From the NCBI RefSeq assembly GCF_009805705.1, contig NZ_VSMB01000001.1, positions 248,001 to 312,000 of the forward strand: DNA of 64,000 bases. The letters run 5' to 3'. The translations under genes were made by a program, and so were the position numbers. This DNA is from Ruania rhizosphaerae. Its GTDB lineage: Bacteria; Actinomycetota; Actinomycetes; Actinomycetales; Beutenbergiaceae. Numbering within the stretch: position 1 is the first letter of the stretch; every line of letters begins with the position of its first letter. Of this stretch, positions 1 through 64,000 are shown piece after piece. The notes below the pieces were generated by a model. It saw nothing but the letters and a program-made list of their open reading frames with translations, did no database searches and had not been told where the DNA came from.

Positions 1-726
1 GAGGCTGAGTCCGAGCATCGACACCACCGGGATGAGGGAGGTGCGCAGGACGTGCCGGACGGCGATCCGCATCGGGGAGAGCCCCTTCGCCACCGCTGCG
101 TGCACGTAGTCGGCGTATCGGTTCTCCAGGATGCTGGCGCGGGTCAGCCGGGCCAGCTCAGGGACGCCGAAGATGGCCAGGGACGCAGCCGGCAGCACGT
201 ACGAGAGCGGCCAGCCGTCGCGGGTCCCCGACGTCGGGAACCAGCCGAACTCGAGCCCGAACACGATCTGCCCGACGTAGGCGACGACGAAGAACGGAAT
301 ACCGATCAGCACCGTCGTCGCGGCCAGGACCGCTCCGTCGACGACCCCGCCGGGGCGCAGGCCCGCGATGGCGCCGAGGCCGATGCCGAAGACGGCCATG
401 AGCACCCACGCGGTGAGGGCGAGGAGGACGGTCGTAGGCCAGGCGCGGGCGATCACGTAGGACACCTCGACCCCGCGGAAGTCCACGCCGAAGTCGCCGA
501 CGAAGAGGCCGGTGAGGTAGTTGACGTACTGGACGAGCAGCGGGTCGTCGAGGCCGTAACGCTCAGTGAGCTCCCGGCGCACGGCCGGCGAGATCGTCTG
601 ATCCTCGCCGGCCAGCGCCGTGATCGGGTCGCCGGGCAATGCGTAGACGGCGACGAAGATCAGGAACGTCGTACCCAGCAGCACCGGCACGGAGGCCAGC
701 AACCGGCGGACGATGTAGCCGAGCAT
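1..726 (-). CDS. Peptide/nickel-type ABC transporter permease (DppB-like), partial at left edge
   Basis: Inner-membrane permease of an oligopeptide-family ABC importer. The 242 codons visible open with MLGYIVRRLLASVPVLLG, the usual first membrane helix of DppB/OppB proteins, followed by the periplasmic GDP segment and several hydrophobic helices. The EAA-like loop region (ASILENRYADYVHAAVAKG) lies near the left edge. The gene runs off the window, so its C terminus is not seen. Its ATG overlaps the TGA of the upstream solute-binding protein gene (TGATG), so the two are translationally coupled. A DppC-type permease and ATPases probably follow outside the window. Family assignment is firm; the substrate is unknown. 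Confidence 0.9.
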   Translation of the reverse strand, partial: MLGYIVRRLLASVPVLLGTTFLIFVAVYALPGDPITALAGEDQTISPAVRRELTERYGLDDPLLVQYVNYLTGLFVGDFGVDFRGVEVSYVIARAWPTTVLLALTAWVLMAVFGIGLGAIAGLRPGGVVDGAVLAATTVLIGIPFFVVAYVGQIVFGLEFGWFPTSGTRDGWPLSYVLPAASLAIFGVPELARLTRASILENRYADYVHAAVAKGLSPMRIAVRHVLRTSLIPVVSMLGLSL

Positions 727-2324
727 CAGCCACGCTCGATGGCCGCAATGTTGACCCCGCCGAGAAGTTCGGCCTGGATGTTGGTCAGGCCCTCGGAGTG
801 CACGATACCGGCGGACGGGTAGAAGATCGGGGTGATCGGTGCCTCCGCGAGGCCGATCTCCGCCGCGTCAGCGGCCTGCTGCGCCGCCTGCTCCAGGTCT
901 GCCGCGGCCTTGGCGCCGGAGAGTGCCTCGTCGAAGGCAGGGTCGGAGAACTTCGTCATGTTGAGGCCACCGGTGGTCGCCATCAGCGCGTTGGCCTGGG
1001 CGTAGACGTGAGGGTAGGCGGCGCCCGAGTAGAGGAGGAACGGGCCGTCCGACTCCTCCGCCCGCAGGTTGTCGTAGACCTGGCCGATCGGGGCGGTGCT
1101 CATCGTCGCGTCGATGCCGAGGTTGTCGCTCAGCTGGTTGGCGATGGCCTGCAGCACCATCTCGTTGACCGGGTCGGCGTAGGTCTGCAGCTCGAGTGGG
1201 CCGTCCCATCCGCCCGCCGACTCGAGCAGGTCGGCCGCACCCTCCGGATCGTAGACACAGGTCGGGCAGTCCACCTGGTCGGCGCCGGCGAGCACGTCGG
1301 GGGACAGGCCCGTGGCGGCGGTGCCATGACCCTCGAGCAACTGGTCGACGATGGCGTCGCGGTCGATTGCGGTGGCGATCGCGGTGCGCACGTCGACATC
1401 GGCGAAGCGGTCGTCCCACGTCGGGAAGCCGAGGTAGATCAGCGCGGGGAGAGTCACCTCGACGACCTCGCCCGATGAGTTCTCCTCGGCCGCGGTCAGG
1501 TCGTTGGCCTCGATCAGCGCGACGTCGACCTGGCCACTCTGGAAGTCGGTGTAGGTGCTGCTCGGGTCCTGGTAGATCCGGAGCTGGATCTGCTCGAGGC
1601 CCGCAGCGTCGCCACTGTAGTCCTCGAAGCGGGTGAGCGTGACGTCCTGCGCGCCGAGCTCCCACCCTTCCTCGACCATGAAGGGACCGTTGCCGATGGG
1701 AGCCCTGGCGAACTCCGCCGGGTCCGCGGCGGTCTCCTCGGTGATCGGGGAGAAAGCCGTCGAGGAGAGCCGGTAGGGCAGCAACTGATTGGGCTCGGTG
1801 AGCGTGACCTCGAGCGTCAGGTCGTCGACCACCTCGACGCCGGAGAGTTCCGTCGCGGTCGGCTCCCCCTCCACGGGGTTGAGCTCGTCGTAGCCCTCGA
1901 AGATCACCATCTGGCCGTTGTTGTCCATGGCGTTGGCCGGGTCTGCCGCGAGGTTCCACGAGTCCGCGAAGGACTGTGCGGTCACAGGTGAGCCGTCGTG
2001 GAAGGTCCACCCCTCCTCGAGCGTGATGGTCCAGTGGACCTGGTCCTCGCTCTCGATCGACTCGGCGACGGCATTCTCTACATCGCCGCTGGACGCGTCG
2101 TACTTCGTCAGGGGTGTGAAGAGGGCGTAGTCGACGTTGCTGCCTTGGCTCATTCCGGGAGTCATGTCGGTCATGGCACCCTCCGTGGTCGCGACGACGA
2201 CGGGCTCGATGTCGCTGGAGCTGTCCTCGGCGGAACCGCCGCAGCTGCTGAGGGTGAGGGCTGTGGCCGCCACGGTGGCGATCAATACGGCCGAGCGGGG
2301 GCGGGATGCGAGTGAACGTGGCAT
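726..2324 (-). CDS. ABC transporter substrate-binding lipoprotein, family 5 (SBP_bac_5)
   Basis: Extracytoplasmic lipoprotein that captures a peptide or related ligand for the downstream DppB-like permease. The 532-aa protein has an Arg-rich start, a hydrophobic segment and a lipobox LSSC with the lipidated Cys at residue 28. The mature part has family-5 features (W-T-I-T-L-E-E-G-W-TFHDGSPVTA region, and AIATAIDRDAIVDQLLEG near residue 340). I chose the ATG at 2324 because a GGAAGGA ribosome site lies just upstream and it gives a proper signal peptide; the open frame continues further upstream without a plausible signal. It diverges from the aminopeptidase gene across about 145 bp. The ligand cannot be named. 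Confidence 0.92.
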   Translation of the reverse strand: MPRSLASRPRSAVLIATVAATALTLSSCGGSAEDSSSDIEPVVVATTEGAMTDMTPGMSQGSNVDYALFTPLTKYDASSGDVENAVAESIESEDQVHWTITLEEGWTFHDGSPVTAQSFADSWNLAADPANAMDNNGQMVIFEGYDELNPVEGEPTATELSGVEVVDDLTLEVTLTEPNQLLPYRLSSTAFSPITEETAADPAEFARAPIGNGPFMVEEGWELGAQDVTLTRFEDYSGDAAGLEQIQLRIYQDPSSTYTDFQSGQVDVALIEANDLTAAEENSSGEVVEVTLPALIYLGFPTWDDRFADVDVRTAIATAIDRDAIVDQLLEGHGTAATGLSPDVLAGADQVDCPTCVYDPEGAADLLESAGGWDGPLELQTYADPVNEMVLQAIANQLSDNLGIDATMSTAPIGQVYDNLRAEESDGPFLLYSGAAYPHVYAQANALMATTGGLNMTKFSDPAFDEALSGAKAAADLEQAAQQAADAAEIGLAEAPITPIFYPSAGIVHSEGLTNIQAELLGGVNIAAIERG

Positions 2325-2469
2325 TGCGGAATCCTTCCGGACGCGACTGAGAGACTCAACCCTGGCCCTCTGCGCCGGGTGGCTACACTGGGCCTGGCGC
2401 CAATATCGACGGGCGGACGTTGTCGTCGGCGACAGAGCCGGTCCGCGGCCGGCCGGGCATATTGACGTC

Positions 2470-3783
2470 ATGCCTGACAACTCTCCCGCCCTCGTCGTCC
2501 GCTGGGCAGATGCAGTCCCCGGAGCCGCCGATATCGGCGCTCGCAAGCCCTATGACGTGACGGTCCTCGTCGCGGGAGGGGAGACCGTCGTGGCGGTGGT
2601 CCCACCGGAGGATCGCTCCCGCGCCACCCTTCGTCGCGCTGCCGCGGTCGGGGTCCGCCGGGCGCGCGACTTAGCGACGTCGGTCGAAGCCGCTGTGGTC
2701 ACGGTGGACCTCGGCGAGGACGACGGCGTCGCGGAGGGCGCCGAGCTGGGGTGGTACGTCTACGCTCCGGTCTCCGGCACGCCCGTGAAGGCGCCCGTGC
2801 TGGTCGCGCCCCGTTCACCCGTCGCCGAGGCCGTCACGCAGGCGCGCGACTGGGTCTCGGCGCCGCCCAACCTGCAGCACCCGGAAGCGCTCGCCGACGA
2901 GTTCGAGGAGTACGCCGTCGCGCACGGGCTGACCTGCGTCGTCCTGCACGAGGAGGAGCTCGAAAAGGAGGGCTACGGGGGCATCCTCGCCGTCGGTCTG
3001 GGGTCGAACCGTCCGCCACGGCTGGCCCGCCTCTCCTATGACGGCGGCACCGGCCCGCACCTGGTCCTGGTCGGCAAGGGCATCACGTTCGACTCCGGTG
3101 GCCTCGACATCAAGCCCGCAGTCGGGATGGTGACCATGCGCCACGACATGGCCGGTGCGGCCTCGGTGGTGGCCGCCACCGCCGCGATCGCCGAACTGGG
3201 GCTGCCACTGCGTGTGACGGCCTATGCACCTCTCGCGGAAAACATGCCCTCCGGCAGCGCCTTCCGTCCCTCCGACGTGGTGACCGTCTACGGCGGAACA
3301 ACCGTCGAGAGCGGCAACACCGACGCCGAGGGCCGGATGGTGCTGGCCGACGCGCTCGTCCGCGCCGCCGAGGACGAGCCCGACCTGATCGTCGATGTCG
3401 CGACGCTGACCGGTGCCGTGATCACCGCCCTCGGTCGGCGCACCATGGGCCTCTTCGCCCGATCCGATGAGGATGCCGACCGCATGCTCGCGGCCGCCGC
3501 GGCCGCGGGCGAACGCATGTGGCGGCTGCCGATCGGGGAGGAGAACGTCGAGGGTCTCGATTCACTGGTCGCCGACCTGCGCTCCGTCAGCGCGGACCAC
3601 CCGGCAGGAGCGTCCTTCGCAGCAGCCTTCCTGGCCCACTTCGTCGCCGAGGACACGGCCTGGGCCCATCTCGACATCGCGGGCGTCGCCTGGAACCGTA
3701 GCCAGGCCTTCGGACACGTCTCGACCATGGGCACCGGCGTGGGCGTCGCGACGCTGGTCGAGGTCGCCCGGGGGCTGTGCTGA
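2470..3783 (+). CDS. Leucyl aminopeptidase, M17 family
   Basis: Cytosolic two-metal aminopeptidase that removes N-terminal residues from peptides. The 437-aa protein carries the M17 metal-binding motifs: VGKGITFDSGG (Lys and Asp ligands) around residues 200-210, and the family signature NTDAEGR near residue 283. It is somewhat shorter than typical 480-500-aa PepA proteins because the N-terminal domain is reduced. The ATG at 2470 was preferred over upstream in-frame codons because those lie inside the divergent promoter region and the lipoprotein gene. Its divergent arrangement with a peptide-type transporter suggests a joint role in peptide uptake and breakdown (inference). Confidence 0.93.
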   Translation: MPDNSPALVVRWADAVPGAADIGARKPYDVTVLVAGGETVVAVVPPEDRSRATLRRAAAVGVRRARDLATSVEAAVVTVDLGEDDGVAEGAELGWYVYAPVSGTPVKAPVLVAPRSPVAEAVTQARDWVSAPPNLQHPEALADEFEEYAVAHGLTCVVLHEEELEKEGYGGILAVGLGSNRPPRLARLSYDGGTGPHLVLVGKGITFDSGGLDIKPAVGMVTMRHDMAGAASVVAATAAIAELGLPLRVTAYAPLAENMPSGSAFRPSDVVTVYGGTTVESGNTDAEGRMVLADALVRAAEDEPDLIVDVATLTGAVITALGRRTMGLFARSDEDADRMLAAAAAAGERMWRLPIGEENVEGLDSLVADLRSVSADHPAGASFAAAFLAHFVAEDTAWAHLDIAGVAWNRSQAFGHVSTMGTGVGVATLVEVARGLC

Positions 3784-3829
3784 CGACGGACCTCCGCGCA
3801 GGGCGCCGAGCGTGGTGAGGACGGTCGTG

Positions 3830-5260
3830 TCAGGGGGTGTGCTTGCCGCCGACCAGGGTAAGGAGTACCTCCGTGTCCCGGACGGTGTCCGGGTCCGACA
3901 AGTCACCGGCGACCACGGTGAGGTCGGCGAGGTCGCCAGTGGCGAATGCGGCGCGACCGCCGCATGCGGCGACAATGGCGACGTCGAGCGGTAGCGCCTG
4001 CTCCGGGTGCCACGGGAGCCGGTCGTCGTCGGTCCGGCTGACAGCGTCGGCGATCGCATGCCAAGGGTCGGGGGTGCTCACCGGCGCGTCGGACCCGAAG
4101 GCGAGTGTCGCGCCGGCATCGTGCAGTGCCCGGTAGGCGAACGCGCGGTCCGTACGGCCCGCCCAGTGGCGGTCCGCGACGTCCCGGTCCGCGACGGCGT
4201 GCTGCGGCTGGACCGAGGCGATGAGTCCCGGACGTGCGAAGCGTGCGAAGTCCTCGGGTGCAACGAGCTGCGCGTGCTCCACGCGGCCGGCGCAGCCGAC
4301 CTCTTCGAACGCATCGAGCACCATCGCGTTGGCCCGGTCGCCGATGGCGTGGACCGCGGGGGTGAGGCCGGCGGCCCAGGCCTTGCCCATGAGGCCGGTG
4401 AGCGCGGCGGGGTCCGTGAGCGGCAAGCCGTGCAGGGCGGGACCAGTGCCCCCGGCGTATGGCGCGAAGCACCATGCGGTGCGGGTGTTGAGCGACCCGT
4501 CGGCGATGATCTTGAACGGCCCGACGTGAACTCGTGCGCCGGTGCCAGGCAGCAGGTCGCCGGTAGTGGCGCGGTCGGCGATGGCGTCCTCGAGCCACTC
4601 CGGCCACACGGCGGCGTGCACACGCAGGGGCGGGATGGCCCGCTGTTGCCACGCGGTGAGGTTGTCGGCGTACTCGAAGTCGATGAGTGCAGTCACCCCG
4701 CGCGCGGCCATGCGCGTGACCACCTCAGCGACCCATCGGTCGACCTCAGTCGGGGGCACCGAGCGCTGCAGTCGTGCCATCGCATCCATCGCCTCACCCT
4801 CGAGGAGCAGCCCGGTCTCGTGGTCGAGTCCCCAGCGCTCAAGAGCGGCGCTGCTGGCCCACACCGTGTGCAGGTCGAGGCTGATCACCGCCACCGGTAC
4901 GCCGGGCAGCCGGTCGTCCAGCATGGACTTGTGCGGGGGGAGGTCCCACAGGGCGTCCACGAAGCCGTGCCCGACGAGAAACCCGCCCACGGCCGGGACG
5001 TGGCCGTGCAGCCGGTCGATCACGGCCGAGGCGGTGGCGCTCCCCGATACGTCGATCCGCCGGGAGTGGTGGGCGAGTTGCTCGACGTGGACGTGCCCGT
5101 CGACAAGGCCGGGCAGCACCGTGGCGTCGCTGAGCACGACAACGTCGGCGCCGTCGGGGTCGAGTGAGCCAGCCGGCCCGATCGCCGCGATCTGACCGTC
5201 TCGCACGAGGACGTCGCTCGGAGCGCCGCCGAGCCCTGCGCGGCCACCGCGCAGCAGCAT
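3830..5260 (-). CDS. Amidohydrolase family protein, YtcJ-like (Amidohydro_3)
   Basis: Metal-dependent hydrolase of the amidohydrolase superfamily, about 476 aa. The N terminus has the beta-sandwich part (DVLVRDGQIAAIGPAG), then the metal motif GLVDGHVHVEQ. A YtcJ-type FKIIADGSL segment, HAIGDRAN, RVEHAQL and GSDAP supply the further His/Asp ligands. The substrate is not identifiable; YtcJ relatives act on amides or carbamates. The start lies at a GTGATG junction: the preceding gene stops at 5260-5262, so either GTG at 5263 or ATG at 5260 gives overlap with the PaiB-like gene. I report the ATG. It is the last gene of the minus-strand block. Confidence 0.88.
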   Translation of the reverse strand: MLLRGGRAGLGGAPSDVLVRDGQIAAIGPAGSLDPDGADVVVLSDATVLPGLVDGHVHVEQLAHHSRRIDVSGSATASAVIDRLHGHVPAVGGFLVGHGFVDALWDLPPHKSMLDDRLPGVPVAVISLDLHTVWASSAALERWGLDHETGLLLEGEAMDAMARLQRSVPPTEVDRWVAEVVTRMAARGVTALIDFEYADNLTAWQQRAIPPLRVHAAVWPEWLEDAIADRATTGDLLPGTGARVHVGPFKIIADGSLNTRTAWCFAPYAGGTGPALHGLPLTDPAALTGLMGKAWAAGLTPAVHAIGDRANAMVLDAFEEVGCAGRVEHAQLVAPEDFARFARPGLIASVQPQHAVADRDVADRHWAGRTDRAFAYRALHDAGATLAFGSDAPVSTPDPWHAIADAVSRTDDDRLPWHPEQALPLDVAIVAACGGRAAFATGDLADLTVVAGDLSDPDTVRDTEVLLTLVGGKHTP

Positions 5261-5892
5261 CACGAGGGGAGCCCGCCCCGGCGCATGGCGTCGGCGAGCT
5301 CGGCGTTCGCGAACGGCTCCGCCGGATCTTCCAGGGCAGCGAGCACGCCGGCGACGTCGGCCGCCGGCTTCTCCTGGCTCAGCTTGGCCTTAGCGACCAC
5401 TGTGGTGGGCCGCAGTCGGAAGCCGACGACGGCTGGTGCGAGTCGGTGGACGTAGGAGTCCACGCCGCCGAGGTCGAAAGGCCGCGGTCGCCGGGACTCG
5501 AAATGGTCCTGGGTCAGCCGCAACACGTCGACGGTCCCGTCAGCATCCAGCCGCTCGCCGATGCCGTGCAGATGCGCGACGACGTAGTTCCAGGTCGAGA
5601 CGTAGGGACTGCCCGAGTACCACTCCGCGCTCACGTAGCCGTGCGGCCCCTGGACCACGAGCACGGTTTGGGCATCGCCGAGTTGGTGTTCGTGTGCATC
5701 GGCGAGCGGCAGATGGCTGAGCACCACCGGATCCGCGTCGGGGTCGGCCGAAGGGTCGGGCACGACAGGGAGGTGAGTGACGACCGGGCCGTCTGCGGTC
5801 GCGCTGACCATGGTCACCCACGGGTGCTGGGCGACGAGCCGGGTCAGGTCACGGTTGTTGCCGGGCCACGCGTAGTGAGGCTGCTGGAGCAT
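5260..5892 (-). CDS. PaiB-like FMN-binding negative transcriptional regulator family protein
   Basis: A 210-aa protein of the PaiB/flavin-reductase-like split-barrel family. Recognisable parts are the N-terminal MLQQPHYAW segment, AQHPWVTMVSATADGP, and YVSAEWYSGSPYVSTWNYVVAHLHG, which is the family core (residues about 90-120), and the C-terminal LSQEKP motif. Members bind FMN and are described as regulators, although many may be enzymes. The ATG at 5892 matches the family start. The frame stays open upstream, and a GTG at 5937 would add a 15-residue leader-like extension ending in Cys (VTTRLRRRHADSVIC). That extension belongs to a duplicated leader element. Stop and start overlap with the amidohydrolase downstream. 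Confidence 0.85.
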   Translation of the reverse strand: MLQQPHYAWPGNNRDLTRLVAQHPWVTMVSATADGPVVTHLPVVPDPSADPDADPVVLSHLPLADAHEHQLGDAQTVLVVQGPHGYVSAEWYSGSPYVSTWNYVVAHLHGIGERLDADGTVDVLRLTQDHFESRRPRPFDLGGVDSYVHRLAPAVVGFRLRPTTVVAKAKLSQEKPAADVAGVLAALEDPAEPFANAELADAMRRGGLPS

Positions 5893-5982
5893 GCAGATCA
5901 CGCTGTCAGCGTGGCGCCTCCGAAGCCTTGTCGTCACGTCCGGATTGTGGAACTCCCCCTTGTCGCGGAGCACACTGGTCGG
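5848..5982 (-). promoter_or_regulatory. Leader/promoter element, copy A, upstream of the paiB-like gene
   Basis: This segment aligns by eye with 8957-9092 along its whole length. It contains two blocks identical in both copies: 22 bp (5918-5939 against 9027-9048) and 16 bp (5960-5975 against 9069-9084, GTGTGCTCCGCGACAA on the minus strand). The 22-bp block encodes the start of a short peptide, GTG ACG ACA AGG CTT CGG (VTTRLR). In this copy that frame has no stop and reads directly into the PaiB-like protein through a Cys codon just before the ATG. Confidence 0.6.
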
Positions 5983-6123
5983 ATGGACCCCGGCAGTCCG
6001 CACAGCTTGTCGGGTTGTCGCGGTACGCACGATGGTTTCGACGGCGGTCGCGCCACCTGCCGCGTTGTCGAGCACATTCGCGGCTTCCTCGCTCGAGCGG
6101 TCGCGGTGTGATCGGTTCACGCA

Positions 6124-7581
6124 CTAGGACTGGGAGCACATCGTGATCAGCAGAGCAGCCGACTCGGCCGCGATCGCCCGGGCCAGCGACGGCGCGTCGT
6201 CGCCGTCTGGTTCCGGAACGATCCGGTGAACGGTGCCGATGGCGGCCAGGTCCACTGCTCGGATCTGCTGTCGGTCGGCCATGCTCTCGGCATGCGCAGT
6301 GTCACCGTGGACAATGACACTGGCTCCCTCGGGCGACAGCGGTGAGAGCCAGGCATGTTGAGCGGCCAGTACCCGTCGAGCAGGCAGCAGCGCCAGTGCG
6401 CCGCCGCCGCACCCTTGGCCGAGCAGGACGGCCAGGGTCGGGACCTGCATCCTTGCCATCCTCGCGATGCACCGGGCGATCTCCCCAGCCATCGCCCGCT
6501 CTTCCGCCGCGACGGAGAGTTCAGCGCCCGGGGTGTCAATCACGGTGACCAGGGGCAGGCGGAGCTCCTCTGCCAGGTTCATCGCGCGACGAGCCTCGCG
6601 GAGGGCGGCGGGTCCCATGGCGCGCTCGGGGCTCTGTCGGTCGCGGTCCTGGCCGACGAGGACACACGGTTGTCCGTCGAGGCGTGTCAGCGCCACGACA
6701 ATGGTGTCGTCGCGCTCGCCATCGTCGGTGCCACGCAGGCGCAACGTGTCGGTCGCGGCATGCCGCAGGAGGTCTCGTACGCCGGCTCGCCCGGGTCGGC
6801 GGGTGAGGTCGACCGAGTGCCAAGCCGTGTGAGTCGCGAGCGCGGTCGGATCTCGCCGAGGGGCGACCGGGGGGTCGGGGCGGTCCAGCAGCACCCGCAG
6901 AGCCCGGTCGATCAGCTCGCTGAGGTCCTCGACTGCTACGACGGCATCGATGACGCCCTTGGCAGCGAGGTTCTCGGCCTGCTGTACCCCGGGTGGGAAC
7001 GGCACGCCGTGGAGCGCCTCGAACACCTTGGGACCCAGGAAGCCGACCAGGGCGCCCGGCTCGGCGACGGTCACGTGTCCCAGGGATCCCCAGGACGCGT
7101 ACACCCCGCCGGTCGTGGGGTGCCCAAGGTGCACCAGATAGGGGAGCCCTGCGGCCCGATGCGCTCCGATGGCCCTGGAGATCTCGATCATCTCGACGAA
7201 GGCCGGCGTCCCTTCCTGCATGCGGGTCCCGCCCGAGGCGGTGGTGGCGAGCACGGGGAGCCGTTCTGCAGTCGCGCGGCGGACCGTCGCCGTGATCCGA
7301 CGTGCCGCGTCCCGCCCGATCGAGCCTGCAAGGAACTTGAACTCGTTCGCCACCACGGCGACGGGGCGACCGCGGACACGTCCTCGCCCTGTGATCACCG
7401 ACTCGTCCGTGCCAGACCTCTCCTGGGCCGCACGGAGCTCTTGCTGATAGGCATACTCGTACCCGCTGATGTCGATGGGTTGGTCCCAGGACTCCCAGGA
7501 CCGCTCGTCGAGGACGAGGTGGAGCAGATCTTCTGCTCCCCGACGCTGCTGTGTAGGCGTGCTGCTGACCGCAGTAGTCAC
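6124..7581 (-). CDS. Acyl-CoA/acetyl-CoA carboxylase carboxyltransferase, fused beta and alpha halves
   Basis: Transfers a carboxyl group from carboxybiotin to an acyl-CoA. The 485-aa protein has an AccD-like first half (ASGGTRMQEG and PTTGGVYASWGSLGHV around residues 110-170) and an AccA-like second half (TVIDTPGAELSVAAEERAMAGEIARC, then GQGCGGGALALLPARRV near residue 400). It is compact for a fusion, and the four-Cys zinc ribbon that opens bacterial AccD is absent. GTG at 7581 overlaps the CoA-transferase stop (GTGA) and has GAGGAGG upstream; ATG at 7602 is the alternative. No biotin carrier or carboxylase gene lies nearby, so it must borrow partners. The acyl substrate is unknown. Confidence 0.82.
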   Translation of the reverse strand: MTTAVSSTPTQQRRGAEDLLHLVLDERSWESWDQPIDISGYEYAYQQELRAAQERSGTDESVITGRGRVRGRPVAVVANEFKFLAGSIGRDAARRITATVRRATAERLPVLATTASGGTRMQEGTPAFVEMIEISRAIGAHRAAGLPYLVHLGHPTTGGVYASWGSLGHVTVAEPGALVGFLGPKVFEALHGVPFPPGVQQAENLAAKGVIDAVVAVEDLSELIDRALRVLLDRPDPPVAPRRDPTALATHTAWHSVDLTRRPGRAGVRDLLRHAATDTLRLRGTDDGERDDTIVVALTRLDGQPCVLVGQDRDRQSPERAMGPAALREARRAMNLAEELRLPLVTVIDTPGAELSVAAEERAMAGEIARCIARMARMQVPTLAVLLGQGCGGGALALLPARRVLAAQHAWLSPLSPEGASVIVHGDTAHAESMADRQQIRAVDLAAIGTVHRIVPEPDGDDAPSLARAIAAESAALLITMCSQS

Positions 7582-8747
7582 CTCGCCTCCTCGCTCAGCC
7601 ACATCCGCAGCGACTCGCCGTGCTGATCCAGCCGTGGTGGTGCGGTGTGGCCGGAAGGAGTCGACTCGTGACCGGAGGGGTCGAAGAAGCGCAACGGAGG
7701 GCCCGGCAGCGTCAGATGTCCGAGGGAGGCGTGCTCGACGTCGATCAGGAGTCCTTGACTCCGGGTCTGGTCCCAGGTGTAGACCTCGTCGAGGCCCCGG
7801 ATCCTGCCGGCAGGGACGCCGAGGTCTGCGAGTCGCGCGAGCAGGGGCGCCGCATCCCAGCCCGCGAAGGCAGCCTCGACAACCTCGATCATGCGTTCAC
7901 GGGAATTGACGCGCTCGGTGTTGGTCGAGAGCCCTGAGGGATCGATGGCAAATCCGTCGCAGAGGCGTCGCCACAGGCTCTCGCTGCCGACAGCGATCTG
8001 CACCGCCCCGTCGTGACAGCGGAACAGCCCATAGGGCGCTATCGACGGGTGGTGGTTTCCCTGGGCGCGGCCGATCTCGCCGGCCACGGTCCATCGGGTT
8101 CCCTGGAAGGCGTGAACTCCCACGAGCGCTGCCAGCAGGGAGGTGCGCACCACTTGTCCCTCGCCAGTCACCGATCGCTCGTGCAGCGCCGCGAGCACAC
8201 CGTACGCGCCGTAGATGCCGGCGAGCAGGTCCCCGATCGGCACGCCGACGCGCTCGGGGTCGTCGGGGCCGGAACCGGTCAGCGACATGAGCCCGGCCTC
8301 CCCTTGAGCTATCTGGTCGTATCCTGGACGCCCACCTTCGGGACCGTCGTGACCGAAGCCCGTGATGGAGAGGGCCACGAGTTGGGGATTGCGCTTCATG
8401 AGCAGGTCGATTCCGAGCCCGAGCCGTTCCAGGACTCCCGTGCGGAAGTTCTCCACGAGGACGTCGGCGCGGTCGATGAGTCGCAGCAGGATCTCGCGGT
8501 CGGAGTCTGCTTTGAGATCGAGGACGAGGGACTCCTTGTTGCGGTTGGCCGACAGGAAGTACGTCGACTGAGGATCGTGGTCGGGCCCGGCGAACGGCGG
8601 CCCCCATCCGCGGGTGTCGTCACCGCGGTCGGGCGCCTCGACCTTGACGACGCGAGCGCCCAGGTCACCAAGCATCATCGTGGCGTGCGGTCCGGCAAGC
8701 GCTCGCGACAGGTCAACGACCAGGACACCGCTCAGCGGACCCCTCAC
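7578..8747 (-). CDS. CaiB/BaiF family III CoA-transferase
   Basis: Moves CoA between carboxylic acids in the cytosol. The 389-aa protein opens with the family pattern LSGVLVVDLSRALAGPHATMMLGDLGARVVKVE. It has the NRNKESLVLDLK segment with ADVLVENFRTGVLERLG, and SITGFGHDGPEGGRPGYDQIAQGEAGLM carrying the catalytic-Asp region near residue 160. The GTG start at 8747 overlaps the stop of the 85-aa ORF (GTGA), and its own stop overlaps the carboxyltransferase start, so three ORFs form a tightly coupled unit. A CoA-transferase next to a carboxyltransferase suggests activation and carboxylation or decarboxylation of one acid (inference). Confidence 0.9.
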   Translation of the reverse strand: MRGPLSGVLVVDLSRALAGPHATMMLGDLGARVVKVEAPDRGDDTRGWGPPFAGPDHDPQSTYFLSANRNKESLVLDLKADSDREILLRLIDRADVLVENFRTGVLERLGLGIDLLMKRNPQLVALSITGFGHDGPEGGRPGYDQIAQGEAGLMSLTGSGPDDPERVGVPIGDLLAGIYGAYGVLAALHERSVTGEGQVVRTSLLAALVGVHAFQGTRWTVAGEIGRAQGNHHPSIAPYGLFRCHDGAVQIAVGSESLWRRLCDGFAIDPSGLSTNTERVNSRERMIEVVEAAFAGWDAAPLLARLADLGVPAGRIRGLDEVYTWDQTRSQGLLIDVEHASLGHLTLPGPPLRFFDPSGHESTPSGHTAPPRLDQHGESLRMWLSEEAR

Positions 8748-9001
8748 GAAACACCCCGGCGGGATTCGGCGACCTCGTCGCTGGTCGATTCGCGCTGATG
8801 CACGAGTCGTGCGGTGCGCAAGCGGTTCGTGAGACCGGCGCCCACAGGGGCACGCCGGGTGTCTGCCTCAGACCGGCGGACGTGGCGCCAGTCATGGTGA
8901 TGCGCGAGGATCACGTGCTGGGCGTCGAGGACCTCGGCTGCGGCCACGGCTGGTCGGTCACGGTTAATACCGGGCCACTGGTAGTCAGGCTGCTGGAGCA
9001 T
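8744..9001 (-). CDS. Small ORF with PaiB-like N terminus, coupled to the CoA-transferase
   Basis: An 85-aa ORF of unknown function. The first 15 residues (MLQQPDYQWPGINRD) match the start of the PaiB-like protein at 5892 (MLQQPHYAWPGNNRD), but the rest is unrelated, His/Arg-rich, and resembles nothing I recognise. It follows a duplicated leader element and its TGA overlaps the CoA-transferase GTG (GTGA), which argues that ribosomes do translate it. It may be a decayed paiB paralogue kept for translational coupling, or a genuine small protein. I looked for PaiB similarity in the other two frames and saw none, so a simple frameshift does not explain it. Confidence 0.5.
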   Translation of the reverse strand: MLQQPDYQWPGINRDRPAVAAAEVLDAQHVILAHHHDWRHVRRSEADTRRAPVGAGLTNRLRTARLVHQRESTSDEVAESRRGVS

Positions 9002-9092
9002 GGAGCCAGGCTGTCAGCACCACCGGCTCCGAAGCCTTGTCGTCACGTCTGGATCGTGGCTCGCCCCGTTGTCGCGGAGCACACCCGTCGGG
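8957..9092 (-). promoter_or_regulatory. Leader/promoter element, copy B, upstream of the CoA-transferase operon
   Basis: Second copy of the element at 5848-5982. The outer 16-bp block (9069-9084) probably belongs to the promoter or an operator, and the 22-bp block (9027-9048) includes the leader start. Downstream similarity continues through the first codons of the 85-aa ORF. Confidence 0.6.
9014..9046 (-). CDS. Putative 10-aa leader peptide ending in Cys
   Basis: Short reading frame GTG...TGA encoding MTTRLRSRWC, closing 12 nt before the ATG of the 85-aa ORF. Actinobacterial genomes carry short upstream peptides with an Arg-rich body and terminal Cys ahead of sulfur-related genes, some acting as cysteine-responsive attenuators; this one has that form. 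The same first six residues are encoded in leader copy A. Translation is inferred from conservation, not proven. Confidence 0.45.
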   Translation of the reverse strand: MTTRLRSRWC

Positions 9093-9236
9093 CATGAGGG
9101 TTCCGAGCGTGGCAACACCTCGAACTGCGAGCGGCAGCCCTCGACTGGGTCCCCCGCAGCCTCGTCCGGGCTGACGGCGTGAAGCAGTGCTCTCCTCTGT
9201 CCCAACGAACAGGCTCGCCAGGCTCCGCCACACCCC

Positions 9237-10205
9237 TTACAACAACGCCCGCGCCGTCCTCGCATCGGTGATCAACGTCGTCACCCATCCCCCTGCGAGC
9301 GCCCCTCGGACGGGGCCGATCTTCCGCTCACCGCCGGCGATGCCGATCCGACGCGGAATCCGCCGGAAGTCATCGATGGGTATCGAGATGGTCCGTGCAT
9401 CCACATCCCCCTCGATCGCTGATCCGTCTACCCGGAACACCCGGTGGCAGATGTCACCGACTGCACCGTCAGCCAGCAACGTTTCCCGATCCGAGGCATC
9501 GAAGGCATTCCCGCTCTCGGCCAGCAGGTCGCTCGGGTCGATGCTGCCGATCCCGACCACCGCAGCCGTCAGCTCGCGCCAGCGTTCCATCACGGCCTGC
9601 AGGCCAGGCTCGCGCAGCAGGCTGTCCCGGGTCCCGCGATCGGCCACCACACCTGGCGCCTGCACGTAGTACGCCTGCCCGCCCAGCATCCGCGCCAGCT
9701 CGCTCGCCAGCCGCTGCGCCTGCGTCTGCACCTCCGGCACCCCGATCCCGCCGAGCAACTGCACCACTTCACTCACCGTGGGGTTCACGGCCGGGCGCAT
9801 CCGGTCCACGGTCGCGAGCAGCGTCTGGCTCCACGAGGCGATACCCACCCGGTCCGCTCCCGTGAACGCCGTCTCCAAGTACGCCGCCCCCGCTCCCCCG
9901 ATGGCGGCGATCTGCTCGGTCTCGTCGGCGTCGTCCTCGACATCCACGATCACCGCCTCCGCCAGACCGAACGCGCGCTCCAGCTCGCCCTCGAGCTCGG
10001 TGTGCAGGCCCGGTGCGATGCTGACCGTCGTGCGCACCACCCCGAGCTGCGCGGCGCGCTTGAGCAACCGCGAGACCTTCGCCTGCGAGAGCCCGAGGGC
10101 GTCGGCGATCTGCGCCTGCCGCACCCCTTGCTCGTGGTACATCACCGCCACCTTCGTCAGCTGCCGTAGCTGCACGTCGATCGGCGGACCGTATCGTGAG
10201 GGCAT
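9237..10205 (-). CDS. SorC/DeoR-type sugar-binding transcriptional regulator
   Basis: DNA-binding regulator with a C-terminal sugar-phosphate sensor domain, 322 aa. The N-terminal helix-turn-helix is clear (GVRQAQIADALGLSQAKVSRLLKRAAQLGVV, about residues 27-57). The sensor domain shows the SorC pattern of GGAGAAYLE, VVQLLGGIG and AVVGIGSIDPSD. I chose the ATG at 10205 because GGAAGGAG sits just upstream. It is divergent from the epimerase gene, and a palindrome around 10236-10249 is a candidate operator. It probably responds to an intermediate handled by the epimerase; the sugar is not identifiable. Confidence 0.88.
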   Translation of the reverse strand: MPSRYGPPIDVQLRQLTKVAVMYHEQGVRQAQIADALGLSQAKVSRLLKRAAQLGVVRTTVSIAPGLHTELEGELERAFGLAEAVIVDVEDDADETEQIAAIGGAGAAYLETAFTGADRVGIASWSQTLLATVDRMRPAVNPTVSEVVQLLGGIGVPEVQTQAQRLASELARMLGGQAYYVQAPGVVADRGTRDSLLREPGLQAVMERWRELTAAVVGIGSIDPSDLLAESGNAFDASDRETLLADGAVGDICHRVFRVDGSAIEGDVDARTISIPIDDFRRIPRRIGIAGGERKIGPVRGALAGGWVTTLITDARTARALL

Positions 10206-10227
10206 CACTGCTCCTTCCCCAAGAAGT

Positions 10228-10256
10228 GCAAGCATATTCACAGATGAATGAATTGC
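10228..10256. promoter_or_regulatory. Candidate SorC operator
   Basis: Inverted repeat ATTCA-CAGA-TGAAT at 10236-10249, flanked further out by GCAA on the left and TTGC on the right, in the divergent promoter between the SorC regulator and the epimerase gene. It is unusually AT-rich for this window. Confidence 0.5.
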
Positions 10257-10317
10257 GCCAGTGGGTGCCTCGCGGCTAGGCTCGAATCCGCTATCTCACC
10301 ACGAAGGAGTGTCGACG

Positions 10318-11148
10318 ATGATCGTCGGAGTCACCGGCAGCTCGGGCAAGCTCGGCAGCGCCACCATGACGCACCTGCGCGAGCACGGGCACCACGTCAT
10401 CGGCTTCGACCGGCACGGCTCTGTGGGATTCGACTTCACCCAGGTCGATCTAGGCGATTACGGCCAGATCCTCGACGCCCTGCTCGGCGTCACCGCACGC
10501 CACGGCGGGCTGGACGCACTCGTCCACCTGGCGGCCATCCCCGTCAACGGCATCGTTCCCGACGCCGCCACCTTCGACTCCAACGTCAGCGCCACGTTCC
10601 ACACCCTCTTCGCCGCGCACCGCGCCGGTATCCGCAACGTCGTCTTCGCTTCCAGCATCACGGCCATGGGGTTCCCTTTCGAGCAGGCCCCGCCCTCCCT
10701 GCCGGTGGACGAGACGTTCACCCGCGCGCACAACACCTACGGCCTCGGCAAGGTGGCCGAGGAGGCGATCGCGGCCCAGCTCACCGGCTGGACCGAGGGC
10801 GCCTCACTCACCGCACTCCGGTTCACCAACGTCGTCGCACCCGATGAGTACGCCACCTTCGAACGCGCCTGCGAACCCGCCTACCGGCGCGACCTGCTCG
10901 GCTCCTGGATCGACTCCCGCGACGGCGCCCTCGCCGTCCGCCTCGCCCTCGAAGCACCCGCCCCGGGCTTCCGCGTCTACAACGTCGCCCACCCGGAGTC
11001 CGGCAACAGCGCACCCTCGGCCGAGGTGGCCGAGCGCTGGTTCCCCGGCACCCCCGTGGCCAGCGATCTCGGCGAATACGAGTCACTGATGTCCACCCGC
11101 AAGATCCAGCGCGAGCTCGGCTTCGCCGCCCAGCACGACTGGCGCTGA
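10318..11148 (+). CDS. NAD-dependent epimerase/dehydratase family protein
   Basis: Rossmann-fold short-chain type enzyme of 276 aa acting on a sugar or nucleotide sugar. It shows the N-terminal dinucleotide motif GVTGSSGKLG (residues 4-13), the downstream HLAAIP and FASSITAMG segments, and a YGLGK active-site Tyr-x-x-x-Lys near residue 141. The ATG at 10318 has AAGGAG upstream. It may work as a sugar dehydrogenase or an NDP-sugar epimerase; sequence alone does not decide. The LacI regulator follows 28 bp downstream on the same strand. Confidence 0.85.
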   Translation: MIVGVTGSSGKLGSATMTHLREHGHHVIGFDRHGSVGFDFTQVDLGDYGQILDALLGVTARHGGLDALVHLAAIPVNGIVPDAATFDSNVSATFHTLFAAHRAGIRNVVFASSITAMGFPFEQAPPSLPVDETFTRAHNTYGLGKVAEEAIAAQLTGWTEGASLTALRFTNVVAPDEYATFERACEPAYRRDLLGSWIDSRDGALAVRLALEAPAPGFRVYNVAHPESGNSAPSAEVAERWFPGTPVASDLGEYESLMSTRKIQRELGFAAQHDWR

Positions 11149-11176
11149 GTACGCTCAGGCGGATGGAGAACAAGGC

Positions 11177-12190
11177 GTGAGCCGGGTCGGCATCCGCGAT
11201 GTCGCCGCCCACGCCGGCGTCGGGATCGGAACGGTCTCGAACTACCTCAACCACCCCGAACGCGTCTCCCCCGAGACCGCGGGCCGCATCGCCGCCGCCA
11301 TCGACACCCTCGGTTTCGTACCCAGCCAGGCCGGCCGGCAACTGCGTTCGGGCACCAGCCGCGTGATCGGCTACCTCGCCCCCGACATCTCCAACCCGTA
11401 CTTCACCGAGATCGCCGAGAGCGTCGAACAGGGCGCCTCCACGCGCAACATCTCCGTGTTCTTCGCCGACTCCCACCGCAGCCGCTCCCGGGAGGACGCC
11501 TACCTCTCCGTCTTCGAAGAGCACCGCGTGCTCGGCCTGCTCGTGTCCTCACACGAGCCCATCGAAGACCGGTTGGCACAGGTACGCAGGCGAGGGACGC
11601 CGTCGGTCCTCGTGGGCCAGCAAGCCCACCACCCGGAGCAGCCGTCGGTCTCCGTGGACGACGTCTCCGGCGGCCGGCAGGCGGCCGCCCACCTGATCGA
11701 TATCGGACGGCGGAGCCTCGCCTTCGTCGGCGGCCCCCTGACCATCGCCCAGGTCGCCGCCCGGCTCACCGGGGCGAGCGCCGCCGTCAGTGGGAGCGGG
11801 GCTGGTTTGGAGATCATCGACACCGCCGACCGCACCGTCCACAGTGGGCGTGAGGTGGGCCATGCGCTCCTGGAACGCGCGCCCGAGCGGCGACCGGACG
11901 CCGTCCTGGCCGTGAACGACCTCGTCGCACTGGGTCTCATGCAGGCGCTCGTGCACGGCGGCGTGCGAGTGCCCGAGGACGTCGCGATCGTCGGCTACGA
12001 CGACAACGAGTTCGCCGAGGCCTCCCTCATCCCGCTCACCAGCGTGCGCAGCCGGCACGAGGAGTTCGGGCCGACCATGATCGACTTGCTGTTCGAGGCG
12101 ATCGCCGGCGAGTTCTCCGGGCAGGTGCACCGCATGTTCGAGCCGGCGCTGGTGGTGCGGGCGAGCACGAGCGTTCGACAGTCCCACTGA
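11177..12190 (+). CDS. LacI-family transcriptional regulator
   Basis: A 337-aa repressor-type regulator. The LacI helix-turn-helix with hinge is at the N terminus (GIRDVAAHAGVGIGTVSNYLNHPERVSPETAGRI split over residues 5-38), followed by a periplasmic-binding-protein-like effector domain (LAPDISNPYFTEIAESVEQGA, and AIVGYDDNEFAEASLIPLTSV near residue 275). The GTG start at 11177 is preceded by GGAGAAC. It trails the epimerase gene by 28 bp, so it may share its transcript. A small hairpin (12200-12214) after the stop could terminate it. Confidence 0.9.
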   Translation: MSRVGIRDVAAHAGVGIGTVSNYLNHPERVSPETAGRIAAAIDTLGFVPSQAGRQLRSGTSRVIGYLAPDISNPYFTEIAESVEQGASTRNISVFFADSHRSRSREDAYLSVFEEHRVLGLLVSSHEPIEDRLAQVRRRGTPSVLVGQQAHHPEQPSVSVDDVSGGRQAAAHLIDIGRRSLAFVGGPLTIAQVAARLTGASAAVSGSGAGLEIIDTADRTVHSGREVGHALLERAPERRPDAVLAVNDLVALGLMQALVHGGVRVPEDVAIVGYDDNEFAEASLIPLTSVRSRHEEFGPTMIDLLFEAIAGEFSGQVHRMFEPALVVRASTSVRQSH

Positions 12191-12199
12191 GTCACCCCA

Positions 12200-12214
12200 C
12201 GGGCATCATGCCCG
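12200..12214. terminator. Short hairpin after the LacI gene
   Basis: CGGGCA-TCA-TGCCCG inverted repeat 10 bp past the stop codon. There is no T-run, so terminator function is only suggested. Confidence 0.35.
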
Positions 12215-12233
12215 GAGCTCTCGAGAGACAACC

Positions 12234-12296
12234 GCGCTAGAGTGACATCACCCCGTGCGGTAAACTGGCATCAGACTTTGCGGTAGATTGACATTT
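12234..12296 (+). repeat. Three direct repeats at 23-bp spacing upstream of the AAA ATPase gene
   Basis: Three 17-bp units at 12234-12250, 12257-12273 and 12280-12296 share the pattern GCG(G/C)TA(G/A)A(N)TG(A/G)CAT(C/T)(A/T). Each starts 23 bp after the previous one, about two helical turns, and the last ends 23 bp before the ATPase start codon. The third unit contains TTGACA, a good -35 sequence. This spacing is typical of cooperative operator sites. Confidence 0.6.
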
Positions 12297-12319
12297 GTCG
12301 ACTCGGAGGACGGCACCGC

Positions 12320-13561
12320 ATGACGGGTTCGACCTATACACGCCGCTACGTCGATGACTACCTCGATCGTGCGATGGAGCATCTCAGCGCGTTTCTCATC
12401 ACCGGGCCTCGTGCCTGCGGAAAGACGACGACGGCGCTACGGCGTGGCGCGTCGATCCTGCGCCTCGACCGGCCCGAGGAGGCCGATCTGTTCGCCGGAC
12501 AACCCGATGCCTATCTCTCACGACTCGACCGCCCAACCGTGATCGACGAGTGGCAGGTCTCACCGGAGTCGATGGGAGCTGTGAAGCGCGCCGTGGACGC
12601 CGGAGCCGCACCCGGTTCCTTCCTGCTAACCGGCAGCGTGCGTGCCCGTCAGACGTCGTCCGTGTGGCCCGGGACCGGGCGCCTCATCCCAGTCCGGATG
12701 CACGGCCTGACACAGGGCGAACTGACAGGCTCGCTGCCTCGCGCCGAGACCTTCGTCGACAGACTGTTCGAAGGAGATGTCGAGGAAGGAGCGATCCAGG
12801 ATCCACCATCGGTGTTCGACTACATCGCGCTCGCGGCAACGGGCGGCTTCCCAGAAGCGATCGCGCTACCCGACGATCTGCGCCGCGACTGGTTCGACGG
12901 GTACGTTACTCAGCTCGCCGGCCGCGACATCGCAGAGATCGCCGATCTTCGCTCCCCCCAGGCACTCGTGCGACTCCTGCGCGCTCTGGCGGCGAACACG
13001 GCCGGAAGTCCCACAACCACCACCCTCGCCGAGGCGACGCGCGCCGATCATCGCACCACGATGCGCTACCTCGACCTCCTGGAGGAGGTGGGCATCGCCG
13101 AACGTTTGCCGCCGTGGACGTCGAACCGCCTGAGTCGCCTCGTCAAGTTGCCGAAGCTGCATTTGACCGACACCGGTCTGGCGCTACGACTCCTGGGACT
13201 GGACGCAGAGACCGCGAGTCGCACCAGCGACGCACGTGGCCGCCTGCTCGACTCATTCGTCGCGGCGCAGCTTCGCCCACTGCTCGGGATCGGAGCACGC
13301 AACGTCACACCGCATCATCTTCGCGAGTCGTCGGGGCGTCGCGAGATCGACCTCCTCCTGGAATCGCTCGCCGGCGAGCTCGTCGGCATCGAGGTGAAAT
13401 CGTCCGCGACGGTCCGGAAGGCAGATGCGCGACACCTCGAGTGGTTCCGCGACATGCACGGCGAGGCATTCCGAGCCGGGATCGTCTTCCACACCGGGTC
13501 GATGACCGTGCCGCTCTCGGAGCGGATCTGGGCGATGCCGATCGCAGCCATCTGGCGCTGA
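12320..13561 (+). CDS. AAA-type ATPase with DUF4143 domain
   Basis: A 413-aa cytosolic ATPase of the AAA_14/DUF4143 family, whose biological role is generally unknown. Walker A is GPRACGKTTTA (residues about 29-39) and the Walker B-like motif is TVIDEWQ (about 74-80). The C-terminal part has the winged-helix segment (TTMRYLDLLEEVGIAERLPPW) and a nuclease-like EIDLLLE...GIEVKSSA motif near residues 340-365, resembling PD-(D/E)xK folds. It stands alone, convergent with the minus-strand sugar operon, and three 23-bp-spaced repeats precede it. Such genes are patchily distributed and often acquired. Confidence 0.9.
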   Translation: MTGSTYTRRYVDDYLDRAMEHLSAFLITGPRACGKTTTALRRGASILRLDRPEEADLFAGQPDAYLSRLDRPTVIDEWQVSPESMGAVKRAVDAGAAPGSFLLTGSVRARQTSSVWPGTGRLIPVRMHGLTQGELTGSLPRAETFVDRLFEGDVEEGAIQDPPSVFDYIALAATGGFPEAIALPDDLRRDWFDGYVTQLAGRDIAEIADLRSPQALVRLLRALAANTAGSPTTTTLAEATRADHRTTMRYLDLLEEVGIAERLPPWTSNRLSRLVKLPKLHLTDTGLALRLLGLDAETASRTSDARGRLLDSFVAAQLRPLLGIGARNVTPHHLRESSGRREIDLLLESLAGELVGIEVKSSATVRKADARHLEWFRDMHGEAFRAGIVFHTGSMTVPLSERIWAMPIAAIWR

Positions 13562-13571
13562 ATCGCACCTC

Positions 13572-15488
13572 TCAATCCACGATCCGCCTCACCCAGGATG
13601 CCGCCTCGACGTGCTCCGTGATGGTCCCAGCTGGCGTGTGTATACGGACCTCCCGCGCGACCGGGTGCAGGTTCGCCAGGAGCAGCGTCGTCCTGGTGCC
13701 GTCCGTGCTGCCCACGGCCCAGAGCAGGCCGTCGGGGCTGTCGCCGCTCAGCAACTGCGCAGCCCCCGACGGCGCAGGTTCGGCCGAGCTGTTCCCGTGC
13801 GTGACCGCGGGGTCACCCGGGGCCACCAAACCCAGCAGCGCCTCAAACGCCCCGGCCACCGGGTACGGCGTGCCGTCGCTGCCGACCACGCCCCGCAGGC
13901 CCCACTGCTCGAAATAACTGATCGAGGCGACCCCGGGAACCGCGAGCGCCGCGAAGCTGGCGATCGTCCAGGCCGCCAGTTCGGGTGCCTGCTGGCGCGG
14001 GTCGGTGGCGTCGGCGAGCGCCGGGCCGTAGCCCTCGGTCAGATCGGGGCGCGTGGGCGAGGCATGGTCACGCTCGGCGACGGCGTTGAATGGCGGGCGC
14101 AGCGTGACCGGACCGATGTGCACCCCCGCCCCGCCAGCCGTCTCCCCCGCCAGCTCCACCGTGCGGCGAGCGAGGATCCGCTGCATCGCGACCGACTCCA
14201 CCAGCTGCGGGGTGCCGAGGTCGTGGAACAGCGGCGACATCGCCACCGCCAACCCGTCCAGGTCGGCCGGCAGCCGGTCCAGCCCGCGGTTCAGCTCGGT
14301 GAAGTGGGACCGGGCGCCACCGACCACCGGCAGGTCCAGCCCGGCGGCGTCGAGCGCCTCCCGGAGCACGGCGATCGTCGCCGCGTCTGAGACGTGTCGC
14401 GGGGACCCGCCGGCATAGGCACCCATCCGCAGCACGCGCTGGCCCACGAGCCCATTGACGGCGGAACGCACCTTCTCGCGATTGGCAGGGTCAGCAGCGT
14501 CGGCAGGTTCCAGCACGAGGCGCACGTCGAGCGGGTGGCCGCTCGCTGCGGCGCGCTCCCAGGCGGCCCGCCAGCTGGACGTCCGTAGGTCGAGTTCGAC
14601 GAGCAGCGGCACGTCGGTCATGCCGGCCACTACCCCGGTCGCGACCCCCATCGCAGCGTCGACGCCCGCCGACTCGGGCGCAGGGTCGGGTGCAGTGGCC
14701 GCGCCCAGGCCGAGCTGGGGCAGTGGGCCGGTAGCAGCGAGGTTGATGACGTGCGGCCTCTGCCCACCAGACCCCTGCGAACTCACGCCTCGCCCGGGTG
14801 CCACGGCAGCACCAGAGGCGAGCTGCGCCGTCGTGCGTGATGCGCTGAGGGTGAGGCCATGACGGATGTGCTTACCCGCGCCGACCCGGTACGGAAACGG
14901 TAGGGAGAGGGGGCGGTTGTAGGTCTTGAAGGAGGCGTCGGTCCAGTTGCGCTGGTCCTCCATCTCGAATACATCGCCCTCCAACCCAAGATCCACGCGG
15001 AGGCCGCCCTGCTCCCAGGTGAGCCCGGCGATATCGCGTGCCGGCTGGTGCGGAGCGGGGGCCTCGGGGAACTCGGCGGGCGAGCGGCCGCCGTCGGGAT
15101 GGCGTACGACCAGCGGCGTTCCGGCCAGCGCCGGGGGATGGAGCACGATCAGCCCGGCGCGGTTGGTCCACAGTTCCTCGGCGGGCTCCAGCTCGACCGT
15201 GGCGGTGAGCCGGTCGCCGTCGATCTCGGCGCGCAGGGTGCCGGTGATCTGCGGCTCGGTGGCCTCCACGTGCACGGTGACCGAGGCGTCGGTCATGTCC
15301 ACGGAGGTCACCGCCCACGGCACGGTCACCCAGTCGGCGACCCGCACGATCGCACGGATGCCGCGCAGGAGTATCCGCCCGTCCACGGCGATCTCGGAGA
15401 GCTCACCGTCCCGGATGAGCAGGGACCACCGCCCGCTCGTGAAGGAGCGGGTCGGTGGCCACCATGGCGCCGCGGGCCCGCTCGACAT
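13572..15488 (-). CDS. Large protein of sugar-acid operon, D-apionate lactonase-like (ApnL) candidate
   Basis: A 638-aa cytosolic protein without signal peptide. It starts with a beta-rich part (FTSGRWSLLIRDGELSEIAVDGR, LLRGIRAIVRVADW) and a conserved-looking LWTNRAGLIVLHPPALAGTP segment near residue 125. A TIM-barrel-like C-terminal half follows (VVGGARSHFTELNRGLDRLPADLDG; ISYFEQWGLRGVVG). From memory the N-terminal pattern matches D-apionate lactonase, and the gene directly upstream encodes a PGDH_C protein like D-apionate oxidoisomerase, its known partner. The ATG at 15488 overlaps that gene's stop (TGATG). The assignment rests on pattern recall and neighbourhood; an uncharacterised glycosidase-like protein is the alternative. 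Confidence 0.5.
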   Translation of the reverse strand: MSSGPAAPWWPPTRSFTSGRWSLLIRDGELSEIAVDGRILLRGIRAIVRVADWVTVPWAVTSVDMTDASVTVHVEATEPQITGTLRAEIDGDRLTATVELEPAEELWTNRAGLIVLHPPALAGTPLVVRHPDGGRSPAEFPEAPAPHQPARDIAGLTWEQGGLRVDLGLEGDVFEMEDQRNWTDASFKTYNRPLSLPFPYRVGAGKHIRHGLTLSASRTTAQLASGAAVAPGRGVSSQGSGGQRPHVINLAATGPLPQLGLGAATAPDPAPESAGVDAAMGVATGVVAGMTDVPLLVELDLRTSSWRAAWERAAASGHPLDVRLVLEPADAADPANREKVRSAVNGLVGQRVLRMGAYAGGSPRHVSDAATIAVLREALDAAGLDLPVVGGARSHFTELNRGLDRLPADLDGLAVAMSPLFHDLGTPQLVESVAMQRILARRTVELAGETAGGAGVHIGPVTLRPPFNAVAERDHASPTRPDLTEGYGPALADATDPRQQAPELAAWTIASFAALAVPGVASISYFEQWGLRGVVGSDGTPYPVAGAFEALLGLVAPGDPAVTHGNSSAEPAPSGAAQLLSGDSPDGLLWAVGSTDGTRTTLLLANLHPVAREVRIHTPAGTITEHVEAASWVRRIVD

Positions 15489-16345
15489 CAGCGCTCGATG
15501 GCGTCGAGGTGAAGCATGCGCGCGAGGTTCTTGTCGAGCTCGTCGTCGCGGAAGATCTTCTTCCAGTCCTCCTTGATGATCGACTCGCGTCCGTAGTCCA
15601 TCGCGATCAGGCACGCGTCGCTGAACGGGTTGTCCCCGCGCAGGCCGTTCGCGAGCGCCACCTGAGTGTGCCCGTAGAGGATGCTGCGCGCGGCTGGCTC
15701 GGGCACGCCCATGGTGTGCACGGCCTCCTGCAGCGCCTCGTTGAGCAGCTCACCGATCATGCAGGCGACGGTCTCCACCAGGGTCGGCTCGAGCTGGGCG
15801 AGCTGCTTGACGGTGACCCAGTGCACGTCGACCACGGGGGCGTAGATGGCGCGGACGGTGGTCTCCACGAGGGTCTTGACGGCTTCGTCCTCGGACTCGA
15901 CGGCGGCGATCGCGTCCTGCGGGGCGGCGATGCCGCCGAAGGTGTCGGCCCATTCCTCGGGGGTCTGCCGCTGCAGGAAGACCGAGGGGTGGCAGGGGTG
16001 GGCGACCGCTTGGATCACGTCGTCGCGGGTGGCGAGCAGGCCGGCGTAGGCGGCGGCCGGGTCGAGGGTGAGCACCACGGCGCCGGCGCGCATCTGCGGG
16101 ACCAACTCGGCGGTGACCGAGGCGAGGGCCAGGTCAGGCACCGCGAGGACGACGATGTCAGCGTCCGCGACGGCGGTAGCGGCGTCGGTCAACTCGCGGC
16201 CGGCGTCGGTGGTGCGCTGGCGGCCGGCTTCAGAGTTCTCGACGTACTTCACAGCATGATCCGTGTGGACCAAATTGTTGGAGACGCGCATCCCCATCTT
16301 CCCGCCGGCGCCGATGACGGCGATCGTGTACGTGTTCTCACTCAT
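15488..16345 (-). CDS. NAD(P)-binding oxidoreductase with phosphogluconate dehydrogenase C-terminal domain, ApnO-like
   Basis: A 285-aa Rossmann oxidoreductase. The dinucleotide loop is IAVIGAGGKMGMRVSNNL (residues about 8-25) with VVLAVPD further on. The all-helical C-terminal domain (residues about 170-285) fits the PGDH_C type found in D-apionate oxidoisomerase (ApnO), including HPCHPSVF and the LEPTLVETVACMIGELLNEAL helix. ATG at 16345 has GAGGAGC upstream and overlaps the isomerase stop (ATGA). With a sugar isomerase and an ApnL-like protein in one operon, oxidation of a branched sugar acid is the likely role, but other sugar acids are possible. Confidence 0.6.
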   Translation of the reverse strand: MSENTYTIAVIGAGGKMGMRVSNNLVHTDHAVKYVENSEAGRQRTTDAGRELTDAATAVADADIVVLAVPDLALASVTAELVPQMRAGAVVLTLDPAAAYAGLLATRDDVIQAVAHPCHPSVFLQRQTPEEWADTFGGIAAPQDAIAAVESEDEAVKTLVETTVRAIYAPVVDVHWVTVKQLAQLEPTLVETVACMIGELLNEALQEAVHTMGVPEPAARSILYGHTQVALANGLRGDNPFSDACLIAMDYGRESIIKEDWKKIFRDDELDKNLARMLHLDAIER

Positions 16346-17136
16346 GTGGTGCTCCTCAGATAGTCGACGGCGGCACGGGTCCATTCCCGTTCCGTGCGGA
16401 GGGTGGTCTCGGGGTCGTCCTGCCAGGGCAGCCAGTGCTCGACCACTTCGTTGATGCCGCGTTCACGCGGGCGGACGGTGCGCAGTAGGTGCGGGTAGTC
16501 GTGCAGGCCCTCACCCATCGGCGCGCCGCTGTAGGTGAAGCCGACCCAGCCGGGCTGACGGGCGAAGGCGTAGTCCTTGACGTGCACGGCGCGGGTGAGA
16601 TCGGCGACCTGCTCCACGCAGGCCTGCGGGTTCTCCAGCCGGGCGACGACGTTGCCCGGGTCCAGGCAGATGCCGAGGTTCTCGCTGCCGACCTGCTCGA
16701 CCAGGGCGATCAGGTCAACGGTGGGCAGTTGTTCGTAGGTCTCCAGGGCGAGCGTGACCCCGGCTGCTTCGAAGGCGGGCATCGCACCGGTGAGCCACTG
16801 GCGGGCTTGCTCGAGCGTGGGGCGGGAGTCGGGCCCGTAGATCATGCTGCGGATCAGCGTGGCGTCGAAGACGGCGGCGATCTCCAGGAAGCGGGTCAGG
16901 TGGCCGGGCTCGATGCCCTTGGTGCCGAGCTCGATCACCAGGTCCAGGTCCTGTGCTGCGGCGGCGGCATCGGCGAGTTCGGCGTCGTCCATGCCTTCCA
17001 GCGGCGCGTAGTCGCAGATCTGGTGCAGGCCGATGCCGAGGTCGCGGGTGGCCTGGAAGGCCTCCGGCAGCGTCATCGGCCGCGGGTTGCGGTCGGAGAG
17101 CTGCCAGAAGAAGGCGTAGGTGCCGAGTCCGAACAT
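16342..17136 (-). CDS. Sugar phosphate isomerase/epimerase family TIM-barrel protein
   Basis: A 264-aa protein of the xylose-isomerase-like TIM-barrel (AP endonuclease 2) family. Metal-site Glu/His/Asp residues are seen in LVIELGTKG, TLALETYEQ, LGICLDPGNV, AVHVKDYAF and MGEGLHDYP. It is the first gene of a three-gene minus-strand operon with 4-bp and 1-bp overlaps. The promoter faces the FadR-type regulator over about 70 bp containing a strong palindrome. It likely interconverts keto forms of the pathway sugar or sugar acid; substrate unknown. Confidence 0.85.
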   Translation of the reverse strand: MFGLGTYAFFWQLSDRNPRPMTLPEAFQATRDLGIGLHQICDYAPLEGMDDAELADAAAAAQDLDLVIELGTKGIEPGHLTRFLEIAAVFDATLIRSMIYGPDSRPTLEQARQWLTGAMPAFEAAGVTLALETYEQLPTVDLIALVEQVGSENLGICLDPGNVVARLENPQACVEQVADLTRAVHVKDYAFARQPGWVGFTYSGAPMGEGLHDYPHLLRTVRPRERGINEVVEHWLPWQDDPETTLRTEREWTRAAVDYLRSTT

Positions 17137-17145
17137 GAGGCCATT

Positions 17146-17165
17146 TTGGCGAACCGGTTGACCAA
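17146..17165. promoter_or_regulatory. Palindromic operator between isomerase operon and FadR-type regulator
   Basis: TTGGCGAACCGGTTGACCAA: 16 of 20 positions are symmetric (TTGG-NN-AACCGGTT-NN-CCAA). It lies 10 bp upstream of the isomerase start and 39 bp upstream of the regulator start, as expected for a site that controls both. Confidence 0.65.
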
Positions 17166-17204
17166 TTGCAAGAGCGTGGGCACTTGTGCCGGTACCCTCG
17201 TGGC

Positions 17205-17936
17205 ATGCCAGCCAGCGACCGTTCCGCCGAGATCACGGCGTCCCTGGGCTCGCTGCCGGGCACCACACCGGTCTCGGAGGTGGCGCGCCGGCTCCTCGAT
17301 CTGTTCACCGGCGGCTCGTTCGAACCCGGCACACGCCTGCCCGCCGAACGCCAGCTCGCCGCGACCCTGGGGGTGGGCCGATCCGCGGTGCGGGAAGCCC
17401 TCGCAGCTCTGGAGATCCTCGGCATCGTGCAGGTGCGGCCCGGCTCGGGCACCTACCTGCGCGGGACCGCCAGCACGCTCCTGCCCCGGACGTTGCGCTG
17501 GGGGCTGCTGATCGGCGAGAAGAGCACTGCCGAGCTGCTGGAGCTGCGCTCCGGGCTGGAGACGCAGGTGGCCGAGCTCGCAGCGGCCCGCGCCGCCGAG
17601 GGGGACCTGGAGGCGCTCCGGGCCGCGCTGGACCGGATGCGTGAGCACGCCGGCGACCTGGCGGTCTTCGCGCGCGCCGACCACGACTTCCACGACCGGC
17701 TCGCCGCGGCCTCGAGGAACGAGACCATTATCGATCTGCTGCACGTCGTGCGATCCCTGCTGCAGGTCTACGCCGATCGCGCCGTGCACGACGAAGCGTC
17801 GGCGCTGCTGGCGCTCGAGGAGCACGAGTCCGTGCTGGAGGCGATCACGGCACGAGACGGCGGCGCTGCGGCTGCGGCGATGGCGGCGCACATGGCCACG
17901 GCGAATCGTCGACTGGGCGAGTCCGACCAGACGTGA
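17205..17936 (+). CDS. FadR-subfamily GntR transcriptional regulator (FCD domain)
   Basis: A 243-aa regulator with an N-terminal winged helix (RLPAERQLAATLGVGRSAVREALAALEILGIVQVRPGSGTYL, residues about 44-85) and a C-terminal all-helical FCD ligand domain. The ligand domain has metal-binding residues in DHDFHDRLAAASRN (Asp and His), LEEHESVLEAI and MAAHMATA. ATG at 17205 is the first plausible start after the divergent promoter. It is predicted to repress the isomerase/ApnO-like/ApnL-like operon through the palindrome in the shared promoter, with a sugar acid as ligand. Confidence 0.9.
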   Translation: MPASDRSAEITASLGSLPGTTPVSEVARRLLDLFTGGSFEPGTRLPAERQLAATLGVGRSAVREALAALEILGIVQVRPGSGTYLRGTASTLLPRTLRWGLLIGEKSTAELLELRSGLETQVAELAAARAAEGDLEALRAALDRMREHAGDLAVFARADHDFHDRLAAASRNETIIDLLHVVRSLLQVYADRAVHDEASALLALEEHESVLEAITARDGGAAAAAMAAHMATANRRLGESDQT

Positions 17937-17986
17937 GCAGTCGCTCCGCAACCCCGGGCGGGCCCGAAGTTGGGGGTCGGCGCGGT

Positions 17987-18093
17987 GAAGGGGTCGAATG
18001 TTCGGCCCCTCGGGAACGGGCACATCGCCAATAGGCCTGAAACTCAGGGTCAGACCGGAGAAGGGGTCGAAAGATCGGCCCTTGGGGCCGATC
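17987..18093 (+). repeat. Intergenic repeat with hairpin, copy 1
   Basis: The stretch from about 18037 to 18083 shares its sequence with the reverse strand around 36070-36121: the block CTGAAACTCAGGGTC, then AGGGGTC eight bases later, then TCGGCCCTTGG. A half copy starts near 17990 (AAGGGGTCGAATGTTCGGCCCC). The end of the element forms a perfect 9-bp hairpin GATCGGCCC-TTG-GGGCCGATC (18073-18093) 24 bp before the next start codon. Confidence 0.55.
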
Positions 18094-18116
18094 GCTGCGG
18101 GTGCGACAATGTCCGT

Positions 18117-18515
18117 ATGAGTTTCCTCATCAAGGTCCTCATCAACGGCGTCGCGCTCTGGCTGACCGCGTTGTGGGTCTCGGGCGTCGACTTCCGCACC
18201 GACGGCACCGCACTGAACACGGTGATCGTGGTCGCGGTCGTCTCACTGCTGTTCACGCTCGTGAACGCGATCGTGAAGCCGCTCGTGAAGCTGGTTTCGA
18301 TCCTGTTCTACATCCTCACCCTCGGCCTGTTCTTCCTCGTGGTGAACGCGTTGATGCTGCTGCTGACCAGCTGGATCACCGGCTTCACCGACTACGGCCT
18401 CGAAGTGGACGGCTTCTGGACCGCGGTGCTCGCCGGCCTCATCATCACCGTCATCTCGGTGATCCTCACCGTGATCCTGCCGGATGGGAAGAAGAAGGAT
18501 CGCGACCGCCGCTGA
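18117..18515 (+). CDS. Phage-holin-family small membrane protein (PF04020 type)
   Basis: A 132-aa integral membrane protein with four hydrophobic segments (about residues 4-22, 36-60, 66-88 and 100-122), a short charged tail KKKDRDRR, and the family pattern TLVNAIVKPLVKLVSILFYILTLGLF in the middle. Despite the family name these are ordinary chromosomal proteins of unknown role in many bacteria. It ends 6 bp from the convergent hydrolase gene, and no terminator separates them. Confidence 0.85.
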   Translation: MSFLIKVLINGVALWLTALWVSGVDFRTDGTALNTVIVVAVVSLLFTLVNAIVKPLVKLVSILFYILTLGLFFLVVNALMLLLTSWITGFTDYGLEVDGFWTAVLAGLIITVISVILTVILPDGKKKDRDRR

Positions 18516-18521
18516 CCCGGT

Positions 18522-20180
18522 TCACTCCTCTCGCCGCATCTGGAAGTACAGGGTCTCGGTAGTGACCTCCCCCGTGGGCAGCACGCCGGCCGACTGCTCG
18601 CGCCAGCTCTCGATCGCCGGATCGGTGCTCGCGTCGATGAGCGTGCCGGTGCGCTGATAGGCGGGCAGGTCGTGCGACTCGCCGAGGTGGTTGACCTCGG
18701 CATCGGCGGCCAGCTGGGAGTCCGAGAGCGGGTTCGCCACCGTCACCCGGTTCCCGGCCACCGGGTTCGGCTGGTTGGCGAGGTTCCACACCACATCCTC
18801 CGGATGTTCCACGTGCATCACAGCGGCTCCCTCCGGAGTGGGCAGGTGCCCAGTCGGACCCCCGAAGGTCACCACCGAGTCGAACGAGAACTCGCTGCTG
18901 AGCACGGGGTCGTTCGCCATGTTCATCACGATCATCCCGGCCTGGGAGTGACCCGACAGCAGCACCGGTTCGTCCGGTGCGACACCCGCGGCACGCATCG
19001 CCTCGACCACGCCGTTCTGCGAGGCGGCCTCCTGGCCGGTGAAAAGCTGAAGGTTAGAGTGCCAGTCCAGCGGGTTGGGGTTGCGGACGGCCCCGGCTAC
19101 CCGCTCCCCGGTGCCCTGCAGCAGCGGCCCGGTCCACGCCGGTGCACCCGGTACCGCAGGCATGAACCTCGGCGCGGGCGCGTTCCGCACTGCCGGCGCC
19201 AGGGCCGCCAGCGGCGTCATCGCGGTGGCCATCCCCAGCGCCGAGCCGAAGAACGGATGGCCGACCGGCCGCGGATCATCCCAGGACGTCTGCGTGCCCG
19301 GCACATGCACCTGCCAGGAGACGTTCCCCTCGGCATCGCTCACCCGGTCGATCCGGACCGTCCCCTCGGGTAGATCCTCGCGGTGGCGGAACCCGTTCTG
19401 CACCCCAGCCAGATCCTCGATCCCGCGCGCAGCCGCCGTGTGCGGCATCTGGAACCGCCCATTCACCACCTGCGGCGTGGGGTGGACCCGCTGCACGCTG
19501 ACATCCGTCCCCGTGCCGAGCACCAGACCCGCCGTCCAGCTCACCATCGAGGCGAGAAGCACATTGCGATTGACGTCCTCCTGCCCGAGCCAGTCCAGCA
19601 CCGGCCCACCGGTCGCGGTCCAACTCAGCTCCTCCAGCATGTACCCGAGCCCGGCCCCAGTCGGGGTCAGTTGCCCGCGATCGGCGGCCACCTGCATATT
19701 CCCGGCGGTGATCGCCACCAGTCGCGTCAGCGCCCAGGGCACGTAGTCGAGTCCGGACAGCCACGGAATCGGCTCGCCCGCCCCGGTCAGCGAGCGCGGC
19801 AGCTCGAACACTGTCCCGCTGCGCACTGACTCCTCCGCGCGCTCGTACTCCTCACGCGCTGCACGCAATGCAACCGCCAACTCCTCCGCCTCGCGTGCTG
19901 CCACGAGCAGACTGCCCTTCGCGAACCCGCACTGGGTCTGCCCCTGCATCCCGCTCCCCCACGCCAGCGCCGTGGTGGTGCGCACCGCATCCTGCCCGCT
20001 GCGGACCTGGCCGTAGACGGCGTGCAGTTGCTCCGCGATCGCGTCCGCCTCGATCGCCAACAACACCAGTTCGGCTGTGTCGGTATCGAGCGCCGCGCCG
20101 GAGACGATCAGCTGATCGGCCGCCACCTGCCGCCAGAACCCGTCCCGGTTCCCGTCCGGAACCTGCGAGATGCCGCTCAT
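18522..20180 (-). CDS. Alpha/beta-hydrolase-fold protein with WXG/ESX-like N terminus
   Basis: A 552-aa protein without a classical signal peptide. The N-terminal 130 residues are helical and resemble WXG100/LXG-type secretion domains, with a TALAWGSGMQGQ turn. The central region is hydrophobic (LLASMVSWTAGLVLG, ALGMATAMTPLAALAPAV). The C-terminal part has a nucleophile elbow LLSGHSQAGMIVM near residue 415, then acid and His candidates in the final 120 residues (HPEDVVW, NHLGESHDLPAY). It is probably a lipase/esterase-like enzyme or toxin-like effector exported by a type VII route. It overlaps by 4 bp with the small upstream gene. Function not proven. Confidence 0.65.
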   Translation of the reverse strand: MSGISQVPDGNRDGFWRQVAADQLIVSGAALDTDTAELVLLAIEADAIAEQLHAVYGQVRSGQDAVRTTTALAWGSGMQGQTQCGFAKGSLLVAAREAEELAVALRAAREEYERAEESVRSGTVFELPRSLTGAGEPIPWLSGLDYVPWALTRLVAITAGNMQVAADRGQLTPTGAGLGYMLEELSWTATGGPVLDWLGQEDVNRNVLLASMVSWTAGLVLGTGTDVSVQRVHPTPQVVNGRFQMPHTAAARGIEDLAGVQNGFRHREDLPEGTVRIDRVSDAEGNVSWQVHVPGTQTSWDDPRPVGHPFFGSALGMATAMTPLAALAPAVRNAPAPRFMPAVPGAPAWTGPLLQGTGERVAGAVRNPNPLDWHSNLQLFTGQEAASQNGVVEAMRAAGVAPDEPVLLSGHSQAGMIVMNMANDPVLSSEFSFDSVVTFGGPTGHLPTPEGAAVMHVEHPEDVVWNLANQPNPVAGNRVTVANPLSDSQLAADAEVNHLGESHDLPAYQRTGTLIDASTDPAIESWREQSAGVLPTGEVTTETLYFQMRREE

Positions 20181-20479
20181 ACCGGGATCGGGGCGCCCGT
20201 GAGCAGCGCCTGCCGCACGTGGTCGAGCTCGGACTCGTGCACACGGGCGGCCGCGGCTGCTGCATCGATCCCTTCCGCCGCCGCCTCGACGGCTCGCACC
20301 AGATCGTGGACCCGATCGCAGTAGGCACGCGCGGCCGGCGAGACCCAGTGGGAAGGCTCCAGGGCCGCGGCGCTCGTGGAGATGCGGCGGGTCTCAGCCG
20401 CCGCTGCCGCGAGCGCGACCGACGGGGTCAGGATCGCCGGGGCGATGGGCAGGGTCAGCGGTGATCGTGGTGGGTTCAC
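20177..20479 (-). CDS. Small helical WXG100-like protein
   Basis: A 100-aa Ala-rich, mostly helical protein with a central HWVSPAARAY that sits where the W-x-G turn of ESX proteins is found. Its size matches WXG100 partners (95-105 aa). Its TGA overlaps the start of the hydrolase-like gene (ATGA), which suggests the two make a chaperone/partner and effector pair. It is not recognised as a named family. No secretion ATPase (EccC-like) gene is in the window. Confidence 0.6.
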   Translation of the reverse strand: MNPPRSPLTLPIAPAILTPSVALAAAAAETRRISTSAAALEPSHWVSPAARAYCDRVHDLVRAVEAAAEGIDAAAAAARVHESELDHVRQALLTGAPIPV

Positions 20480-20611
20480 GGGTTCCTCCTCGTCTCGCCA
20501 GCGACGTTAGGGAGAATCCCTGCGACCGATGCGAGAGCCCCCGGAGGGTTGTGGACGAACCGACATCGCCCAGCCGGCATCGCACACCGGCTCACCGGCA
20601 CCGGCAACGGC

Positions 20612-21379
20612 TCAGAAGCCCTGCTGGCGCAACCACCCGATCAACCGGTCTTCACGCTGCGCCGCCGTGTCCGCCGTCCAGGTCCCCAGCTCCGCGGAGT
20701 CGACCAGCAGACCGTCCCGCAGGTAGACCACCCTGTCGGCTCGAGCCGCGCAGGACGGATCGTGAGTGACCATCACCAAGGTCGACCCATCCCGATGCAC
20801 CTGCGTCAGGGCATCCATGACCTCGGCCGACATGCTGCTGTTGAGTGCACCTGTGGGCTCGTCGGCGAACACGATCGCGGGCTCACTGGCCAGCGCCCGG
20901 CAGAGAGAAGCGCGTTGCAGCTGGCCCCCCGATACCTGGGTGATCCCGTGGCCGGCGACGTGCGCGATCCCGAACCGTTCCAGCAGGGCCTCCACTCGCG
21001 CGATCGCGCCCGGTTTGTCCCTCGGTGCGGCCTTCAACGCCGGCAGCAGCACGTTGTCACGCACTGTGAGGTTGCCCAGGAAGTGCGCCTGCTGGAAGAC
21101 GAACCCCATCCGGGTCAGGCGCAACCGGCTCATCTCGTCGTCGGAGAGGCCGGTCAGTTCGCTGCCTTCCAGCAGCACCTGGCCGCCGCTGGGCCGGTCC
21201 ATCCCACTGATGTTGTAGAGCAGGGTGGACTTCCCGGATCCGGAAGCGCCCATCACTGCGATGAACTCCCCCTCGCGGACTGTCAGGTCGATGCCGCGCA
21301 GCACCTCAGCCGGCGGGTCGGTGGAGACGTAGGTCTTGGTCACGGCGCGACATTCCAGTGTCGCCTGGCGATCGGTCAT
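20612..21379 (-). CDS. ABC transporter ATP-binding protein, MacB/LolD type
   Basis: A 255-aa ATPase with Walker A GASGSGKST (near residue 38), Q-loop FVFQQAHFLG, signature VSGGQLQRA, Walker B AIVFADEPTG and the H-loop VTHD. This is the LolD/MacB class that powers FtsX-type permeases. ATG at 21379 has AGGAG upstream in good position; an in-frame ATG at 21394 is less well placed. It is 26 bp downstream of the permease gene and forms a two-gene transporter with it. Confidence 0.93.
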   Translation of the reverse strand: MTDRQATLECRAVTKTYVSTDPPAEVLRGIDLTVREGEFIAVMGASGSGKSTLLYNISGMDRPSGGQVLLEGSELTGLSDDEMSRLRLTRMGFVFQQAHFLGNLTVRDNVLLPALKAAPRDKPGAIARVEALLERFGIAHVAGHGITQVSGGQLQRASLCRALASEPAIVFADEPTGALNSSMSAEVMDALTQVHRDGSTLVMVTHDPSCAARADRVVYLRDGLLVDSAELGTWTADTAAQREDRLIGWLRQQGF

Positions 21380-21405
21380 CACAGCTCCTGTCATGGTCGG
21401 GAAGG

Positions 21406-23805
21406 TCAGCTACGGAGCCAGTCGCTGGTGTTGGCCCGGCGCAGCGAGCGGCTGAGCAGGACGGCACCGACGTAGCTGGTTGCGAGCAGCAATAGCGGAT
21501 AGGCGAGGTAGGCGATCCACGGGTTGGGCAGAAGCGTCAGGCTGACCAGTCCGAACGGCAGTGTGGCGATCAACGACCCGACGAACCACTCTCCGGCCGT
21601 GGCCGCGAACACCACGCCCAGGCCGATCCCGGCCGTGGCCGTCACCACGGTCTTGCCCTGTACCTGGCCTGCGAGTTCCCGCAGCGAGAACCCGATCGCG
21701 GACAGGGCTCCCAGCACCGGCCGATCCCGGCTCAGCCGCCATCGCAGGAACAGGCAGGTGATCAGCAGTGCCACCGCCACCCCGAAGATCAACGACAGCA
21801 CGGCCGCGCTGCGGAAGGCGTCGGTCAGGGAGGACAGCAGCTGCTCGAGGTACTCCTGCATCGGCCACATGGTGGCATCGGGGAACGTCGCGTTGTATTC
21901 CGATGCGACGGCCTCCGGGTCAGTCCCGTCTGTGGTGTTGGCGAAGATCACGTAGCTGGCAGCGCCGGCGGTCACCCGCCCTGGCATCTTGGCGGTGTAC
22001 CCGCCGCTGGTGATGTCCTGGTAGATCCCGCTCACCGTCAGGGTCAGTTCGCCGTCCTGGTTGCGTACCGTGAGCTCATCGCCCGTCGCTACACCGAGCT
22101 TGTCCGCATTCAGCGCCGACAACGCGATCTCCTGCTCGCCCGGGGAGCGGCCGTCGAGGAACTCCGCGCTGCCGGCGCTGTGGTCCCCCACCGCGATCCG
22201 CAGGGTCTCGGGACCGTCCACGCCCGTAGTCTCGTACAACACGTTGGCGTAGGCCTGCACGTCGGTGAGCCGGTGGTCCTCCGTCATGGCCGCCAGAAGG
22301 TCGGCGCCCGCAGCGTCGACGTCGTCGGCGAACTGCACGTCTGCCCGCACATCGGCCTCCGGCGATCCCATATGGGTGACGAAGCCAGGATCCTGGAACG
22401 TGCTCAACAGGCTCATCGGCAACGTGATCAGCACGGTCGCCAGGAAGTACACCACGGGGATCAGGAGCCACTGCCGGCTCTCGGCGCGCAGGTCAGCCAC
22501 CGCGAGCCGGCTGTTGAGGGTGCCGAAACGCCCGGCAACGCTGGTGCGTTGCAGCCGGCGAGCTTGCCGCTTGGCCCGCCTGGCGGACTGGCGCTCACCG
22601 AGGAGGCTGCCGTGCACCAGAGCGTTGACCACCTCCACCTTCTTCACTGACCGCAGCACCCTCCAGCAGGTGAGCAGCACGATCCCGGCGACGAGCCCCA
22701 CGGCCGCCAGCAGCACGAGAGCGGACAGCGCTCCGAATCCGGCGGGTGCGAAGTTCACCTGGACACTACGGGTGAGCAGGTGAGCAGCAGCGATGGCTGC
22801 GCCTGCACCGATCAGGCACCCGATCACCGTCATCGCGCCGTATCGCAGCAGGTAGAGCCGAGAGATCTCGTGGGATGGAAGGCCGATCGCCTTCATCGTC
22901 CCGATCTCGCGGACCTCGTCCTCCAGCGTGCCGCGGATCACGAACCGCACGCTCAGCAGCGCGATCGCGATCAGGAGCAGGCTGACCAGCATCAACGCCA
23001 TCGCCGCGAGGCCATCGCTGAAGGCGTTGAACACCCGGGCCAGCGCGTAGGTGACGGTCGGCCCGTTCTTCGGCACTGCCGCGTCCGCGTCATAAGCGCG
23101 TTGCAGGTCACCGACCAGCGCGAGGTCGGTCATCCGGTACTCCACGATGATCTCCGACGCACCCCCTCCGGCCTGCCGCAGCGCCGCGAAGTCAGGCTCC
23201 GAGATCAGGAACCGGATCGCCGGGGACAACGAGGAGGCCATCTGTCCGTCGCGGACGAAGCCCTGAACCACGTAGTGTTCCGTCCCCGCGTCGGTGCCGA
23301 CGACGAGCTCATCCCCCACTCGCAGCTCATACCGCTGCTGGTACCCGACCGGCACGTAGATCTCCCCGGGCGCCGGCCGCGGGATCGCACCGGACTCCTC
23401 CACGAGGTAGTCGAACTCGGTGTTCTGGGTCACGAAGAGGTTGTCGATCAGGCTGTCCGCGAAGTCTCCTGACTCCCCGGTGGACGGTCGTTCCCAGCCG
23501 ATCGCGGCGCCGTCGAAGCCGAGCATGTCCTCGATGAACCAGCTCTCGATGCCGGGTTGCCCGGCGGCGAACTCCTCGAGCGCCGCCACGTCGTACTCCC
23601 CCGAGTGCATCTGCAGGAAATGTGGGGGCTTTGCCTCGTCGAACAGCTGATCCACCGACCCGAGAGTCCGCTCCATCACCAGCGCGCCGGTGCCCATCAG
23701 GAATGCACTGAGAGTCACCACCAGCAGCAGTGCGGTGGTGACAGTCTTGTTCGCGCGCAGGTCGTTGGCGACGTACCGCAGGTAGACCGACGATCGGATG
23801 TTCAC
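21406..23805 (-). CDS. ABC transporter permease with two FtsX domains
   Basis: A 799-aa membrane protein. The first helix is near residues 15-40, a large extracytoplasmic domain follows, then FtsX helices around 290-470. A second extracytoplasmic domain and second FtsX domain run to the C terminus (VAVLLITCLFLRWRLSRDRPVLGALSAIGFSLRELAG). The GTG start at 23805 gives MNIRSSVYLRYVANDL, which looks like a true N terminus; the open frame continues upstream with low-complexity, non-membrane sequence. Together with the MacB-type ATPase it probably exports or extracts a lipid or peptide; cargo unknown. Confidence 0.88.
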   Translation of the reverse strand: MNIRSSVYLRYVANDLRANKTVTTALLLVVTLSAFLMGTGALVMERTLGSVDQLFDEAKPPHFLQMHSGEYDVAALEEFAAGQPGIESWFIEDMLGFDGAAIGWERPSTGESGDFADSLIDNLFVTQNTEFDYLVEESGAIPRPAPGEIYVPVGYQQRYELRVGDELVVGTDAGTEHYVVQGFVRDGQMASSLSPAIRFLISEPDFAALRQAGGGASEIIVEYRMTDLALVGDLQRAYDADAAVPKNGPTVTYALARVFNAFSDGLAAMALMLVSLLLIAIALLSVRFVIRGTLEDEVREIGTMKAIGLPSHEISRLYLLRYGAMTVIGCLIGAGAAIAAAHLLTRSVQVNFAPAGFGALSALVLLAAVGLVAGIVLLTCWRVLRSVKKVEVVNALVHGSLLGERQSARRAKRQARRLQRTSVAGRFGTLNSRLAVADLRAESRQWLLIPVVYFLATVLITLPMSLLSTFQDPGFVTHMGSPEADVRADVQFADDVDAAGADLLAAMTEDHRLTDVQAYANVLYETTGVDGPETLRIAVGDHSAGSAEFLDGRSPGEQEIALSALNADKLGVATGDELTVRNQDGELTLTVSGIYQDITSGGYTAKMPGRVTAGAASYVIFANTTDGTDPEAVASEYNATFPDATMWPMQEYLEQLLSSLTDAFRSAAVLSLIFGVAVALLITCLFLRWRLSRDRPVLGALSAIGFSLRELAGQVQGKTVVTATAGIGLGVVFAATAGEWFVGSLIATLPFGLVSLTLLPNPWIAYLAYPLLLLATSYVGAVLLSRSLRRANTSDWLRS

Positions 23806-24081
23806 GGCAGCGTTTCCGTTCCTCGTCCTGAGGCGAGAGCCCGTCGCGCTCGCCACGCCTACGACGCTAGGAGGCCGGTGATGTCCGGGACCATCGGGGA
23901 CAACCCGGGTTAACGGCACGCAGACCCTGGCCTTCCTCAGGGTCGCCACCCTGACCATCGGCACCGCACATCGGCACCGCACATGGGCATCGACCGGGGA
24001 CCGCAGCGCGCCTCGAGTTGGCGTTGAGCCCGCCCGGCGAGCGGGATGATGGCCAGAGCGACACACCCGATAATGGTCGGC

Positions 24082-24573
24082 ATGGGATATCGGATCAGCG
24101 TGGTGTGCACCGGCAACATCTGCCGCTCCCCGATGGGTGAAGCAGTCCTCCGATCGGCGTTCGAGGAGGCGGGCCTCGGCGACCAGGTCGACGTGGTCTC
24201 AGCCGGGACGGGCGCCTGGCACCTCGGCAACGACGCCGACCACCGCACGCACGCCGTCCTCACCCGCCACGGCCACACCCTCAGCGGGCACACGGCCACC
24301 CAGTTCTCCGCCTCCGACTTCGCTGAGCTGGACCTCGTACTCGCCCTCGACAGCGGCCACGAACGGGCCCTGCGCCGGCTCGCCCCCGATGCCGGCGCCG
24401 CCGCGAAGGTCCGCCTGCTGCGCAGCTTCGACTCCAGCGCCCCACCCGGTGCCGAGGTCGCCGACCCCTACTACGGCGACCCAGAGGACTTCGAGACCGT
24501 CTACACGCAGGTGAGCTCCGCCGTCGCCGGGCTCGTGGCGCACGTGCGGGACGCGCTCGAGGCACCGGCCTGA
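24082..24573 (+). CDS. Low-molecular-weight protein-tyrosine phosphatase
   Basis: A 163-aa cysteine phosphatase. The catalytic loop CTGNICRS (Cys9 to Arg15) is at the N terminus and the general-acid loop DPYYGD is at about residue 132. It dephosphorylates tyrosine or arginine residues of proteins, or small phosphate esters. ATG at 24082 gives the standard start; an in-frame ATG nine bases upstream is possible. Its stop overlaps the start of the kinase-like gene (TGATG). Confidence 0.93.
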   Translation: MGYRISVVCTGNICRSPMGEAVLRSAFEEAGLGDQVDVVSAGTGAWHLGNDADHRTHAVLTRHGHTLSGHTATQFSASDFAELDLVLALDSGHERALRRLAPDAGAAAKVRLLRSFDSSAPPGAEVADPYYGDPEDFETVYTQVSSAVAGLVAHVRDALEAPA

Positions 24574-25334
24574 TGGAGAGCTGGACCAAGACCGACTTCC
24601 CGCACCCGGATGCGGCGCTCGCCGAGGCCGAGGGGTTGCGCTGGCTCGCAGCCGCCGACGGCGGAGCCCGGGTTGCGCAGGTGCGTCACGCCGGGCCCGG
24701 GGTACTGGAGCTGGAGCGGGTACGCGACGGTAGCGGGTCGGCCGAGCACGCCCGTGCGTTCGGTGCGGCACTCGCCCGCACGCATGCAGCGGGCGCCCCG
24801 TCATTCGGGTTCGTCCCCGGCCAGACCACGGGTTTCATGGCGGGTGCACCCATGCCCGGCAGCGACGCCGCGACGTGGGGGGAGTTCTACGCCGAGGCAC
24901 GCGTGATGCCGTTCCTGCGCCGGGCCGAGGCGAGCGGAGCGTTCGGGGCGCGGGATGTGGAGGTGATCTGCGCCGTCGTGGAGCGGTTGGCGGCCGGGGA
25001 ACTGGACCATCCACAGCCGGCACTCGTGGGTGAGGTGGCGCGGTTGCACGGCGACCTGTGGAGCGGGAACGTGCTGTGGTCGCCCACCGGGGTGGTGCTG
25101 ATCGACGCCACGGCGCACGGCGGGCACGCCGAGACCGACCTGGCCATGCTCGACCTGTTCGGAGCGCCGCATCTGGCGGAGATCCTCGCCGGCTACCAGG
25201 AGGTCTCCCCGCTCGCCGACGGGTGGGAGGACCGGGTGGCGCTGCACCAGCTCAACCCGCTGCTGGTGCATACCGTGCTGTTCGGGGGCGGATACGCCCA
25301 GGCGGCCGTCGCCGCGGCTGCGCGGTACCGCTAG
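24573..25334 (+). CDS. Fructosamine kinase family protein
   Basis: A 253-aa kinase-like protein of the fructosamine-3-kinase/aminoglycoside-phosphotransferase fold. Key pieces are VLELERV (ATP lid), GEFYAEARVMPFLRRA, the catalytic loop LHGDLWSGNVLW near residue 160, and VLIDATAHGGHAETDLAMLDLFG, where Asp binds Mg. Such enzymes repair glycated proteins by phosphorylating fructosamines. In other bacteria they are also often adjacent to a low-molecular-weight phosphatase, here directly coupled, so the pair may work on glycated or phosphosugar-modified amines. Confidence 0.9.
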   Translation: MESWTKTDFPHPDAALAEAEGLRWLAAADGGARVAQVRHAGPGVLELERVRDGSGSAEHARAFGAALARTHAAGAPSFGFVPGQTTGFMAGAPMPGSDAATWGEFYAEARVMPFLRRAEASGAFGARDVEVICAVVERLAAGELDHPQPALVGEVARLHGDLWSGNVLWSPTGVVLIDATAHGGHAETDLAMLDLFGAPHLAEILAGYQEVSPLADGWEDRVALHQLNPLLVHTVLFGGGYAQAAVAAAARYR

Positions 25335-25347
25335 GTGCCGATACCCC

Positions 25348-25433
25348 GGAATCCCTCGTCGATCTGGCGGTCGGTAGACGGTCACCCTGGAATCGCTCGT
25401 CGATCTGGCGACCAGATCGACGAGCGATTCCAG
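25348..25433. repeat. REP-like palindromic repeats upstream of purB
   Basis: Three units of the motif GGAATCGCTCGTCGATCTGG: 25348-25367 (direct), 25387-25408 (direct) and 25412-25433 (inverted). The last two form a perfect 22-bp stem with a CGA loop. Four more units lie on the other side of purB. Confidence 0.75.
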
Positions 25434-25481
25434 ATGGGTGCGCGGGTTCGCCGGCCGGAGGAGTTCTGGGATGATGGCGGC

Positions 25482-26909
25482 ATGGAGCGCGTTCTGTTCG
25501 CCGAGCTGCCCGATATCGCCCTCGGCCCGTTGGACGGCCGCTACCGACGGGTGGTGGCACCGCTGGCGGACCACCTCTCGGAGGCGGCGCTCAACCGGGC
25601 CCGGCTGCAGGTGGAGGTGGAGTGGCTCATCCACCTGACCACCCACCACATCCTCCCCGGCGCACCGGACCTGAGCGAGGCCGAGATCGCCTACCTGCGT
25701 GACGTCGTCGCCACCTTCGGCGCCGAAGAGATCGCCGAGCTGGCTGAGATCGAGGCCGAGACCCTGCACGATGTGAAGGCGATCGAATACTTCCTCAAGC
25801 GGCGGCTCGCCTCGGCGCCGCAGTCGCTCGGCGAGGACACAGTGCTGCCTCGCGTCAGCGAGATCGTGCACATCTTCTGCACCAGCGAGGACATCAACAA
25901 CCTGTCCTACGCACTCACGGTGCGCGACGCCGTCCAGCAGGTGTGGCTACCTGCCGCCCGCACGGTGGCCGACGCCGTGGCGGATCTGGCGCGTGAACAC
26001 GCCGGGGTCCCGATGCTGGCCCGCACCCACGGCCAGTCCGCCACCCCCGTGACCCTGGGCAAAGAGCTCGCCGTGCTCGCGCACCGACTGCGTCGGCAGA
26101 TCCGGCGGATCGAGGCGGGCGAGTACCTCGGCAAGATCAACGGCGCCACCGGTACCTACGGCGCACACTCGGTCTCGGTCCCGGGCGCGGACTGGCAGGA
26201 GGTCTCCCGCACGTTTGTCGAAGGCCTGCGGCTCAGTTGGAATCCGCTCACCACCCAGATCGAGAGCCACGACTGGCAGGCGGAGATCTACGCCGACATC
26301 GCCCGCTTCAACCGTATCCTGCACAACCTCGCCACCGATGTGTGGACCTACATCTCCCTGGGCTACTTCCGCCAGCGGCTCTCGGCGCAGGGATCCACGG
26401 GCTCCTCGACCATGCCGCACAAGGTGAACCCGATCCGGTTCGAGAATGCTGAGGCGAACCTGGAGATCTCCTGCTCGCTGCTGGATACGCTCTCGGCCAC
26501 GCTGGTCACCTCCCGGTTGCAGCGCGACCTCACCGACTCCACCACGCAGCGCAACATCGGGGTCGCGTTCGGGCACTCGCTGCTCGCCCTCGACAACGTG
26601 CGCCGCGGCCTGGCCGGCCTGGACGTGGACGCCGCCACGATGGCCGCGGACCTGGACGCCAACTGGGAGGTGCTCGGGGAGGCCGTGCAGTCGGCGATGC
26701 GTGCGGCGGGGATCGCCGGTGCCGAAGGGATGGCCGACCCCTACGAGCGGCTCAAGGAACTCACGCGTGGTCGCCGCGTGGACGGACCCGCCATGCGGGA
26801 GTTCATCTCCGGCCTGGGCCTGCCGGCCGAGGTCGAAGATCGGCTGCTGGAACTGGGCCCCGCCGACTACGTCGGCCTGGCACCCCAACTGGTCGCGCAC
26901 CTGGACTGA
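25482..26909 (+). CDS. purB: Adenylosuccinate lyase
   Basis: Purine biosynthesis enzyme acting twice: SAICAR to AICAR, and adenylosuccinate to AMP, releasing fumarate. The 475-aa protein has the E. coli-type N terminus ALGPLDGRY, CTSEDINN, ARTHGQSATPVTLGKE with catalytic His near residue 180, and the family signature GSSTMPHKVNPIRFENAE near residue 305. ATG at 25482 matches the family start; no strong ribosome site is visible directly upstream (a GGAGGAG lies about 20 bp away). REP-like palindromes flank the gene on both sides. Confidence 0.96.
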   Translation: MERVLFAELPDIALGPLDGRYRRVVAPLADHLSEAALNRARLQVEVEWLIHLTTHHILPGAPDLSEAEIAYLRDVVATFGAEEIAELAEIEAETLHDVKAIEYFLKRRLASAPQSLGEDTVLPRVSEIVHIFCTSEDINNLSYALTVRDAVQQVWLPAARTVADAVADLAREHAGVPMLARTHGQSATPVTLGKELAVLAHRLRRQIRRIEAGEYLGKINGATGTYGAHSVSVPGADWQEVSRTFVEGLRLSWNPLTTQIESHDWQAEIYADIARFNRILHNLATDVWTYISLGYFRQRLSAQGSTGSSTMPHKVNPIRFENAEANLEISCSLLDTLSATLVTSRLQRDLTDSTTQRNIGVAFGHSLLALDNVRRGLAGLDVDAATMAADLDANWEVLGEAVQSAMRAAGIAGAEGMADPYERLKELTRGRRVDGPAMREFISGLGLPAEVEDRLLELGPADYVGLAPQLVAHLD

Positions 26910-26927
26910 CGGGGCGCCCACCCACCC

Positions 26928-27054
26928 GGAAGTCGCTCGTCGATCTGGCTACCGCCGGGCGGTCGGAGACCGCCAGATCGACGAGCGATTTCCGTGAGCG
27001 GAAGCCATATCGACGTCGGATTCCTGGGTGGGAGCCAGATCGACGAGCGACTTC
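26928..27054. repeat. REP-like palindromic repeats downstream of purB
   Basis: Units of the same family as upstream of purB: 26928-26949 (direct), 26972-26993 (inverted; stem with one mismatch), 27004-27024 (diverged, inverted) and 27034-27054 (inverted). The loop between the first two holds its own small hairpin. Confidence 0.75.
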
Positions 27055-27093
27055 GGAGTCCGTCAGGCGCGCGTCGCCGCCTCCGCTGACACC

Positions 27094-27138
27094 AGCGGGC
27101 GGGTGCACCGGAAGGAGGAACCGGTGCACCCGCCCGCT
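27094..27138. terminator. Strong bidirectional hairpin between purB and the ABC transporter operon
   Basis: Perfect 18-bp arms (27094-27111 and 27121-27138) around a 9-nt loop, located 23 bp beyond the solute-binding protein stop codon and between convergent genes. Confidence 0.75.
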
Positions 27139-27160
27139 GCGGATCGAGATCAGCGACAGG

Positions 27161-28816
27161 TCACTGCGTCGCGTCCCAGGCTTCCTGGTAGATCTCGACG
27201 TAGCGATCGCTCCCGTTGGCGACGAGGGCGTCCTGGAACGCCTGCCAGTCGTCGTCGGAGTCGATGTCACGCACCCCGGTGACGAACTCGGCACTCGCCT
27301 GCAGCACCAGGGACTCCACATTGGTCTGCACGGTGGAGAGCTCGCTCGCCTCCTCCTCGGGGATCCACAGGTTCCAGTACGGGAAGGCCTCCGCTGGGCT
27401 GTTCTCCGCGTAGGGCTGCGTGGCCTCGAACAGACGTCGCTCATAGCCGGAGAGGTCGTAGACGTCCTCGGGGACGACCTGCGACTGACGGAACTCCTGG
27501 CTGCCGTAGTACTGCGCCAGCGGGCCCCAGGCGGCATTGGTGTTCTCACTGGCCTCCGCGCCACTGAGGCGGTGACGCACATACAGCGGCTCGAGCTCCT
27601 CGTTCAGGGCCACGTCACCGTCCTGGGCGTAGTCCCAGGCGACACCCTCCTCACCCCACTCGGCGCGCAGGTGGTTGTCGTAGTCAATCATCCAGTCGAC
27701 GATCTGGACGAGCGTGGCCGCTTCCTCGTCGGTGGCGTTGTTCGTGACGACGAAGGTCGCACCCGCCGGGGAGGAACTGATCTGCGACGCGGGTGAGCCG
27801 TTCGGCCCGGTCAGCGGGGGCAGGGCGTCATAGTTGGCGTCACGGCCGTCCTCCTGACCGATGGTGACGAAGACGCCCGGGTGACCGACCGTCGCAGCAC
27901 CGAGGATCGGATCACCAGCGACGTCACCGAGGGCAAGCAGCGCATCCTGGTTCTGCGTGAAGGCGGCCTCATCGATCAGACCCTCCTCGAACAGAGAGTT
28001 CACGTAGGTCAGGCCCTCGCGCCAGCCGTCCAGAGTCGGCTGCAGCGTCACCTCCTCGCCCTGGAGCGCCAATGAGCCCGGGGCGGATCCGCTCGTACTG
28101 GAGGCCGCCATGTACACGAATGGGTTCATCAGGAACGGCAGCACCGAGTTCGCGCCCGGTGAACCGGACAGAGGAACCTCGTCGGCCTCACCGTTGCCGT
28201 TCGGGTCCTGCTCCTTGAACGCGGCCAACACCTCCCGCAGCTCCTCGGGCGTGGTCGGCTGCTCCATGCCGACGCTCTCCAGCCAGGCACTGTTCAGCCA
28301 GAGCTTGGAGGGATAGGTGCAGTGGAAGCAGTCGTTCCACTGGGGAAGCCCCCAGACGTTACCGTCGGGTGCGGTGGACAGAGCCTCCCACTCGGGGGTG
28401 TCGGCCCAGGCGGCTTGCAGGTTCGGCGCGTTCTCGTCGAGCAGATCGTTCAGCGGCCGGATCAGGCCCTGATCACCGAACTTGACGAGCTCGGCCTGGG
28501 TGAACTGATCCACCCACGGAATCAGCAGGAAGGCATCCGGGTAGTCACCGCTGGCCAGTGTGATCTGCCGGGACTCCGAGGCCGCAGCCGCGTCCCAGGT
28601 GGTGGTCTCGAACTGCAGGTCGACGCCGAACTCTTCCTCGATCAGCAACGTGAACGAGCTCGTGTTGAGGTCGCGATCGGGGCCCTGCTGGCTGTAGATG
28701 GTGATGACGCCGTCATCGGTGGGCTCCTCCTCGCCGCCCGGGGCGCAGGCGCTGATACCCAGCGCCAGGCCACCGGCGGCGAGAACGGCCGCGGCTCTGC
28801 GATACGTGCGTGTCAT
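27161..28816 (-). CDS. Carbohydrate ABC transporter substrate-binding lipoprotein (LipO/YtcQ type)
   Basis: A 551-aa extracytoplasmic lipoprotein: the signal peptide ends in a GISAC lipobox with Cys24. The long mature domain (over 520 aa) and patterns such as TTPEELREVLAAFKEQDPNGNGEADEVPL, QIVDWMIDYDN and NLWIPEEEAS are typical of the long oligosaccharide-binding proteins that pair with LplB/YtcP permeases. ATG at 28816 has GAGAGG upstream. It is the last gene of the permease-permease-SBP operon. The neighbouring catabolic operon and GH95 remnant suggest a deoxysugar-containing glycan as ligand (inference). Confidence 0.92.
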   Translation of the reverse strand: MTRTYRRAAAVLAAGGLALGISACAPGGEEEPTDDGVITIYSQQGPDRDLNTSSFTLLIEEEFGVDLQFETTTWDAAAASESRQITLASGDYPDAFLLIPWVDQFTQAELVKFGDQGLIRPLNDLLDENAPNLQAAWADTPEWEALSTAPDGNVWGLPQWNDCFHCTYPSKLWLNSAWLESVGMEQPTTPEELREVLAAFKEQDPNGNGEADEVPLSGSPGANSVLPFLMNPFVYMAASSTSGSAPGSLALQGEEVTLQPTLDGWREGLTYVNSLFEEGLIDEAAFTQNQDALLALGDVAGDPILGAATVGHPGVFVTIGQEDGRDANYDALPPLTGPNGSPASQISSSPAGATFVVTNNATDEEAATLVQIVDWMIDYDNHLRAEWGEEGVAWDYAQDGDVALNEELEPLYVRHRLSGAEASENTNAAWGPLAQYYGSQEFRQSQVVPEDVYDLSGYERRLFEATQPYAENSPAEAFPYWNLWIPEEEASELSTVQTNVESLVLQASAEFVTGVRDIDSDDDWQAFQDALVANGSDRYVEIYQEAWDATQ

Positions 28817-28844
28817 GTGGTGCCTCTCTTCGTCGTGAGGGAGT

Positions 28845-28862
28845 GCCACCGTCAGCGGTGGC
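28845..28862. other. Intercistronic hairpin between permease and SBP genes
   Basis: GCCACCG-TCAG-CGGTGGC lies between the second permease and the solute-binding protein gene. In transporter operons such hairpins can protect mRNA segments and raise expression of the binding protein; that role is inference. Confidence 0.4.
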
Positions 28863-28885
28863 CTGAGGGGTAGGGCGAGGTCGGG

Positions 28886-29812
28886 TCAGCCCTTGACGGC
28901 ACCCAGGAGCAGGCCCCGGGTGAAATAGCGGGCGACGAACGGATAGATGAGCATCATCGGGACGGTGGAGACCACGATGAGCGAGTACTTCAGCAGGCTT
29001 GCGAGTTGTTGTCGCTCGATCGCTGCGGTGACGTCCGCACCCGCGTCGGTGTTGAGGATGAGGATGTTGCGCAGCACCAGCTGGAGTGGGTAAAGACTGT
29101 CGTCGCGCAGGTAGATGAGAGCGTCGAAGTAGGAGTTCCACTGCACGATCGCGTACATCAGGGCGATCACGGCGAGCATCGGCGCCGAGAGCGGAAGTAC
29201 CACCCTCCACAGGATGCGCAGGTCACTGGCGCCGTCGATCTCACCTGCCTCACGCAACTCGTCCGGGATCGCGGTGCGGAAATAGGTGATGGCCAGGATC
29301 GCCGGCCACACCGCCACCGCCTTCGGAATGAGCAGGGCCCAGCGGGTGTCCAGCATGCCCATGCTCTGCACCACCAGATAGGTAGGGATCAGCCCGCCCG
29401 CGAACAGCATGGTGAACACGACCGCGCCGGTGAGGATTTTGCGCCCCACGAAGTCGGCCCGGGAGAGGGGGTAGGCGAGCATGACTGTCAATGTCACGCT
29501 GATCGCTGTACCGGCGACCGTATAGAACGCCGAGTTCGCGAAGCCGGTCAGGATCGTCGAGTTGGTGAAGACCACCTCGTACCCGCGCAACGTGAAGTCG
29601 ACCGGCCACAAGAACACCTCACCAGCCGAGACTGCCGCCGGGCTGGAGAAGGAACTGACCAGGATGTACCACAACGGCAGCAGCACCACGATCAGGAACG
29701 TCGTCAGCAGGATGTAGACACCGACGAGGAAGACGCGGTCGACCGGCGACTCCCGTACCCGCCGAGAGCGTCTGAAAGCTGTGCGGTTCGGCTTGGTCAG
29801 GACGGCGCTCAC
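28886..29812 (-). CDS. Carbohydrate ABC transporter permease (YtcP/LplC type)
   Basis: A 308-aa inner-membrane permease with six hydrophobic segments. The EAA loop near residue 200 reads REAGEIDGASDLRILWRVVLPLSAPM, and the C terminus KYSLIVVSTVPMMLIYPFVARYFTRGLLLGAVKG is typical of LplC-like subunits. The GTG start at 29812 overlaps the upstream permease stop (GTGA), giving translational coupling. It works with the preceding LplB-like subunit; no ATPase gene is present, so a shared MsiK-type ATPase probably energises the transporter, as is usual in actinobacteria. Confidence 0.92.
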   Translation of the reverse strand: MSAVLTKPNRTAFRRSRRVRESPVDRVFLVGVYILLTTFLIVVLLPLWYILVSSFSSPAAVSAGEVFLWPVDFTLRGYEVVFTNSTILTGFANSAFYTVAGTAISVTLTVMLAYPLSRADFVGRKILTGAVVFTMLFAGGLIPTYLVVQSMGMLDTRWALLIPKAVAVWPAILAITYFRTAIPDELREAGEIDGASDLRILWRVVLPLSAPMLAVIALMYAIVQWNSYFDALIYLRDDSLYPLQLVLRNILILNTDAGADVTAAIERQQLASLLKYSLIVVSTVPMMLIYPFVARYFTRGLLLGAVKG

Positions 29813-30816
29813 CACAGCCCCTTTCCTGTCACGCGCTTGGCGACGATGTTGACTGCGACCAGCAGGACGAGGTTGATGACGGAGTTGAACAACCCGATCG
29901 CGGTGGCCAGGCTGAAATCGGCGTTCTGGATGCCGATCTTGTAGGTGTAGGTGGCGATGATCTCCGACTGCGAGAGGTTCAGCGGGTTCTGCAGCAGGAA
30001 CGCCTTCTCGAAGCCGACCGCCATGATGGAGCCGACCGAGAGGATCAGCACGACCACGATGGTCGGAGTGATGCTCGGCAGGTCGACGTGCCAGATCTTC
30101 TGTAGCCGGTTCGCTCCGTCGACTTTCGCGGCCTCGTAGAGTCCCGGATCGACCCCGGCGAGGGCGGCGAGATAGATGACGGCGGAGTACCCGGCCGTCT
30201 GCCACACCTCGGACCAGACGTAGACATGCCGGAAGAAGTCCGGCTGGGCCAGGTAGTCGGTGGCCGGCAGACCGAAGAATCCGGTCAGGTCGCTTGCCAG
30301 GCCGATCCGCGGCGAGAGGATCAGGATCGCCATCGAGACCACGACCACCGTGGAGATGAAGTACGGCGCGTAGGTGACCATCTGCACGGTGCGCTTGAAG
30401 AACCTCGCCCGGATCTCGTTCAGCGCGAGTGCCAAGATGATCGGGATCGGGAAGCTGGCGATCAGCGCGTACAGGCTCAACAGGAAGGTGTTGCTCACCA
30501 CGGTGGTGAACATCGGGTTGGAGAAGAACCGCTCGAAGTACTCCAGTCCCGCCCAGGGCGATCCCCAGATACCTTCGACGACGTTGAAGTCCTTGAACGC
30601 GATGATCGCGTTCGCCATCGGCACGTACTGGAAGACCAGGAAGTACAGCAGCGGTGGGATGACGAGGAGATAGAGCTGCCAGTGCCGCCGGACGGACCTG
30701 CGCAGCCGCCCGCGGCGCTCACCAGAGCGACGGCGCGGTGAGGGCGGTGTGCCCAGGCCCCGCGTCGCGACCGGCGGCGGCGCCGTGCTGGCCGTGCCCA
30801 GACCGGTGTGCACCAC
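29809..30816 (-). CDS. Carbohydrate ABC transporter permease (LplB/YteP type)
   Basis: A 335-aa permease, first gene of the transporter operon. A basic N-terminal tail precedes the first helix (WQLYLLVIPPLLYFLVFQYVPM), as usual for LplB-like subunits, and the EAA loop is GLYEAAKVDGANRLQKIWHVDLPSITPT. I chose the GTG at 30816, which has GAGGAGCC upstream; a second GTG follows immediately, and an ATG at 30888 without a ribosome site is less likely. A candidate LacI operator lies about 90 bp upstream of the start. Confidence 0.92.
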   Translation of the reverse strand: MVHTGLGTASTAPPPVATRGLGTPPSPRRRSGERRGRLRRSVRRHWQLYLLVIPPLLYFLVFQYVPMANAIIAFKDFNVVEGIWGSPWAGLEYFERFFSNPMFTTVVSNTFLLSLYALIASFPIPIILALALNEIRARFFKRTVQMVTYAPYFISTVVVVSMAILILSPRIGLASDLTGFFGLPATDYLAQPDFFRHVYVWSEVWQTAGYSAVIYLAALAGVDPGLYEAAKVDGANRLQKIWHVDLPSITPTIVVVLILSVGSIMAVGFEKAFLLQNPLNLSQSEIIATYTYKIGIQNADFSLATAIGLFNSVINLVLLVAVNIVAKRVTGKGLW

Positions 30817-30904
30817 TGGGTGGCTCCTCTCGCTGTGAATCGAGGGCGTGGGCGCCTGCCGCTCATGGGGGCGGAGTCTGCGAACCATGACCTCGTCGTC
30901 CGGT

Positions 30905-30914
30905 GAATCGTTTC
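30905..30914. promoter_or_regulatory. Candidate LacI operator 1 (ABC transporter promoter)
   Basis: GAATCGTTTC, with the flanked form TGAATCGTTTCTCTGA, in the divergent region between the permease operon and the GH95 remnant operon. It resembles sites at 31047-31056 and upstream of the LacI gene at 37266-37275. Confidence 0.45.
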
Positions 30915-31046
30915 TCTGATGCTAGCCACCGTTCTCGCACAAGCGCAACCCGCAGTCGACAACCGCCCACCCTGGCCCGAATATTCAGTCATTGCAGCGC
31001 TTGCCACCTCCCCACCTGAACCGGCTATGGTGGCTCCACACGCATT

Positions 31047-31056
31047 AAATCGATTC
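31047..31056. promoter_or_regulatory. Candidate LacI operator 2 (CoA-transferase operon promoter)
   Basis: AAATCGATTC followed by TCTGA, sharing the central CG and flanks of the site at 30905. It lies 13 bp upstream of the first start codon of the catabolic operon. Confidence 0.45.
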
Positions 31057-31068
31057 TCTGAGGTGACA

Positions 31069-31350
31069 GTGTCGTCCAGGTTCACGTTCGCGCAGCCGGC
31101 CGCTGAGACGGCAACGGATCCCCGCGTTCACGAGCTCTCATTCGCCAGCGCCGCGGCCGAGTGGGTGGAAGCGCTACCCATCGGCAACGGCAGGCTCGGG
31201 GCGACGGTGTTCGGCGGCGCAGCCCAGGAGCTTCGTTCCCACCATCACACCGCGCAGACGGTGACCGTGCGATACCGGTCGATCTCCCAGGAGATCGAGC
31301 TGCACCCGGGCCAGACGGTGCACCCGACCGCCGAGGAGACCCGCTCATGA
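31069..31350 (+). pseudogene. Remnant of GH95 alpha-L-fucosidase with in-frame internal deletion
   Basis: Only about 93 codons, yet both ends of a GH95 enzyme (normally 750-800 aa) can be read. The N-terminal part HELSFASAAAEWVEALPIGNGRLGATVFGG is the family's opening motif. It passes directly into TAQTVTVRYRSISQEIELHPGQTV, which looks like the last beta-strands of the family. The catalytic barrel is missing. The frame is kept and the TGA overlaps the CoA-transferase ATG (ATGA), so translation probably persists for coupling. An internal deletion is the simplest explanation. The GTG at 31063 could be an earlier start. Confidence 0.75.
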
Positions 31351-32552
31351 CCGCCGCATCCACCTCCATCGACCCGCTCGAGGGTTTCCTCGTGCTGGAC
31401 TTCAGCCAGTTCCTGGCCGGGCCGGTGGCCGCGCTACGGCTCGCCGACCTCGGCGCGCGGGTGATCAAAGTTGAGCGCCCCGGCATCGGGGACATCGGCC
31501 GCGGCCTCGCCTTCGCGGGAGCCCGCGCCGGAAACGACACGGTTTCCTTCCACGCGATGAACCGCGGCAAGGAGAGCCTGTCGGCGGACCTGAAGAACCC
31601 CGAGGACCTCGCGGTCGTCCGCCGACTCGTGGAGCGGGCCGACGTCGTCGTGGAGAACTTCCGCCCAGGAGTGATGGAACGGCTGGGCCTGGACTACGAG
31701 AGCGTCCGGGCCACCAACCCGGGCGTCGTCTACGGCTCGATCACCGGCTACGGGGAGGAGGGCCCCTGGCGGGACCGTCCCGGTCAGGACCTGCTCGCGC
31801 AGTCGATCGCCGGCCTGCCCTGGCTGCAGGCCGATCCCGAGCCGAGCCCCATGGGGATCGCGATCGCCGACCACCTCGCCTCCTGCCACCTGGCGCACGG
31901 GATCACGGCGCTGCTGCTACGGCGCGCGCGCACCGGCGTCGGGGGTCACGTGCGCACCTCGTTGCTGGAGGCGATGGTCGATCTGCAGTTCGAGATGCTC
32001 TCGGTGCGCCTGACCGAACCGGGTGCCCTCACGCAGCCCGTCCGCGGCCCCCACAGCGCCCACAGTTACCTGCCCGCCCCCTACGGGGTCTACCCGACGG
32101 CGGACGGTTACCTCTCCATCGCGATGAACCCGGTGCCTCGCATCGGCGAGCTGCTCCAGCTCCCGGAGCTGGTGGAGATGACCGACCCGCAGACCTGGTG
32201 GGAGCAGCGCTCCCACATCGAGATTCTCATCGCGGACCGGCTGCGCACCGGCACCACCGAGACGTGGCTGGCGATCCTGGATGAGGCCGACGTCTGGTGC
32301 GCTCCGCTGCACACTGTGGACGAGCTGGTCGAGCACGAGGGCTTCCGACAGATCGACATGGTCCAGACCCTCGACCGTGCCGAGCCGGACGGCTCGCGTA
32401 CCGAGGTGACGACCACCCGGATGCCGCTGCGGATCGACGGCGTGCGCCCCCGCTCGGCGTCCGCCGCACCCTCTCTCGGGGCCGACAGCGAGCGTCTGCG
32501 GGACGAGGTCGCCCCCTGTGTCACCGAGCGGATCGCGGAGCAGGCGTCATGA
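31347..32552 (+). CDS. CaiB/BaiF family III CoA-transferase
   Basis: A 401-aa cytosolic CoA-transferase. It opens with PLEGFLVLDFSQFLAGPVAALRLADLGARVIKVERPG. MNRGKESLSADLK, ADVVVENFRPGVMERLGLDYE and GSITGYGEEGPWRDRPGQDLLAQSIAGL follow, with the catalytic Asp expected in RPGQD near residue 150. It is distinct from the paralogue at 7578-8747. It sits in a coupled operon with a MaoC-type protein, lactonase and oxidoreductase, suggesting that a sugar-derived acid is handled as a CoA thioester. The natural substrate is unknown. Confidence 0.9.
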   Translation: MTAASTSIDPLEGFLVLDFSQFLAGPVAALRLADLGARVIKVERPGIGDIGRGLAFAGARAGNDTVSFHAMNRGKESLSADLKNPEDLAVVRRLVERADVVVENFRPGVMERLGLDYESVRATNPGVVYGSITGYGEEGPWRDRPGQDLLAQSIAGLPWLQADPEPSPMGIAIADHLASCHLAHGITALLLRRARTGVGGHVRTSLLEAMVDLQFEMLSVRLTEPGALTQPVRGPHSAHSYLPAPYGVYPTADGYLSIAMNPVPRIGELLQLPELVEMTDPQTWWEQRSHIEILIADRLRTGTTETWLAILDEADVWCAPLHTVDELVEHEGFRQIDMVQTLDRAEPDGSRTEVTTTRMPLRIDGVRPRSASAAPSLGADSERLRDEVAPCVTERIAEQAS

Positions 32553-33682
32553 CGCTCACGCTGCGCGGGATGACCTGGGACCACGAGCGCGGGTTCGACA
32601 GCATCGCCACCGCTTCGTCGGCGTACCGTTCCCGGGCTTACGCCGAGACCGGGACCGAGGTGGAGATCGTCTGGGAGCGCCGCTCGCTGCAGGCGTTCGC
32701 CGACCAAGGCCTGGAGTCCATGGCGGCAGAGTTCGACCTGCTCGTCATCGACCACCCGCATATCCCGCACGCTGCCCATGCCGGGCTGCTCGCACCGCTT
32801 CCCGACGGCGAGGGGCCGGCCGCCTTCGTCGGCCGCAGTTTCCAGACCTACCGGTGGCAGGGCACTCAGTACGGCGTGGCCATCGACGCTGCAGCCCAGG
32901 TGGCGGCCTACCGGCCGGACCTGTTTCCTGAGCCACCACGCACCTGGCCGGACGTGCTGGAACTGGCGAGGGACGCCGTCGTGCTCTGGCCGTGCAAACC
33001 CATCGATGCGTTCGCCTCGACCTTCACCCTCACCTCAGCCCTACAGGGAGAGGACGCCGGACGGCGCGGCCGCTTCGGTGCCCCGGATGCCTTCGCCGAG
33101 GCGTGGGAGACGGTGGGGCGGCTGCGCGACCTCGTCCCCGAGGAGTGTCTGACCGAGAACCCGATCGAGGTCTCCGAGCGGCTCGCCGGCAGCGACCGGT
33201 GGTGCTACGCCCCGCTGCTGTACGGCTACAGCAACTACGCCCGGCCGGGCTTCCGCGACCACCGGCTGGCCTGGACCGACATTCCGCAGACCGGTGGCGA
33301 GCCGCGCGGTTCGATGCTCGGTGGTGCCGGGTTGTCGGTCTCGGCGCACAGCGACCATCGGGCCGAGGCGGTGGCCTTCGCCACCTGGGCCGGCACCGGA
33401 GACGTGCAGCGCGGGGTCTACGCCCTCGCCGGCGGTCAACCCGGGCACGTGGCCGCCTGGGAGGACCGGCAGCTGGACGAACTCACTGCCGGATTCTTCG
33501 CCGGTACCCGCCGCACGCTGGAGCTGGCGAGCCTGCGCCCCCAGCACCCCCGGTACATGGACGTGCAGAACGCAGCATGCGCGCGGGTGCACCGGGCGCT
33601 GGTGCAGCGGGAGGGGGCCACCGGCCTGCTGGCGGATCTGGACCAGATGTTCGCAACGTTGGGGAGACCAGCATGCAGGTGA
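32549..33682 (+). CDS. Solute-binding-protein-like protein without signal peptide
   Basis: A 377-aa protein with the fold pattern of ABC extracellular solute-binding proteins (LRGMTWDHERGFDSI, AEFDLLVIDHPH, YGVAIDAAAQVAAYRPDLFP, ARGFD-like GGAGLSVSAHSDHRAEAVAFATWAGT). It starts directly with the mature fold: no signal peptide, no lipobox, no upstream in-frame alternative, and the ATG overlaps the CoA-transferase stop (ATGA). It is therefore predicted to be cytosolic. Inside this operon it may bind the pathway substrate or have become an enzyme or sensor; no family function is known to me. Confidence 0.7.
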   Translation: MTLTLRGMTWDHERGFDSIATASSAYRSRAYAETGTEVEIVWERRSLQAFADQGLESMAAEFDLLVIDHPHIPHAAHAGLLAPLPDGEGPAAFVGRSFQTYRWQGTQYGVAIDAAAQVAAYRPDLFPEPPRTWPDVLELARDAVVLWPCKPIDAFASTFTLTSALQGEDAGRRGRFGAPDAFAEAWETVGRLRDLVPEECLTENPIEVSERLAGSDRWCYAPLLYGYSNYARPGFRDHRLAWTDIPQTGGEPRGSMLGGAGLSVSAHSDHRAEAVAFATWAGTGDVQRGVYALAGGQPGHVAAWEDRQLDELTAGFFAGTRRTLELASLRPQHPRYMDVQNAACARVHRALVQREGATGLLADLDQMFATLGRPACR

Positions 33683-34131
33683 TTGACAGGTACTTCGAGG
33701 ACTTCGCCGTCGGTGAAGTGCGCCGCACGCTCGGACGCACGGTCACCGAGGCGGACGTGGTCCTACACGCCGGCCAGTCCGGCGACTTCTTCCCGCACCA
33801 CATGGACGAACGCTGGTGCGTGGAGGAGGCGGGCCTGGGCGGGCGTATCGCGCACGGCACGCTGATCATCACGATCGCCGTCGGGATGACCGCCGGGGAC
33901 GTGAACCCGCAGGCGATGAGCTACGGCTACGACCGGATCCGGTTCATCACGCCGGTGCTGATCGGCGACACGATCACCGTCACCGCGGAGATCACTGAGG
34001 TCACCGATCATCCGCGCCGCCCGGAGCTGGGCCGGGTGGATGAACTGGTCACGGTGACCAACCAGCGGGGCGATACGGTGCTGTCGTTGGTGCACCTGTA
34101 CGTCGTGACGAAGCGAGGCTCTGAGCAGTGA
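33673..34131 (+). CDS. MaoC-family dehydratase (hot-dog fold)
   Basis: A 152-aa protein of the R-specific enoyl-CoA hydratase type. The hydratase motif is present in modified form: SGDFFPHHMDE, where the family usually has GDxNPLH, so the catalytic Asp and His are kept but Asn is replaced. HGTLIITIAVGM and FITPVLIGDTITVTAEI complete the hot-dog pattern. It overlaps the previous gene by 10 bp and the next by 4 bp. With the CoA-transferase it would add or remove water on a CoA-bound acid. Confidence 0.88.
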   Translation: MQVIDRYFEDFAVGEVRRTLGRTVTEADVVLHAGQSGDFFPHHMDERWCVEEAGLGGRIAHGTLIITIAVGMTAGDVNPQAMSYGYDRIRFITPVLIGDTITVTAEITEVTDHPRRPELGRVDELVTVTNQRGDTVLSLVHLYVVTKRGSEQ

Positions 34132-34955
34132 TCGACGCTCATCTGCATGTGTGGGACCACGCCCGGTCCGGCTACGGCTGGCTGAACCACGCGCCGGAGC
34201 TGCTGCGGCGCGACCACCTTCCGTCCGAGGCACTGGACATGCTGGCCGAGCACGGGTTCACACGTGCGGTGCTCGTCCAGGCGGACGAGACCCTGACCGA
34301 GACGGAGTACCTGCTCGAACTGGTGGCCACGGAGCCGAGGATCGCCGGGGCGGTGGTCTACCTGCCGCTGGAGAACCCGGACACGGTGGCCGAGCACCTG
34401 GAGAACCGGCCGGCGGGAATGGTCGGGGCGCGCAACCTCACCCACGATCGCACCGATCCGGACTGGATCCTGGGGGCAGAGCAGCGCCGCAGTATCGAGC
34501 TGATCGGTGCCGCTGGGTTGCCGTTGGATGTGGTGGCGACGCTCCCGCGCCACCGGGAGAATCTCCTCACCCTTGCGCGACAGCACCCCGGCCAGACGTT
34601 CGTGCTGGATCACCTGGGCACCCCGGCGCTGGACGGGGGCGATGCTGCCGCCCTGTGGCGAGAGCAGCTGGGCGAGATCGCGAGCTGCCCGAACACGGTG
34701 GCGAAGGTGTCGGGCATCTACGCCTCAGGTGGTCCGGTGAGCGCGGACCAGATGCGCGCGGTGCTCGGCACCGCCCTGGAGCTGTTCGGGCCGGACCGGC
34801 TGATGGTGGGCACCGACTGGCCGGTGTGCACGGCCTTCGGCGGCGCCGGGGCGACGATGGGTGTGCTGCTGGGCGCAGTCGGCGAGTTGGAGCCCGCCCA
34901 GCAGGCGGCCGTGCGCACTGGCACGGCGGCTCGCGTCTACGGGTTGGCGATGTGA
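34128..34955 (+). CDS. Amidohydrolase_2 family lactonase-like protein
   Basis: A 275-aa TIM-barrel metal hydrolase. The N terminus MIDAHLHVWDHA is the metal-binding motif typical of L-fucono- and L-rhamnono-lactonases; VLDHLGTPAL and LMVGTDWPVCT supply the later His and Asp. GTG start at 34128 overlaps the MaoC stop, and its stop overlaps the next GTG. In this operon it probably opens an aldonolactone produced by the Gfo/Idh dehydrogenase next to it, as in fucose or rhamnose oxidation. The exact sugar is inferred only from the context. Confidence 0.85.
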   Translation: MIDAHLHVWDHARSGYGWLNHAPELLRRDHLPSEALDMLAEHGFTRAVLVQADETLTETEYLLELVATEPRIAGAVVYLPLENPDTVAEHLENRPAGMVGARNLTHDRTDPDWILGAEQRRSIELIGAAGLPLDVVATLPRHRENLLTLARQHPGQTFVLDHLGTPALDGGDAAALWREQLGEIASCPNTVAKVSGIYASGGPVSADQMRAVLGTALELFGPDRLMVGTDWPVCTAFGGAGATMGVLLGAVGELEPAQQAAVRTGTAARVYGLAM

Positions 34956-36082
34956 GTACTGCCTTCGACGGAGCCGGGCTCGAACGCCTCCGCGAACGCC
35001 ACCCGGATCCGGCATATCTGGCTGCTGCGCCGGAGCGTCCACTGCCGATCGTGCTCGTCGGCGCGGGTGGGATCGCCCGGGACGCCCACCTACCCGCCTA
35101 CCGCAAGGCACAGATGCCGGTGGCCGCCGTCGTGGATCTTGATCGTGAACGTGCCCGGGCGCTGGCGACCGACTTCGATATCCCCGCCACCTACGAGCGC
35201 CTGGAGGACGCCGTCGCCGCGCACGGCCGCGACGTCGTCTACGACGTGGCCGTGATGCCGAACGCATTCGGGGACATCCTCGATTCGCTGCCCGACGGCG
35301 CAGCGGTGCAACTGCAGAAACCGCTCGGCTACACCTACGCCGAGGCGAAGGCGCTGGTCGATCTCTGCGAGCGCAAGCGGCTGCGCGCCGCCGTCAACAC
35401 CCAGCTGCGGTTCGCTCCGCACGTGACCGTGGCCCGCCGGTTGATCGCCGACGGTGCGATCGGTGAGCTGATCGATCTCGAGGTGCTCGTGCGGGTGGAG
35501 ACGCCGTGGGAGTTGTTCCCCAGCGTCTTCGGGCTTGAGCGCATGGAGATGCCGATGCACTCGGTGCACTACGTGGACCTGGTGCGCTCGTTCGTCGGCG
35601 ACCCCAGCGGGGTGAGCGCGCTGACCGTGGCGCACCCGCACAAGGAGCTGGCCAGCACCCGCACGAGCTATCTACTGCACTACGCCGACCGGCCGCTGCG
35701 CGTGACCATCAGCACCAACCACGACCATGCCTTCGGTCCCGCGCATCAGGAGGCGGCGGTGCTGTGGCACGGCACCGAGGGCGCGATCCGCACCGAGCTC
35801 GGGCTGCTGCTGGACTACCCGCGCGGTGGGCCCGACCTGCTGGAGATCACCGACGGCGAGGGCTGGCGGGAGATCGAGGTGGAGGGGTCGTGGTTCCCGG
35901 ATGCCTTCATCGGCTCGATGGGGGCGCTGCAGCGCTACGTGACCGGTGAATCGGGCACGCTACCGACGTCGGCGAGCGACGTGCTGCGCACGATGGCCGT
36001 GCTCGAGGCCGCGCACGAAGCGAACCGGGCCGGTGGGCACCCGCTGCCCGGCCCGCCGCTCGGCCCTCCAAGGGCCGAATAG
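34952..36082 (+). CDS. Gfo/Idh/MocA family oxidoreductase
   Basis: A 376-aa NAD(P)-dependent sugar dehydrogenase. An N-terminal extension of about 30 residues precedes the Rossmann motif IVLVGAGGIARDAHLPAYR (residues about 34-52). The usual catalytic EKP is QKP here (VQLQKPLGY near residue 115), and HSVHYVDLVRSFVGDP carries the substrate-side His/Asp. GTG at 34952 overlaps the lactonase stop. It is the last gene of the operon; an intergenic repeat with a hairpin overlaps its last codons and may terminate transcription. Confidence 0.88.
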   Translation: MSTAFDGAGLERLRERHPDPAYLAAAPERPLPIVLVGAGGIARDAHLPAYRKAQMPVAAVVDLDRERARALATDFDIPATYERLEDAVAAHGRDVVYDVAVMPNAFGDILDSLPDGAAVQLQKPLGYTYAEAKALVDLCERKRLRAAVNTQLRFAPHVTVARRLIADGAIGELIDLEVLVRVETPWELFPSVFGLERMEMPMHSVHYVDLVRSFVGDPSGVSALTVAHPHKELASTRTSYLLHYADRPLRVTISTNHDHAFGPAHQEAAVLWHGTEGAIRTELGLLLDYPRGGPDLLEITDGEGWREIEVEGSWFPDAFIGSMGALQRYVTGESGTLPTSASDVLRTMAVLEAAHEANRAGGHPLPGPPLGPPRAE

Positions 36083-36121
36083 TTGACCCCTACTCGGGCT
36101 CGACCCTGAGTTTCAGACCCC
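36060..36121 (-). repeat. Intergenic repeat with hairpin, copy 2
   Basis: On the minus strand this stretch repeats the element at 18037-18083 (CTGAAACTCAGGGTC, AGGGGTC, TCGGCCCTTGG). It ends in TCGGCCCT-CCA-AGGGCCGA (36060-36078), a perfect 8-bp hairpin overlapping the end of the oxidoreductase gene. Confidence 0.55.
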
Positions 36122-36201
36122 TGGACCGGTGTTCGGGCGAGTCGCTGCATGGGCGCGCGGTGGGAGTCACCGCACCGGTTCTTCGGGTCGGTCGCCGGCC
36201 C

Positions 36202-37230
36202 TCACCCGCGGGGCGCCGCGGCCGTGGACGCCCGCCGCACCAGCTCGGGCGCCGGGTCGTCCACCACGCGACTGACCTGCCCGCCATCGCCACTGCCATC
36301 GCCGTCGCCATTGAGCAGCAGATCCACGGCCGTGGCGCCCAGCGCCGCCATCGGCAGCCGCACCGTCGTCAGCGCCGGGGAGCAGGTGATGGCCGGCCAG
36401 ATGTCGTGAATCGCCACCACCGAGAGTTCCTCGGGCACGCTGATACCCATCTGCGCCGCCTCAGTGAGCGCACCGATCCCGGCGTTGACGTTCCCGACCA
36501 CCAAAGCCGTCGGCCGGGGCTCACGCCCGAGCAGCAGCCGGACGGCGTCCAGCGCCGAGCGGTAGGTGTAGCCCAAGGTGGTCAGGTGTTCCCGGGGCAG
36601 GGTGAGCCCCGCCTCGCCGAGTTCGCGCTCCACGCCCTGTTGACGGCGGCTGCTGGTGTCGGAGGCCGGGACGCCGCCGACGTACCCGATGCTCCGGTGC
36701 CCCAGTTCGAGCAGGTGGCGGGTCGCGAGCGCCCCGGCGGCGACGTCGTCGAGGCCGATGGTGCGCACCCCATCGACCGGACCGGAGTTGATCATCACGG
36801 TGTGCTCGGGGTGGGTCAACGCCCGGGCGACCAGATCGGTGGGGGCGCTGTCGTCCTTCTGCAGCAGGACGCCGTCGACGAGCCGTTCGTTGAGTAGCCG
36901 GTTGAACCCCTCGCTCCCTGGCTGCATCCGCGGACTCGAGGCGAGGAGCACCGAGTAGGAGTGGTCCAGGGCCCGGGCCTCGACCCCGTTGACCAGGTCG
37001 GTGAAGGTGGCGTTGGTGACGTCGGGGACGACCAGGGCGAGCAGGTGCGAACGGGCTCGGCGCAGCGACCGGCCGGCCGAGTTCGGGGCGTAGCGCAACA
37101 GCCTCGCCGACTCCACAACCCGCTCACGCGTCTCGGGGCGGATGCGGATGGTGGGGTCGGAGTTGAGCACACGCGAGACCACCGAGACCGACACCCCGGC
37201 GTGGGCGGCCACATCGCGCAACGTCACCAT
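36202..37230 (-). CDS. LacI-family transcriptional regulator of the 27-36 kb cluster (predicted)
   Basis: A 342-aa regulator. The HTH and hinge are textbook (VTLRDVAAHAGVSVSVVSRVLN, residues 2-23; NSAGRSLRR hinge end), and the effector domain shows LALVVPDVTNATFTDLVNGVE, VDGVLLQKDDS and LSVVAIHDIWPAITCSPALTTVRLP. ATG at 37230 starts immediately before the HTH. It is convergent with the catabolic operon. Sites like RAATCGWTTS occur in its own promoter and at both promoters of the cluster, so it probably represses the transporter and the catabolic operon together. The C-terminal Asp/Gly-rich run (GDGDGSGDGG) is unusual. Confidence 0.88.
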   Translation of the reverse strand: MVTLRDVAAHAGVSVSVVSRVLNSDPTIRIRPETRERVVESARLLRYAPNSAGRSLRRARSHLLALVVPDVTNATFTDLVNGVEARALDHSYSVLLASSPRMQPGSEGFNRLLNERLVDGVLLQKDDSAPTDLVARALTHPEHTVMINSGPVDGVRTIGLDDVAAGALATRHLLELGHRSIGYVGGVPASDTSSRRQQGVERELGEAGLTLPREHLTTLGYTYRSALDAVRLLLGREPRPTALVVGNVNAGIGALTEAAQMGISVPEELSVVAIHDIWPAITCSPALTTVRLPMAALGATAVDLLLNGDGDGSGDGGQVSRVVDDPAPELVRRASTAAAPRG

Positions 37231-37265
37231 CCTCCGATGGTAATGGCGGCCGGGAGCAGCTCGCA

Positions 37266-37275
37266 CAAACGATTC
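37266..37275. promoter_or_regulatory. Candidate LacI operator 3 (own promoter)
   Basis: CAAACGATTC (reverse GAATCGTTTG) 36 bp upstream of the LacI start codon. On the minus strand the flanking sequence GGTGAATCGTTT is identical to that at operator 1, suggesting autoregulation. Confidence 0.45.
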
Positions 37276-37357
37276 ACCATCCCAACCAGGGCCGATCCGC
37301 TCGCCACGAGGAAAATGACTGCGCCGCTGTCGGTGGCGCCGCCTAGGCTCACTGCTT

Positions 37358-39472
37358 GTGCACGACTTCCCTCCGGAGGTACCTGAGTACCCCACCCGCC
37401 AGGCCGGCGCCACCACCACCGGACAGCTCGGGGTCGCCTCGGACCGGGTGACCCGGGAGCTCCCCGACACCAGGAGCCCGTCCCGGTTCCTGATCTGGCT
37501 GCTGCGCCGACAGGCCTATGCGATGGTCGGGATGTTCCTCACCGGAATCCTCGTGTACCTACCCGGTGCTGCGGGTCCGTACTTCGTGGGGCGCGCCGTC
37601 GATGAGGGCATCGTCGCCGGCTCCTGGGACGCTCTCCTCACCTGGGCGCTGATCTTGCTCGGCGTGATCGCCCTGGCCGCCTCGGTGGGAGTGCTCATGC
37701 ACACCTACGCCGTGCACGGTTGGGTGAACGCGCTCTACCGGACCACCAAACTGGTCACCCGCAAGACCACGCAGATGGGCCACGTGCTGCCGCAGCGGAT
37801 CCCCACCGGGGAGATCTTGTCCGTGTCCTCCTCGGACTCGGACAAGTACGGTGCGCTGAGCGAAGTGATGGGCCGTGCGATGGCTGCACTGTTCGCCTAC
37901 CTGGTGGTAGTGGGCCTGGTGCTGAGCACATCGGTGCCACTCGGTCTGATCACGTTGGTGGCGGCACCGGTGCTGGTGTTCGTTGCCGCACCTCTGCTGC
38001 GACCGTTGCACCGGCGCCAGGCCGTCGAACGCAGCCGTGCCGCCGAGCTCACCTCCCTGGCCACCGATATCGTGGCGGGCCTGCGGATTCTCCGCGGCAT
38101 CGGCGGGGAGCGGACGTTCGGTGCGAACTACGCCACGCAGTCCCAGCTCGTTCGCCACGCCGGGGTCTCGGCCGGGATCTGGCAGGCGGCCGTCGAGGCC
38201 GTGGGCACGCTGTTCTCCGGCCTGTTCCTGGTCACGCTGACGTGGTTCGGGACCCGCCTGGTGGCGCAGGATGAACTGACTGTGGGCCAGTTGATCAGCT
38301 TCTTCGGCTACGCGGTGTTCATGGTGGTGCCGATCTACACGTTCTTCGAGCTCGTGCAGAAGTGGGTGCAGTCGCTCGTGTCCGCCCGCAAGACCATCAC
38401 CCTGCTGGAACAGGAACCGCCGTGGGAGGAGCCCGTCGCCCCAGCCCCATTGCCTTCCGATGCTCCGATTCATGACGAGGCCACGGGTTTCACCGCCCGC
38501 CCGGGTGTGCTGACTGTGGTGGTTTCCGCCGTCCCGGACGACACTGCCGCCCTCGCCGACCGGCTCGGTCGCTACCTTGTCTCGGCGGCGGAACCGGTGA
38601 GCACCGAACTGGAGGAAGGGGTGAAGGGCAAGCGCGCCCGGCAGACTCGAGCTGAGCGCGAAGCCGCACGCCGTACCCAGGCCGAGAAGGATCGGGAGAA
38701 CGCCCGACGGCGGTGGGGCGTCACGGTCGGTGGGGTGGACCTCTCCCAGGCGAGCCTGGCCGAGGTCCGCGAGCGCATCCTGGTGTCCGACACGGCCAGC
38801 ATGGTCTTCGGCGGCACCCTCCAGCAGGCGCTCGACCCGCACGGCCGGCTGACCCGCGCCCAGGCAGAGCAGGCGATGTACGTGGCCTCAGCTGATGACG
38901 TCTTCGAGGCGCTCCCGAACGGGTGGCAGGGTCACCTGGACGAACGCGGGCGGGGCCTGTCCGGTGGCCAGCGGCAACGGCTGGTCTTGGCTCGCGCGGT
39001 GGCGGCCGATCCGGACATCGCCGTGCTCGTGGAACCGACCTCCGCGGTGGACGCACACACTGAGGCACGCATCGCCGAGCGGCTCAGCGCGCACCGGCGC
39101 GGCCGCACCACCGTGATCGCCTCGGTCTCCCCCTTGCTGCTGCACCACGCCGACCAGGTGGCGTTCCTCAGCGATGGCCGGCTGGCCGCAGAAGGGACGC
39201 ATGAGGAGTTGCTGGCGGCGAGCGCCGAGTACCGGCGGGTGGTGGTACGCAGCATGGAGGAGAATCCACTCGACGACGATCCACCCCCACTGCCGCCCCC
39301 GAGCTTGGACGGACCCGACGCCCCCGAAGGAACAACCGCGTCAGCCGGGTCGGATGCCCCGGGCGAGCGGCACGACGATCCGGCCGAACCGGCCGGCACC
39401 CCGGCCAGTGTGCCCACACACTCACACCCCGGCGCCCTCGGCCCGCACACCGAGGAGGCCCGCCATGACTGA
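37358..39472 (+). CDS. ABC exporter half-transporter with degenerate nucleotide-binding domain (LSGGQ kept, Walker A lost)
   Basis: A 704-aa fusion of six membrane helices and an ATPase domain. The membrane part (residues about 50-330) looks normal. In the ATPase domain the place of Walker A reads VVSAVPDDTAALADRL, lacking Gly-Lys-Ser/Thr, and Walker B is AVLVEPTSAVD without the usual Asp-Glu pair, but the signature LSGGQRQRLVLARA is intact. A charged Lys/Arg/Glu insertion (near residues 420-450) and a Pro/Asp-rich tail are additional. It overlaps the partner gene by 8 bp. It can only contribute the signature half of an ATP site in a heterodimer. Confidence 0.9.
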   Translation: MHDFPPEVPEYPTRQAGATTTGQLGVASDRVTRELPDTRSPSRFLIWLLRRQAYAMVGMFLTGILVYLPGAAGPYFVGRAVDEGIVAGSWDALLTWALILLGVIALAASVGVLMHTYAVHGWVNALYRTTKLVTRKTTQMGHVLPQRIPTGEILSVSSSDSDKYGALSEVMGRAMAALFAYLVVVGLVLSTSVPLGLITLVAAPVLVFVAAPLLRPLHRRQAVERSRAAELTSLATDIVAGLRILRGIGGERTFGANYATQSQLVRHAGVSAGIWQAAVEAVGTLFSGLFLVTLTWFGTRLVAQDELTVGQLISFFGYAVFMVVPIYTFFELVQKWVQSLVSARKTITLLEQEPPWEEPVAPAPLPSDAPIHDEATGFTARPGVLTVVVSAVPDDTAALADRLGRYLVSAAEPVSTELEEGVKGKRARQTRAEREAARRTQAEKDRENARRRWGVTVGGVDLSQASLAEVRERILVSDTASMVFGGTLQQALDPHGRLTRAQAEQAMYVASADDVFEALPNGWQGHLDERGRGLSGGQRQRLVLARAVAADPDIAVLVEPTSAVDAHTEARIAERLSAHRRGRTTVIASVSPLLLHHADQVAFLSDGRLAAEGTHEELLAASAEYRRVVVRSMEENPLDDDPPPLPPPSLDGPDAPEGTTASAGSDAPGERHDDPAEPAGTPASVPTHSHPGALGPHTEEARHD

Positions 39473-41411
39473 GTCCGAATCGGCCCCGCGCGGCGCGGAA
39501 TACCTTCCCGGCTCCGCCGACACGTGGATGCCGCCCGGTGACGAGCCGGCGATCCCCGCAGAGCTGCGCCCACCCCACACCGGCACGATCCGGCAGCGGG
39601 CAGCAGCCTGGCGGCGACGGCACTTGCTGCGCGAGCAGCGCGCCCAGGACACCTACACCCGGTCCCGCAATCCTGAGCGGGGCCTCCCGGTCGCCTCCAG
39701 CTCCGCCGTCTGGGCCTTCCTGAAGACACTCCTCGGCAACCGCAAGCCGATCTTGGTCGGCCTGCTGGTGCTGCACTCGCTCGCCGCTGTTGCCGGCCTG
39801 CTGGTGCCCCGGATTCTCCGTGAGCTGGTGGATACGGCCGCTGCTGGAAACACCGTGCTCTCGACGTTGAACGCCCTCGCACTCGCCGTGGCCGGTGTGG
39901 TGGTGGTGCAGGCGCTGCTGACGTTCGCCGCCCGGTGGATCTCGGCCGTGTTCGGTCAGGACCTGCTGGCCGCGGCCCGCGAGTACGTGGTGCATACGGT
40001 GCTGCGGCTGCCGCTGGGGTCGGTGGAGGGCGCCAGTACCGGCGATCTGGTCACCCGCGTGACCAGGGACGTCGGCACGATGAGTGAGAGCGTGCGCTGG
40101 GGGCTGCCGCAGGCGGTGGTAGCGCTGGTCACGGTGGTGCTCACCCTCGGCGCAATGGCGCTGAACTCACCGCTGCTCTCCCTGCCGCTGCTGTTGTCCA
40201 TCCCGGCGCTGGCGATCGCGGTGACGCGCTACCTCAAGCGCGCCCCCGCTGGCTACATCACCGAGGGAAGCACGTACTCCGACATCAACTCCACCCTCAC
40301 TGAGACGGTGGAGGGCGCCCGAACGGTGGAGGCCTTCGGGCTGGGCGGACGCCGTCGGGAGCTCGGCGATGCCGACATCGACGTGTCCGCGCAAGCCGAG
40401 CGGTACACGATGAGCCTGCGCAACCTGCTGTTCAGTGTGATCGACTTCGCCTACAGTTCCCCACTGGTGTGGACCCTGCTGCTCGGCGGCGTGGGGTACG
40501 CGAACGGGTGGGTGAGCCTCGGGCAGATCACGGCCGCGATCCTGTACATCCAGGCCATCGTCACCCCGCTGGACCAGCTGGTCGCGAACGTGGACCGCCT
40601 GCAGGTCGGGGTGGCCTCCACCACGCGTCTGCTGGGCATCGCGGAGGTGCCGCAGGACCGTGAGCCGGGGGAAGAGACGCCCGACGGCGTGAAGCTCACT
40701 GCTGAGGACCTGCGCTTCGCCTACCGCGAGGGTCATGACGTGCTGCACGGGGTGGATGTGGACCTCGTACCGGGTGAACGGCTGGCGATCGTGGGTCCGT
40801 CCGGGTCGGGGAAGTCGACCCTGGGCCGGCTGCTCGCGGGGATCAACCGTCCGCGAACCGGCTCGGTGATGGTCGGTGGGGTCGAGCTCATCGACCTCGA
40901 ACTGGACGTGCTGCGTACCGAAGTGGCCCTCGTGACGCAGGAGCACCACGTGTTCGTGGGCACCATCCGGGACAACATCGTGCTGGCCCGGGAAGACTCC
41001 CCGGACGCCGCGGTGATCAAGGCCCTGCAGGCCGTGGACGCGTGGGACTGGGTGAAGCGGCTTCCGGAGGGGTTGGGCACCGTGGTCGGTTCCGGAAAGG
41101 TGAAACTCACCCCTGCCCAGGCGCAGCAGATCGCGCTCGCCCGCCTGGTGGTGGCCGATCCACACACGCTCGTGTTGGACGAGGCGACAAGTCTGATCGA
41201 CCCACGCACCGCCCGGCACCTGGAGGGGTCGATGTCAGTGCTGCTTGAAGGACGGGCGGTGGTGGCGATCGCGCACCGGTTGCATACCGCGCACGACGCG
41301 GACCGGATCGCCGTGGTGATCGACGGCCGGATCGCCGAACTCGGCAGCCACGACGAACTCGTGGACGCCGGCGGTGCCTATGCCGACCTTTGGCGCGCCT
41401 GGACCAGCTGA
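39465..41411 (+). CDS. ABC exporter half-transporter with Walker A kept and signature degenerate
   Basis: A 648-aa partner of the preceding gene. After an 80-residue cytosolic extension come six membrane helices and an ATPase domain with canonical Walker A GPSGSGKST (about residue 445) and Walker B TLVLDEATSLID. The ABC signature is replaced by LTPAQAQQIALARL. ATG at 39465 has GAGGAGG upstream. Combined with its partner it yields one complete ATP site and one site lacking both halves. Cargo unknown; heterodimeric exporters of this kind often export peptides or drugs. Confidence 0.92.
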   Translation: MTESESAPRGAEYLPGSADTWMPPGDEPAIPAELRPPHTGTIRQRAAAWRRRHLLREQRAQDTYTRSRNPERGLPVASSSAVWAFLKTLLGNRKPILVGLLVLHSLAAVAGLLVPRILRELVDTAAAGNTVLSTLNALALAVAGVVVVQALLTFAARWISAVFGQDLLAAAREYVVHTVLRLPLGSVEGASTGDLVTRVTRDVGTMSESVRWGLPQAVVALVTVVLTLGAMALNSPLLSLPLLLSIPALAIAVTRYLKRAPAGYITEGSTYSDINSTLTETVEGARTVEAFGLGGRRRELGDADIDVSAQAERYTMSLRNLLFSVIDFAYSSPLVWTLLLGGVGYANGWVSLGQITAAILYIQAIVTPLDQLVANVDRLQVGVASTTRLLGIAEVPQDREPGEETPDGVKLTAEDLRFAYREGHDVLHGVDVDLVPGERLAIVGPSGSGKSTLGRLLAGINRPRTGSVMVGGVELIDLELDVLRTEVALVTQEHHVFVGTIRDNIVLAREDSPDAAVIKALQAVDAWDWVKRLPEGLGTVVGSGKVKLTPAQAQQIALARLVVADPHTLVLDEATSLIDPRTARHLEGSMSVLLEGRAVVAIAHRLHTAHDADRIAVVIDGRIAELGSHDELVDAGGAYADLWRAWTS

Positions 41412-41605
41412 AGAGTCCTCACGGTCACAGACGCGCTTGTGGGAGATCTCTTAGCTGGTCTCAACGACGACGTAGCGTCGCAGTCAACTCTCTCCCCATG
41501 CCGCCGTCCGCCGGTCTCTCCTGACTGCCCCTGCGGGGAGACCCGCGAATCCTCGCCTGGCTCGACCATCATTCCGCCCAGTTCGCCGTGGTGCGCGCTC
41601 CTTGC

Positions 41606-42052
41606 TCAGCCGTCCACGCTGGCGGTACAGGTCACTGCCTCACCCGGGGCAGCCGACTCCTGCTCCTCAAGCACTGTGGATCCGTCCTGCACGACGGCGC
41701 AGCGCAGGACGGCATCGGCAACACCACCGACGGAGATGGACACCTCGTCATCCGCCAGTGCCAGGGTCTCGAAGGTCGCAGGGGTTGCCTCGCTGGCAGA
41801 GACGGTGGCGCCGGTGGTCTGCTGCGCACTCAGGCCCGTCTGCCGCGTGATGTACTCAACGCGCAGCACGGCGTCGTCGCCTCCTCCGGACACCACTTCG
41901 GCCTCATAGGTCAGCGCCAACGAGCTCTCCGCACCACACCCGCCCAGACCGACCGCGACGGCCAGTCCGGCCGCGGCTACCAGTCCGTGCGTCACGAACC
42001 TCTCCGGTGCCCTCGAAGAGTTCCTCTTGGTGCCGTTGAAACTGTGCATCAT
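41606..42052 (-). CDS. MmpS-like lipoprotein
   Basis: A 148-aa predicted secreted lipoprotein: a hydrophobic signal (residues 23-38) ends in LGGC, Cys39. The mature part is a small beta-sandwich of the MmpS type (LTYEAEVVSG at the start; VLRCAVVQDGSTVLEEQESAAPGEAVTC at the end, with two Cys that could pair). MmpS proteins accompany MmpL exporters, but no MmpL is here. The start is uncertain: tandem ATGs at 42052/42049, or an ATG at 42073. The 190 bp after its stop contain nothing I can identify. Confidence 0.65.
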   Translation of the reverse strand: MMHSFNGTKRNSSRAPERFVTHGLVAAAGLAVAVGLGGCGAESSLALTYEAEVVSGGGDDAVLRVEYITRQTGLSAQQTTGATVSASEATPATFETLALADDEVSISVGGVADAVLRCAVVQDGSTVLEEQESAAPGEAVTCTASVDG

Positions 42053-42446
42053 TCCCCCACTCGTGTTCGCCATCGTCTGCCGGGACCACGCCGCCGGAGA
42101 GTGCGTGGCGGTGCGTGGTAGCCAGCGTGCACGAATCATGCTGCCCCGCACGCACGCCGTTGGCGTCACCCCGGCGTAGGACAAGGCCATCAGCCGGTGG
42201 GTGGAGCTCACCTGTCGTGATGAGCCACCTTGCGGATCACCACCATTGCCGAGTGTGCGAGAACCCACGCATGACTCCCGCACAACACACGATCATCCGC
42301 CGACGCCTGAGAACCCGAGTTGGCCTCCAACCGGCCCGCATCACCCTCTGATGATCGATTCCTGATCGATTCGTCGCCTTTGCTTGTTCTGATCGATTTG
42401 TCGTGATTCCATTCACGTCGTAGTCACGGCACAGCAAAGGAGCACC
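42053..42446. other. 393-bp intergenic region upstream of the GH59-like gene
   Basis: Divergent promoter region between the MmpS-like lipoprotein and the large glycosidase. I see no gene in it. Its right end is AT-rich and contains three copies of TGATCGATT (42352-42360, 42363-42371, 42390-42398), the last two each extended to GTCG. These are candidate operators for the glycosidase gene and resemble the LacI-type sites in the 31-37 kb cluster. Confidence 0.6.
42352..42402 (+). promoter_or_regulatory. Triple TGATCGATT motif upstream of the GH59-like gene
   Basis: TGATCGATT at 42352, 42363 and 42390. The copies at 42362-42375 and 42389-42402 share CTGATCGATT(C/T)GTCG. Each contains the palindrome ATCGAT. 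They sit 45-95 bp before the start codon, in a position to act as operator or activator sites. Confidence 0.5.
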
Positions 42447-45400
42447 ATGCCCTCGACGTCGAGCGCGTCCCCCCTCAGCCCAGGCACCCCGACCGGGCCA
42501 GCCTCCCGCCCCGGATCGCCATCATTGCGGTACGCCGCCATAGCAACGGTCCTGGCCGGTGCCTTAGCCGGCACCTCAGCAGTGACGGCAGCACCCGCCG
42601 CTGCGGCACTCCCGGAAACGGTCCCCGCGGCCGCGTACCTGGGCGCCGACAACGCGGCTGAGACCTCGCTACCCGCGACCATCTCGGACGGCACCACCGA
42701 CCACGACGTCACCTGGGACATCGGCGCGGACACCTTCGCGCTGCCCTACAGCACCGTCGAGGTGAGCGGGACCGCCGACGGTGAGGCCGTGACCGCCGTC
42801 GTGGAGGTCATCCCCCCAGTTGAGCACCCGCTGACCTACTTCGTCGACGCCGGCCACGGAGGCGACGCGCAGAGCCAGTGGTGGTCCGCCGACAGCGTCG
42901 ACTCCCCCGCCTACACCGCCGTCGAGACCCTGAGCACGCTGCGCAACGAGGTCCCGGACCAGCGCTTCGCCGATGACGCGACCTGGGGCTACACCTACGA
43001 CGAGCCCACCGACTACAAGCTCACCATCCCCGGCGGCGACCCCGCCTCGGGCACCGACCTGTCGACCTTCACCAAGTTCGAGATCGGCGCCCGGACCAAC
43101 AGCGACCATGTTGCCTACCGACTCGACCTGGAACCGGGCACCTACACCCTCACCAGCGGGTTCTACGAGTTCTACGCCGCCGGCCAGGACAGGTACCGCC
43201 AGATCGACCCGACCCTGAGCTACCAGCTCGACGGTGCCGAGGAGTCGCAGACCCTCGACCAGGTGGGCATGAGCACCGCCGCCAACACCCCCGAGCCGAT
43301 TCAGGACACCAGTGCGTTCACGATCCCCGAGGGCGCGACCGAGATCTCGCTGACCTACCTGCAGAGCGGTGGTGAGGCCCCGGTGCTGAGCTGGTTCGCG
43401 ATCGCCGAGGGCGATGCCGAGGAGATCATCGAAGGCGCCATCGACGCGGTCCCCGAGTACGTCGACGTCGCGATCGACGCCGCCGATATCGCCTCCGACA
43501 ACGTCAACGGCCTCACCTTCAAGGGCTTCGGCACGCTGACCGCCAACAGCACCAGCGCCGTGCTGCTGGACTACAAGTCCGAGCACCCCGAGGCCTACGC
43601 CGAGATGATCCGGATCCTGTTCGGCGGCGAGCACCCGATCATGAACCACGTCAAGATCGAGATGGGCAACGACCGGAACAACTCCACCGGCTCCGACGTG
43701 GCCACCATGCGCACCGAGGACGAGCCGGCGAACGTCACGCGGCACCCGGGGTTCCAGCTCGCCGCCGACGCGCTCGCGGTCAACCCGGACCTGCAGGTCT
43801 CGATCCTGCGCTGGAACGCCCCCGCCTGGGTGGACGGCAACGAGGACATCTACACCTGGTACAAGAACACGATCCTGGCCGCCTACCGTGAGTACGGCTA
43901 CATGGTCGACTACGTCAACCCCGGCGTGAACGAGCACAGCGCGGACCTGACCTGGACCGAGGAGTTCGCTGATCGGGTGAGCACCGACAGCACCGGCTAC
44001 ATCAGCGACGACCCGGCCCTAGCGGGGTTCCGTGACGGTGAGGCCGAGTTGTTCGGTCAGATCCAGACCGTGATCTCCGACGAGGTCGGCGTGGGCACCT
44101 TCGGCGACGAGATCATGGCCGACGCCGACCTGCGCGAGGCCGTGGACGTTGCGGCCTACCACTACAACCCGAACGACGACGGCAACGGCAACTTCACCCG
44201 GCTCGCGGACGAGTTCGACATGCAGGTGTGGAACAGCGAGGCGCAGGCCACCTTCTCCAACACCGCGTTCCGCCCGAACAACAACACTGCCGACCCGACC
44301 GTGGCCGGCACCGGGATCGGCGGGCACATCAGCTCCCTGGAGATGGCGAACACCATCGTCAAGGGCTTCGTGAACTCCCGCCGGACCCACTTCATTTACC
44401 AGCCAGCCATTGGCTCCTTCTACGAAGGTGGCCAGTACTCCTTCAAGGAGCTCGTCAGCGCCCGCGACCCGTGGTCCGGGTGGATGCACTACGACGGCGG
44501 CCTGGCGGTGCTGCAGCACTTCTCCAACTTCGCCGTGACCGGCTGGGAGAACGCCGACAACACCGCCGGGATCTGGCGCGCGGTGCCCGAGGCGAGCAGC
44601 TCCGGAGCCAGCGGCACCAACCCGGTGGTCGGGCGCAACGGCGAGCCGAACTACCTCACTCTGGCCGCCCCGGACGGCTCGGACTTCTCCACCGTGATCG
44701 TCAACGACTCCGAGGAGACGCTCACCTACCGGCTCTCCCCCGAAGGCTTCGGACTGGACGGCGCCCCGCTGGCCGTATGGGAGACCCGCGCGGCCGAGGA
44801 CGGCGAGGCGTTCAACGCCAACTACAAGCAGCGTCGTGCGGACGCCACGTCCGACGGCGGAGCGTACGTCGTCGAGGTGGCCCCGTTCTCCATGACCACC
44901 GTGACGTCCCTCGACGTGACCGATGACGAGGGCTGGACCGACCCGCTGCCCGTGGAGGGTGAGCGCACGGTTTTGGACTCCGGCGACGGCGTGCTGTGGG
45001 CCGACGACTTCGACTACACCGACCGCACTGTCCCGCAGCTGACCGCCGACGGTCAGGTCAGTACCGAGACCGACCCGTTCGTCGAGGCCCGCGGTGGCGA
45101 GACGGGGCTCATCCCGCTGTTCACGTGGGACCGCAACGGCGCCTTCGAGGCCTACCTCGACGGTGACGAATGGGTGCTGCGCCAGCAGCTCGACACCGAG
45201 GAGACCGGTGTGGGCGGCGCCTGGAACGGCGGCGATCCGATCACCGCGATCGGTGACCGCCGGTGGACGAACTACCGCGCCACGGTGGATGTGCGCTTCG
45301 AGCGGGAGACGACCGACGGCAACTACGCCGCCATCGGTGCGCGCTCCAGCGGTGGCGACAACTCCCAGAGCCTGAACACCACCCCATACGTGCTGCGGCT

Positions 45401-47633
45401 CGACCGCGACGGCGACTGGCAGCTGGTGCGGATGGGCTCGGTGACCGCCTCCGGTTCGATCGGCGACATCGGGGATGAGTGGCACGAACTCTCCCTGCAA
45501 GTGGCCGGCGACCAGGTCACCGGCTGGATCGACGGCGAGCAGGTGGTCGACTGGACCGACCCCGACCCGATCGGCTCCGGCTGGGTCGATCTGGCCAGCG
45601 GCTTCCACCACACCCAGTTCGACAACCTGTCGATCGAGCAGGTCGAGTCCTACCTGCCCTACTACGGGGAGTACCTCGACAACCTCGAGATGACCGATCT
45701 GAGCGACCCGCCGGCCACCCAACTGGCCTACTCCGGCAACTGGAACCACGCCGTCAGCGGCAGCATGTACGAGTACCAGCGCTCCACCTCCCGCACGTCT
45801 GAGGCAGGCGCGAGCGTGGCGTACACCTTCACGGGGTCCGGAGTGGACGTGCTCGGGTCGAACGACGGCTCCGCCCGCCTGGAGGTGCGCGTGGACGGTG
45901 AGCTCGTCGAGCCAGCTGCCCGCACGCAGGCCAGTGGTCAGTTCGAGCAGTCGTACGTGCTGCGCGGGCTCGCCCACGGCGAGCACACCGTGAGCCTGGA
46001 GGTCCTCTCCGGTTCTCTCACCGTGGATGCCGTAGCAGTTCACGACGGCGTCCCTTCAGTCCCCGCGGAGGTCACCGAACTGGCCGAGGTACTGGAGACC
46101 GCCGAGCAGATCGAGCGGACGGACGACTTCACCGACACCGGCTGGGAGGCACTACAGAACGCCATCACCTCCGCCCAGCAGGCGGTCACTGATCCGGCCG
46201 GGTACGGTCTGGACGCCGAGGGCGCCGCTCAACTGGCGGACCGGCTGCGTGCCGGATCGGCCCCGCTGTGGGACCAGATCGTCTCCGTGGAGGACGTCCG
46301 GGTGGCCACTCTGGTGGGCATCCAGCCCGAGTTGCCGGAGACGGTGACGGTCACGCTCACCGATGACAGCACGCGGGAGATCGCGGTCGAGTGGCCCGCC
46401 GACGCCGATGTCAGTGAGGCGTGGGCGAACGTCACGGTGGCCGGCCAGTACGGGGGTGCAACCATCCCCGCATTCGTGGAGGTGATCCCCTCCGGTGTGG
46501 TGGCGTTCGCCGACATCAACGGCACCGAGGGCGGGTCGCTCGGCTACACCTCGCCGTCATACGAGGTCATCTCGGACTCGGCCACCCTGGTCAACGACTC
46601 CCCGGACCAGCCGTTCGACGGCACCTGGGGCCACGCCGGGCAGAACGCCGGCGGCGCCTCGGAGGTGAACTTCAAGGGCATCGTCCCGGGCGAGTACAGC
46701 AAGCTGACCACCACCGGGATGTACACCTCAAACGCACAGGGCTCGCAACTGTCGTACACGTTCACCCTGCCTGCCGGTGACTACGAGCTGGCGGCTGGCA
46801 GCCACTCGTGGTGGCCGGATTGGGCCCGGACCTCCGATGTGGTGCTCAGCTACGACGGCGAGGACCACGTGGTCGACTCGGTGACTCTGGACCAGGGGTC
46901 GCCCAGTGCCCTGCTGGCCTACGCCGTCGAGCTCGAGGCTGACGGCCCGGTGACGCTGACACTGGTGAACACCAGCAGCCAGTCCCCGATGCTGAGTTGG
47001 GTGGGTGTGGCTCGGGCCGAGCCGGCTCTGACGGGAATCGAGGTCACCAGCCTTCCCGACCGGGTGGAGTACACCCAGGGCGAGGAACTGGATCTGACCG
47101 GGCTGGAGGTGACCGCCACCTACTCCGACGGTGTGGAGTCGGTCCTGGACAACGACGCGCTGGCCGTGACCGGGTACAACCCGGACACTCTCGGCGTGCA
47201 GACCCTCGGTGTGCTCTACACCGAGACTGCGCCGCCGCTGCACACGCGGGCGGTCGGGGACGTTGCGTCGACGTCGTTCGAGGTGACGGTGATCGAGGCC
47301 TCTGATGGGTCGGATGGTTCTGATGGCGGGTCGGACGGAGGTGCTGACGGATCCGACGGCGGTGCTGATGGCGGTGCGGACGGCGGAACTGATAGTTCCG
47401 ACGCCGGCGCCGACGGTTCAGATGGCTCCGACGGTTCGGATGCCGGAACCGATGGCTCCGGCGCTTCGGACGGGTCCGACGCTGCCTCCGGCGGCGACCA
47501 GGCCAGCGATCCGTCCGATGAGGACCAGCTGCCCAGCACCGGTGCGACCGTAGGCGCGATCGCCGCCCTGGCTCTCGCCCTGCTGGTAGCGGGCGCGCTG
47601 TTGTTCGTGCGGCGCCACCGCAGCATCAGCTGA
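42447..47633 (+). CDS. Multidomain GH59-like glycosidase, LPXTG cell-wall anchored
   Basis: A 1728-aa secreted enzyme. Order: long signal peptide (residues 1-55); Ig-like domain (70-130); carbohydrate-binding-like module (129-330); catalytic TIM barrel starting at GLTFKGFGTL (354). The barrel has PGVNEHS (acid/base Glu496) and VWNSEAQ (nucleophile Glu598), matching the galactocerebrosidase (GH59) pattern. Then a LamG-like domain (848-1065), a further binding module (1095-1200), a FIVAR-like helical bundle (1210-1275), Ig-like, a second copy of the first module (1350-1530), a Big_3-like domain (1530-1615), an Asp/Gly/Ser-rich spacer, LPSTG (1695-1699), a membrane helix and an RRHR tail. It probably removes beta-galactose from a polysaccharide at the cell surface. 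Exact linkage unknown. Confidence 0.88.
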   Translation: MPSTSSASPLSPGTPTGPASRPGSPSLRYAAIATVLAGALAGTSAVTAAPAAAALPETVPAAAYLGADNAAETSLPATISDGTTDHDVTWDIGADTFALPYSTVEVSGTADGEAVTAVVEVIPPVEHPLTYFVDAGHGGDAQSQWWSADSVDSPAYTAVETLSTLRNEVPDQRFADDATWGYTYDEPTDYKLTIPGGDPASGTDLSTFTKFEIGARTNSDHVAYRLDLEPGTYTLTSGFYEFYAAGQDRYRQIDPTLSYQLDGAEESQTLDQVGMSTAANTPEPIQDTSAFTIPEGATEISLTYLQSGGEAPVLSWFAIAEGDAEEIIEGAIDAVPEYVDVAIDAADIASDNVNGLTFKGFGTLTANSTSAVLLDYKSEHPEAYAEMIRILFGGEHPIMNHVKIEMGNDRNNSTGSDVATMRTEDEPANVTRHPGFQLAADALAVNPDLQVSILRWNAPAWVDGNEDIYTWYKNTILAAYREYGYMVDYVNPGVNEHSADLTWTEEFADRVSTDSTGYISDDPALAGFRDGEAELFGQIQTVISDEVGVGTFGDEIMADADLREAVDVAAYHYNPNDDGNGNFTRLADEFDMQVWNSEAQATFSNTAFRPNNNTADPTVAGTGIGGHISSLEMANTIVKGFVNSRRTHFIYQPAIGSFYEGGQYSFKELVSARDPWSGWMHYDGGLAVLQHFSNFAVTGWENADNTAGIWRAVPEASSSGASGTNPVVGRNGEPNYLTLAAPDGSDFSTVIVNDSEETLTYRLSPEGFGLDGAPLAVWETRAAEDGEAFNANYKQRRADATSDGGAYVVEVAPFSMTTVTSLDVTDDEGWTDPLPVEGERTVLDSGDGVLWADDFDYTDRTVPQLTADGQVSTETDPFVEARGGETGLIPLFTWDRNGAFEAYLDGDEWVLRQQLDTEETGVGGAWNGGDPITAIGDRRWTNYRATVDVRFERETTDGNYAAIGARSSGGDNSQSLNTTPYVLRLDRDGDWQLVRMGSVTASGSIGDIGDEWHELSLQVAGDQVTGWIDGEQVVDWTDPDPIGSGWVDLASGFHHTQFDNLSIEQVESYLPYYGEYLDNLEMTDLSDPPATQLAYSGNWNHAVSGSMYEYQRSTSRTSEAGASVAYTFTGSGVDVLGSNDGSARLEVRVDGELVEPAARTQASGQFEQSYVLRGLAHGEHTVSLEVLSGSLTVDAVAVHDGVPSVPAEVTELAEVLETAEQIERTDDFTDTGWEALQNAITSAQQAVTDPAGYGLDAEGAAQLADRLRAGSAPLWDQIVSVEDVRVATLVGIQPELPETVTVTLTDDSTREIAVEWPADADVSEAWANVTVAGQYGGATIPAFVEVIPSGVVAFADINGTEGGSLGYTSPSYEVISDSATLVNDSPDQPFDGTWGHAGQNAGGASEVNFKGIVPGEYSKLTTTGMYTSNAQGSQLSYTFTLPAGDYELAAGSHSWWPDWARTSDVVLSYDGEDHVVDSVTLDQGSPSALLAYAVELEADGPVTLTLVNTSSQSPMLSWVGVARAEPALTGIEVTSLPDRVEYTQGEELDLTGLEVTATYSDGVESVLDNDALAVTGYNPDTLGVQTLGVLYTETAPPLHTRAVGDVASTSFEVTVIEASDGSDGSDGGSDGGADGSDGGADGGADGGTDSSDAGADGSDGSDGSDAGTDGSGASDGSDAASGGDQASDPSDEDQLPSTGATVGAIAALALALLVAGALLFVRRHRSIS

Positions 47634-47646
47634 TCGCTGAGGCAGT

Positions 47647-47678
47647 CCCCGGCCCGGGCCACCACGCCCGGGCCGGGG
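47647..47678 (+). terminator. Hairpin between the two wall-anchored glycosidase genes
   Basis: CCCCGGCCCGGGC (47647-47659) pairs perfectly with 47666-47678 around a 6-nt loop, 13 bp after the GH59 stop codon. Very GC-rich, no T-run; likely a terminator or attenuator that lowers read-through into the GH43 gene. Confidence 0.6.
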
Positions 47679-47754
47679 GCGGCCGGCCTGCCCACTACCC
47701 GCCCTGAACGATCCAGCTCGCGGCGCTCACGCCGCCCTGACCGAGGAGGTACCC

Positions 47755-50700
47755 ATGAGCGCTACCTTGACTCCACCCACCCGGCCACGCCGCCGCTGCG
47801 CAACCCGCCGCGCGCTGGGCGCCACCGCGCTACTCAGTCTCGTCACCTCGCTCCTGTGGAGTGGGACCGCCCAAGCCCAGGGCACCGGTGAGCATTCCGA
47901 ACCCGGCGCGAGCACCGCCGAGCTGTCCGCAGTCGCCGACACACCGACGATCCCGGCCCCGGACGGTTCCGTGTGGACTGACGTCGACGGCGACCCGATC
48001 AAGGCCCACGGCGGATCCGTGGTGCAGGTGGATGAGGAGGTCGTCGGGCTCGACATCACCGGCGACGGCACCCTCGACCAGCAGGTGTACCTGTGGTACG
48101 GCGAGGACAAGACGCACGCGACCCGGCCCGTGGACGGTGTGCGCGGGTACTGGTCGACCGACCTCACCTCGTGGCACGACATGGGCCTGGTGCTTCCGAG
48201 CCACCAGCACTTCACGCTGCAGGTCAACGACGAGGGCACGGCCGTTGAGGTCGACCCGGAGCGGGTCGAGGAGATCAAGGAGACGGCGAACCTCACCGCG
48301 CCGACGGCGGAGGTCAGCCAGGAGGAGATCGACGAGGCACGCGCGTTCGTCGAGCCCTACGTCACCGCGTGGGCCGATGAGGATGCCGGGATCGCGGCGG
48401 AGTACGACGAGGAGAACCTCGCGAACGCCAGCTACCGACTCAACGGCAACATCAACATCATGGAACGGCCCAAGATGCTCTACAACGAGCTGACCGGGAA
48501 ATTCGTGATCATCTACCACGCCGACGGTCCGCTCGCCAGCAGTCCCGACCTGATCGAGTGGGTACGCGACGGAGGCCGGCAGGAGAACCAGAACATCGGC
48601 TCGCGGTACTCCCGGGCCGAGGTCGGCTTCGCCACCTCCGACACCCCCTGGGGTCCGTTCACCCTCGTCAACACCACCAAGATGAACTGGTCCGACGGCG
48701 TCCCGAACACCGGGCGTGAAGGTGACTCTCGGGACATGACCGTCTTCCAGGATGCGGGCACGCGCACGGTCGACCCTGCGGTCGATGACGCCTACGTCGT
48801 CTACTCCTCGGAGATGAACAAGTGGATGTACGTCTCCCGGCTCAATGCCGAGTACACCGGGCCGCTGGCCGAGGGCAGTGATGCGGTCCTCGGAGAGGAC
48901 TTCAGCAACCGGGTGCTGCCCGACTTCAGCCGTGAGGCCTCCAGCGTGCTGAAGTACGACGGCTACTACTACATGATCACCTCCGGCACGGACGGTTGGG
49001 CATCGACTCCAGTGGTGGCCTACCGGTCACCGTCGATGATCACCGACACCGAGGCCGTCGTCGGGAACAACAATGGCCATCCCGAGAACGGTCAGTGGGA
49101 ACGGATCGAGATCGGCAACCCGTGCGTGGGTCTCGCCTCCCGTGACCATGTAGGGACGGCGAGCCCGGCGCGCTGCTTCGACTCCCAGCCCACCTTCGCC
49201 ATCGCCGTCGACCAGGAGGCGGGGCAGTTCATCTACATGGGTGATCGCTGGATCACCGAGTCGAACGGATCGGCCGGCGAGCGATCCCGCTACGTGTGGG
49301 CGCCCATCCAGGTGGACACCGAGGCACGTTCGGTCACGGTGGAGAACGTCGGGGCGTTCGACCCGCAGAACGAGAGCCTGTACTACCCACTCGAGCCCGA
49401 CACACCGCTGGTGTTCCATGTGGAGCCGGACCAGGAGGACGACTTCGATCCCACCTTCGACGTCAGCGCCGGTGGCCTGAGCTTCTCCGGCGTCTCCGCC
49501 GACTGGGAGCTCGACGGTGTGAACTTCTCGACACCAGGGACCTACCGGATCTCCGGGCACGTGAGGGGTGAGGGCGAGTACGCCGACCTCGACGAGCGCT
49601 ACCTCGAGGCAGCTGTCGTCGTTGGGGACGTGATGGACGCCTGCCGATTGCCCGGCACCACCGTGTCGGCCTCGTTCCACCAGACCGACTGGGGAACCTT
49701 CCCCGCCAGCAATGCGTGCGACGCAGACGAGTCGACGTCCTGGTCGACCTGGGCCTCAGCCTCCGGCTACCCGGACGAGGCCTCCTTCACAGCCGAGTTC
49801 GATCGTTCCCTCGTGGTCGGCAAGGTCACGCTCCGCAACATCGAGGGCGATCCGAGCGGTGTCACCGTCGAGCACCGCGACCCCGAGACGGGCGAGTGGT
49901 CCGCCACCAGCGCCGGCACCGCGGCGCCGGCCGAGAACGGCGAGCAGACCTCGATCGAGTTCGAGCCGGTGACAGCCACCGGGATCCGGCTCGTCATCGA
50001 AACCCCGGGTTCCTACCTGAAGATCACCGAGGTGACGATTCCGGCAGCCGAACCGCTCTCCGACGACGCAGCACTGCGCGAGCTCACGCTCGACGGTGTG
50101 CCGGTCGAGGGTTTCGACCCCGAAGTCTCCTCCTACGAGGCGCTCGTCGAGGGCTCGGCCTATCCGACCCTCGCAGCCACGGCGGCCGGATCGGCGTCGG
50201 TGGCGATCACCCAGCCGGCAGATGCCGACGGCGTGGGCTCGGTGAGCGTCGTCGCCGAGGACGGGACACAGGAGACTTACACCGTGGAGGTGACGCGCCA
50301 GGTGGTGGTCGAGGCCGTCACACTGGACCCGGCCGTTCGTGCCGGTGCCCAGACGTCGGCGCAGGTGACCGTCGACCCGGCCGGCGCGGTCCTCGGCTAT
50401 CAGTGGTACCTAGACGAAGAGCCCGTCGACGGCGCCACCGAGGCGGTCTACACCCCGGCGCCGGCTGAAGTCGGAAGCGCATTGAGCCTCGAGGTCTTCG
50501 CAACGGCCGATGGTTTCGTCGATGCGCTCACGCTCCGGTCCGATGCGGTGGTCATCGAGGCCGCGGAGACGGACGAGGGCCCAGGGACCGATCCAGACAC
50601 CGACTCCACCACGGATCCGGGCACCACAGACCCGGGCGATGACGACCCGGGCGAGGACAACCAGGCCGACGAACCCACCCGAGACAGCCAGAGCGATGAG

Positions 50701-50805
50701 GAACTGGCAACCACCGGAGTGACCGTGGCCGGAATCGCCGTCCTGGCACTGGCCCTGCTGATCGCGGGGGCACTGCTCGTGCGGCGTCACCGCAGCATCG
50801 CCTGA
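47755..50805 (+). CDS. GH43 galactanase-like enzyme with F5/8 and Ig-like domains, LAXTG cell-wall anchored
   Basis: A 1016-aa secreted enzyme. A signal peptide (to about residue 42) precedes a five-bladed propeller starting IKAHGGSVVQ, with YLWYGEDKT, YWSTDLTSWHDMGLVL and ERPKMLYNELTGKFVIIYHAD, the pattern of GH43 subfamily 24 exo-beta-1,3-galactanases (residues 70-540). Then a discoidin-like (F5/8C) domain (628-765), a cadherin-like sandwich (775-850), an Ig-like fold, an Asp/Thr-rich spacer, LATTG at 984-988, a membrane helix and RRHRSIA. ATG at 47755 is preceded by GAGGAGG. It probably trims type II (arabino)galactan on the cell surface with the GH59-like enzyme. Confidence 0.85.
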   Translation: MSATLTPPTRPRRRCATRRALGATALLSLVTSLLWSGTAQAQGTGEHSEPGASTAELSAVADTPTIPAPDGSVWTDVDGDPIKAHGGSVVQVDEEVVGLDITGDGTLDQQVYLWYGEDKTHATRPVDGVRGYWSTDLTSWHDMGLVLPSHQHFTLQVNDEGTAVEVDPERVEEIKETANLTAPTAEVSQEEIDEARAFVEPYVTAWADEDAGIAAEYDEENLANASYRLNGNINIMERPKMLYNELTGKFVIIYHADGPLASSPDLIEWVRDGGRQENQNIGSRYSRAEVGFATSDTPWGPFTLVNTTKMNWSDGVPNTGREGDSRDMTVFQDAGTRTVDPAVDDAYVVYSSEMNKWMYVSRLNAEYTGPLAEGSDAVLGEDFSNRVLPDFSREASSVLKYDGYYYMITSGTDGWASTPVVAYRSPSMITDTEAVVGNNNGHPENGQWERIEIGNPCVGLASRDHVGTASPARCFDSQPTFAIAVDQEAGQFIYMGDRWITESNGSAGERSRYVWAPIQVDTEARSVTVENVGAFDPQNESLYYPLEPDTPLVFHVEPDQEDDFDPTFDVSAGGLSFSGVSADWELDGVNFSTPGTYRISGHVRGEGEYADLDERYLEAAVVVGDVMDACRLPGTTVSASFHQTDWGTFPASNACDADESTSWSTWASASGYPDEASFTAEFDRSLVVGKVTLRNIEGDPSGVTVEHRDPETGEWSATSAGTAAPAENGEQTSIEFEPVTATGIRLVIETPGSYLKITEVTIPAAEPLSDDAALRELTLDGVPVEGFDPEVSSYEALVEGSAYPTLAATAAGSASVAITQPADADGVGSVSVVAEDGTQETYTVEVTRQVVVEAVTLDPAVRAGAQTSAQVTVDPAGAVLGYQWYLDEEPVDGATEAVYTPAPAEVGSALSLEVFATADGFVDALTLRSDAVVIEAAETDEGPGTDPDTDSTTDPGTTDPGDDDPGEDNQADEPTRDSQSDEELATTGVTVAGIAVLALALLIAGALLVRRHRSIA

Positions 50806-50818
50806 CCTCTCACCGGAG

Positions 50819-50884
50819 GCAACGGACGGGCAGGGCCGGGCCCGTGCCAACTATGGCACGGCCCGCGCCCTGCCCGTCCGTTGC
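50819..50884. terminator. Long bidirectional terminator between GH43 and ppx
   Basis: Eighteen-bp perfect arms (50819-50836 with 50867-50884), with a further inner stem around GTGCCA-ACTA-TGGCAC. It separates two convergent genes that end 14 and 3 bp away. Confidence 0.85.
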
Positions 50885-50886
50885 GT

Positions 50887-51810
50887 TCAGAGATGGTCGA
50901 GCCGACGCAGCAGCGCGCCCTCCCGCAGCGCCCACGGGCAGATCTCGACACGCTCAACCTCAAGCGCACGCAGGGTCTCCACCGCCACGACCGCACCGGC
51001 GACGATCTGGTACGTCCGCTCAGGCGTGACGCCGGGCAGCTCCATCCGCTGCTCCGCGGGGATCTTCGCCAGCCGCGGCACCCAGTCCTCGAGGAGGCTG
51101 GTGCTCATCTGCCAGCGTTGATCCGACCCGTACCCGTTGACGGACATGCCGGCCAGGCGAGCCAGGGACCGGAAGGTCTTCGACGTGGCCACCACGTGGT
51201 CGGGGGCGGAACGGGCTGTCACGCGGGCGACCAGCGGTTTGAGCTGGCTGCGCACGGCCGATCGGAGCGCCTTCAGCTCCTTCTTCTTGGGAGGGTCGCT
51301 CTGCAGATAGGCCCGGGTGAGGCGACCAGCCCCGAGCGGGACCGATTCGGCGACGTCGGGGATCTCGTCGATCCCGGCCGCCACCTCCAGTGAGCCGCCA
51401 CCGATGTCGAGCACGAGAAGCTGGCCAGCGCCCCAGCCATACCAGCGGCGGGCGGCGAGGAAAGTCAGCTCCGCTTCCTCGGCTCCGGAGAGCACCTGGA
51501 GATCGCCGTCCAGCCGGGAGCGGATCTCACTGAGAATCTCCTCGCCATTGGTCGCTTCCCGGATGGCGGAGGTGACAATCACCAACGTCTCATCCACCGC
51601 ATGGGTACGGGTGACATCCATCAGCCCGTCCACGGCTTCCAGCAAGGCGGCCCGGCCCTCCCCTACGATCTCGCCATCGTCGGAGAGGTAGCGCATCAGC
51701 CGCATCGAGACCCGCTCGTCCACCTCCGGGATGGGCCGGGCGCCGCGGACGACGTCAAAGACGAGCAGGTGGATGGTGTTCGAGCCGATGTCGAGAACGC
51801 CCAGTCGCAT
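50887..51810 (-). CDS. Ppx/GppA family phosphatase
   Basis: A 307-aa member of the exopolyphosphatase/pppGpp phosphohydrolase family (actin-like ATPase fold). Motifs: phosphate-1 loop GVLDIGSNTIHLLVFD (residues 4-19), catalytic-Glu region VTSAIREATNG, phosphate-2 LLVLDIGGGSLEVA near residue 137. This short form is the usual actinobacterial Ppx. It hydrolyses polyphosphate or (p)ppGpp. ATG at 51810 starts the family's N terminus. Direct repeats lie about 130 bp upstream. Confidence 0.93.
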   Translation of the reverse strand: MRLGVLDIGSNTIHLLVFDVVRGARPIPEVDERVSMRLMRYLSDDGEIVGEGRAALLEAVDGLMDVTRTHAVDETLVIVTSAIREATNGEEILSEIRSRLDGDLQVLSGAEEAELTFLAARRWYGWGAGQLLVLDIGGGSLEVAAGIDEIPDVAESVPLGAGRLTRAYLQSDPPKKKELKALRSAVRSQLKPLVARVTARSAPDHVVATSKTFRSLARLAGMSVNGYGSDQRWQMSTSLLEDWVPRLAKIPAEQRMELPGVTPERTYQIVAGAVVAVETLRALEVERVEICPWALREGALLRRLDHL

Positions 51811-52114
51811 CTGGACATCGTACGGATCCCAGTGCCGGCGCGCCGGTCATTGGCCTCATCGGCCCGCCGGAGGCAGGGCGCGAACACGCGCGCTCCGGGC
51901 TTGGTGGCCGTCGTGCCGGACACGGCGGCACGGTTCCATCTGTAGCGTAGGCGGCCTTCGATTTGTAGCGTAGACGCCCCTTCCACTCGTCGCTTGGGCA
52001 TCTCGCGCCCAGCACGGTGCAGAGATCCACAACCAAAGCCAGCCTTTCGGCCGATACGCACGGGCCGCCGTCGCGGGCATGCTCGAGGTGCCGCCCAACC
52101 AAGGAGCACGCCCG
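51811..52114. other. 304-bp divergent intergenic region with direct repeats
   Basis: Promoter region between ppx and the deazaflavin-type reductase. I find no gene. It holds two copies of TGTAGCGTAG at 51941 and 51964, exactly 23 bp apart, each followed by a GC-rich GCC(C/T) run, and a weak third copy 23 bp further on (51987). Confidence 0.55.
51940..51983. repeat. Two direct repeats, 23-bp period
   Basis: CTGTAGCGTAGGCGGCCTTC (51940-51959) and TTGTAGCGTAGACGCCCCTT (51963-51982). This layout suits cooperative binding by a dimeric regulator controlling ppx, the reductase gene, or both. Confidence 0.55.
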
Positions 52115-52570
52115 ATGCCCAGGACGCCGTTCGTCCCACCACGCCCGATCGTCACCACCGCCTGGAAGGTGCACCGCGCCATCGCCCGCCGCGGGCCCGG
52201 CCGCGGCCTGTGGGAACCGGGGCAGCGCAACGCCTGGGGCGCCCTTTCACTCACCACGCTCGGGCGCCGGTCCGGTCGGGAGCGCACCGTGATCCTCGGC
52301 TACCTGCCCGACGGCGTCCGCTGGCACACGCTGGTCATGAACGGCTGGGGCGAGGGCCACCCGGACTGGTGGCTGAACCTGCGGGCCCGGCCACAAGCCA
52401 CGGTCACTCTGCCCGACGGATCGACGCACGCCGTCCTCGCCCACCGCGCCGAGGGCGATGAGCACCAGAGGCTCTGGGGCGCATGGGTCGCACTGGAGCC
52501 GGGGATCGTCCAGCTTGCTGCGGGCCGCCGCACACCCACGGAGGTCGTGGTTCTGGCTCCGGTGCGATGA
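52115..52570 (+). CDS. Nitroreductase/deazaflavin-dependent (DUF385-type) split-barrel protein
   Basis: A 151-aa protein of the actinobacterial F420H2-dependent reductase (Ddn-like) family. Key patterns are SLTTLGRRSGRERTVILGYLPDG and GHPDWWLNLRARPQATVTL, where the family binds F420 phosphate and the substrate. Such enzymes reduce quinones, nitroaromatics or unsaturated compounds. ATG at 52115 has AAGGAG eight bases upstream; the in-frame ATG at 52079 lacks one. It stands alone. Confidence 0.85.
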   Translation: MPRTPFVPPRPIVTTAWKVHRAIARRGPGRGLWEPGQRNAWGALSLTTLGRRSGRERTVILGYLPDGVRWHTLVMNGWGEGHPDWWLNLRARPQATVTLPDGSTHAVLAHRAEGDEHQRLWGAWVALEPGIVQLAAGRRTPTEVVVLAPVR

Positions 52571-52684
52571 CGAGACTCCCGCACTGACAGCGGTCCGTAC
52601 TCGTCCGGCGGGAACGACCGACGTTCGACAATTTCGGCCCGGCCCGTATTATCGTGAGTACACGGACGGAACAGAAGGGCCTTG

Positions 52685-53902
52685 ATGCTGGCGATCGACG
52701 GCGGCACTCCAGTGCGAGCCGAACCCCTCCCGTCACCCTTGACGGCCTCCGGGCGAACCATCGGGGCGGAGGAGGAGCAGGCGGTGCTGCGGGTGCTGCG
52801 CAGCGGCATGCTCTCCGGCGTCTGGGGCACCGAGGTGGCCGCGCTCACCCGGGAGTTCGCCGACCTGATCGGCACCGAGCACGCCGTCGCATGCAGCAGC
52901 GGAACCGCAGCCCTGCACCTGGCCGTCGCAGCAGTGGATCCCGCCCCCGGCGAGGAGATCATCGTCCCGCCGATCTCGGACATGGGCACCGTCTTCCCGG
53001 TGATCGCCCAGAACGCCGTGCCGGTATTCGCGGATGTGGACCCGGCCACCGGCTGCCTGGACCCAGCGGCCGTACAACGGGCGATCACGCCACGCACCCG
53101 GGCGATCATCGCGGTGCACCTGTTCGGCAAACCGGCGCCAGTGCACGAGCTGCGCCGGATCGCCGAGGGCGCCGGGGCGCTGCTGATCGAGGACTGCGCC
53201 CAGGCCTACCTGGCACCGGTAGGCGACCAGCTCGTGGGCAGTGTTGGTCATATCGGCTGCTTCAGCCTGCAGCAGTACAAGCACATCACCGCCGGTGACG
53301 GCGGACTGGTCACCACCGACGACCCGGCGCTGGCGCGGGCGATGCGCCTGTTCGCGGACAAGGGCTGGCCACGCGACACCGGCGAACGCACCTACCTGTC
53401 CTTCGCACTCAACTACCGGATGACCGAGTTGGTCGCTGCAGTAGCCCGTGCCCAGCTGCGCAAGCTCCCCGAGGTGGTGCACCGCCGTCGGGAGGGCGCA
53501 GCGCGCCTGGCGGACCTGCTCACTGACTCCCCCGGCCCTACCCTGCCCACCGATACCGGCGACCACGTCTACTGGTACCTCCCACTGTTGCTGGAGGGTC
53601 TCGATGCCCCGGGCTTGCGGCGGTATGCCGCAGCCCTGACCGCCGAGGGCGTGCCCAGCCTGGCCGGTTATCTCGCGCGCCCGCTGTATGCCGAGCCGGC
53701 GGTGCGCGACTCGGCAGCTTACGGCGGCAGCGGCTTCCCCACCCGCGGGGCCGCCGACTACTCCGACGGACTCTGCCCGGTGGCCGAGGCCCTCATCGAG
53801 CGCCGCCTGGTGGTCATCCCGTGGAACGAGAACTTCTCGGCTGGGGATATCGACGACATTGCCACCGCGATCGGCCGCGTGCACCAGGAGGTAGCGCCGT
53901 GA
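52685..53902 (+). CDS. DegT/DnrJ/EryC1/StrS family PLP-dependent aminotransferase
   Basis: A 405-aa enzyme transferring amino groups to keto-sugars, or a related PLP enzyme. CSSGTAALHLAVAA (PLP phosphate), LIEDCAQA (Asp to PLP pyridine) and SLQQYKHITAGDGG (Schiff-base Lys near residue 200) are intact. ATG at 52685 has GAAGGG upstream; a TTG precedes it directly. It heads a tightly coupled three-gene operon with two amidohydrolase-like genes, an unusual setting for this family, which normally sits in nucleotide-sugar clusters. Substrate unknown. Confidence 0.9.
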   Translation: MLAIDGGTPVRAEPLPSPLTASGRTIGAEEEQAVLRVLRSGMLSGVWGTEVAALTREFADLIGTEHAVACSSGTAALHLAVAAVDPAPGEEIIVPPISDMGTVFPVIAQNAVPVFADVDPATGCLDPAAVQRAITPRTRAIIAVHLFGKPAPVHELRRIAEGAGALLIEDCAQAYLAPVGDQLVGSVGHIGCFSLQQYKHITAGDGGLVTTDDPALARAMRLFADKGWPRDTGERTYLSFALNYRMTELVAAVARAQLRKLPEVVHRRREGAARLADLLTDSPGPTLPTDTGDHVYWYLPLLLEGLDAPGLRRYAAALTAEGVPSLAGYLARPLYAEPAVRDSAAYGGSGFPTRGAADYSDGLCPVAEALIERRLVVIPWNENFSAGDIDDIATAIGRVHQEVAP

Positions 53903-54606
53903 TCGCCGATTGTGATCTGCTGATCGGGCGAGAGGTCACCTCGGGGCTGAGGCAGCCGCCGGACCAGCTTGCCGAGCGCCTCGCCCAGGCAGCGATCGAC
54001 GGCGGAGCGGTCGCCTCGCTGCGTGCGTTGCAGTTCGACGTGCGCACCGGTAACGATGAGGCGGCGGACGCCGCTCAGCGGTACGGCTGGTGGCCGGTGT
54101 ACGGGATCGATCTGCGCGACCCGCTGGGCGCCGAGCAGGAGATGGACCGCGCGGCCGAGCACAGGGTGCACCTCCTGCGACTGGCCCCGGGCAGGCAGCA
54201 GATTGCTGGGACGGCGCCGCGGCTGCGGACTCTCGTGCGACGTGCCACGGAGCTGGGGATGACGCTGCTGGTGGAGGGCTCCACCGTCGATGTCGGTGCA
54301 GCGATGATGGGCCTCGGCGCCTCGGTGGTGTTCCTGGACCAGCACTTCTACGACCTCGGCGAGTTCATCCTGCTGGCACGGGATGAACCGGGGTTTCACC
54401 TGAGCACGCGGCTGCTCGGCAGCCCCGGTGCGTGGGAGCTCCTGCTCGAGCATGCCGGGCCGGAGCGGTTGCTGCTGGGGACCCGTGCCGGTTGGTTCGA
54501 AGAGCACGCGGTCCTGGACCAGCTCCACGCCAGTGCGCTTGCACCCGAACAGCGTGAGCTCATCGTGGGCGGGAACCTGCGCCGGCTGGCCGGGAGGTCG
54601 TCATGA
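53899..54606 (+). CDS. Degenerate amidohydrolase-like protein
   Basis: A 235-aa protein whose strand and helix pattern follows small TIM-barrel amidohydrolases (RTLVRRATELGMTLLVEG, HFYDLGEFILLARDEPGFHLSTRLL, GPERLLLGTRAG) but whose metal ligands are missing. The N-terminal HxH position reads CDLLIGRE, the middle His is replaced in LLVEG, and GTD is GTR. It is therefore probably non-catalytic. GTG overlaps the aminotransferase stop (GTGA) and its own stop overlaps the next ATG. It may form a complex with the intact paralogue downstream. Confidence 0.65.
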   Translation: MIADCDLLIGREVTSGLRQPPDQLAERLAQAAIDGGAVASLRALQFDVRTGNDEAADAAQRYGWWPVYGIDLRDPLGAEQEMDRAAEHRVHLLRLAPGRQQIAGTAPRLRTLVRRATELGMTLLVEGSTVDVGAAMMGLGASVVFLDQHFYDLGEFILLARDEPGFHLSTRLLGSPGAWELLLEHAGPERLLLGTRAGWFEEHAVLDQLHASALAPEQRELIVGGNLRRLAGRSS

Positions 54607-55415
54607 TCGTGGACGTGCACGGCCATCTGGGACCGTGGTTCTTCTTCCCGTCCGAGGGCACCGCAGCGGAGAACCTGCGGGTGATGGACACCTACGGGAT
54701 CGACGTCCAGCTGGTCTCCTCGGTCGAGGCGGTCGCCTACGATCCGGCGGCGGGCAACGCGGCCCTAGCGGGCGCCATCGGTGACGAGCCGCGGTTGCGG
54801 GGGCTTTTCGTCATCGATCCACGTGACCTTGCCGCTGCCGAGCAGCAGCTTGATGAGCTGCGTGGGTCGTTCGTCGGCGCGAAGATTCATACCCACTACT
54901 CGGCCACTCCAGCCGGTTCGCCGGCGATGGCCGACGCGCTGCGCGTGTGTGCGGACGCCGATCTTCCTGCCCTGGTGCACACGTGGGGGACTGAGATCCT
55001 CGACCTCGCCGACACTGTGGCCTCCGTCCCGGGAGTACGAGCCATCGCCGGGCACATGGGCGGCCCGGCCTGGCGCCTGGCCCCCGAAGCACTCACCCGC
55101 ACCGATCGACTCTGGCTCGAACCGTGCTATTCGCGGCCCGACGCTGGGCGCGTGCGGTGGGTACTCGACCGGGTCGATCCCCGTCGGATGCTGTTCGGCA
55201 CCGACTCCACCCTGATAGACCCAGCCCTCGCCTTCGGCGCGATACGGGCGGCGCACCTGAGCGCCGAGGAGGAGCGCCTGGTGATGTCCGCGAATGCGAT
55301 CGACTTGTTCGGCCTCGATCTATGGCGAGGCGAAGAACCGCCGACAGCACTGCACCTCACCGGACCCCTCAAGGACGAACGTCCCGGCGCGAACGGACCG
55401 CACGGCGTATCGTGA
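54603..55415 (+). CDS. Amidohydrolase_2 family metal-dependent hydrolase
   Basis: A 270-aa TIM-barrel hydrolase with intact ligands: IVDVHGHLG (HxH, residues 2-10), AKIHTHYS, ALVHTWG, AIAGHMGG and MLFGTDSTL. It may be a hydrolase or decarboxylase. ATG at 54603 overlaps the previous stop (ATGA). As the last gene of the DegT-led operon it probably acts on the same carbon skeleton as the aminotransferase. Confidence 0.85.
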   Translation: MIVDVHGHLGPWFFFPSEGTAAENLRVMDTYGIDVQLVSSVEAVAYDPAAGNAALAGAIGDEPRLRGLFVIDPRDLAAAEQQLDELRGSFVGAKIHTHYSATPAGSPAMADALRVCADADLPALVHTWGTEILDLADTVASVPGVRAIAGHMGGPAWRLAPEALTRTDRLWLEPCYSRPDAGRVRWVLDRVDPRRMLFGTDSTLIDPALAFGAIRAAHLSAEEERLVMSANAIDLFGLDLWRGEEPPTALHLTGPLKDERPGANGPHGVS

Positions 55416-55441
55416 TCAGACACGCTCGGAGGTGAGTGACG

Positions 55442-55870
55442 ATGACGACCATCTGGGACATCGACCCCGATCCCAGCCGGATCAGCGAACTGACAGAGCA
55501 GGAGTGCTGGAACCTCCTCGCCGACGCCCGGTTCGGACGATTGGCGTATCGCCTCGCCGATGAGGTGAACATCGTGCCGATCAACGTCGGCGTTGACGGG
55601 CATCGCCTGGTGTTCCGCACGGCCGAGGGCAGCAAGCTGCTGGGTATTCACATGAGCGAGAAGGTCGCCTTCGAGATCGACGACGTCGGTATCGAGACGG
55701 CTACGAGCGTCGTGGCACGCGGCACGACGCGGGTGTTGAGCGGCGATGATGAGGCGCGAGCTGAGGCAGTCCTGCCCTCACCCTGGACCGAAGGATGGAA
55801 GGGCACGGTCGTCGGGATCGACGTCACCGAGGTGACCGGTCGGCGGTTTCAGCTTCGCCGTTCGACGTAG
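55442..55870 (+). CDS. Pyridoxamine 5'-phosphate oxidase family protein
   Basis: A 142-aa FMN- or F420-binding split-barrel protein: LTEQECWNLLADARFGRLAYRLADEVNIVPINV at the start, then EGSKLLGI and VAFEIDDVG, the common pattern of actinobacterial PPOX-class proteins of uncertain role. ATG at 55442 has GGAGGTGA at ideal spacing; a GTG six bases upstream is too close to that site. It ends at a bidirectional terminator. Confidence 0.85.
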   Translation: MTTIWDIDPDPSRISELTEQECWNLLADARFGRLAYRLADEVNIVPINVGVDGHRLVFRTAEGSKLLGIHMSEKVAFEIDDVGIETATSVVARGTTRVLSGDDEARAEAVLPSPWTEGWKGTVVGIDVTEVTGRRFQLRRST

Positions 55871-55881
55871 CCAGTACCGAG

Positions 55882-55939
55882 CTGACGGCTCTCAGCCCAT
55901 CCGTGCCTCATCTGGCACAGAGTCGCCGAGAGCCGTCAG
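55882..55939. terminator. Bidirectional terminator between PPOX and DUF2330 genes
   Basis: CTGACGGCTCTC (55882-55893) pairs with GAGAGCCGTCAG (55928-55939); an inner GTGCC/GGCAC stem is also present. It lies between convergent genes. Confidence 0.75.
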
Positions 55940-55949
55940 TTCTGCACGG

Positions 55950-57050
55950 TCAGGAGCTCGAACGCCGCCCGCGGATCACGGCGGCCGCCACCAGCCCGGC
56001 GAAGAGCGCGAATCCGCCGAGCCCGACCAGCACCGGCCCGGCGGGAAGTCCGAGGATCTCCCGCATCCGGGTGACGTGCGTGACTTCACGGTGGTCGCCG
56101 GCTTCCGGAGCGGGGGCGAAGGTGAAGTCGGAGACGATCTGCTGGCTGGGGTCGTCGAAGTGCTGGTCGAAGACGGTGAGATAGGCGCCATCGGCCGCCA
56201 GTTCTGCGAGCGTCTCATCAGCGGTCTGCCCCGGTTCGAGCGGGCCGGCGAACCGGCGCTCACCGGTCTCCCGGTCCCAGGTCGGATCGGTGCGTTGTAC
56301 CTGCTGCTCGGTGACGACGTAGGTGCGCACGTACTGCTCACGGGTGGCGGCCGCGGAGATCCGCATCGGGTACAGGAGCGCCGAGGAGTCGAACGTCAGC
56401 CGGAGTGGCTGAATCTCGCCGTCCAGCACCTCGGACTCGGGCGCGATCCGCACCGCGACGTAGTACCAGCCCTCGGAGACGTAGGGCAGCAGCGCCTCGG
56501 CCACGGCATCGTTCATCACGAAGTCGTGGGCGTCGAGCCAGTCAGCAAGGCCGTCAGCATCACTGGCCGAGAGCACACTGACCTCGAGCGGCCCGAGCGT
56601 GACCGTGCTCATGACGTCCACGGAGGAGCCAGAAGGCGCCGAACCGTCGGACCCGCCAGCACCGCCGCCTCCCTGCGGCCACCACTGATACTCCACCTCG
56701 ACACTCGGAGCGATCATCTCCTCGAGGGCATCGAAGACGGCCTGGTCCGCCAATCCCACATCGGCAGGAGCGGGCGTGGGGATCACCAACGCAGCCTCAT
56801 CAGCCTCGGACAGCATGTCCAGCTGCAGGATGACGTCCTCGGTCTCCCCGTCCCAGGCGACGAGCGCCTCCTCTCGGTCCACGGCGATGTCGTAGCCCTC
56901 GTTCGCCACGGCTGCACCACAGCCGCACGCCGCGGCCGGATCGGGGACCAGCACCAGTCCGGCTGCCAGTGCACCCGCGGCGACGGTGGTGGCAACGGCC
57001 CGGCGGGTGCGAGAGGTTCCATGCGCAGGGAAGCCTCGGGTCGTCGTCAT
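55950..57050 (-). CDS. DUF2330 domain-containing secreted/membrane-anchored protein
   Basis: A 366-aa protein with an N-terminal signal peptide ending before CGCGAAV (the conserved double-Cys start of mature DUF2330 proteins) and a C-terminal membrane helix (PVLVGLGGFALFAGLVAAAVI) followed by RGRRSSS, so it is anchored outside the membrane. The middle has DVILQLDMLSEADEAALVIPTPAP and a Gly/Ser-rich loop (GGGGAGGSDGSAPSGSS). Function unknown. I chose the ATG at 57050; an in-frame GTG slightly upstream is also possible. It diverges from csoR, so copper regulation is conceivable. Confidence 0.85.
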   Translation of the reverse strand: MTTTRGFPAHGTSRTRRAVATTVAAGALAAGLVLVPDPAAACGCGAAVANEGYDIAVDREEALVAWDGETEDVILQLDMLSEADEAALVIPTPAPADVGLADQAVFDALEEMIAPSVEVEYQWWPQGGGGAGGSDGSAPSGSSVDVMSTVTLGPLEVSVLSASDADGLADWLDAHDFVMNDAVAEALLPYVSEGWYYVAVRIAPESEVLDGEIQPLRLTFDSSALLYPMRISAAATREQYVRTYVVTEQQVQRTDPTWDRETGERRFAGPLEPGQTADETLAELAADGAYLTVFDQHFDDPSQQIVSDFTFAPAPEAGDHREVTHVTRMREILGLPAGPVLVGLGGFALFAGLVAAAVIRGRRSSS

Positions 57051-57186
57051 GCGATTCACGTTAAGGCAGGGATCGGCGCGAACCCGGGCCTGATGCCGGA
57101 TCGATACCAAGCTCGAAGTGATCGTGACCATTCCGTTGTGCGACCTGCACAAGACCTGCACAGCGTGGACGAGGGGTAGCGCTCAC

Positions 57187-57203
57187 ATACCCTCGGGGGG
57201 TAC
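57187..57203. promoter_or_regulatory. Candidate CsoR operator
   Basis: ATACCCTCGGGGGGTAC: the TACCC and GGGTA half-sites around a G-tract match the known CsoR operator form. It lies 40 bp upstream of csoR and could also affect the divergent DUF2330 gene. Confidence 0.7.
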
Positions 57204-57242
57204 CATGGCCACACGAGACGAGGACGATGCAGGGAGCATGCG

Positions 57243-57557
57243 ATGACCGAGCAGATGGTGGAGCACGACACCTCCACCCACGGCTACACCCCCGAGAAGG
57301 AGGCGTACCTCAAACGCCTGCGACGGGTCGAGGGCCAGGTGCGCGGGATCGCGCGAATGGTCGAGAACGACACGTACTGCATCGACGTCCTCACACAGAT
57401 CTCAGCCGTGACGAAGGCGCTGCAGGCCGTCGGCCTGGGACTCCTCGAGGACCACCTCGCCCATTGCGTCGTCGATGCGGCACGCCGCTCCCCGGAGGAG
57501 GGCGCCGCGAAGGTGGAGGAAGCCAGCGCCGCCATCGCACGTCTCGTCCGTTCCTGA
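57243..57557 (+). CDS. csoR: CsoR-family metal-sensing transcriptional repressor
   Basis: A 104-aa all-helical repressor with the copper-binding triad Cys46, His71 and Cys75 (YCIDVLTQ; DHLAHC) and the RLRRVEGQVRGIARM DNA-contact helix. In the absence of Cu(I) it binds a GC-flanked palindrome, here predicted at 57187-57203 in its own promoter. ATG at 57243 is preceded by GGGAG. The copper chaperone gene follows 17 bp downstream; a copper ATPase is not in the window. Confidence 0.92.
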   Translation: MTEQMVEHDTSTHGYTPEKEAYLKRLRRVEGQVRGIARMVENDTYCIDVLTQISAVTKALQAVGLGLLEDHLAHCVVDAARRSPEEGAAKVEEASAAIARLVRS

Positions 57558-57574
57558 CACCGAAAGGACCCACC

Positions 57575-57796
57575 ATGACCACCACCACGATCGATGTCAC
57601 CGGCATGACCTGCGGCAACTGCGTTGCCCACGTGACGGCAGAACTCAAGGAGATCGACGGCGTCTCGGACGTCTCCGTCGACCTGCACCAGGGCGAGGCC
57701 TCGCCCGTGACCATCACCTCGACGTCACAGGTGGAGGAGGCAGCCATCCGCGCAGCCGTGGACGAAGCCGGTTACCAGGTCACCGCGATCCACTGA
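57575..57796 (+). CDS. copZ: Heavy-metal-associated copper chaperone
   Basis: A 73-aa HMA-fold protein with the metal loop MTCGNC (Cys13, Cys16) and the typical VSVDLHQGEASPVTI strand. It carries Cu(I) to export ATPases or to CsoR. GAAAGGA is the ribosome site. It is co-transcribed with csoR and ends at a bidirectional terminator. Confidence 0.93.
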   Translation: MTTTTIDVTGMTCGNCVAHVTAELKEIDGVSDVSVDLHQGEASPVTITSTSQVEEAAIRAAVDEAGYQVTAIH

Positions 57797-57815
57797 CACG
57801 ACTGACGAGCGCACA

Positions 57816-57864
57816 CGAAACGCCGCGCCCGGTGCAATGACCATGCACCAGGTGCGGCGTTTCG
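57816..57864. terminator. Bidirectional terminator between copZ and hsp20
   Basis: CGAAACGCCGC (57816-57826) pairs with GCGGCGTTTCG (57854-57864); the inner stem GGTGCA/TGCACC extends it. It separates convergent genes, and T- and A-rich ends make it a good intrinsic terminator in both directions. Confidence 0.85.
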
Positions 57865-57882
57865 TCGCTGAGACGTGCCCGG

Positions 57883-58308
57883 TCAGGCGCTCTGAGCCGC
57901 CTCGACCTGCGGCGACTCCGTGGCGGCATCGCTGGTCTGCACCTCGATCTTGCGCGGCTTGGCACGCTCGGCCACAGGAATCCGCAGCGTGAGCACGCCG
58001 TGGGCGTAGTTGGCGGCGATCGCCTCGACGTCCAGGCCGTCACCGAGGGTGAGCTGACGCCGGTATGAACCGGACGGGCGCTCCTGAGCCAGCCACTTAC
58101 CGCCGTCGGGCTGGGCGACAGTTCGCTCTGCCTGCACGGTCAGCATGTTGCCGTCGACATCGAGGTCGATCGAATCGGGCGCAACGCCCGGCAGGTCGAT
58201 GTCGACGACGAAGTCGTCACCGAGGCGGTACAGATCCATCGGCATCCAGCGCGGGCCGCGGCCGGCGAGACGGTCGAAGTCACGGAACGGGTCGAACATC
58301 AGGTTCAT
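57883..58308 (-). CDS. Hsp20/alpha-crystallin small heat-shock protein
   Basis: A 141-aa ATP-independent chaperone that holds unfolding proteins. The alpha-crystallin domain spans residues about 20-115 (PMDLYRLGDDFVVDIDLPGV, and the C-terminal GVLTLRIPVAE with the conserved L-x-I-P). ATG at 58308 has AGGAGG upstream. A HAIR-like HspR operator 107 bp upstream implies induction by heat through loss of HspR repression. Confidence 0.93.
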   Translation of the reverse strand: MNLMFDPFRDFDRLAGRGPRWMPMDLYRLGDDFVVDIDLPGVAPDSIDLDVDGNMLTVQAERTVAQPDGGKWLAQERPSGSYRRQLTLGDGLDVEAIAANYAHGVLTLRIPVAERAKPRKIEVQTSDAATESPQVEAAQSA

Positions 58309-58414
58309 CGCAGACCTCCTGTGGTTGGTGGCCCCCGTGGGGCCAAGGGCATCGGCGGGCACCTCACCCGCCGTACACCCTGTCCAACGGCGACGGCGGT
58401 CCCGGTGTTCCAGA

Positions 58415-58435
58415 GTTGAGTCACCTTCGCTCAAG
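58415..58435. promoter_or_regulatory. HAIR-like HspR operator upstream of hsp20
   Basis: GTTGAGT-CACCTTC-GCTCAAG fits the HspR consensus CTTGAGT-N7-ACTCAAG with two mismatches and the exact 7-7-7 spacing. It lies upstream of hsp20 and before the end of the TPR-like gene. Confidence 0.75.
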
Positions 58436-58493
58436 GCGAACATTTACCCGCGCCATACCGCCGTTCCTCCGGACCACGGCACTCCGAGCGCCG

Positions 58494-59150
58494 CTACATC
58501 AGACGACGCCGAGTCGCGGCGATCGCCTGACGCGTGGAGGCCAGCTGATCGTCGGGCGCCCCCGCCTCCTGACGCAGTCGCAAGGCCGTGAGGAACCACT
58601 CCAATGCCTCGTCGTAGCGATCTTGGTCGAACAGGCTCTTGCCCCCGTGCTGCCACGCGAAGTACTTCATCGCGATGGCGACGCGCTCCTGCCGGGAGCC
58701 GGGCTCCGCCGTCACGCACGCAGACTCTGCGGAGTGCAGCGCGCGACGGAACAGCAGGTCGGCCAACGCGAACCGCCGCTGCCACTGCAGCACGTGAGCC
58801 AGCCGGAGGGCGGGCCCGATCGCAGCCACCGGCAGCACGCGGACCTGTTCCACCGGCCCGCTCCCCTCACGCGGCCCCATCACCTCCGGCGGCTCGTCGC
58901 CCTCCCCCACCAGCGCAGGATCCGACGGCCCGCCGGCCCGCGCCAGGGCTGCCCACCCGACCCGCTCGGCCTCCCCCAGCTCACCGAGCATCCGCAGCCA
59001 GCCGATGCGCTCGGCATCTGCGTCCTCGCCGAGTGCGGCGAGCGCCGCTACCCGCTGCCGTGCCGCCTCGACGTCATCGGGCCGGTCCCGCAGATCCTCA
59101 TCGTCGATGGAGTAGGTGGCAGGTGGAAGTTCGGGCCCCATGGTCGTCAT
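58494..59150 (-). CDS. TPR-like uncharacterised protein
   Basis: A 218-aa protein, mostly helical with Ala/Arg/Leu-rich repeats. RVLPVAAIGPALRLAHVLQWQRRFALADLLFRRAL and MKYFAWQHGGKSLFDQDRYDEALEWFLTALRLRQEAG look like two tetratricopeptide-like helix pairs. No signal peptide or catalytic motif. I took the ATG at 59150; an in-frame ATG at 59141 is almost equivalent. Function unknown; protein binding is the likely role. Confidence 0.75.
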   Translation of the reverse strand: MTTMGPELPPATYSIDDEDLRDRPDDVEAARQRVAALAALGEDADAERIGWLRMLGELGEAERVGWAALARAGGPSDPALVGEGDEPPEVMGPREGSGPVEQVRVLPVAAIGPALRLAHVLQWQRRFALADLLFRRALHSAESACVTAEPGSRQERVAIAMKYFAWQHGGKSLFDQDRYDEALEWFLTALRLRQEAGAPDDQLASTRQAIAATRRRLM

Positions 59151-59297
59151 CGTCCCACGACCTGATCGACACAGATGCGTAGAGCGCGGCGCCACCATGC
59201 CGCAGAGTGACGCGGCCGTGTCGATCCCGTCAGCGCACGCACCACACCGCCGGTAACCGCTATCCAGGCCGCCTCGCGCCTGGCAGAATCTCCCTCC

Positions 59298-60617
59298 ATG
59301 GCTTCAGAGCAGATCCAGACCCCGGTGCAGATCCAGACCTTCAACGACAACGGAGCCTGGTGCTGGTTCCAGGACGAGCGCGCCATCATCGATCCCGTCA
59401 CCGACACGATGCTGATCGGCTCCGTGGCCGCGGCTGAGGGGGCGGGAGGCCAGGCTCGCTCCGGCAACATCGAACTCGCCGTCGTTGATCTGAGCTCCGG
59501 CGCCTCCGAGATCGTGGTGCTGCACGCCAATCTCGAGGCGGACGACCACAACGACCCGGCCCTGTGGATCCGCCCGGACGGCCGCTACCTGGCGATGTAC
59601 ACCAAGCACAAGACGGACAACTTCCAGCGCTGGCGCATCTCCGCCCGCCCCCACGACGCCACCGAGTGGGGCCCGGAGCAGACCTTCGACTGGACCGACC
59701 TCACCGAGGGCCGCGGTGCCACCTATTCCAACTTGCACTACCTCGCCGGCGAGGACCGCCTGTACGCCTTCGCCCGTGCGATCAACGATGACCCCTCGAT
59801 CCTGATCAGCGACGACCACGGCGAGACCTTCCGCTACGGCGGCAAGCTCTTCACCCGGCCGAAGATCGGGTACGTCAACGGCTACACCCGGTACGCCTCC
59901 AACGGCACCGACCGCATCGACTTGATCACCACCGACCACCACCCGCGCGACTACGACAACTCGATCTATCACGGCTACATCGCCGGCGGCGCACTGCACG
60001 ACTCCGACGGCACGGTCGTCGACCCCACGGTCCTCTCCCCCGAGGCCCCCTCCCAGGTGGAGCTGACCACGCTGCTGGCCACCCGCATGACGTTGACCGA
60101 CTCCCCGCTCACTCACGCCTGGACCACAGACATCCGTCAGGGCCGGGGCACCCAGACCGGTCAGCTCGCTGCCGTGCTCACCGCCCGCGCCCACGATGAG
60201 CCGGAGAACAGCAACTACTCCGACCACCGCTTCGTCTATGCCCGTCACGACGGCGCAGGCTGGCAGATCTTCCCGCTCGCCCCGGCGGGGGCGAACCTGC
60301 TCCCGCACGAGCAGGACTACACGGGCCTGGTCTCGATCGACCCCTACGATCTGGACTCGCTCTACCTGTCGGCGCCGATCGATCCACGGGACGGCTCAGC
60401 GCTGGCCCACCACGAGATCTTCCACGGCCACACCACCGACGGCGGAGCCTCCTGGGCATGGACGCCCATCACCGAGAACTCCGGGGAGGACAATCTGCGA
60501 CCGATCGCCATCCCCGGAGATCCCTCGACTCTCGCCGTCACGTGGTTTCAGGGAACTATGACGGCATCCCAGCACTACGCGTGTCGGGTCCGGGGGTTTG
60601 TCCAGCCCCGACCTTGA
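59298..60617 (+). CDS. BNR_4 repeat family protein (predicted carbohydrate-active propeller)
   Basis: A 439-aa beta-propeller protein without signal peptide, so cytosolic. It has the family start FNDNGAWCWFQDERAIID (residues 15-32), ADDHNDPALWIRPDGRYLAMYTKH, and ISDDHGETFRYGG (an Asp-box BNR repeat). Related propellers include rhamnosidases and lyases acting on rhamnose-capped glucuronic-acid chains of arabinogalactan and ulvan. That would suit the galactan-degrading genes upstream, but this is only context. Its 3' end overlaps the convergent putP by 62 bp. Confidence 0.78.
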   Translation: MASEQIQTPVQIQTFNDNGAWCWFQDERAIIDPVTDTMLIGSVAAAEGAGGQARSGNIELAVVDLSSGASEIVVLHANLEADDHNDPALWIRPDGRYLAMYTKHKTDNFQRWRISARPHDATEWGPEQTFDWTDLTEGRGATYSNLHYLAGEDRLYAFARAINDDPSILISDDHGETFRYGGKLFTRPKIGYVNGYTRYASNGTDRIDLITTDHHPRDYDNSIYHGYIAGGALHDSDGTVVDPTVLSPEAPSQVELTTLLATRMTLTDSPLTHAWTTDIRQGRGTQTGQLAAVLTARAHDEPENSNYSDHRFVYARHDGAGWQIFPLAPAGANLLPHEQDYTGLVSIDPYDLDSLYLSAPIDPRDGSALAHHEIFHGHTTDGGASWAWTPITENSGEDNLRPIAIPGDPSTLAVTWFQGTMTASQHYACRVRGFVQPRP

Positions 60618-62094
60618 TCGCCATGAGCTCGCCGGTGTCGTCGAACTCCTTCTCGATCGTCGCGTCGTGCCGGTAGGTGGCGCGGCTGACCACGACCGCA
60701 AGCAGGAGACCGACGATGAATCCGGGGAGCAGCTCGTAGATCCCGGTGTCGAACCGGCTCCACACGAAGACCGTGACGGCACCGCCGACCATCGCGGCGA
60801 GCGCTCCCCAGTTGGTGAGCTTGCGCCAGAAAAGGCTCAGCAGCACGATCGGCCCGAACGAGGCGCCGAACCCTGCCCAGGCGAAGGAGACGAGCCCGAG
60901 GATGGTGTCATTGGGCACGATCGCCATCAGCGCCGCGACAATCGCGACCAGCAGCACACAGGTGCGGCCCAGGACGGTCAGGTGCTTCGGTGAGGGGGCC
61001 TCACGGCGCATCACCTTGTACAGGTCCTCCACCAGCGCCGAGGAGCATACGACGAGCTGGCTGGAGATGGTGCTCATGATGGCCGCCAGCACCGCAGCAA
61101 GCACGAAGCCGGCCACGATCGGGTGCAGCAATAGCTGCGCCATCACCAACACGACTGTCTCGGGGTTGTCGAGGTTGTTCCCGGTCCGCTCGAAGTAGGC
61201 CAGACCCACGAGCCCACAGATGACCGCGCCGACCATCGACAGCGCCATCCACGTCATGCCGATCCGGCGGGCGGACGTCGCAGCCTGCGGGCTGGGCAGG
61301 GCCATGAAGCGCACGATGATGTGGGGCTGACCGAAGTATCCGAGCCCCCAGGCCAGGGAGGAGATGATGCCGATGATCACGCCACCGGTCACCGCCGCCC
61401 CGCCGAAGATCTTCAGGTGGTCCGGTCCCACCTCTGCCAACGCGGGGCCGATCTCACCGAATCCGCCGAGGCTGACCACCGCCAGCACAGGAACCACGAG
61501 CAGCGCCGTCATCATCATCAGCCCCTGCGCCACATCGGTGAGCGAGGCTCCCAGGAACCCGCCGAAGAGCGTGTAGCTGAGGGTCACGACCGCGACGAGC
61601 GCCAGCCCGAGGTGGTAGTTGGACCCGAAGGAACTCTCGAAGAACACCCCGCCGGCCACCATGCCGGAGTTGATGTAGAGGGTGAAGAACACGAGGATGA
61701 TCACGCTGGAGACGATCCGCAGCAGCCGGGACGTGTCCTTGAGGCGGTTCTCCAGGAAGCTCGGGATCGTGATCGAGTTGTTCGAGACCTCGGTGTAGGC
61801 CCGCAGTCGCGGTGCCACGAACCGCCAGTTCAGGTACGCGCCGACCGTCAGGCCCACCGCGATCCAGGCATCGATGAGGCCGGAGACATAGATGGCGCCC
61901 GGCAGGCCCATGACCAGCCACCCGGACATGTCCGAGGCACCGGCGCTGAGGGCGGCTGCCCAGGGCGGAAGGTTCCGCCCGGCGAGCATGTAATCCTCGT
62001 GGTCCTTCGTGTTGCGAGCCGCGAAAACCCCGATGGCGATCATGCCTGCGAAGTAGAGCGCGAGTGCGATGTACAAATACGTCTGATCGGACAT
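60556..62094 (-). CDS. putP: Sodium/proline symporter
   Basis: A 512-aa sodium:solute symporter with about 13 membrane helices. LAGRNLPPWAAALSAGASDMSGWLVMGLPGAIYVSG is the PutP sodium/substrate region (residues 37-72), and GYFGQPHIIVRFMA follows near residue 253. It imports L-proline with Na+. It is 27 bp downstream of putA, so the pair forms a proline-utilisation operon. ATG at 62094 has GAAAGGAC upstream. The final codons overlap the convergent BNR_4 gene. Confidence 0.93.
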   Translation of the reverse strand: MSDQTYLYIALALYFAGMIAIGVFAARNTKDHEDYMLAGRNLPPWAAALSAGASDMSGWLVMGLPGAIYVSGLIDAWIAVGLTVGAYLNWRFVAPRLRAYTEVSNNSITIPSFLENRLKDTSRLLRIVSSVIILVFFTLYINSGMVAGGVFFESSFGSNYHLGLALVAVVTLSYTLFGGFLGASLTDVAQGLMMMTALLVVPVLAVVSLGGFGEIGPALAEVGPDHLKIFGGAAVTGGVIIGIISSLAWGLGYFGQPHIIVRFMALPSPQAATSARRIGMTWMALSMVGAVICGLVGLAYFERTGNNLDNPETVVLVMAQLLLHPIVAGFVLAAVLAAIMSTISSQLVVCSSALVEDLYKVMRREAPSPKHLTVLGRTCVLLVAIVAALMAIVPNDTILGLVSFAWAGFGASFGPIVLLSLFWRKLTNWGALAAMVGGAVTVFVWSRFDTGIYELLPGFIVGLLLAVVVSRATYRHDATIEKEFDDTGELMAIKVGAGQTPGPDTRSAGMPS

Positions 62095-62121
62095 CGTCGT
62101 CCTTTCTCGGTTGGTGTGAGA

Positions 62122-64000
62122 CTACGCGCTCCGCGCAGTCACCGCCGGGATGTCGTAACGGCGGATAGTGCCGAAGCGGTGAGCGGTGATGGAGACCGCC
62201 TGCTCCTTCAGGAACGTCAGAAGCTCGATCCGACCCGCGGCGACCACCTCGTGGGTGTACAGCGCGACGGCTGGTGATCCCTGGGTGAGGGAGGCCAGCT
62301 CGGCGGCGGACCCACCGATCAGGCGGATCCTCCCGCCCGTCTCGGCCAGGCGACGTGCCCGCGCGGCCCAGGCTGCGCCGTCGTCGACGTGCAGCTCGGC
62401 GACCGTTGCCACATAGTCGGTGATCTGCCGTGGCAGATCGGCAACGACGCTCACAGTGACGGCAACACCGGCCCGTGCCCCGGCTGCCACCACGCGGATC
62501 AGCTCCACGTACCGCTCACTCTCGAGCCGCACGGTCACCTCGTCCGGGTGGTACCGGAAGGCGTTGTGCTCGCTGTCGAGCCCGGTGGCATCGCGCACGA
62601 TGCCGAACTCGCCGGCCCACGCTGCCTCATCGGTGGTGAGGGCGCCGGCAAGCCAGTCACGATCGGCGGCCGGAAGGTCCGCGGCGGCATCGAGGGCCCG
62701 GCGACTGATGGCGTCAGACGCCCCGGAGACCGACACCGGCGCATCAGTCCAGGTGCCGAACCCGGTCAGATAGTTCGGTCCGCCGGCCTTCGTACCAGCA
62801 CCCACCGAGGCCTTCTTCCAGCCGCCGAAGGGCTGGCGCTGGACGATGGCGCCGGTGATGCCGCGGTTGACGTAGAGGTTGCCGGCCTCGACGCGCGCCA
62901 TCCAGGTCGCGATCTCCGCCTCGTCGAGGGAGTGCAGTCCGCTGGTGAGGCCGTACTCGATGCGGTTGACCAGTTCGATGGCCTCGGTGAGGGTGGCCGC
63001 CGTCATGATTCCGAGCACCGGACCGAAGTACTCGGTGAGGTGGAACTGCGAACCCGGCCGGACGCCGTCACGGATGCCTGGACGCCACAACGTGCCGGCC
63101 TCGTCGAGCTGCTGTGGCTCCACCAGCCAGCTCTGCCCCGGCTCGAGTGTGGTGAGCGCGCCCAGCAGCTTGCCCTCGGCCGGGCCGATGATCGGGCCGA
63201 TCTGCGTCTGCTCGTCCCAGGGCTGGCCCACCGGCATCGAGGTGACCGCGTCGACGAGCTGGCGGCGGAACCGCTCCGAGGTGGCCGCGGACCCCACGAG
63301 GATGACCAGTGAGGCGGCCGAGCACTTCTGGCCGGCGTGACCGAACGCGGAGGTGGCGACGTCGCGCGCTGCGAGGTCGAAGTCGGCACTCGGGGTGACG
63401 ATGAGAGCGTTCTTCCCGCTCGTCTCGGCCAGCAGCGGCAGGTCGGGGCGGATCTCGCGGAACCGTTCGGCGGTCTCATAGCCACCGGTGAGGATCACCC
63501 GATCGACCGCTTCGTGGCCGATCAGCTGGGACCCGAGCTCGCCCTCGGAGAGCTGGACGTGGCGCAACACCTCGCGCGGGACGCCCGCCTCCCACAGCGC
63601 CTCGACCATCACGGCACCGGAACGCTGTGCCTGCGGGGCCGGTTTGATGATGACGGCGGACCCTGCCGCGAGCGCCGCGAGCGTGGACCCGGCGGGAATG
63701 GCCACGGGGAAGTTCCATGGGGGCGTGACGACGGTCAGCCGGTCAGGGGTGAAGCTCGCCCCGTCCACGGTCTCCAGCTCGCGGCCACGCTCGGCGTAGT
63801 AGTGCGCGAAGTCGATGGCCTCACTCACCTCGGGGTCGCCCTGGGCGAGGACCTTGCCGCACTCGGAGCCCATCACTTCGAGCAGGTCGGCGCGGCGGGC
63901 CTGGAGCACGTCGCCGGCGCGGTGCAGGATCTCGGCGCGGCGGTCCGCCCCGAGTTCGCGCCAGGCCTCGCTGGCGGCGACGGCGCCGTCGATCACCTCC
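62122..64000 (-). CDS. putA: Bifunctional proline dehydrogenase / glutamate-semialdehyde dehydrogenase, C-terminal part (partial at right edge)
   Basis: The visible 626 codons cover the L-glutamate gamma-semialdehyde dehydrogenase domain and a C-terminal extension: VVTPPWNFPVAIPAG (N of the oxyanion hole), LLAETSGKNALIV (general-base Glu), AFGHAGQKCSAAS (catalytic Cys) and QPFGGWKKASVGAGTKAGGPNYL. The proline-dehydrogenase part lies beyond the right edge, so bifunctionality is inferred from the C-terminal region and the adjacent putP. It oxidises proline to glutamate. No start codon is visible in the window. Confidence 0.9.
   Translation of the reverse strand, partial: EVIDGAVAASEAWRELGADRRAEILHRAGDVLQARRADLLEVMGSECGKVLAQGDPEVSEAIDFAHYYAERGRELETVDGASFTPDRLTVVTPPWNFPVAIPAGSTLAALAAGSAVIIKPAPQAQRSGAVMVEALWEAGVPREVLRHVQLSEGELGSQLIGHEAVDRVILTGGYETAERFREIRPDLPLLAETSGKNALIVTPSADFDLAARDVATSAFGHAGQKCSAASLVILVGSAATSERFRRQLVDAVTSMPVGQPWDEQTQIGPIIGPAEGKLLGALTTLEPGQSWLVEPQQLDEAGTLWRPGIRDGVRPGSQFHLTEYFGPVLGIMTAATLTEAIELVNRIEYGLTSGLHSLDEAEIATWMARVEAGNLYVNRGITGAIVQRQPFGGWKKASVGAGTKAGGPNYLTGFGTWTDAPVSVSGASDAISRRALDAAADLPAADRDWLAGALTTDEAAWAGEFGIVRDATGLDSEHNAFRYHPDEVTVRLESERYVELIRVVAAGARAGVAVTVSVVADLPRQITDYVATVAELHVDDGAAWAARARRLAETGGRIRLIGGSAAELASLTQGSPAVALYTHEVVAAGRIELLTFLKEQAVSITAHRFGTIRRYDIPAVTARSA

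Follow-up and report, generated by a model that had tools for sequence, protein, structure and literature searches.

Within the window, the 64,000-nucleotide stretch of Ruania rhizosphaerae DNA analysed here, five intact open reading frames follow one another on the forward strand, with gene-to-gene overlaps of 4, 10, 4 and 4 bp that lie within the 4-10 bp claimed by an earlier, sequence-only reading. That reading had named the products as a CoA-transferase, a solute-binding-like protein, a MaoC hydratase, a lactonase and a Gfo/Idh dehydrogenase, identities that are matched by Pfam:

31347..32552, + strand: CoAT, a class III CoA-transferase (CaiB/BaiF family) of 401 aa with catalytic Asp175; Pfam CoA_transf_3 (PF02515), 316 bits against a cut-off of 23.3, 4.6e-94
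32549..33682, + strand: SBPx, a protein of 377 aa with a MalE-like solute-binding-protein fold and no export signal; SBP_bac_1/8, 50/47 bits
33673..34131, + strand: MaoC, a MaoC-type (R)-specific enoyl-CoA hydratase of 152 aa with Asp38/His43; Pfam MaoC_dehydratas, 71 bits, 1.1e-19
34128..34955, + strand: lactonase, an Amidohydrolase_2 / COG3618-type sugar lactonase of 275 aa; Pfam Amidohydro_2, 137 bits, 2e-39
34952..36082, + strand: Gfo/Idh, a Gfo/Idh/MocA sugar dehydrogenase of 376 aa with a GTG start; Pfam GFO_IDH_MocA, 43 bits, 9.8e-11

The operon had also been said to face its own ABC importer, and two permease genes together with the gene for a lipoprotein solute-binding protein are indeed transcribed divergently from it; no ATPase gene was seen beside these three. 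The importer genes and a regulator gene on the far side recur in the loci of nine of ten relatives, and a glycosidase remnant abuts the operon:

27161..28816, − strand: exported lipoprotein solute-binding protein of the ABC importer, with a lipoprotein-type N-terminus read in the sequence; in 9/10 relatives' loci
28886..29812 (start inferred), − strand: ABC importer permease B; BPD_transp_1, 25.6 bits, below the cut-off of 26.4; in 9/10 relatives' loci
29809..30816 (start inferred), − strand: ABC importer permease A; Pfam BPD_transp_1, 1.4e-13; in 9/10 relatives' loci
31063..31350, + strand: remnant of a GH95 glycosidase gene, in frame and internally deleted, found by tblastn with the GH95 protein of relative L034
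36202..37230, − strand: LacI-family regulator, convergent with the operon; Pfam LacI/Peripla_BP_3; in 9/10 relatives' loci

The GH95 remnant, which does not appear in the earlier description of the locus, is an in-frame junction of the N-terminal 57 and the C-terminal 39 residues of an 840-aa relative, and its stop overlaps the start of CoAT by 4 bp. By tblastn, GH95 was matched over 76-101% of its length in nine of the ten relatives, L034 itself included; L033 carries the same remnant as the window.

Catalytic residues are intact in the encoded enzymes. Asp175 of CoAT aligns with D169 of E. coli Frc, and an Asp occupies this position in 99/99 aligned rows. MaoC is a hot-dog domain carrying the Asp...His dyad (D38 and H43; Pfam, 70.7 bits), and its closest solved structure is 4ffu (E 6.5e-45); across 76 rows the catalytic Asp is present in 75 and the His in 65, so that 11/76 are without the His. 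In the crotonase alignment, which includes E. coli CaiD, each residue of the Glu pair is found in 14/15 rows. The lactonase matches 4dlf (E 3.2e-31), and its best NCBIfam name, from the only model listed, is L-fucono-1,5-lactonase (NF052480), at 161.6 bits and so below the cut-off of 400. Residues 35-359 of the Gfo/Idh protein align with 5uhw.

SBPx carries the motif TWDHxRG at residues 9-15, and by eye neither an export signal nor a lipobox was seen in the window protein or in 83 homologues, each start being placed at the start codon closest to the TWDH motif but four or more residues ahead of it; the choice of start is backed by the 4-bp overlap with CoAT in 37 loci. The lack of an export signal had been claimed before, and SBPx is indeed cytosolic by sequence, and its link is with the CoA-transferase and not with any single kind of transporter. 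Because of this lack we rejected the reading of SBPx as a secreted transporter subunit. Structure prediction, which the earlier reading had proposed for this protein, gave an AF2 model (pLDDT 96.3, pTM 0.93) that by Foldseek and VIA-align has a complete MalE-like two-lobed fold, superposing on LpqY with Z 36.8 and an rmsd of 2.6 over 360 aligned residues. The 80 loci analysed below yielded 83 SBPx sequences; alignment A2 omits the C-terminally longer proteins of L092 and L094 and adds three from relatives. Across 85 sequences 29 columns are invariant, with H12, R14, D63, D68, H69, D113 and R330 among the charged residues. The invariant loops align with ligand-binding segments of solute-binding proteins, and SBPx has Ala where TMBP has the Trp of its LGGW segment.

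Recurrence in other genomes had been set as a test of the gene set, and the set does recur, in eight phyla. Scanning 84,980 species genomes gave at least 574 SBPx stretches, of which the 80 loci analysed are the best-scoring and so lean towards the query; neighbours in them were labelled by tblastn matches to chosen reference proteins rather than by full annotation. Within 10 kb of SBPx, CoAT was matched in 72/80 loci, a hydratase in 72/80 and both in 69/80 (hereafter core loci), rising to 55 of the 58 loci with nearly full flanks (locus longer than 19 kb). Eight of the 80 have no CoAT in the available stretch, three of them with nearly full flanks. CoAT lies just upstream of SBPx in 44 loci, overlapping it by exactly 4 bp in 37 of these, and directly after it in 14 others; among annotated plasmid loci the two are adjacent in 14/15, the pair in L050 being about 2.6 kb apart. 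All ten of the nearest SBPx loci have CoAT, SBPx, MaoC and the lactonase. A search of 396 Actinomycetota genomes at E <= 1e-40 gave matches in at least three, this one included, with at most four candidates scored per genome. As a control, eight weaker matches in relatives (conventional solute-binding proteins, with flanks of about 1.5 kb) had no CoAT, MaoC, lactonase or Gfo match above 60 bits (0/8). Chance clustering of the five genes is unreasonable and was rejected, because this genome has only four CoA_transf_3 genes in 4.4 Mb and the arrangement recurs, 4-bp overlaps included. The five genes are thus a real, tightly linked set in many bacterial phyla.

Around the constant CoAT-SBPx pair the other functions are exchanged for isofunctional ones: an SDR can stand in for Gfo/Idh, SMP-30 for Amidohydro_2 and a crotonase for MaoC, and the transporters differ as well. 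The Shinella cluster, for example, has SDR, SMP-30 and ECH, and those of Streptomyces and Pseudosulfitobacter have SDR, ECH and FAH. Streptomyces sp. NBC_00184 has a crotonase-type set, and Shinella and Sinorhizobium medicae are among the hosts whose set is intact; in S. meliloti 1021 the reading frame of CoAT is split. Carriers beside SBPx are of the CUT1, CUT2, MFS or RhaT type and, by eye, also TRAP; regulators include members of the LacI, IclR or GntR families, and RraA-like or FAH genes occur in 32/80 loci. An apparent second CoAT-SBPx pair in Persicobacter was rejected, the second binding protein belonging to another signal-less family, SBPy. This second, unrelated-looking family is present in some of the same loci.

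In a tree of 99 CoA-transferases, 92 fall in one supported clade (99/95) that holds the CoAT of 69 of the 72 CoAT-bearing loci, that is, of every such locus in the tree, the partial proteins of L090, L122 and L133 having been left out. Outside it lie E. coli Frc, YfdE and, on a very long branch, CaiB, as well as this genome's three remaining CoA_transf_3 genes and a further Frc-like copy in L100. Within the clade, the subclade of a CoAT goes with the type of hydratase: in one, a crotonase is present in the loci of 10 of the 11 rows, and in the other, of 81 rows, L124 is the only one of the 80 loci to have a crotonase without MaoC. Over 25 loci, SBPx and CoAT show the highest distance correlation of the ten operon pairs (0.94; partial, 0.645), a value that fits contact or common inheritance alike and cannot separate them. 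Gene fusion was sought as proof of contact, and no CoAT-SBPx fusion was found in the 80 loci.

On the proposal that the CoA route operates instead of the usual dehydratase, the loci point both ways. No match to FucD, another enolase-superfamily protein, UxaA or IlvD lies within 10 kb in 31/69 core loci, and some minimal crotonase-type clusters (SDR, CoAT, SBPx, ECH, FAH) likewise have no conventional dehydratase nearby. The remaining 38/69 do have one (FucD, other enolase-superfamily or UxaA), and the CoA module may therefore do something else there. FucD was matched in 24/80 SBPx loci and IlvD within 10 kb in 0/80. No L-fuconate dehydratase is encoded among the five operon genes; the idea that the genome is without a conventional dehydratase was not upheld, as contig C38 carries a separate FucD-FAH-SDR-AKR operon (FucD homologue, 57%).

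With close to an even chance of being right, our tentative reading is that the operon encodes a CoA-cycling aldonate dehydratase of the CaiB/CaiD kind, with SBPx as a new acid-binding partner of the transferase. Gfo/Idh would oxidise the imported sugar to a lactone, which the lactonase would open to the aldonic acid; CoAT, together with cytosolic SBPx, would transfer CoA onto this acid, and MaoC would dehydrate the CoA ester across C2 and C3 to leave an enol or 2-keto-3-deoxy acyl-CoA, from which CoA would be handed back to the next acid molecule. These reactions are what we infer, as are the CoA donor and a contact of SBPx with CoAT; the order, from oxidation through lactone opening and CoA ester formation to hydration or dehydration, is the one claimed earlier, and it fits the genes. 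The most likely sugar is L-fucose or a closely related one of L-galacto configuration. A more ambitious version, which we regard as possible though doubtful, sees a previously undescribed mode of breakdown: a bipartite transferase, made of CoAT and a binding protein moved to the cytosol as its substrate-capturing subunit, would activate aldonic acids to CoA thioesters that are dehydrated as such, SBPy would represent repeated recruitment, and hydratase type would read out the configuration at C3. MaoC would then serve 3R acids such as L-fuconate and crotonase 3S acids such as D-xylonate and L-arabinonate. To our knowledge no sugar-CoA intermediate has been seen so far, and we know of no precedent for MaoC acting on a 2,3-dihydroxyacyl-CoA. 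Counting against the pathway are the MaoC rows without His, the conventional dehydratases near 38 core loci and on contig C38, the lack of a CoAT-SBPx fusion and the eight loci without CoAT.

The rival explanations address separate parts of the model, and more than one of them could hold. It is somewhat unlikely that the CoA module works beside a conventional route without replacing the aldonate dehydratase, acting later or on a side product (such as the 2-keto-3-deoxy acid, fuconate bearing a methyl or sulfate group, or the C3 product). Such a role would account for the dehydratase genes in 38/69 core loci, the separate FucD operon of this genome and the RraA-like or FAH genes, yet it leaves the 31 core loci and the minimal crotonase-type clusters that have no such dehydratase nearby. 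The other rivals concern SBPx. MqnA and porphobilinogen deaminase are enzymes with the PBP-II fold, and SBPx might itself be a cytosolic catalyst on a binding-protein fold, a dehydratase, epimerase or thioesterase of sugar-acyl-CoA. The invariant columns, several of them charged, and the Ala in place of the TMBP Trp are in keeping with this; we nevertheless judge it unlikely, given a model that is of complete MalE type and close overall to sugar carriers, invariant loops that align with ligand-binding segments, and a hydratase already present in 72/80 loci.

That SBPx is a cytosolic sugar-acid sensor or buffer, controlling CoAT or a regulator and taking no part in catalysis, seems quite improbable. 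The two-lobed binding fold is intact in the model, and LacI, IclR or GntR regulators are among the locus companions; the constant partner, however, is CoAT and not any regulator family; SBPx is coupled to CoAT by 4 bp in 37/44 upstream loci and stays beside it in both gene orders. Hardly credible is a decayed transporter subunit that has lost its signal and is hitch-hiking: SBPx does have the sequence and the fold of an ABC sugar-binding protein, but conservation already contradicts decay, with at least 574 stretches, 29 invariant columns, no signal in 83/83 sequences read by eye, and carriers of several types alongside.

If the CoA-ester reading is true, sugar acids are degraded via CoA esters in at least eight bacterial phyla, nodule symbionts included, and a chemistry known for carnitine and phenyllactate extends to sugars, for which our literature search found none. 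It would give a function to a large family named only solute- or substrate-binding protein in the plasmid records examined, show that a binding protein can become the partner of an enzyme in the cytosol, and correct such transporter annotations. The stereochemistry of the sugar acid would become predictable from hydratase type, and so from gene content alone.

Among the matches listed in searches of open-licence PMC full texts (for some searches a small share of all, as in 8 of 18,052), none seemed, from its title and the opening of its abstract, to describe a solute-binding protein that partners a CoA-transferase, or aldonic acids esterified to CoA, and the available parts of PMC11378808, PMC9007349 and PMC12911387 do not mention the CoAT-SBPx module. 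The nearest counterpart is the E. coli pair of CaiB, a class III CoA-transferase, and CaiD, a hydratase. Together they remove water from a beta-hydroxy acid in the form of its CoA ester, with CoA cycling between product and substrate, and CaiD needs CaiB for this cycling (PMC2131755); cycling would be the same here. Transferase and hydratase are likewise encoded together in the window operon and in 69/80 loci. In contrast to CaiB/CaiD, the presumed substrate here is a polyhydroxy sugar acid, the hydratase is MaoC (crotonase in sister clusters), CoAT lies outside the CaiB branch (NF002914, 54 bits against a cut-off of 413), and SBPx has no counterpart.

In the methylaspartate cycle of Haloarcula, too, a class III transferase (succinyl-CoA:mesaconate CoA-transferase) is followed by a MaoC-family hydratase (mesaconyl-CoA hydratase), and phenyllactate CoA-transferase occurs in complex with phenyllactyl-CoA hydratase; the substrate of the cycle is a dicarboxylate, and the available part of this source mentions no binding-protein partner (PMC5592240). 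The window CoAT reaches 185 bits against the model NF041294, whose cut-off is 700.

The non-phosphorylating L-fucose pathway (dehydrogenase, lactonase, FucD, SDR, FAH) shares its dehydrogenase and COG3618 lactonase with the window operon, which has CoAT, SBPx and MaoC instead of FucD, SDR and FAH. On S. meliloti pSymB about 12 kb separates the CoAT-SBPx pair from a cluster of this type. Finally, SBPx shares the complete fold of the ABC sugar-binding proteins LpqY, SmoF, TMBP and MalE (Z 34-37, rmsd 2.5-3.2, 12-19% identity), but it differs from them in having no signal peptide or lipobox, in its TWDHxRG and DHPH motifs and the Ala for the Trp of LGGW, and in its genetic partner, which is a CoA-transferase.

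The sequence-only reading had proposed a sugar-acid operon of five overlapping genes, and we find these genes in place, with coordinates, overlaps (successively 4, 10, 4 and 4 bp) and Pfam families all agreeing. They are preceded by an element that the earlier reading missed, the remnant of a GH95 glycosidase whose stop overlaps the CoA-transferase start:

Operon of the window (Pfam confirms the families of the five genes from CoAT onward)
31063-31350, plus strand: GH95 remnant, the first 57 and last 39 residues joined in frame
31347-32552, plus strand: class III CoA-transferase (CoAT)
32549-33682, plus strand: SBPx, the signal-less protein resembling solute-binding proteins (SBPs)
33673-34131, plus strand: MaoC
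34128-34955, plus strand: lactonase, amidohydrolase-type
34952-36082, plus strand: Gfo/Idh dehydrogenase

The internal in-frame deletion leaves a GH95 reading frame of 95 codons that keeps its own start and the 4-bp coupling to CoAT. The proposed ABC importer facing the operon is likewise present on the opposite strand as two permeases and a lipoprotein SBP, and a LacI regulator is convergent with the operon. No NCBIfam name reached its cut-off in a scan of nine proteins; the one model listed for the lactonase, L-fucono-1,5-lactonase, scored 162 bits against a cut-off of 400.

The set, whose recurrence had been left to comparative genomics, is found again both in near relatives and far away. 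SBPx occurs at 70-93% identity in 10 of 59 relatives, and all ten loci hold CoAT, SBPx, MaoC, lactonase and GH95 or its remnant together; Gfo/Idh, LacI and importer are present in nine, the tenth locus being a 5.3-kb contig. The GH95 of relative L034 is matched over 76-101% of its length in nine of the ten (L034 itself counted), and relative L033 carries the same deletion as the window. The window's lactonase shares 68-69% identity with those of the two relatives whose remaining genes are closest, yet 90% with the one from a more distant relative (L033, L034 and L035 compared); recombination seems to have replaced it. A second SBPx, of 32-36% identity, is present in seven of the 59 relatives, including six of these ten; in genome G005 it is split over two matches. 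The four such loci read (L026-L029) contain, with uneven completeness, GntR, an enolase-superfamily gene, a metallo-beta-lactamase fold, CoAT, SBPx, crotonase, a FAH-family protein, aldehyde dehydrogenase and a GH28-type gene.

Scanning 84,980 species genomes with a profile identified at least 574 SBPx relatives, of which the best 80 loci were kept; these are dispersed across Actinomycetota, Pseudomonadota, Planctomycetota, Bacillota, Chloroflexota, Bacteroidota, Acidobacteriota and Thermodesulfobacteriota. Matches are also present in 145 of 72,556 records of a plasmid collection, chiefly from rhizobia. SBPx is rare, with three of the 396 Actinomycetota genomes sampled having it, the window's own among them; the other two (loci L148 and L149) have crotonase-type clusters. 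Of the 80 loci, 72 have a CoAT no further than 10 kb from SBPx, in 61 cases no further than 300 bp, and 72 have a hydratase (MaoC or crotonase) in that 10-kb range; both accompany SBPx in 69 (the core loci), or in 55 of the 58 loci with nearly full flanks (>19 kb). CoAT is just upstream of SBPx in 44 loci, with an exact 4-bp overlap in 37 of these, and the order is reversed in 14; no fusion of the two was found in the 80. The window's genome has four CoA_transf_3 genes in all, and none of eight control loci of conventional SBPs has a CoAT nearby. CoAT is absent from the stretch examined in eight of the 80 loci (L097, L105, L107, L111, L120, L121, L129 and L131), three of which (L107, L111 and L131) have nearly full flanks; these eight are mostly from Planctomycetota, Chloroflexota and alphaproteobacterial MAGs. 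In three alphaproteobacterial loci (L100, L102 and L106), CoAT and crotonase are followed by a tandem of two distinct SBPx genes.

In a tree of 99 CoATs, a single clade of 92 rows (support 99/95) holds a CoAT from each of 69 SBPx loci, the other three of the 72 CoAT-bearing loci, partial matches only, not having been entered. E. coli Frc, YfdE and CaiB, the three other CoATs of the window's genome and a Frc-like extra copy in L100 fall outside it, with the caution that these outsiders sit on long branches. The window's second class III CoA-transferase (7578-8747) lies outside this clade. Across 25 loci with all five genes, SBPx and CoAT distances correlate at 0.94, and their partial correlation of 0.645 is the highest of all pairs, followed by MaoC-lactonase at 0.51. 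The clade splits in two, with 10 of the 11 rows of the smaller branch coming from crotonase-bearing loci; the exception, Streptomyces ITFR-6, has MaoC instead. Among the six of the best 80 loci that have crotonase without MaoC, L124 is the sole member of the 81-row branch; the other five lie in the smaller one. In L048 (S. meliloti 1021 pSymB, 9325-10451) the CoAT homologue is broken across two reading frames, while it is annotated as intact in strain ml47; the split frame could hide the module from mutant screens made in 1021.

SBPx had been read as lacking an export signal, and by eye neither the window's protein nor its homologues, 83 SBPx from the best 80 loci, show a hydrophobic leader after the chosen start. 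Starts were chosen by distance to a W-x-H motif (TWDH and variants), which follows 4-12 residues behind the start codon in all 83, and the 4-bp CoAT overlap backs the choice in 37 loci; L103 has a hydrophobic stretch in frame upstream of its chosen start. Twenty-nine columns are invariant across 85 aligned SBPx, at identities to the window's protein down to 31%. Structure prediction, proposed earlier as a check, gave a complete MalE-type fold (AlphaFold, pLDDT 96.3, pTM 0.93), best matched by LpqY, MalE3, SmoF and TMBP (Z 34-37, identity 12-19%), with LpqY closest (Z 36.8, rmsd 2.6, 360 aligned). In a profile alignment the LGGW segment of TMBP reads LGGA in SBPx, and D113 aligns with a TMBP cleft residue with a role in ligand binding. 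Together these features predict that SBPx stays in the cytosol as an intact binding protein whose pocket has been remodelled.

The Persicobacter locus (order SBPx-CoAT-CoAT-SBP) has a second binding protein that was considered as an SBPx and rejected: on re-check it proved, like one binding protein of Croceibacterium, to belong to another family, SBPy. SBPy has the N-terminal motif RIAxRxFxPFE and resembles SBPx less closely than it does exported sugar SBPs:

SBPy genes (locus, coordinates within it)
L049, 15436-16668
L053, 3423-4610
L104, 13381-14556
L115, 2661-3842
L127, 2379-3557
L090, 2069-3130

The last four are strong matches (37-64% identity, L090 the most distant at 37%) among the best 80 loci, and no leader was seen on them in the stretch read. 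SBPy loci mostly hold a second CoA-transferase too. In L104, L115, L127 and Croceibacterium this second CoAT is of one subclade, so these transferases are accompanied by two families of binding proteins that both appear cytosolic.

Several features make L-fucose, or another sugar with its configuration, the probable substrate. The relatives carry GH95, the lactonase is closest to L-fuconolactonase, and of the best 80 loci of at least 574, 23 have mutarotase, 24 L-fuconate dehydratase (FucD) and 28 AKR. Alpha-L-fucosidases occur in the Persicobacter and Croceibacterium loci, and about 12 kb from the CoAT-SBPx pair of S. meliloti lies a cluster in which an L-fuconate dehydratase is annotated.

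CoAT and SBPx are the constant pair, and unrelated families take on the surrounding functions: Gfo/Idh, SDR, AKR or ADH for oxidation, Amidohydro_2 or SMP-30 for opening of the lactone, MaoC or crotonase for hydration, and CUT1 or CUT2 ABC systems, RhaT or MFS carriers or, by eye, TRAP for uptake. A Shinella cluster combines SDR, SMP-30, SBPx, CoAT and crotonase, and Streptomyces and Pseudosulfitobacter clusters combine SDR, CoAT, SBPx, crotonase and FAH; the annotations of the Streptomyces and Pseudosulfitobacter stretches include no conventional aldonate dehydratase gene. This pattern fits a route in which an aldonic acid would be made, then loaded with CoA and then dehydrated. The catalytic Asp of CoAT is conserved in 99 of 99 rows, that of MaoC in 75 of 76 with its His in 65, and each crotonase Glu in 14 of 15, CaiD counted. 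L-fuconate is 3R, and D-xylonate, L-arabinonate and D-galactonate are 3S; we predict that the former suits the R-specific MaoC and the latter three crotonase.

Against the CoA route, a conventional dehydratase family is also present in 38 of the 69 core loci, and the window's own genome encodes a conventional fuconate operon, FucD-FAH-SDR-AKR (L143, 8007-11958, contig C38). That operon has no recognised lactonase beside it, so the window's lactonase might serve it. The 11 of 76 MaoC rows that lack the His and the 8 of 80 loci with SBPx but no CoAT in the stretch examined also count against the proposal. Weighing these points, we still regard CoA-dependent processing of a sugar acid by the module as likely; dehydration with CoA cycling and SBPx as the acid-binding partner of CoAT, taken jointly, is less likely than CoA processing alone and is offered tentatively.

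We know of no precedent for a cytosolic binding-protein partner in a transferase-plus-hydratase module, and searches of an open-licence library turned up no description of this module; it reaches beyond what the sequence-only reading could know. The known analogue of the proposed CoA-cycling dehydration is carnitine dehydratase, for which CaiD is described as requiring CaiB to cycle CoA between product and substrate (PMC2131755). Further precedents, as described in PMC5592240, are a class III transferase paired with a MaoC-family hydratase and a phenyllactate CoA-transferase in complex with phenyllactyl-CoA hydratase. The present module is of this transferase-plus-hydratase type, with an added cytosolic binding-protein partner.
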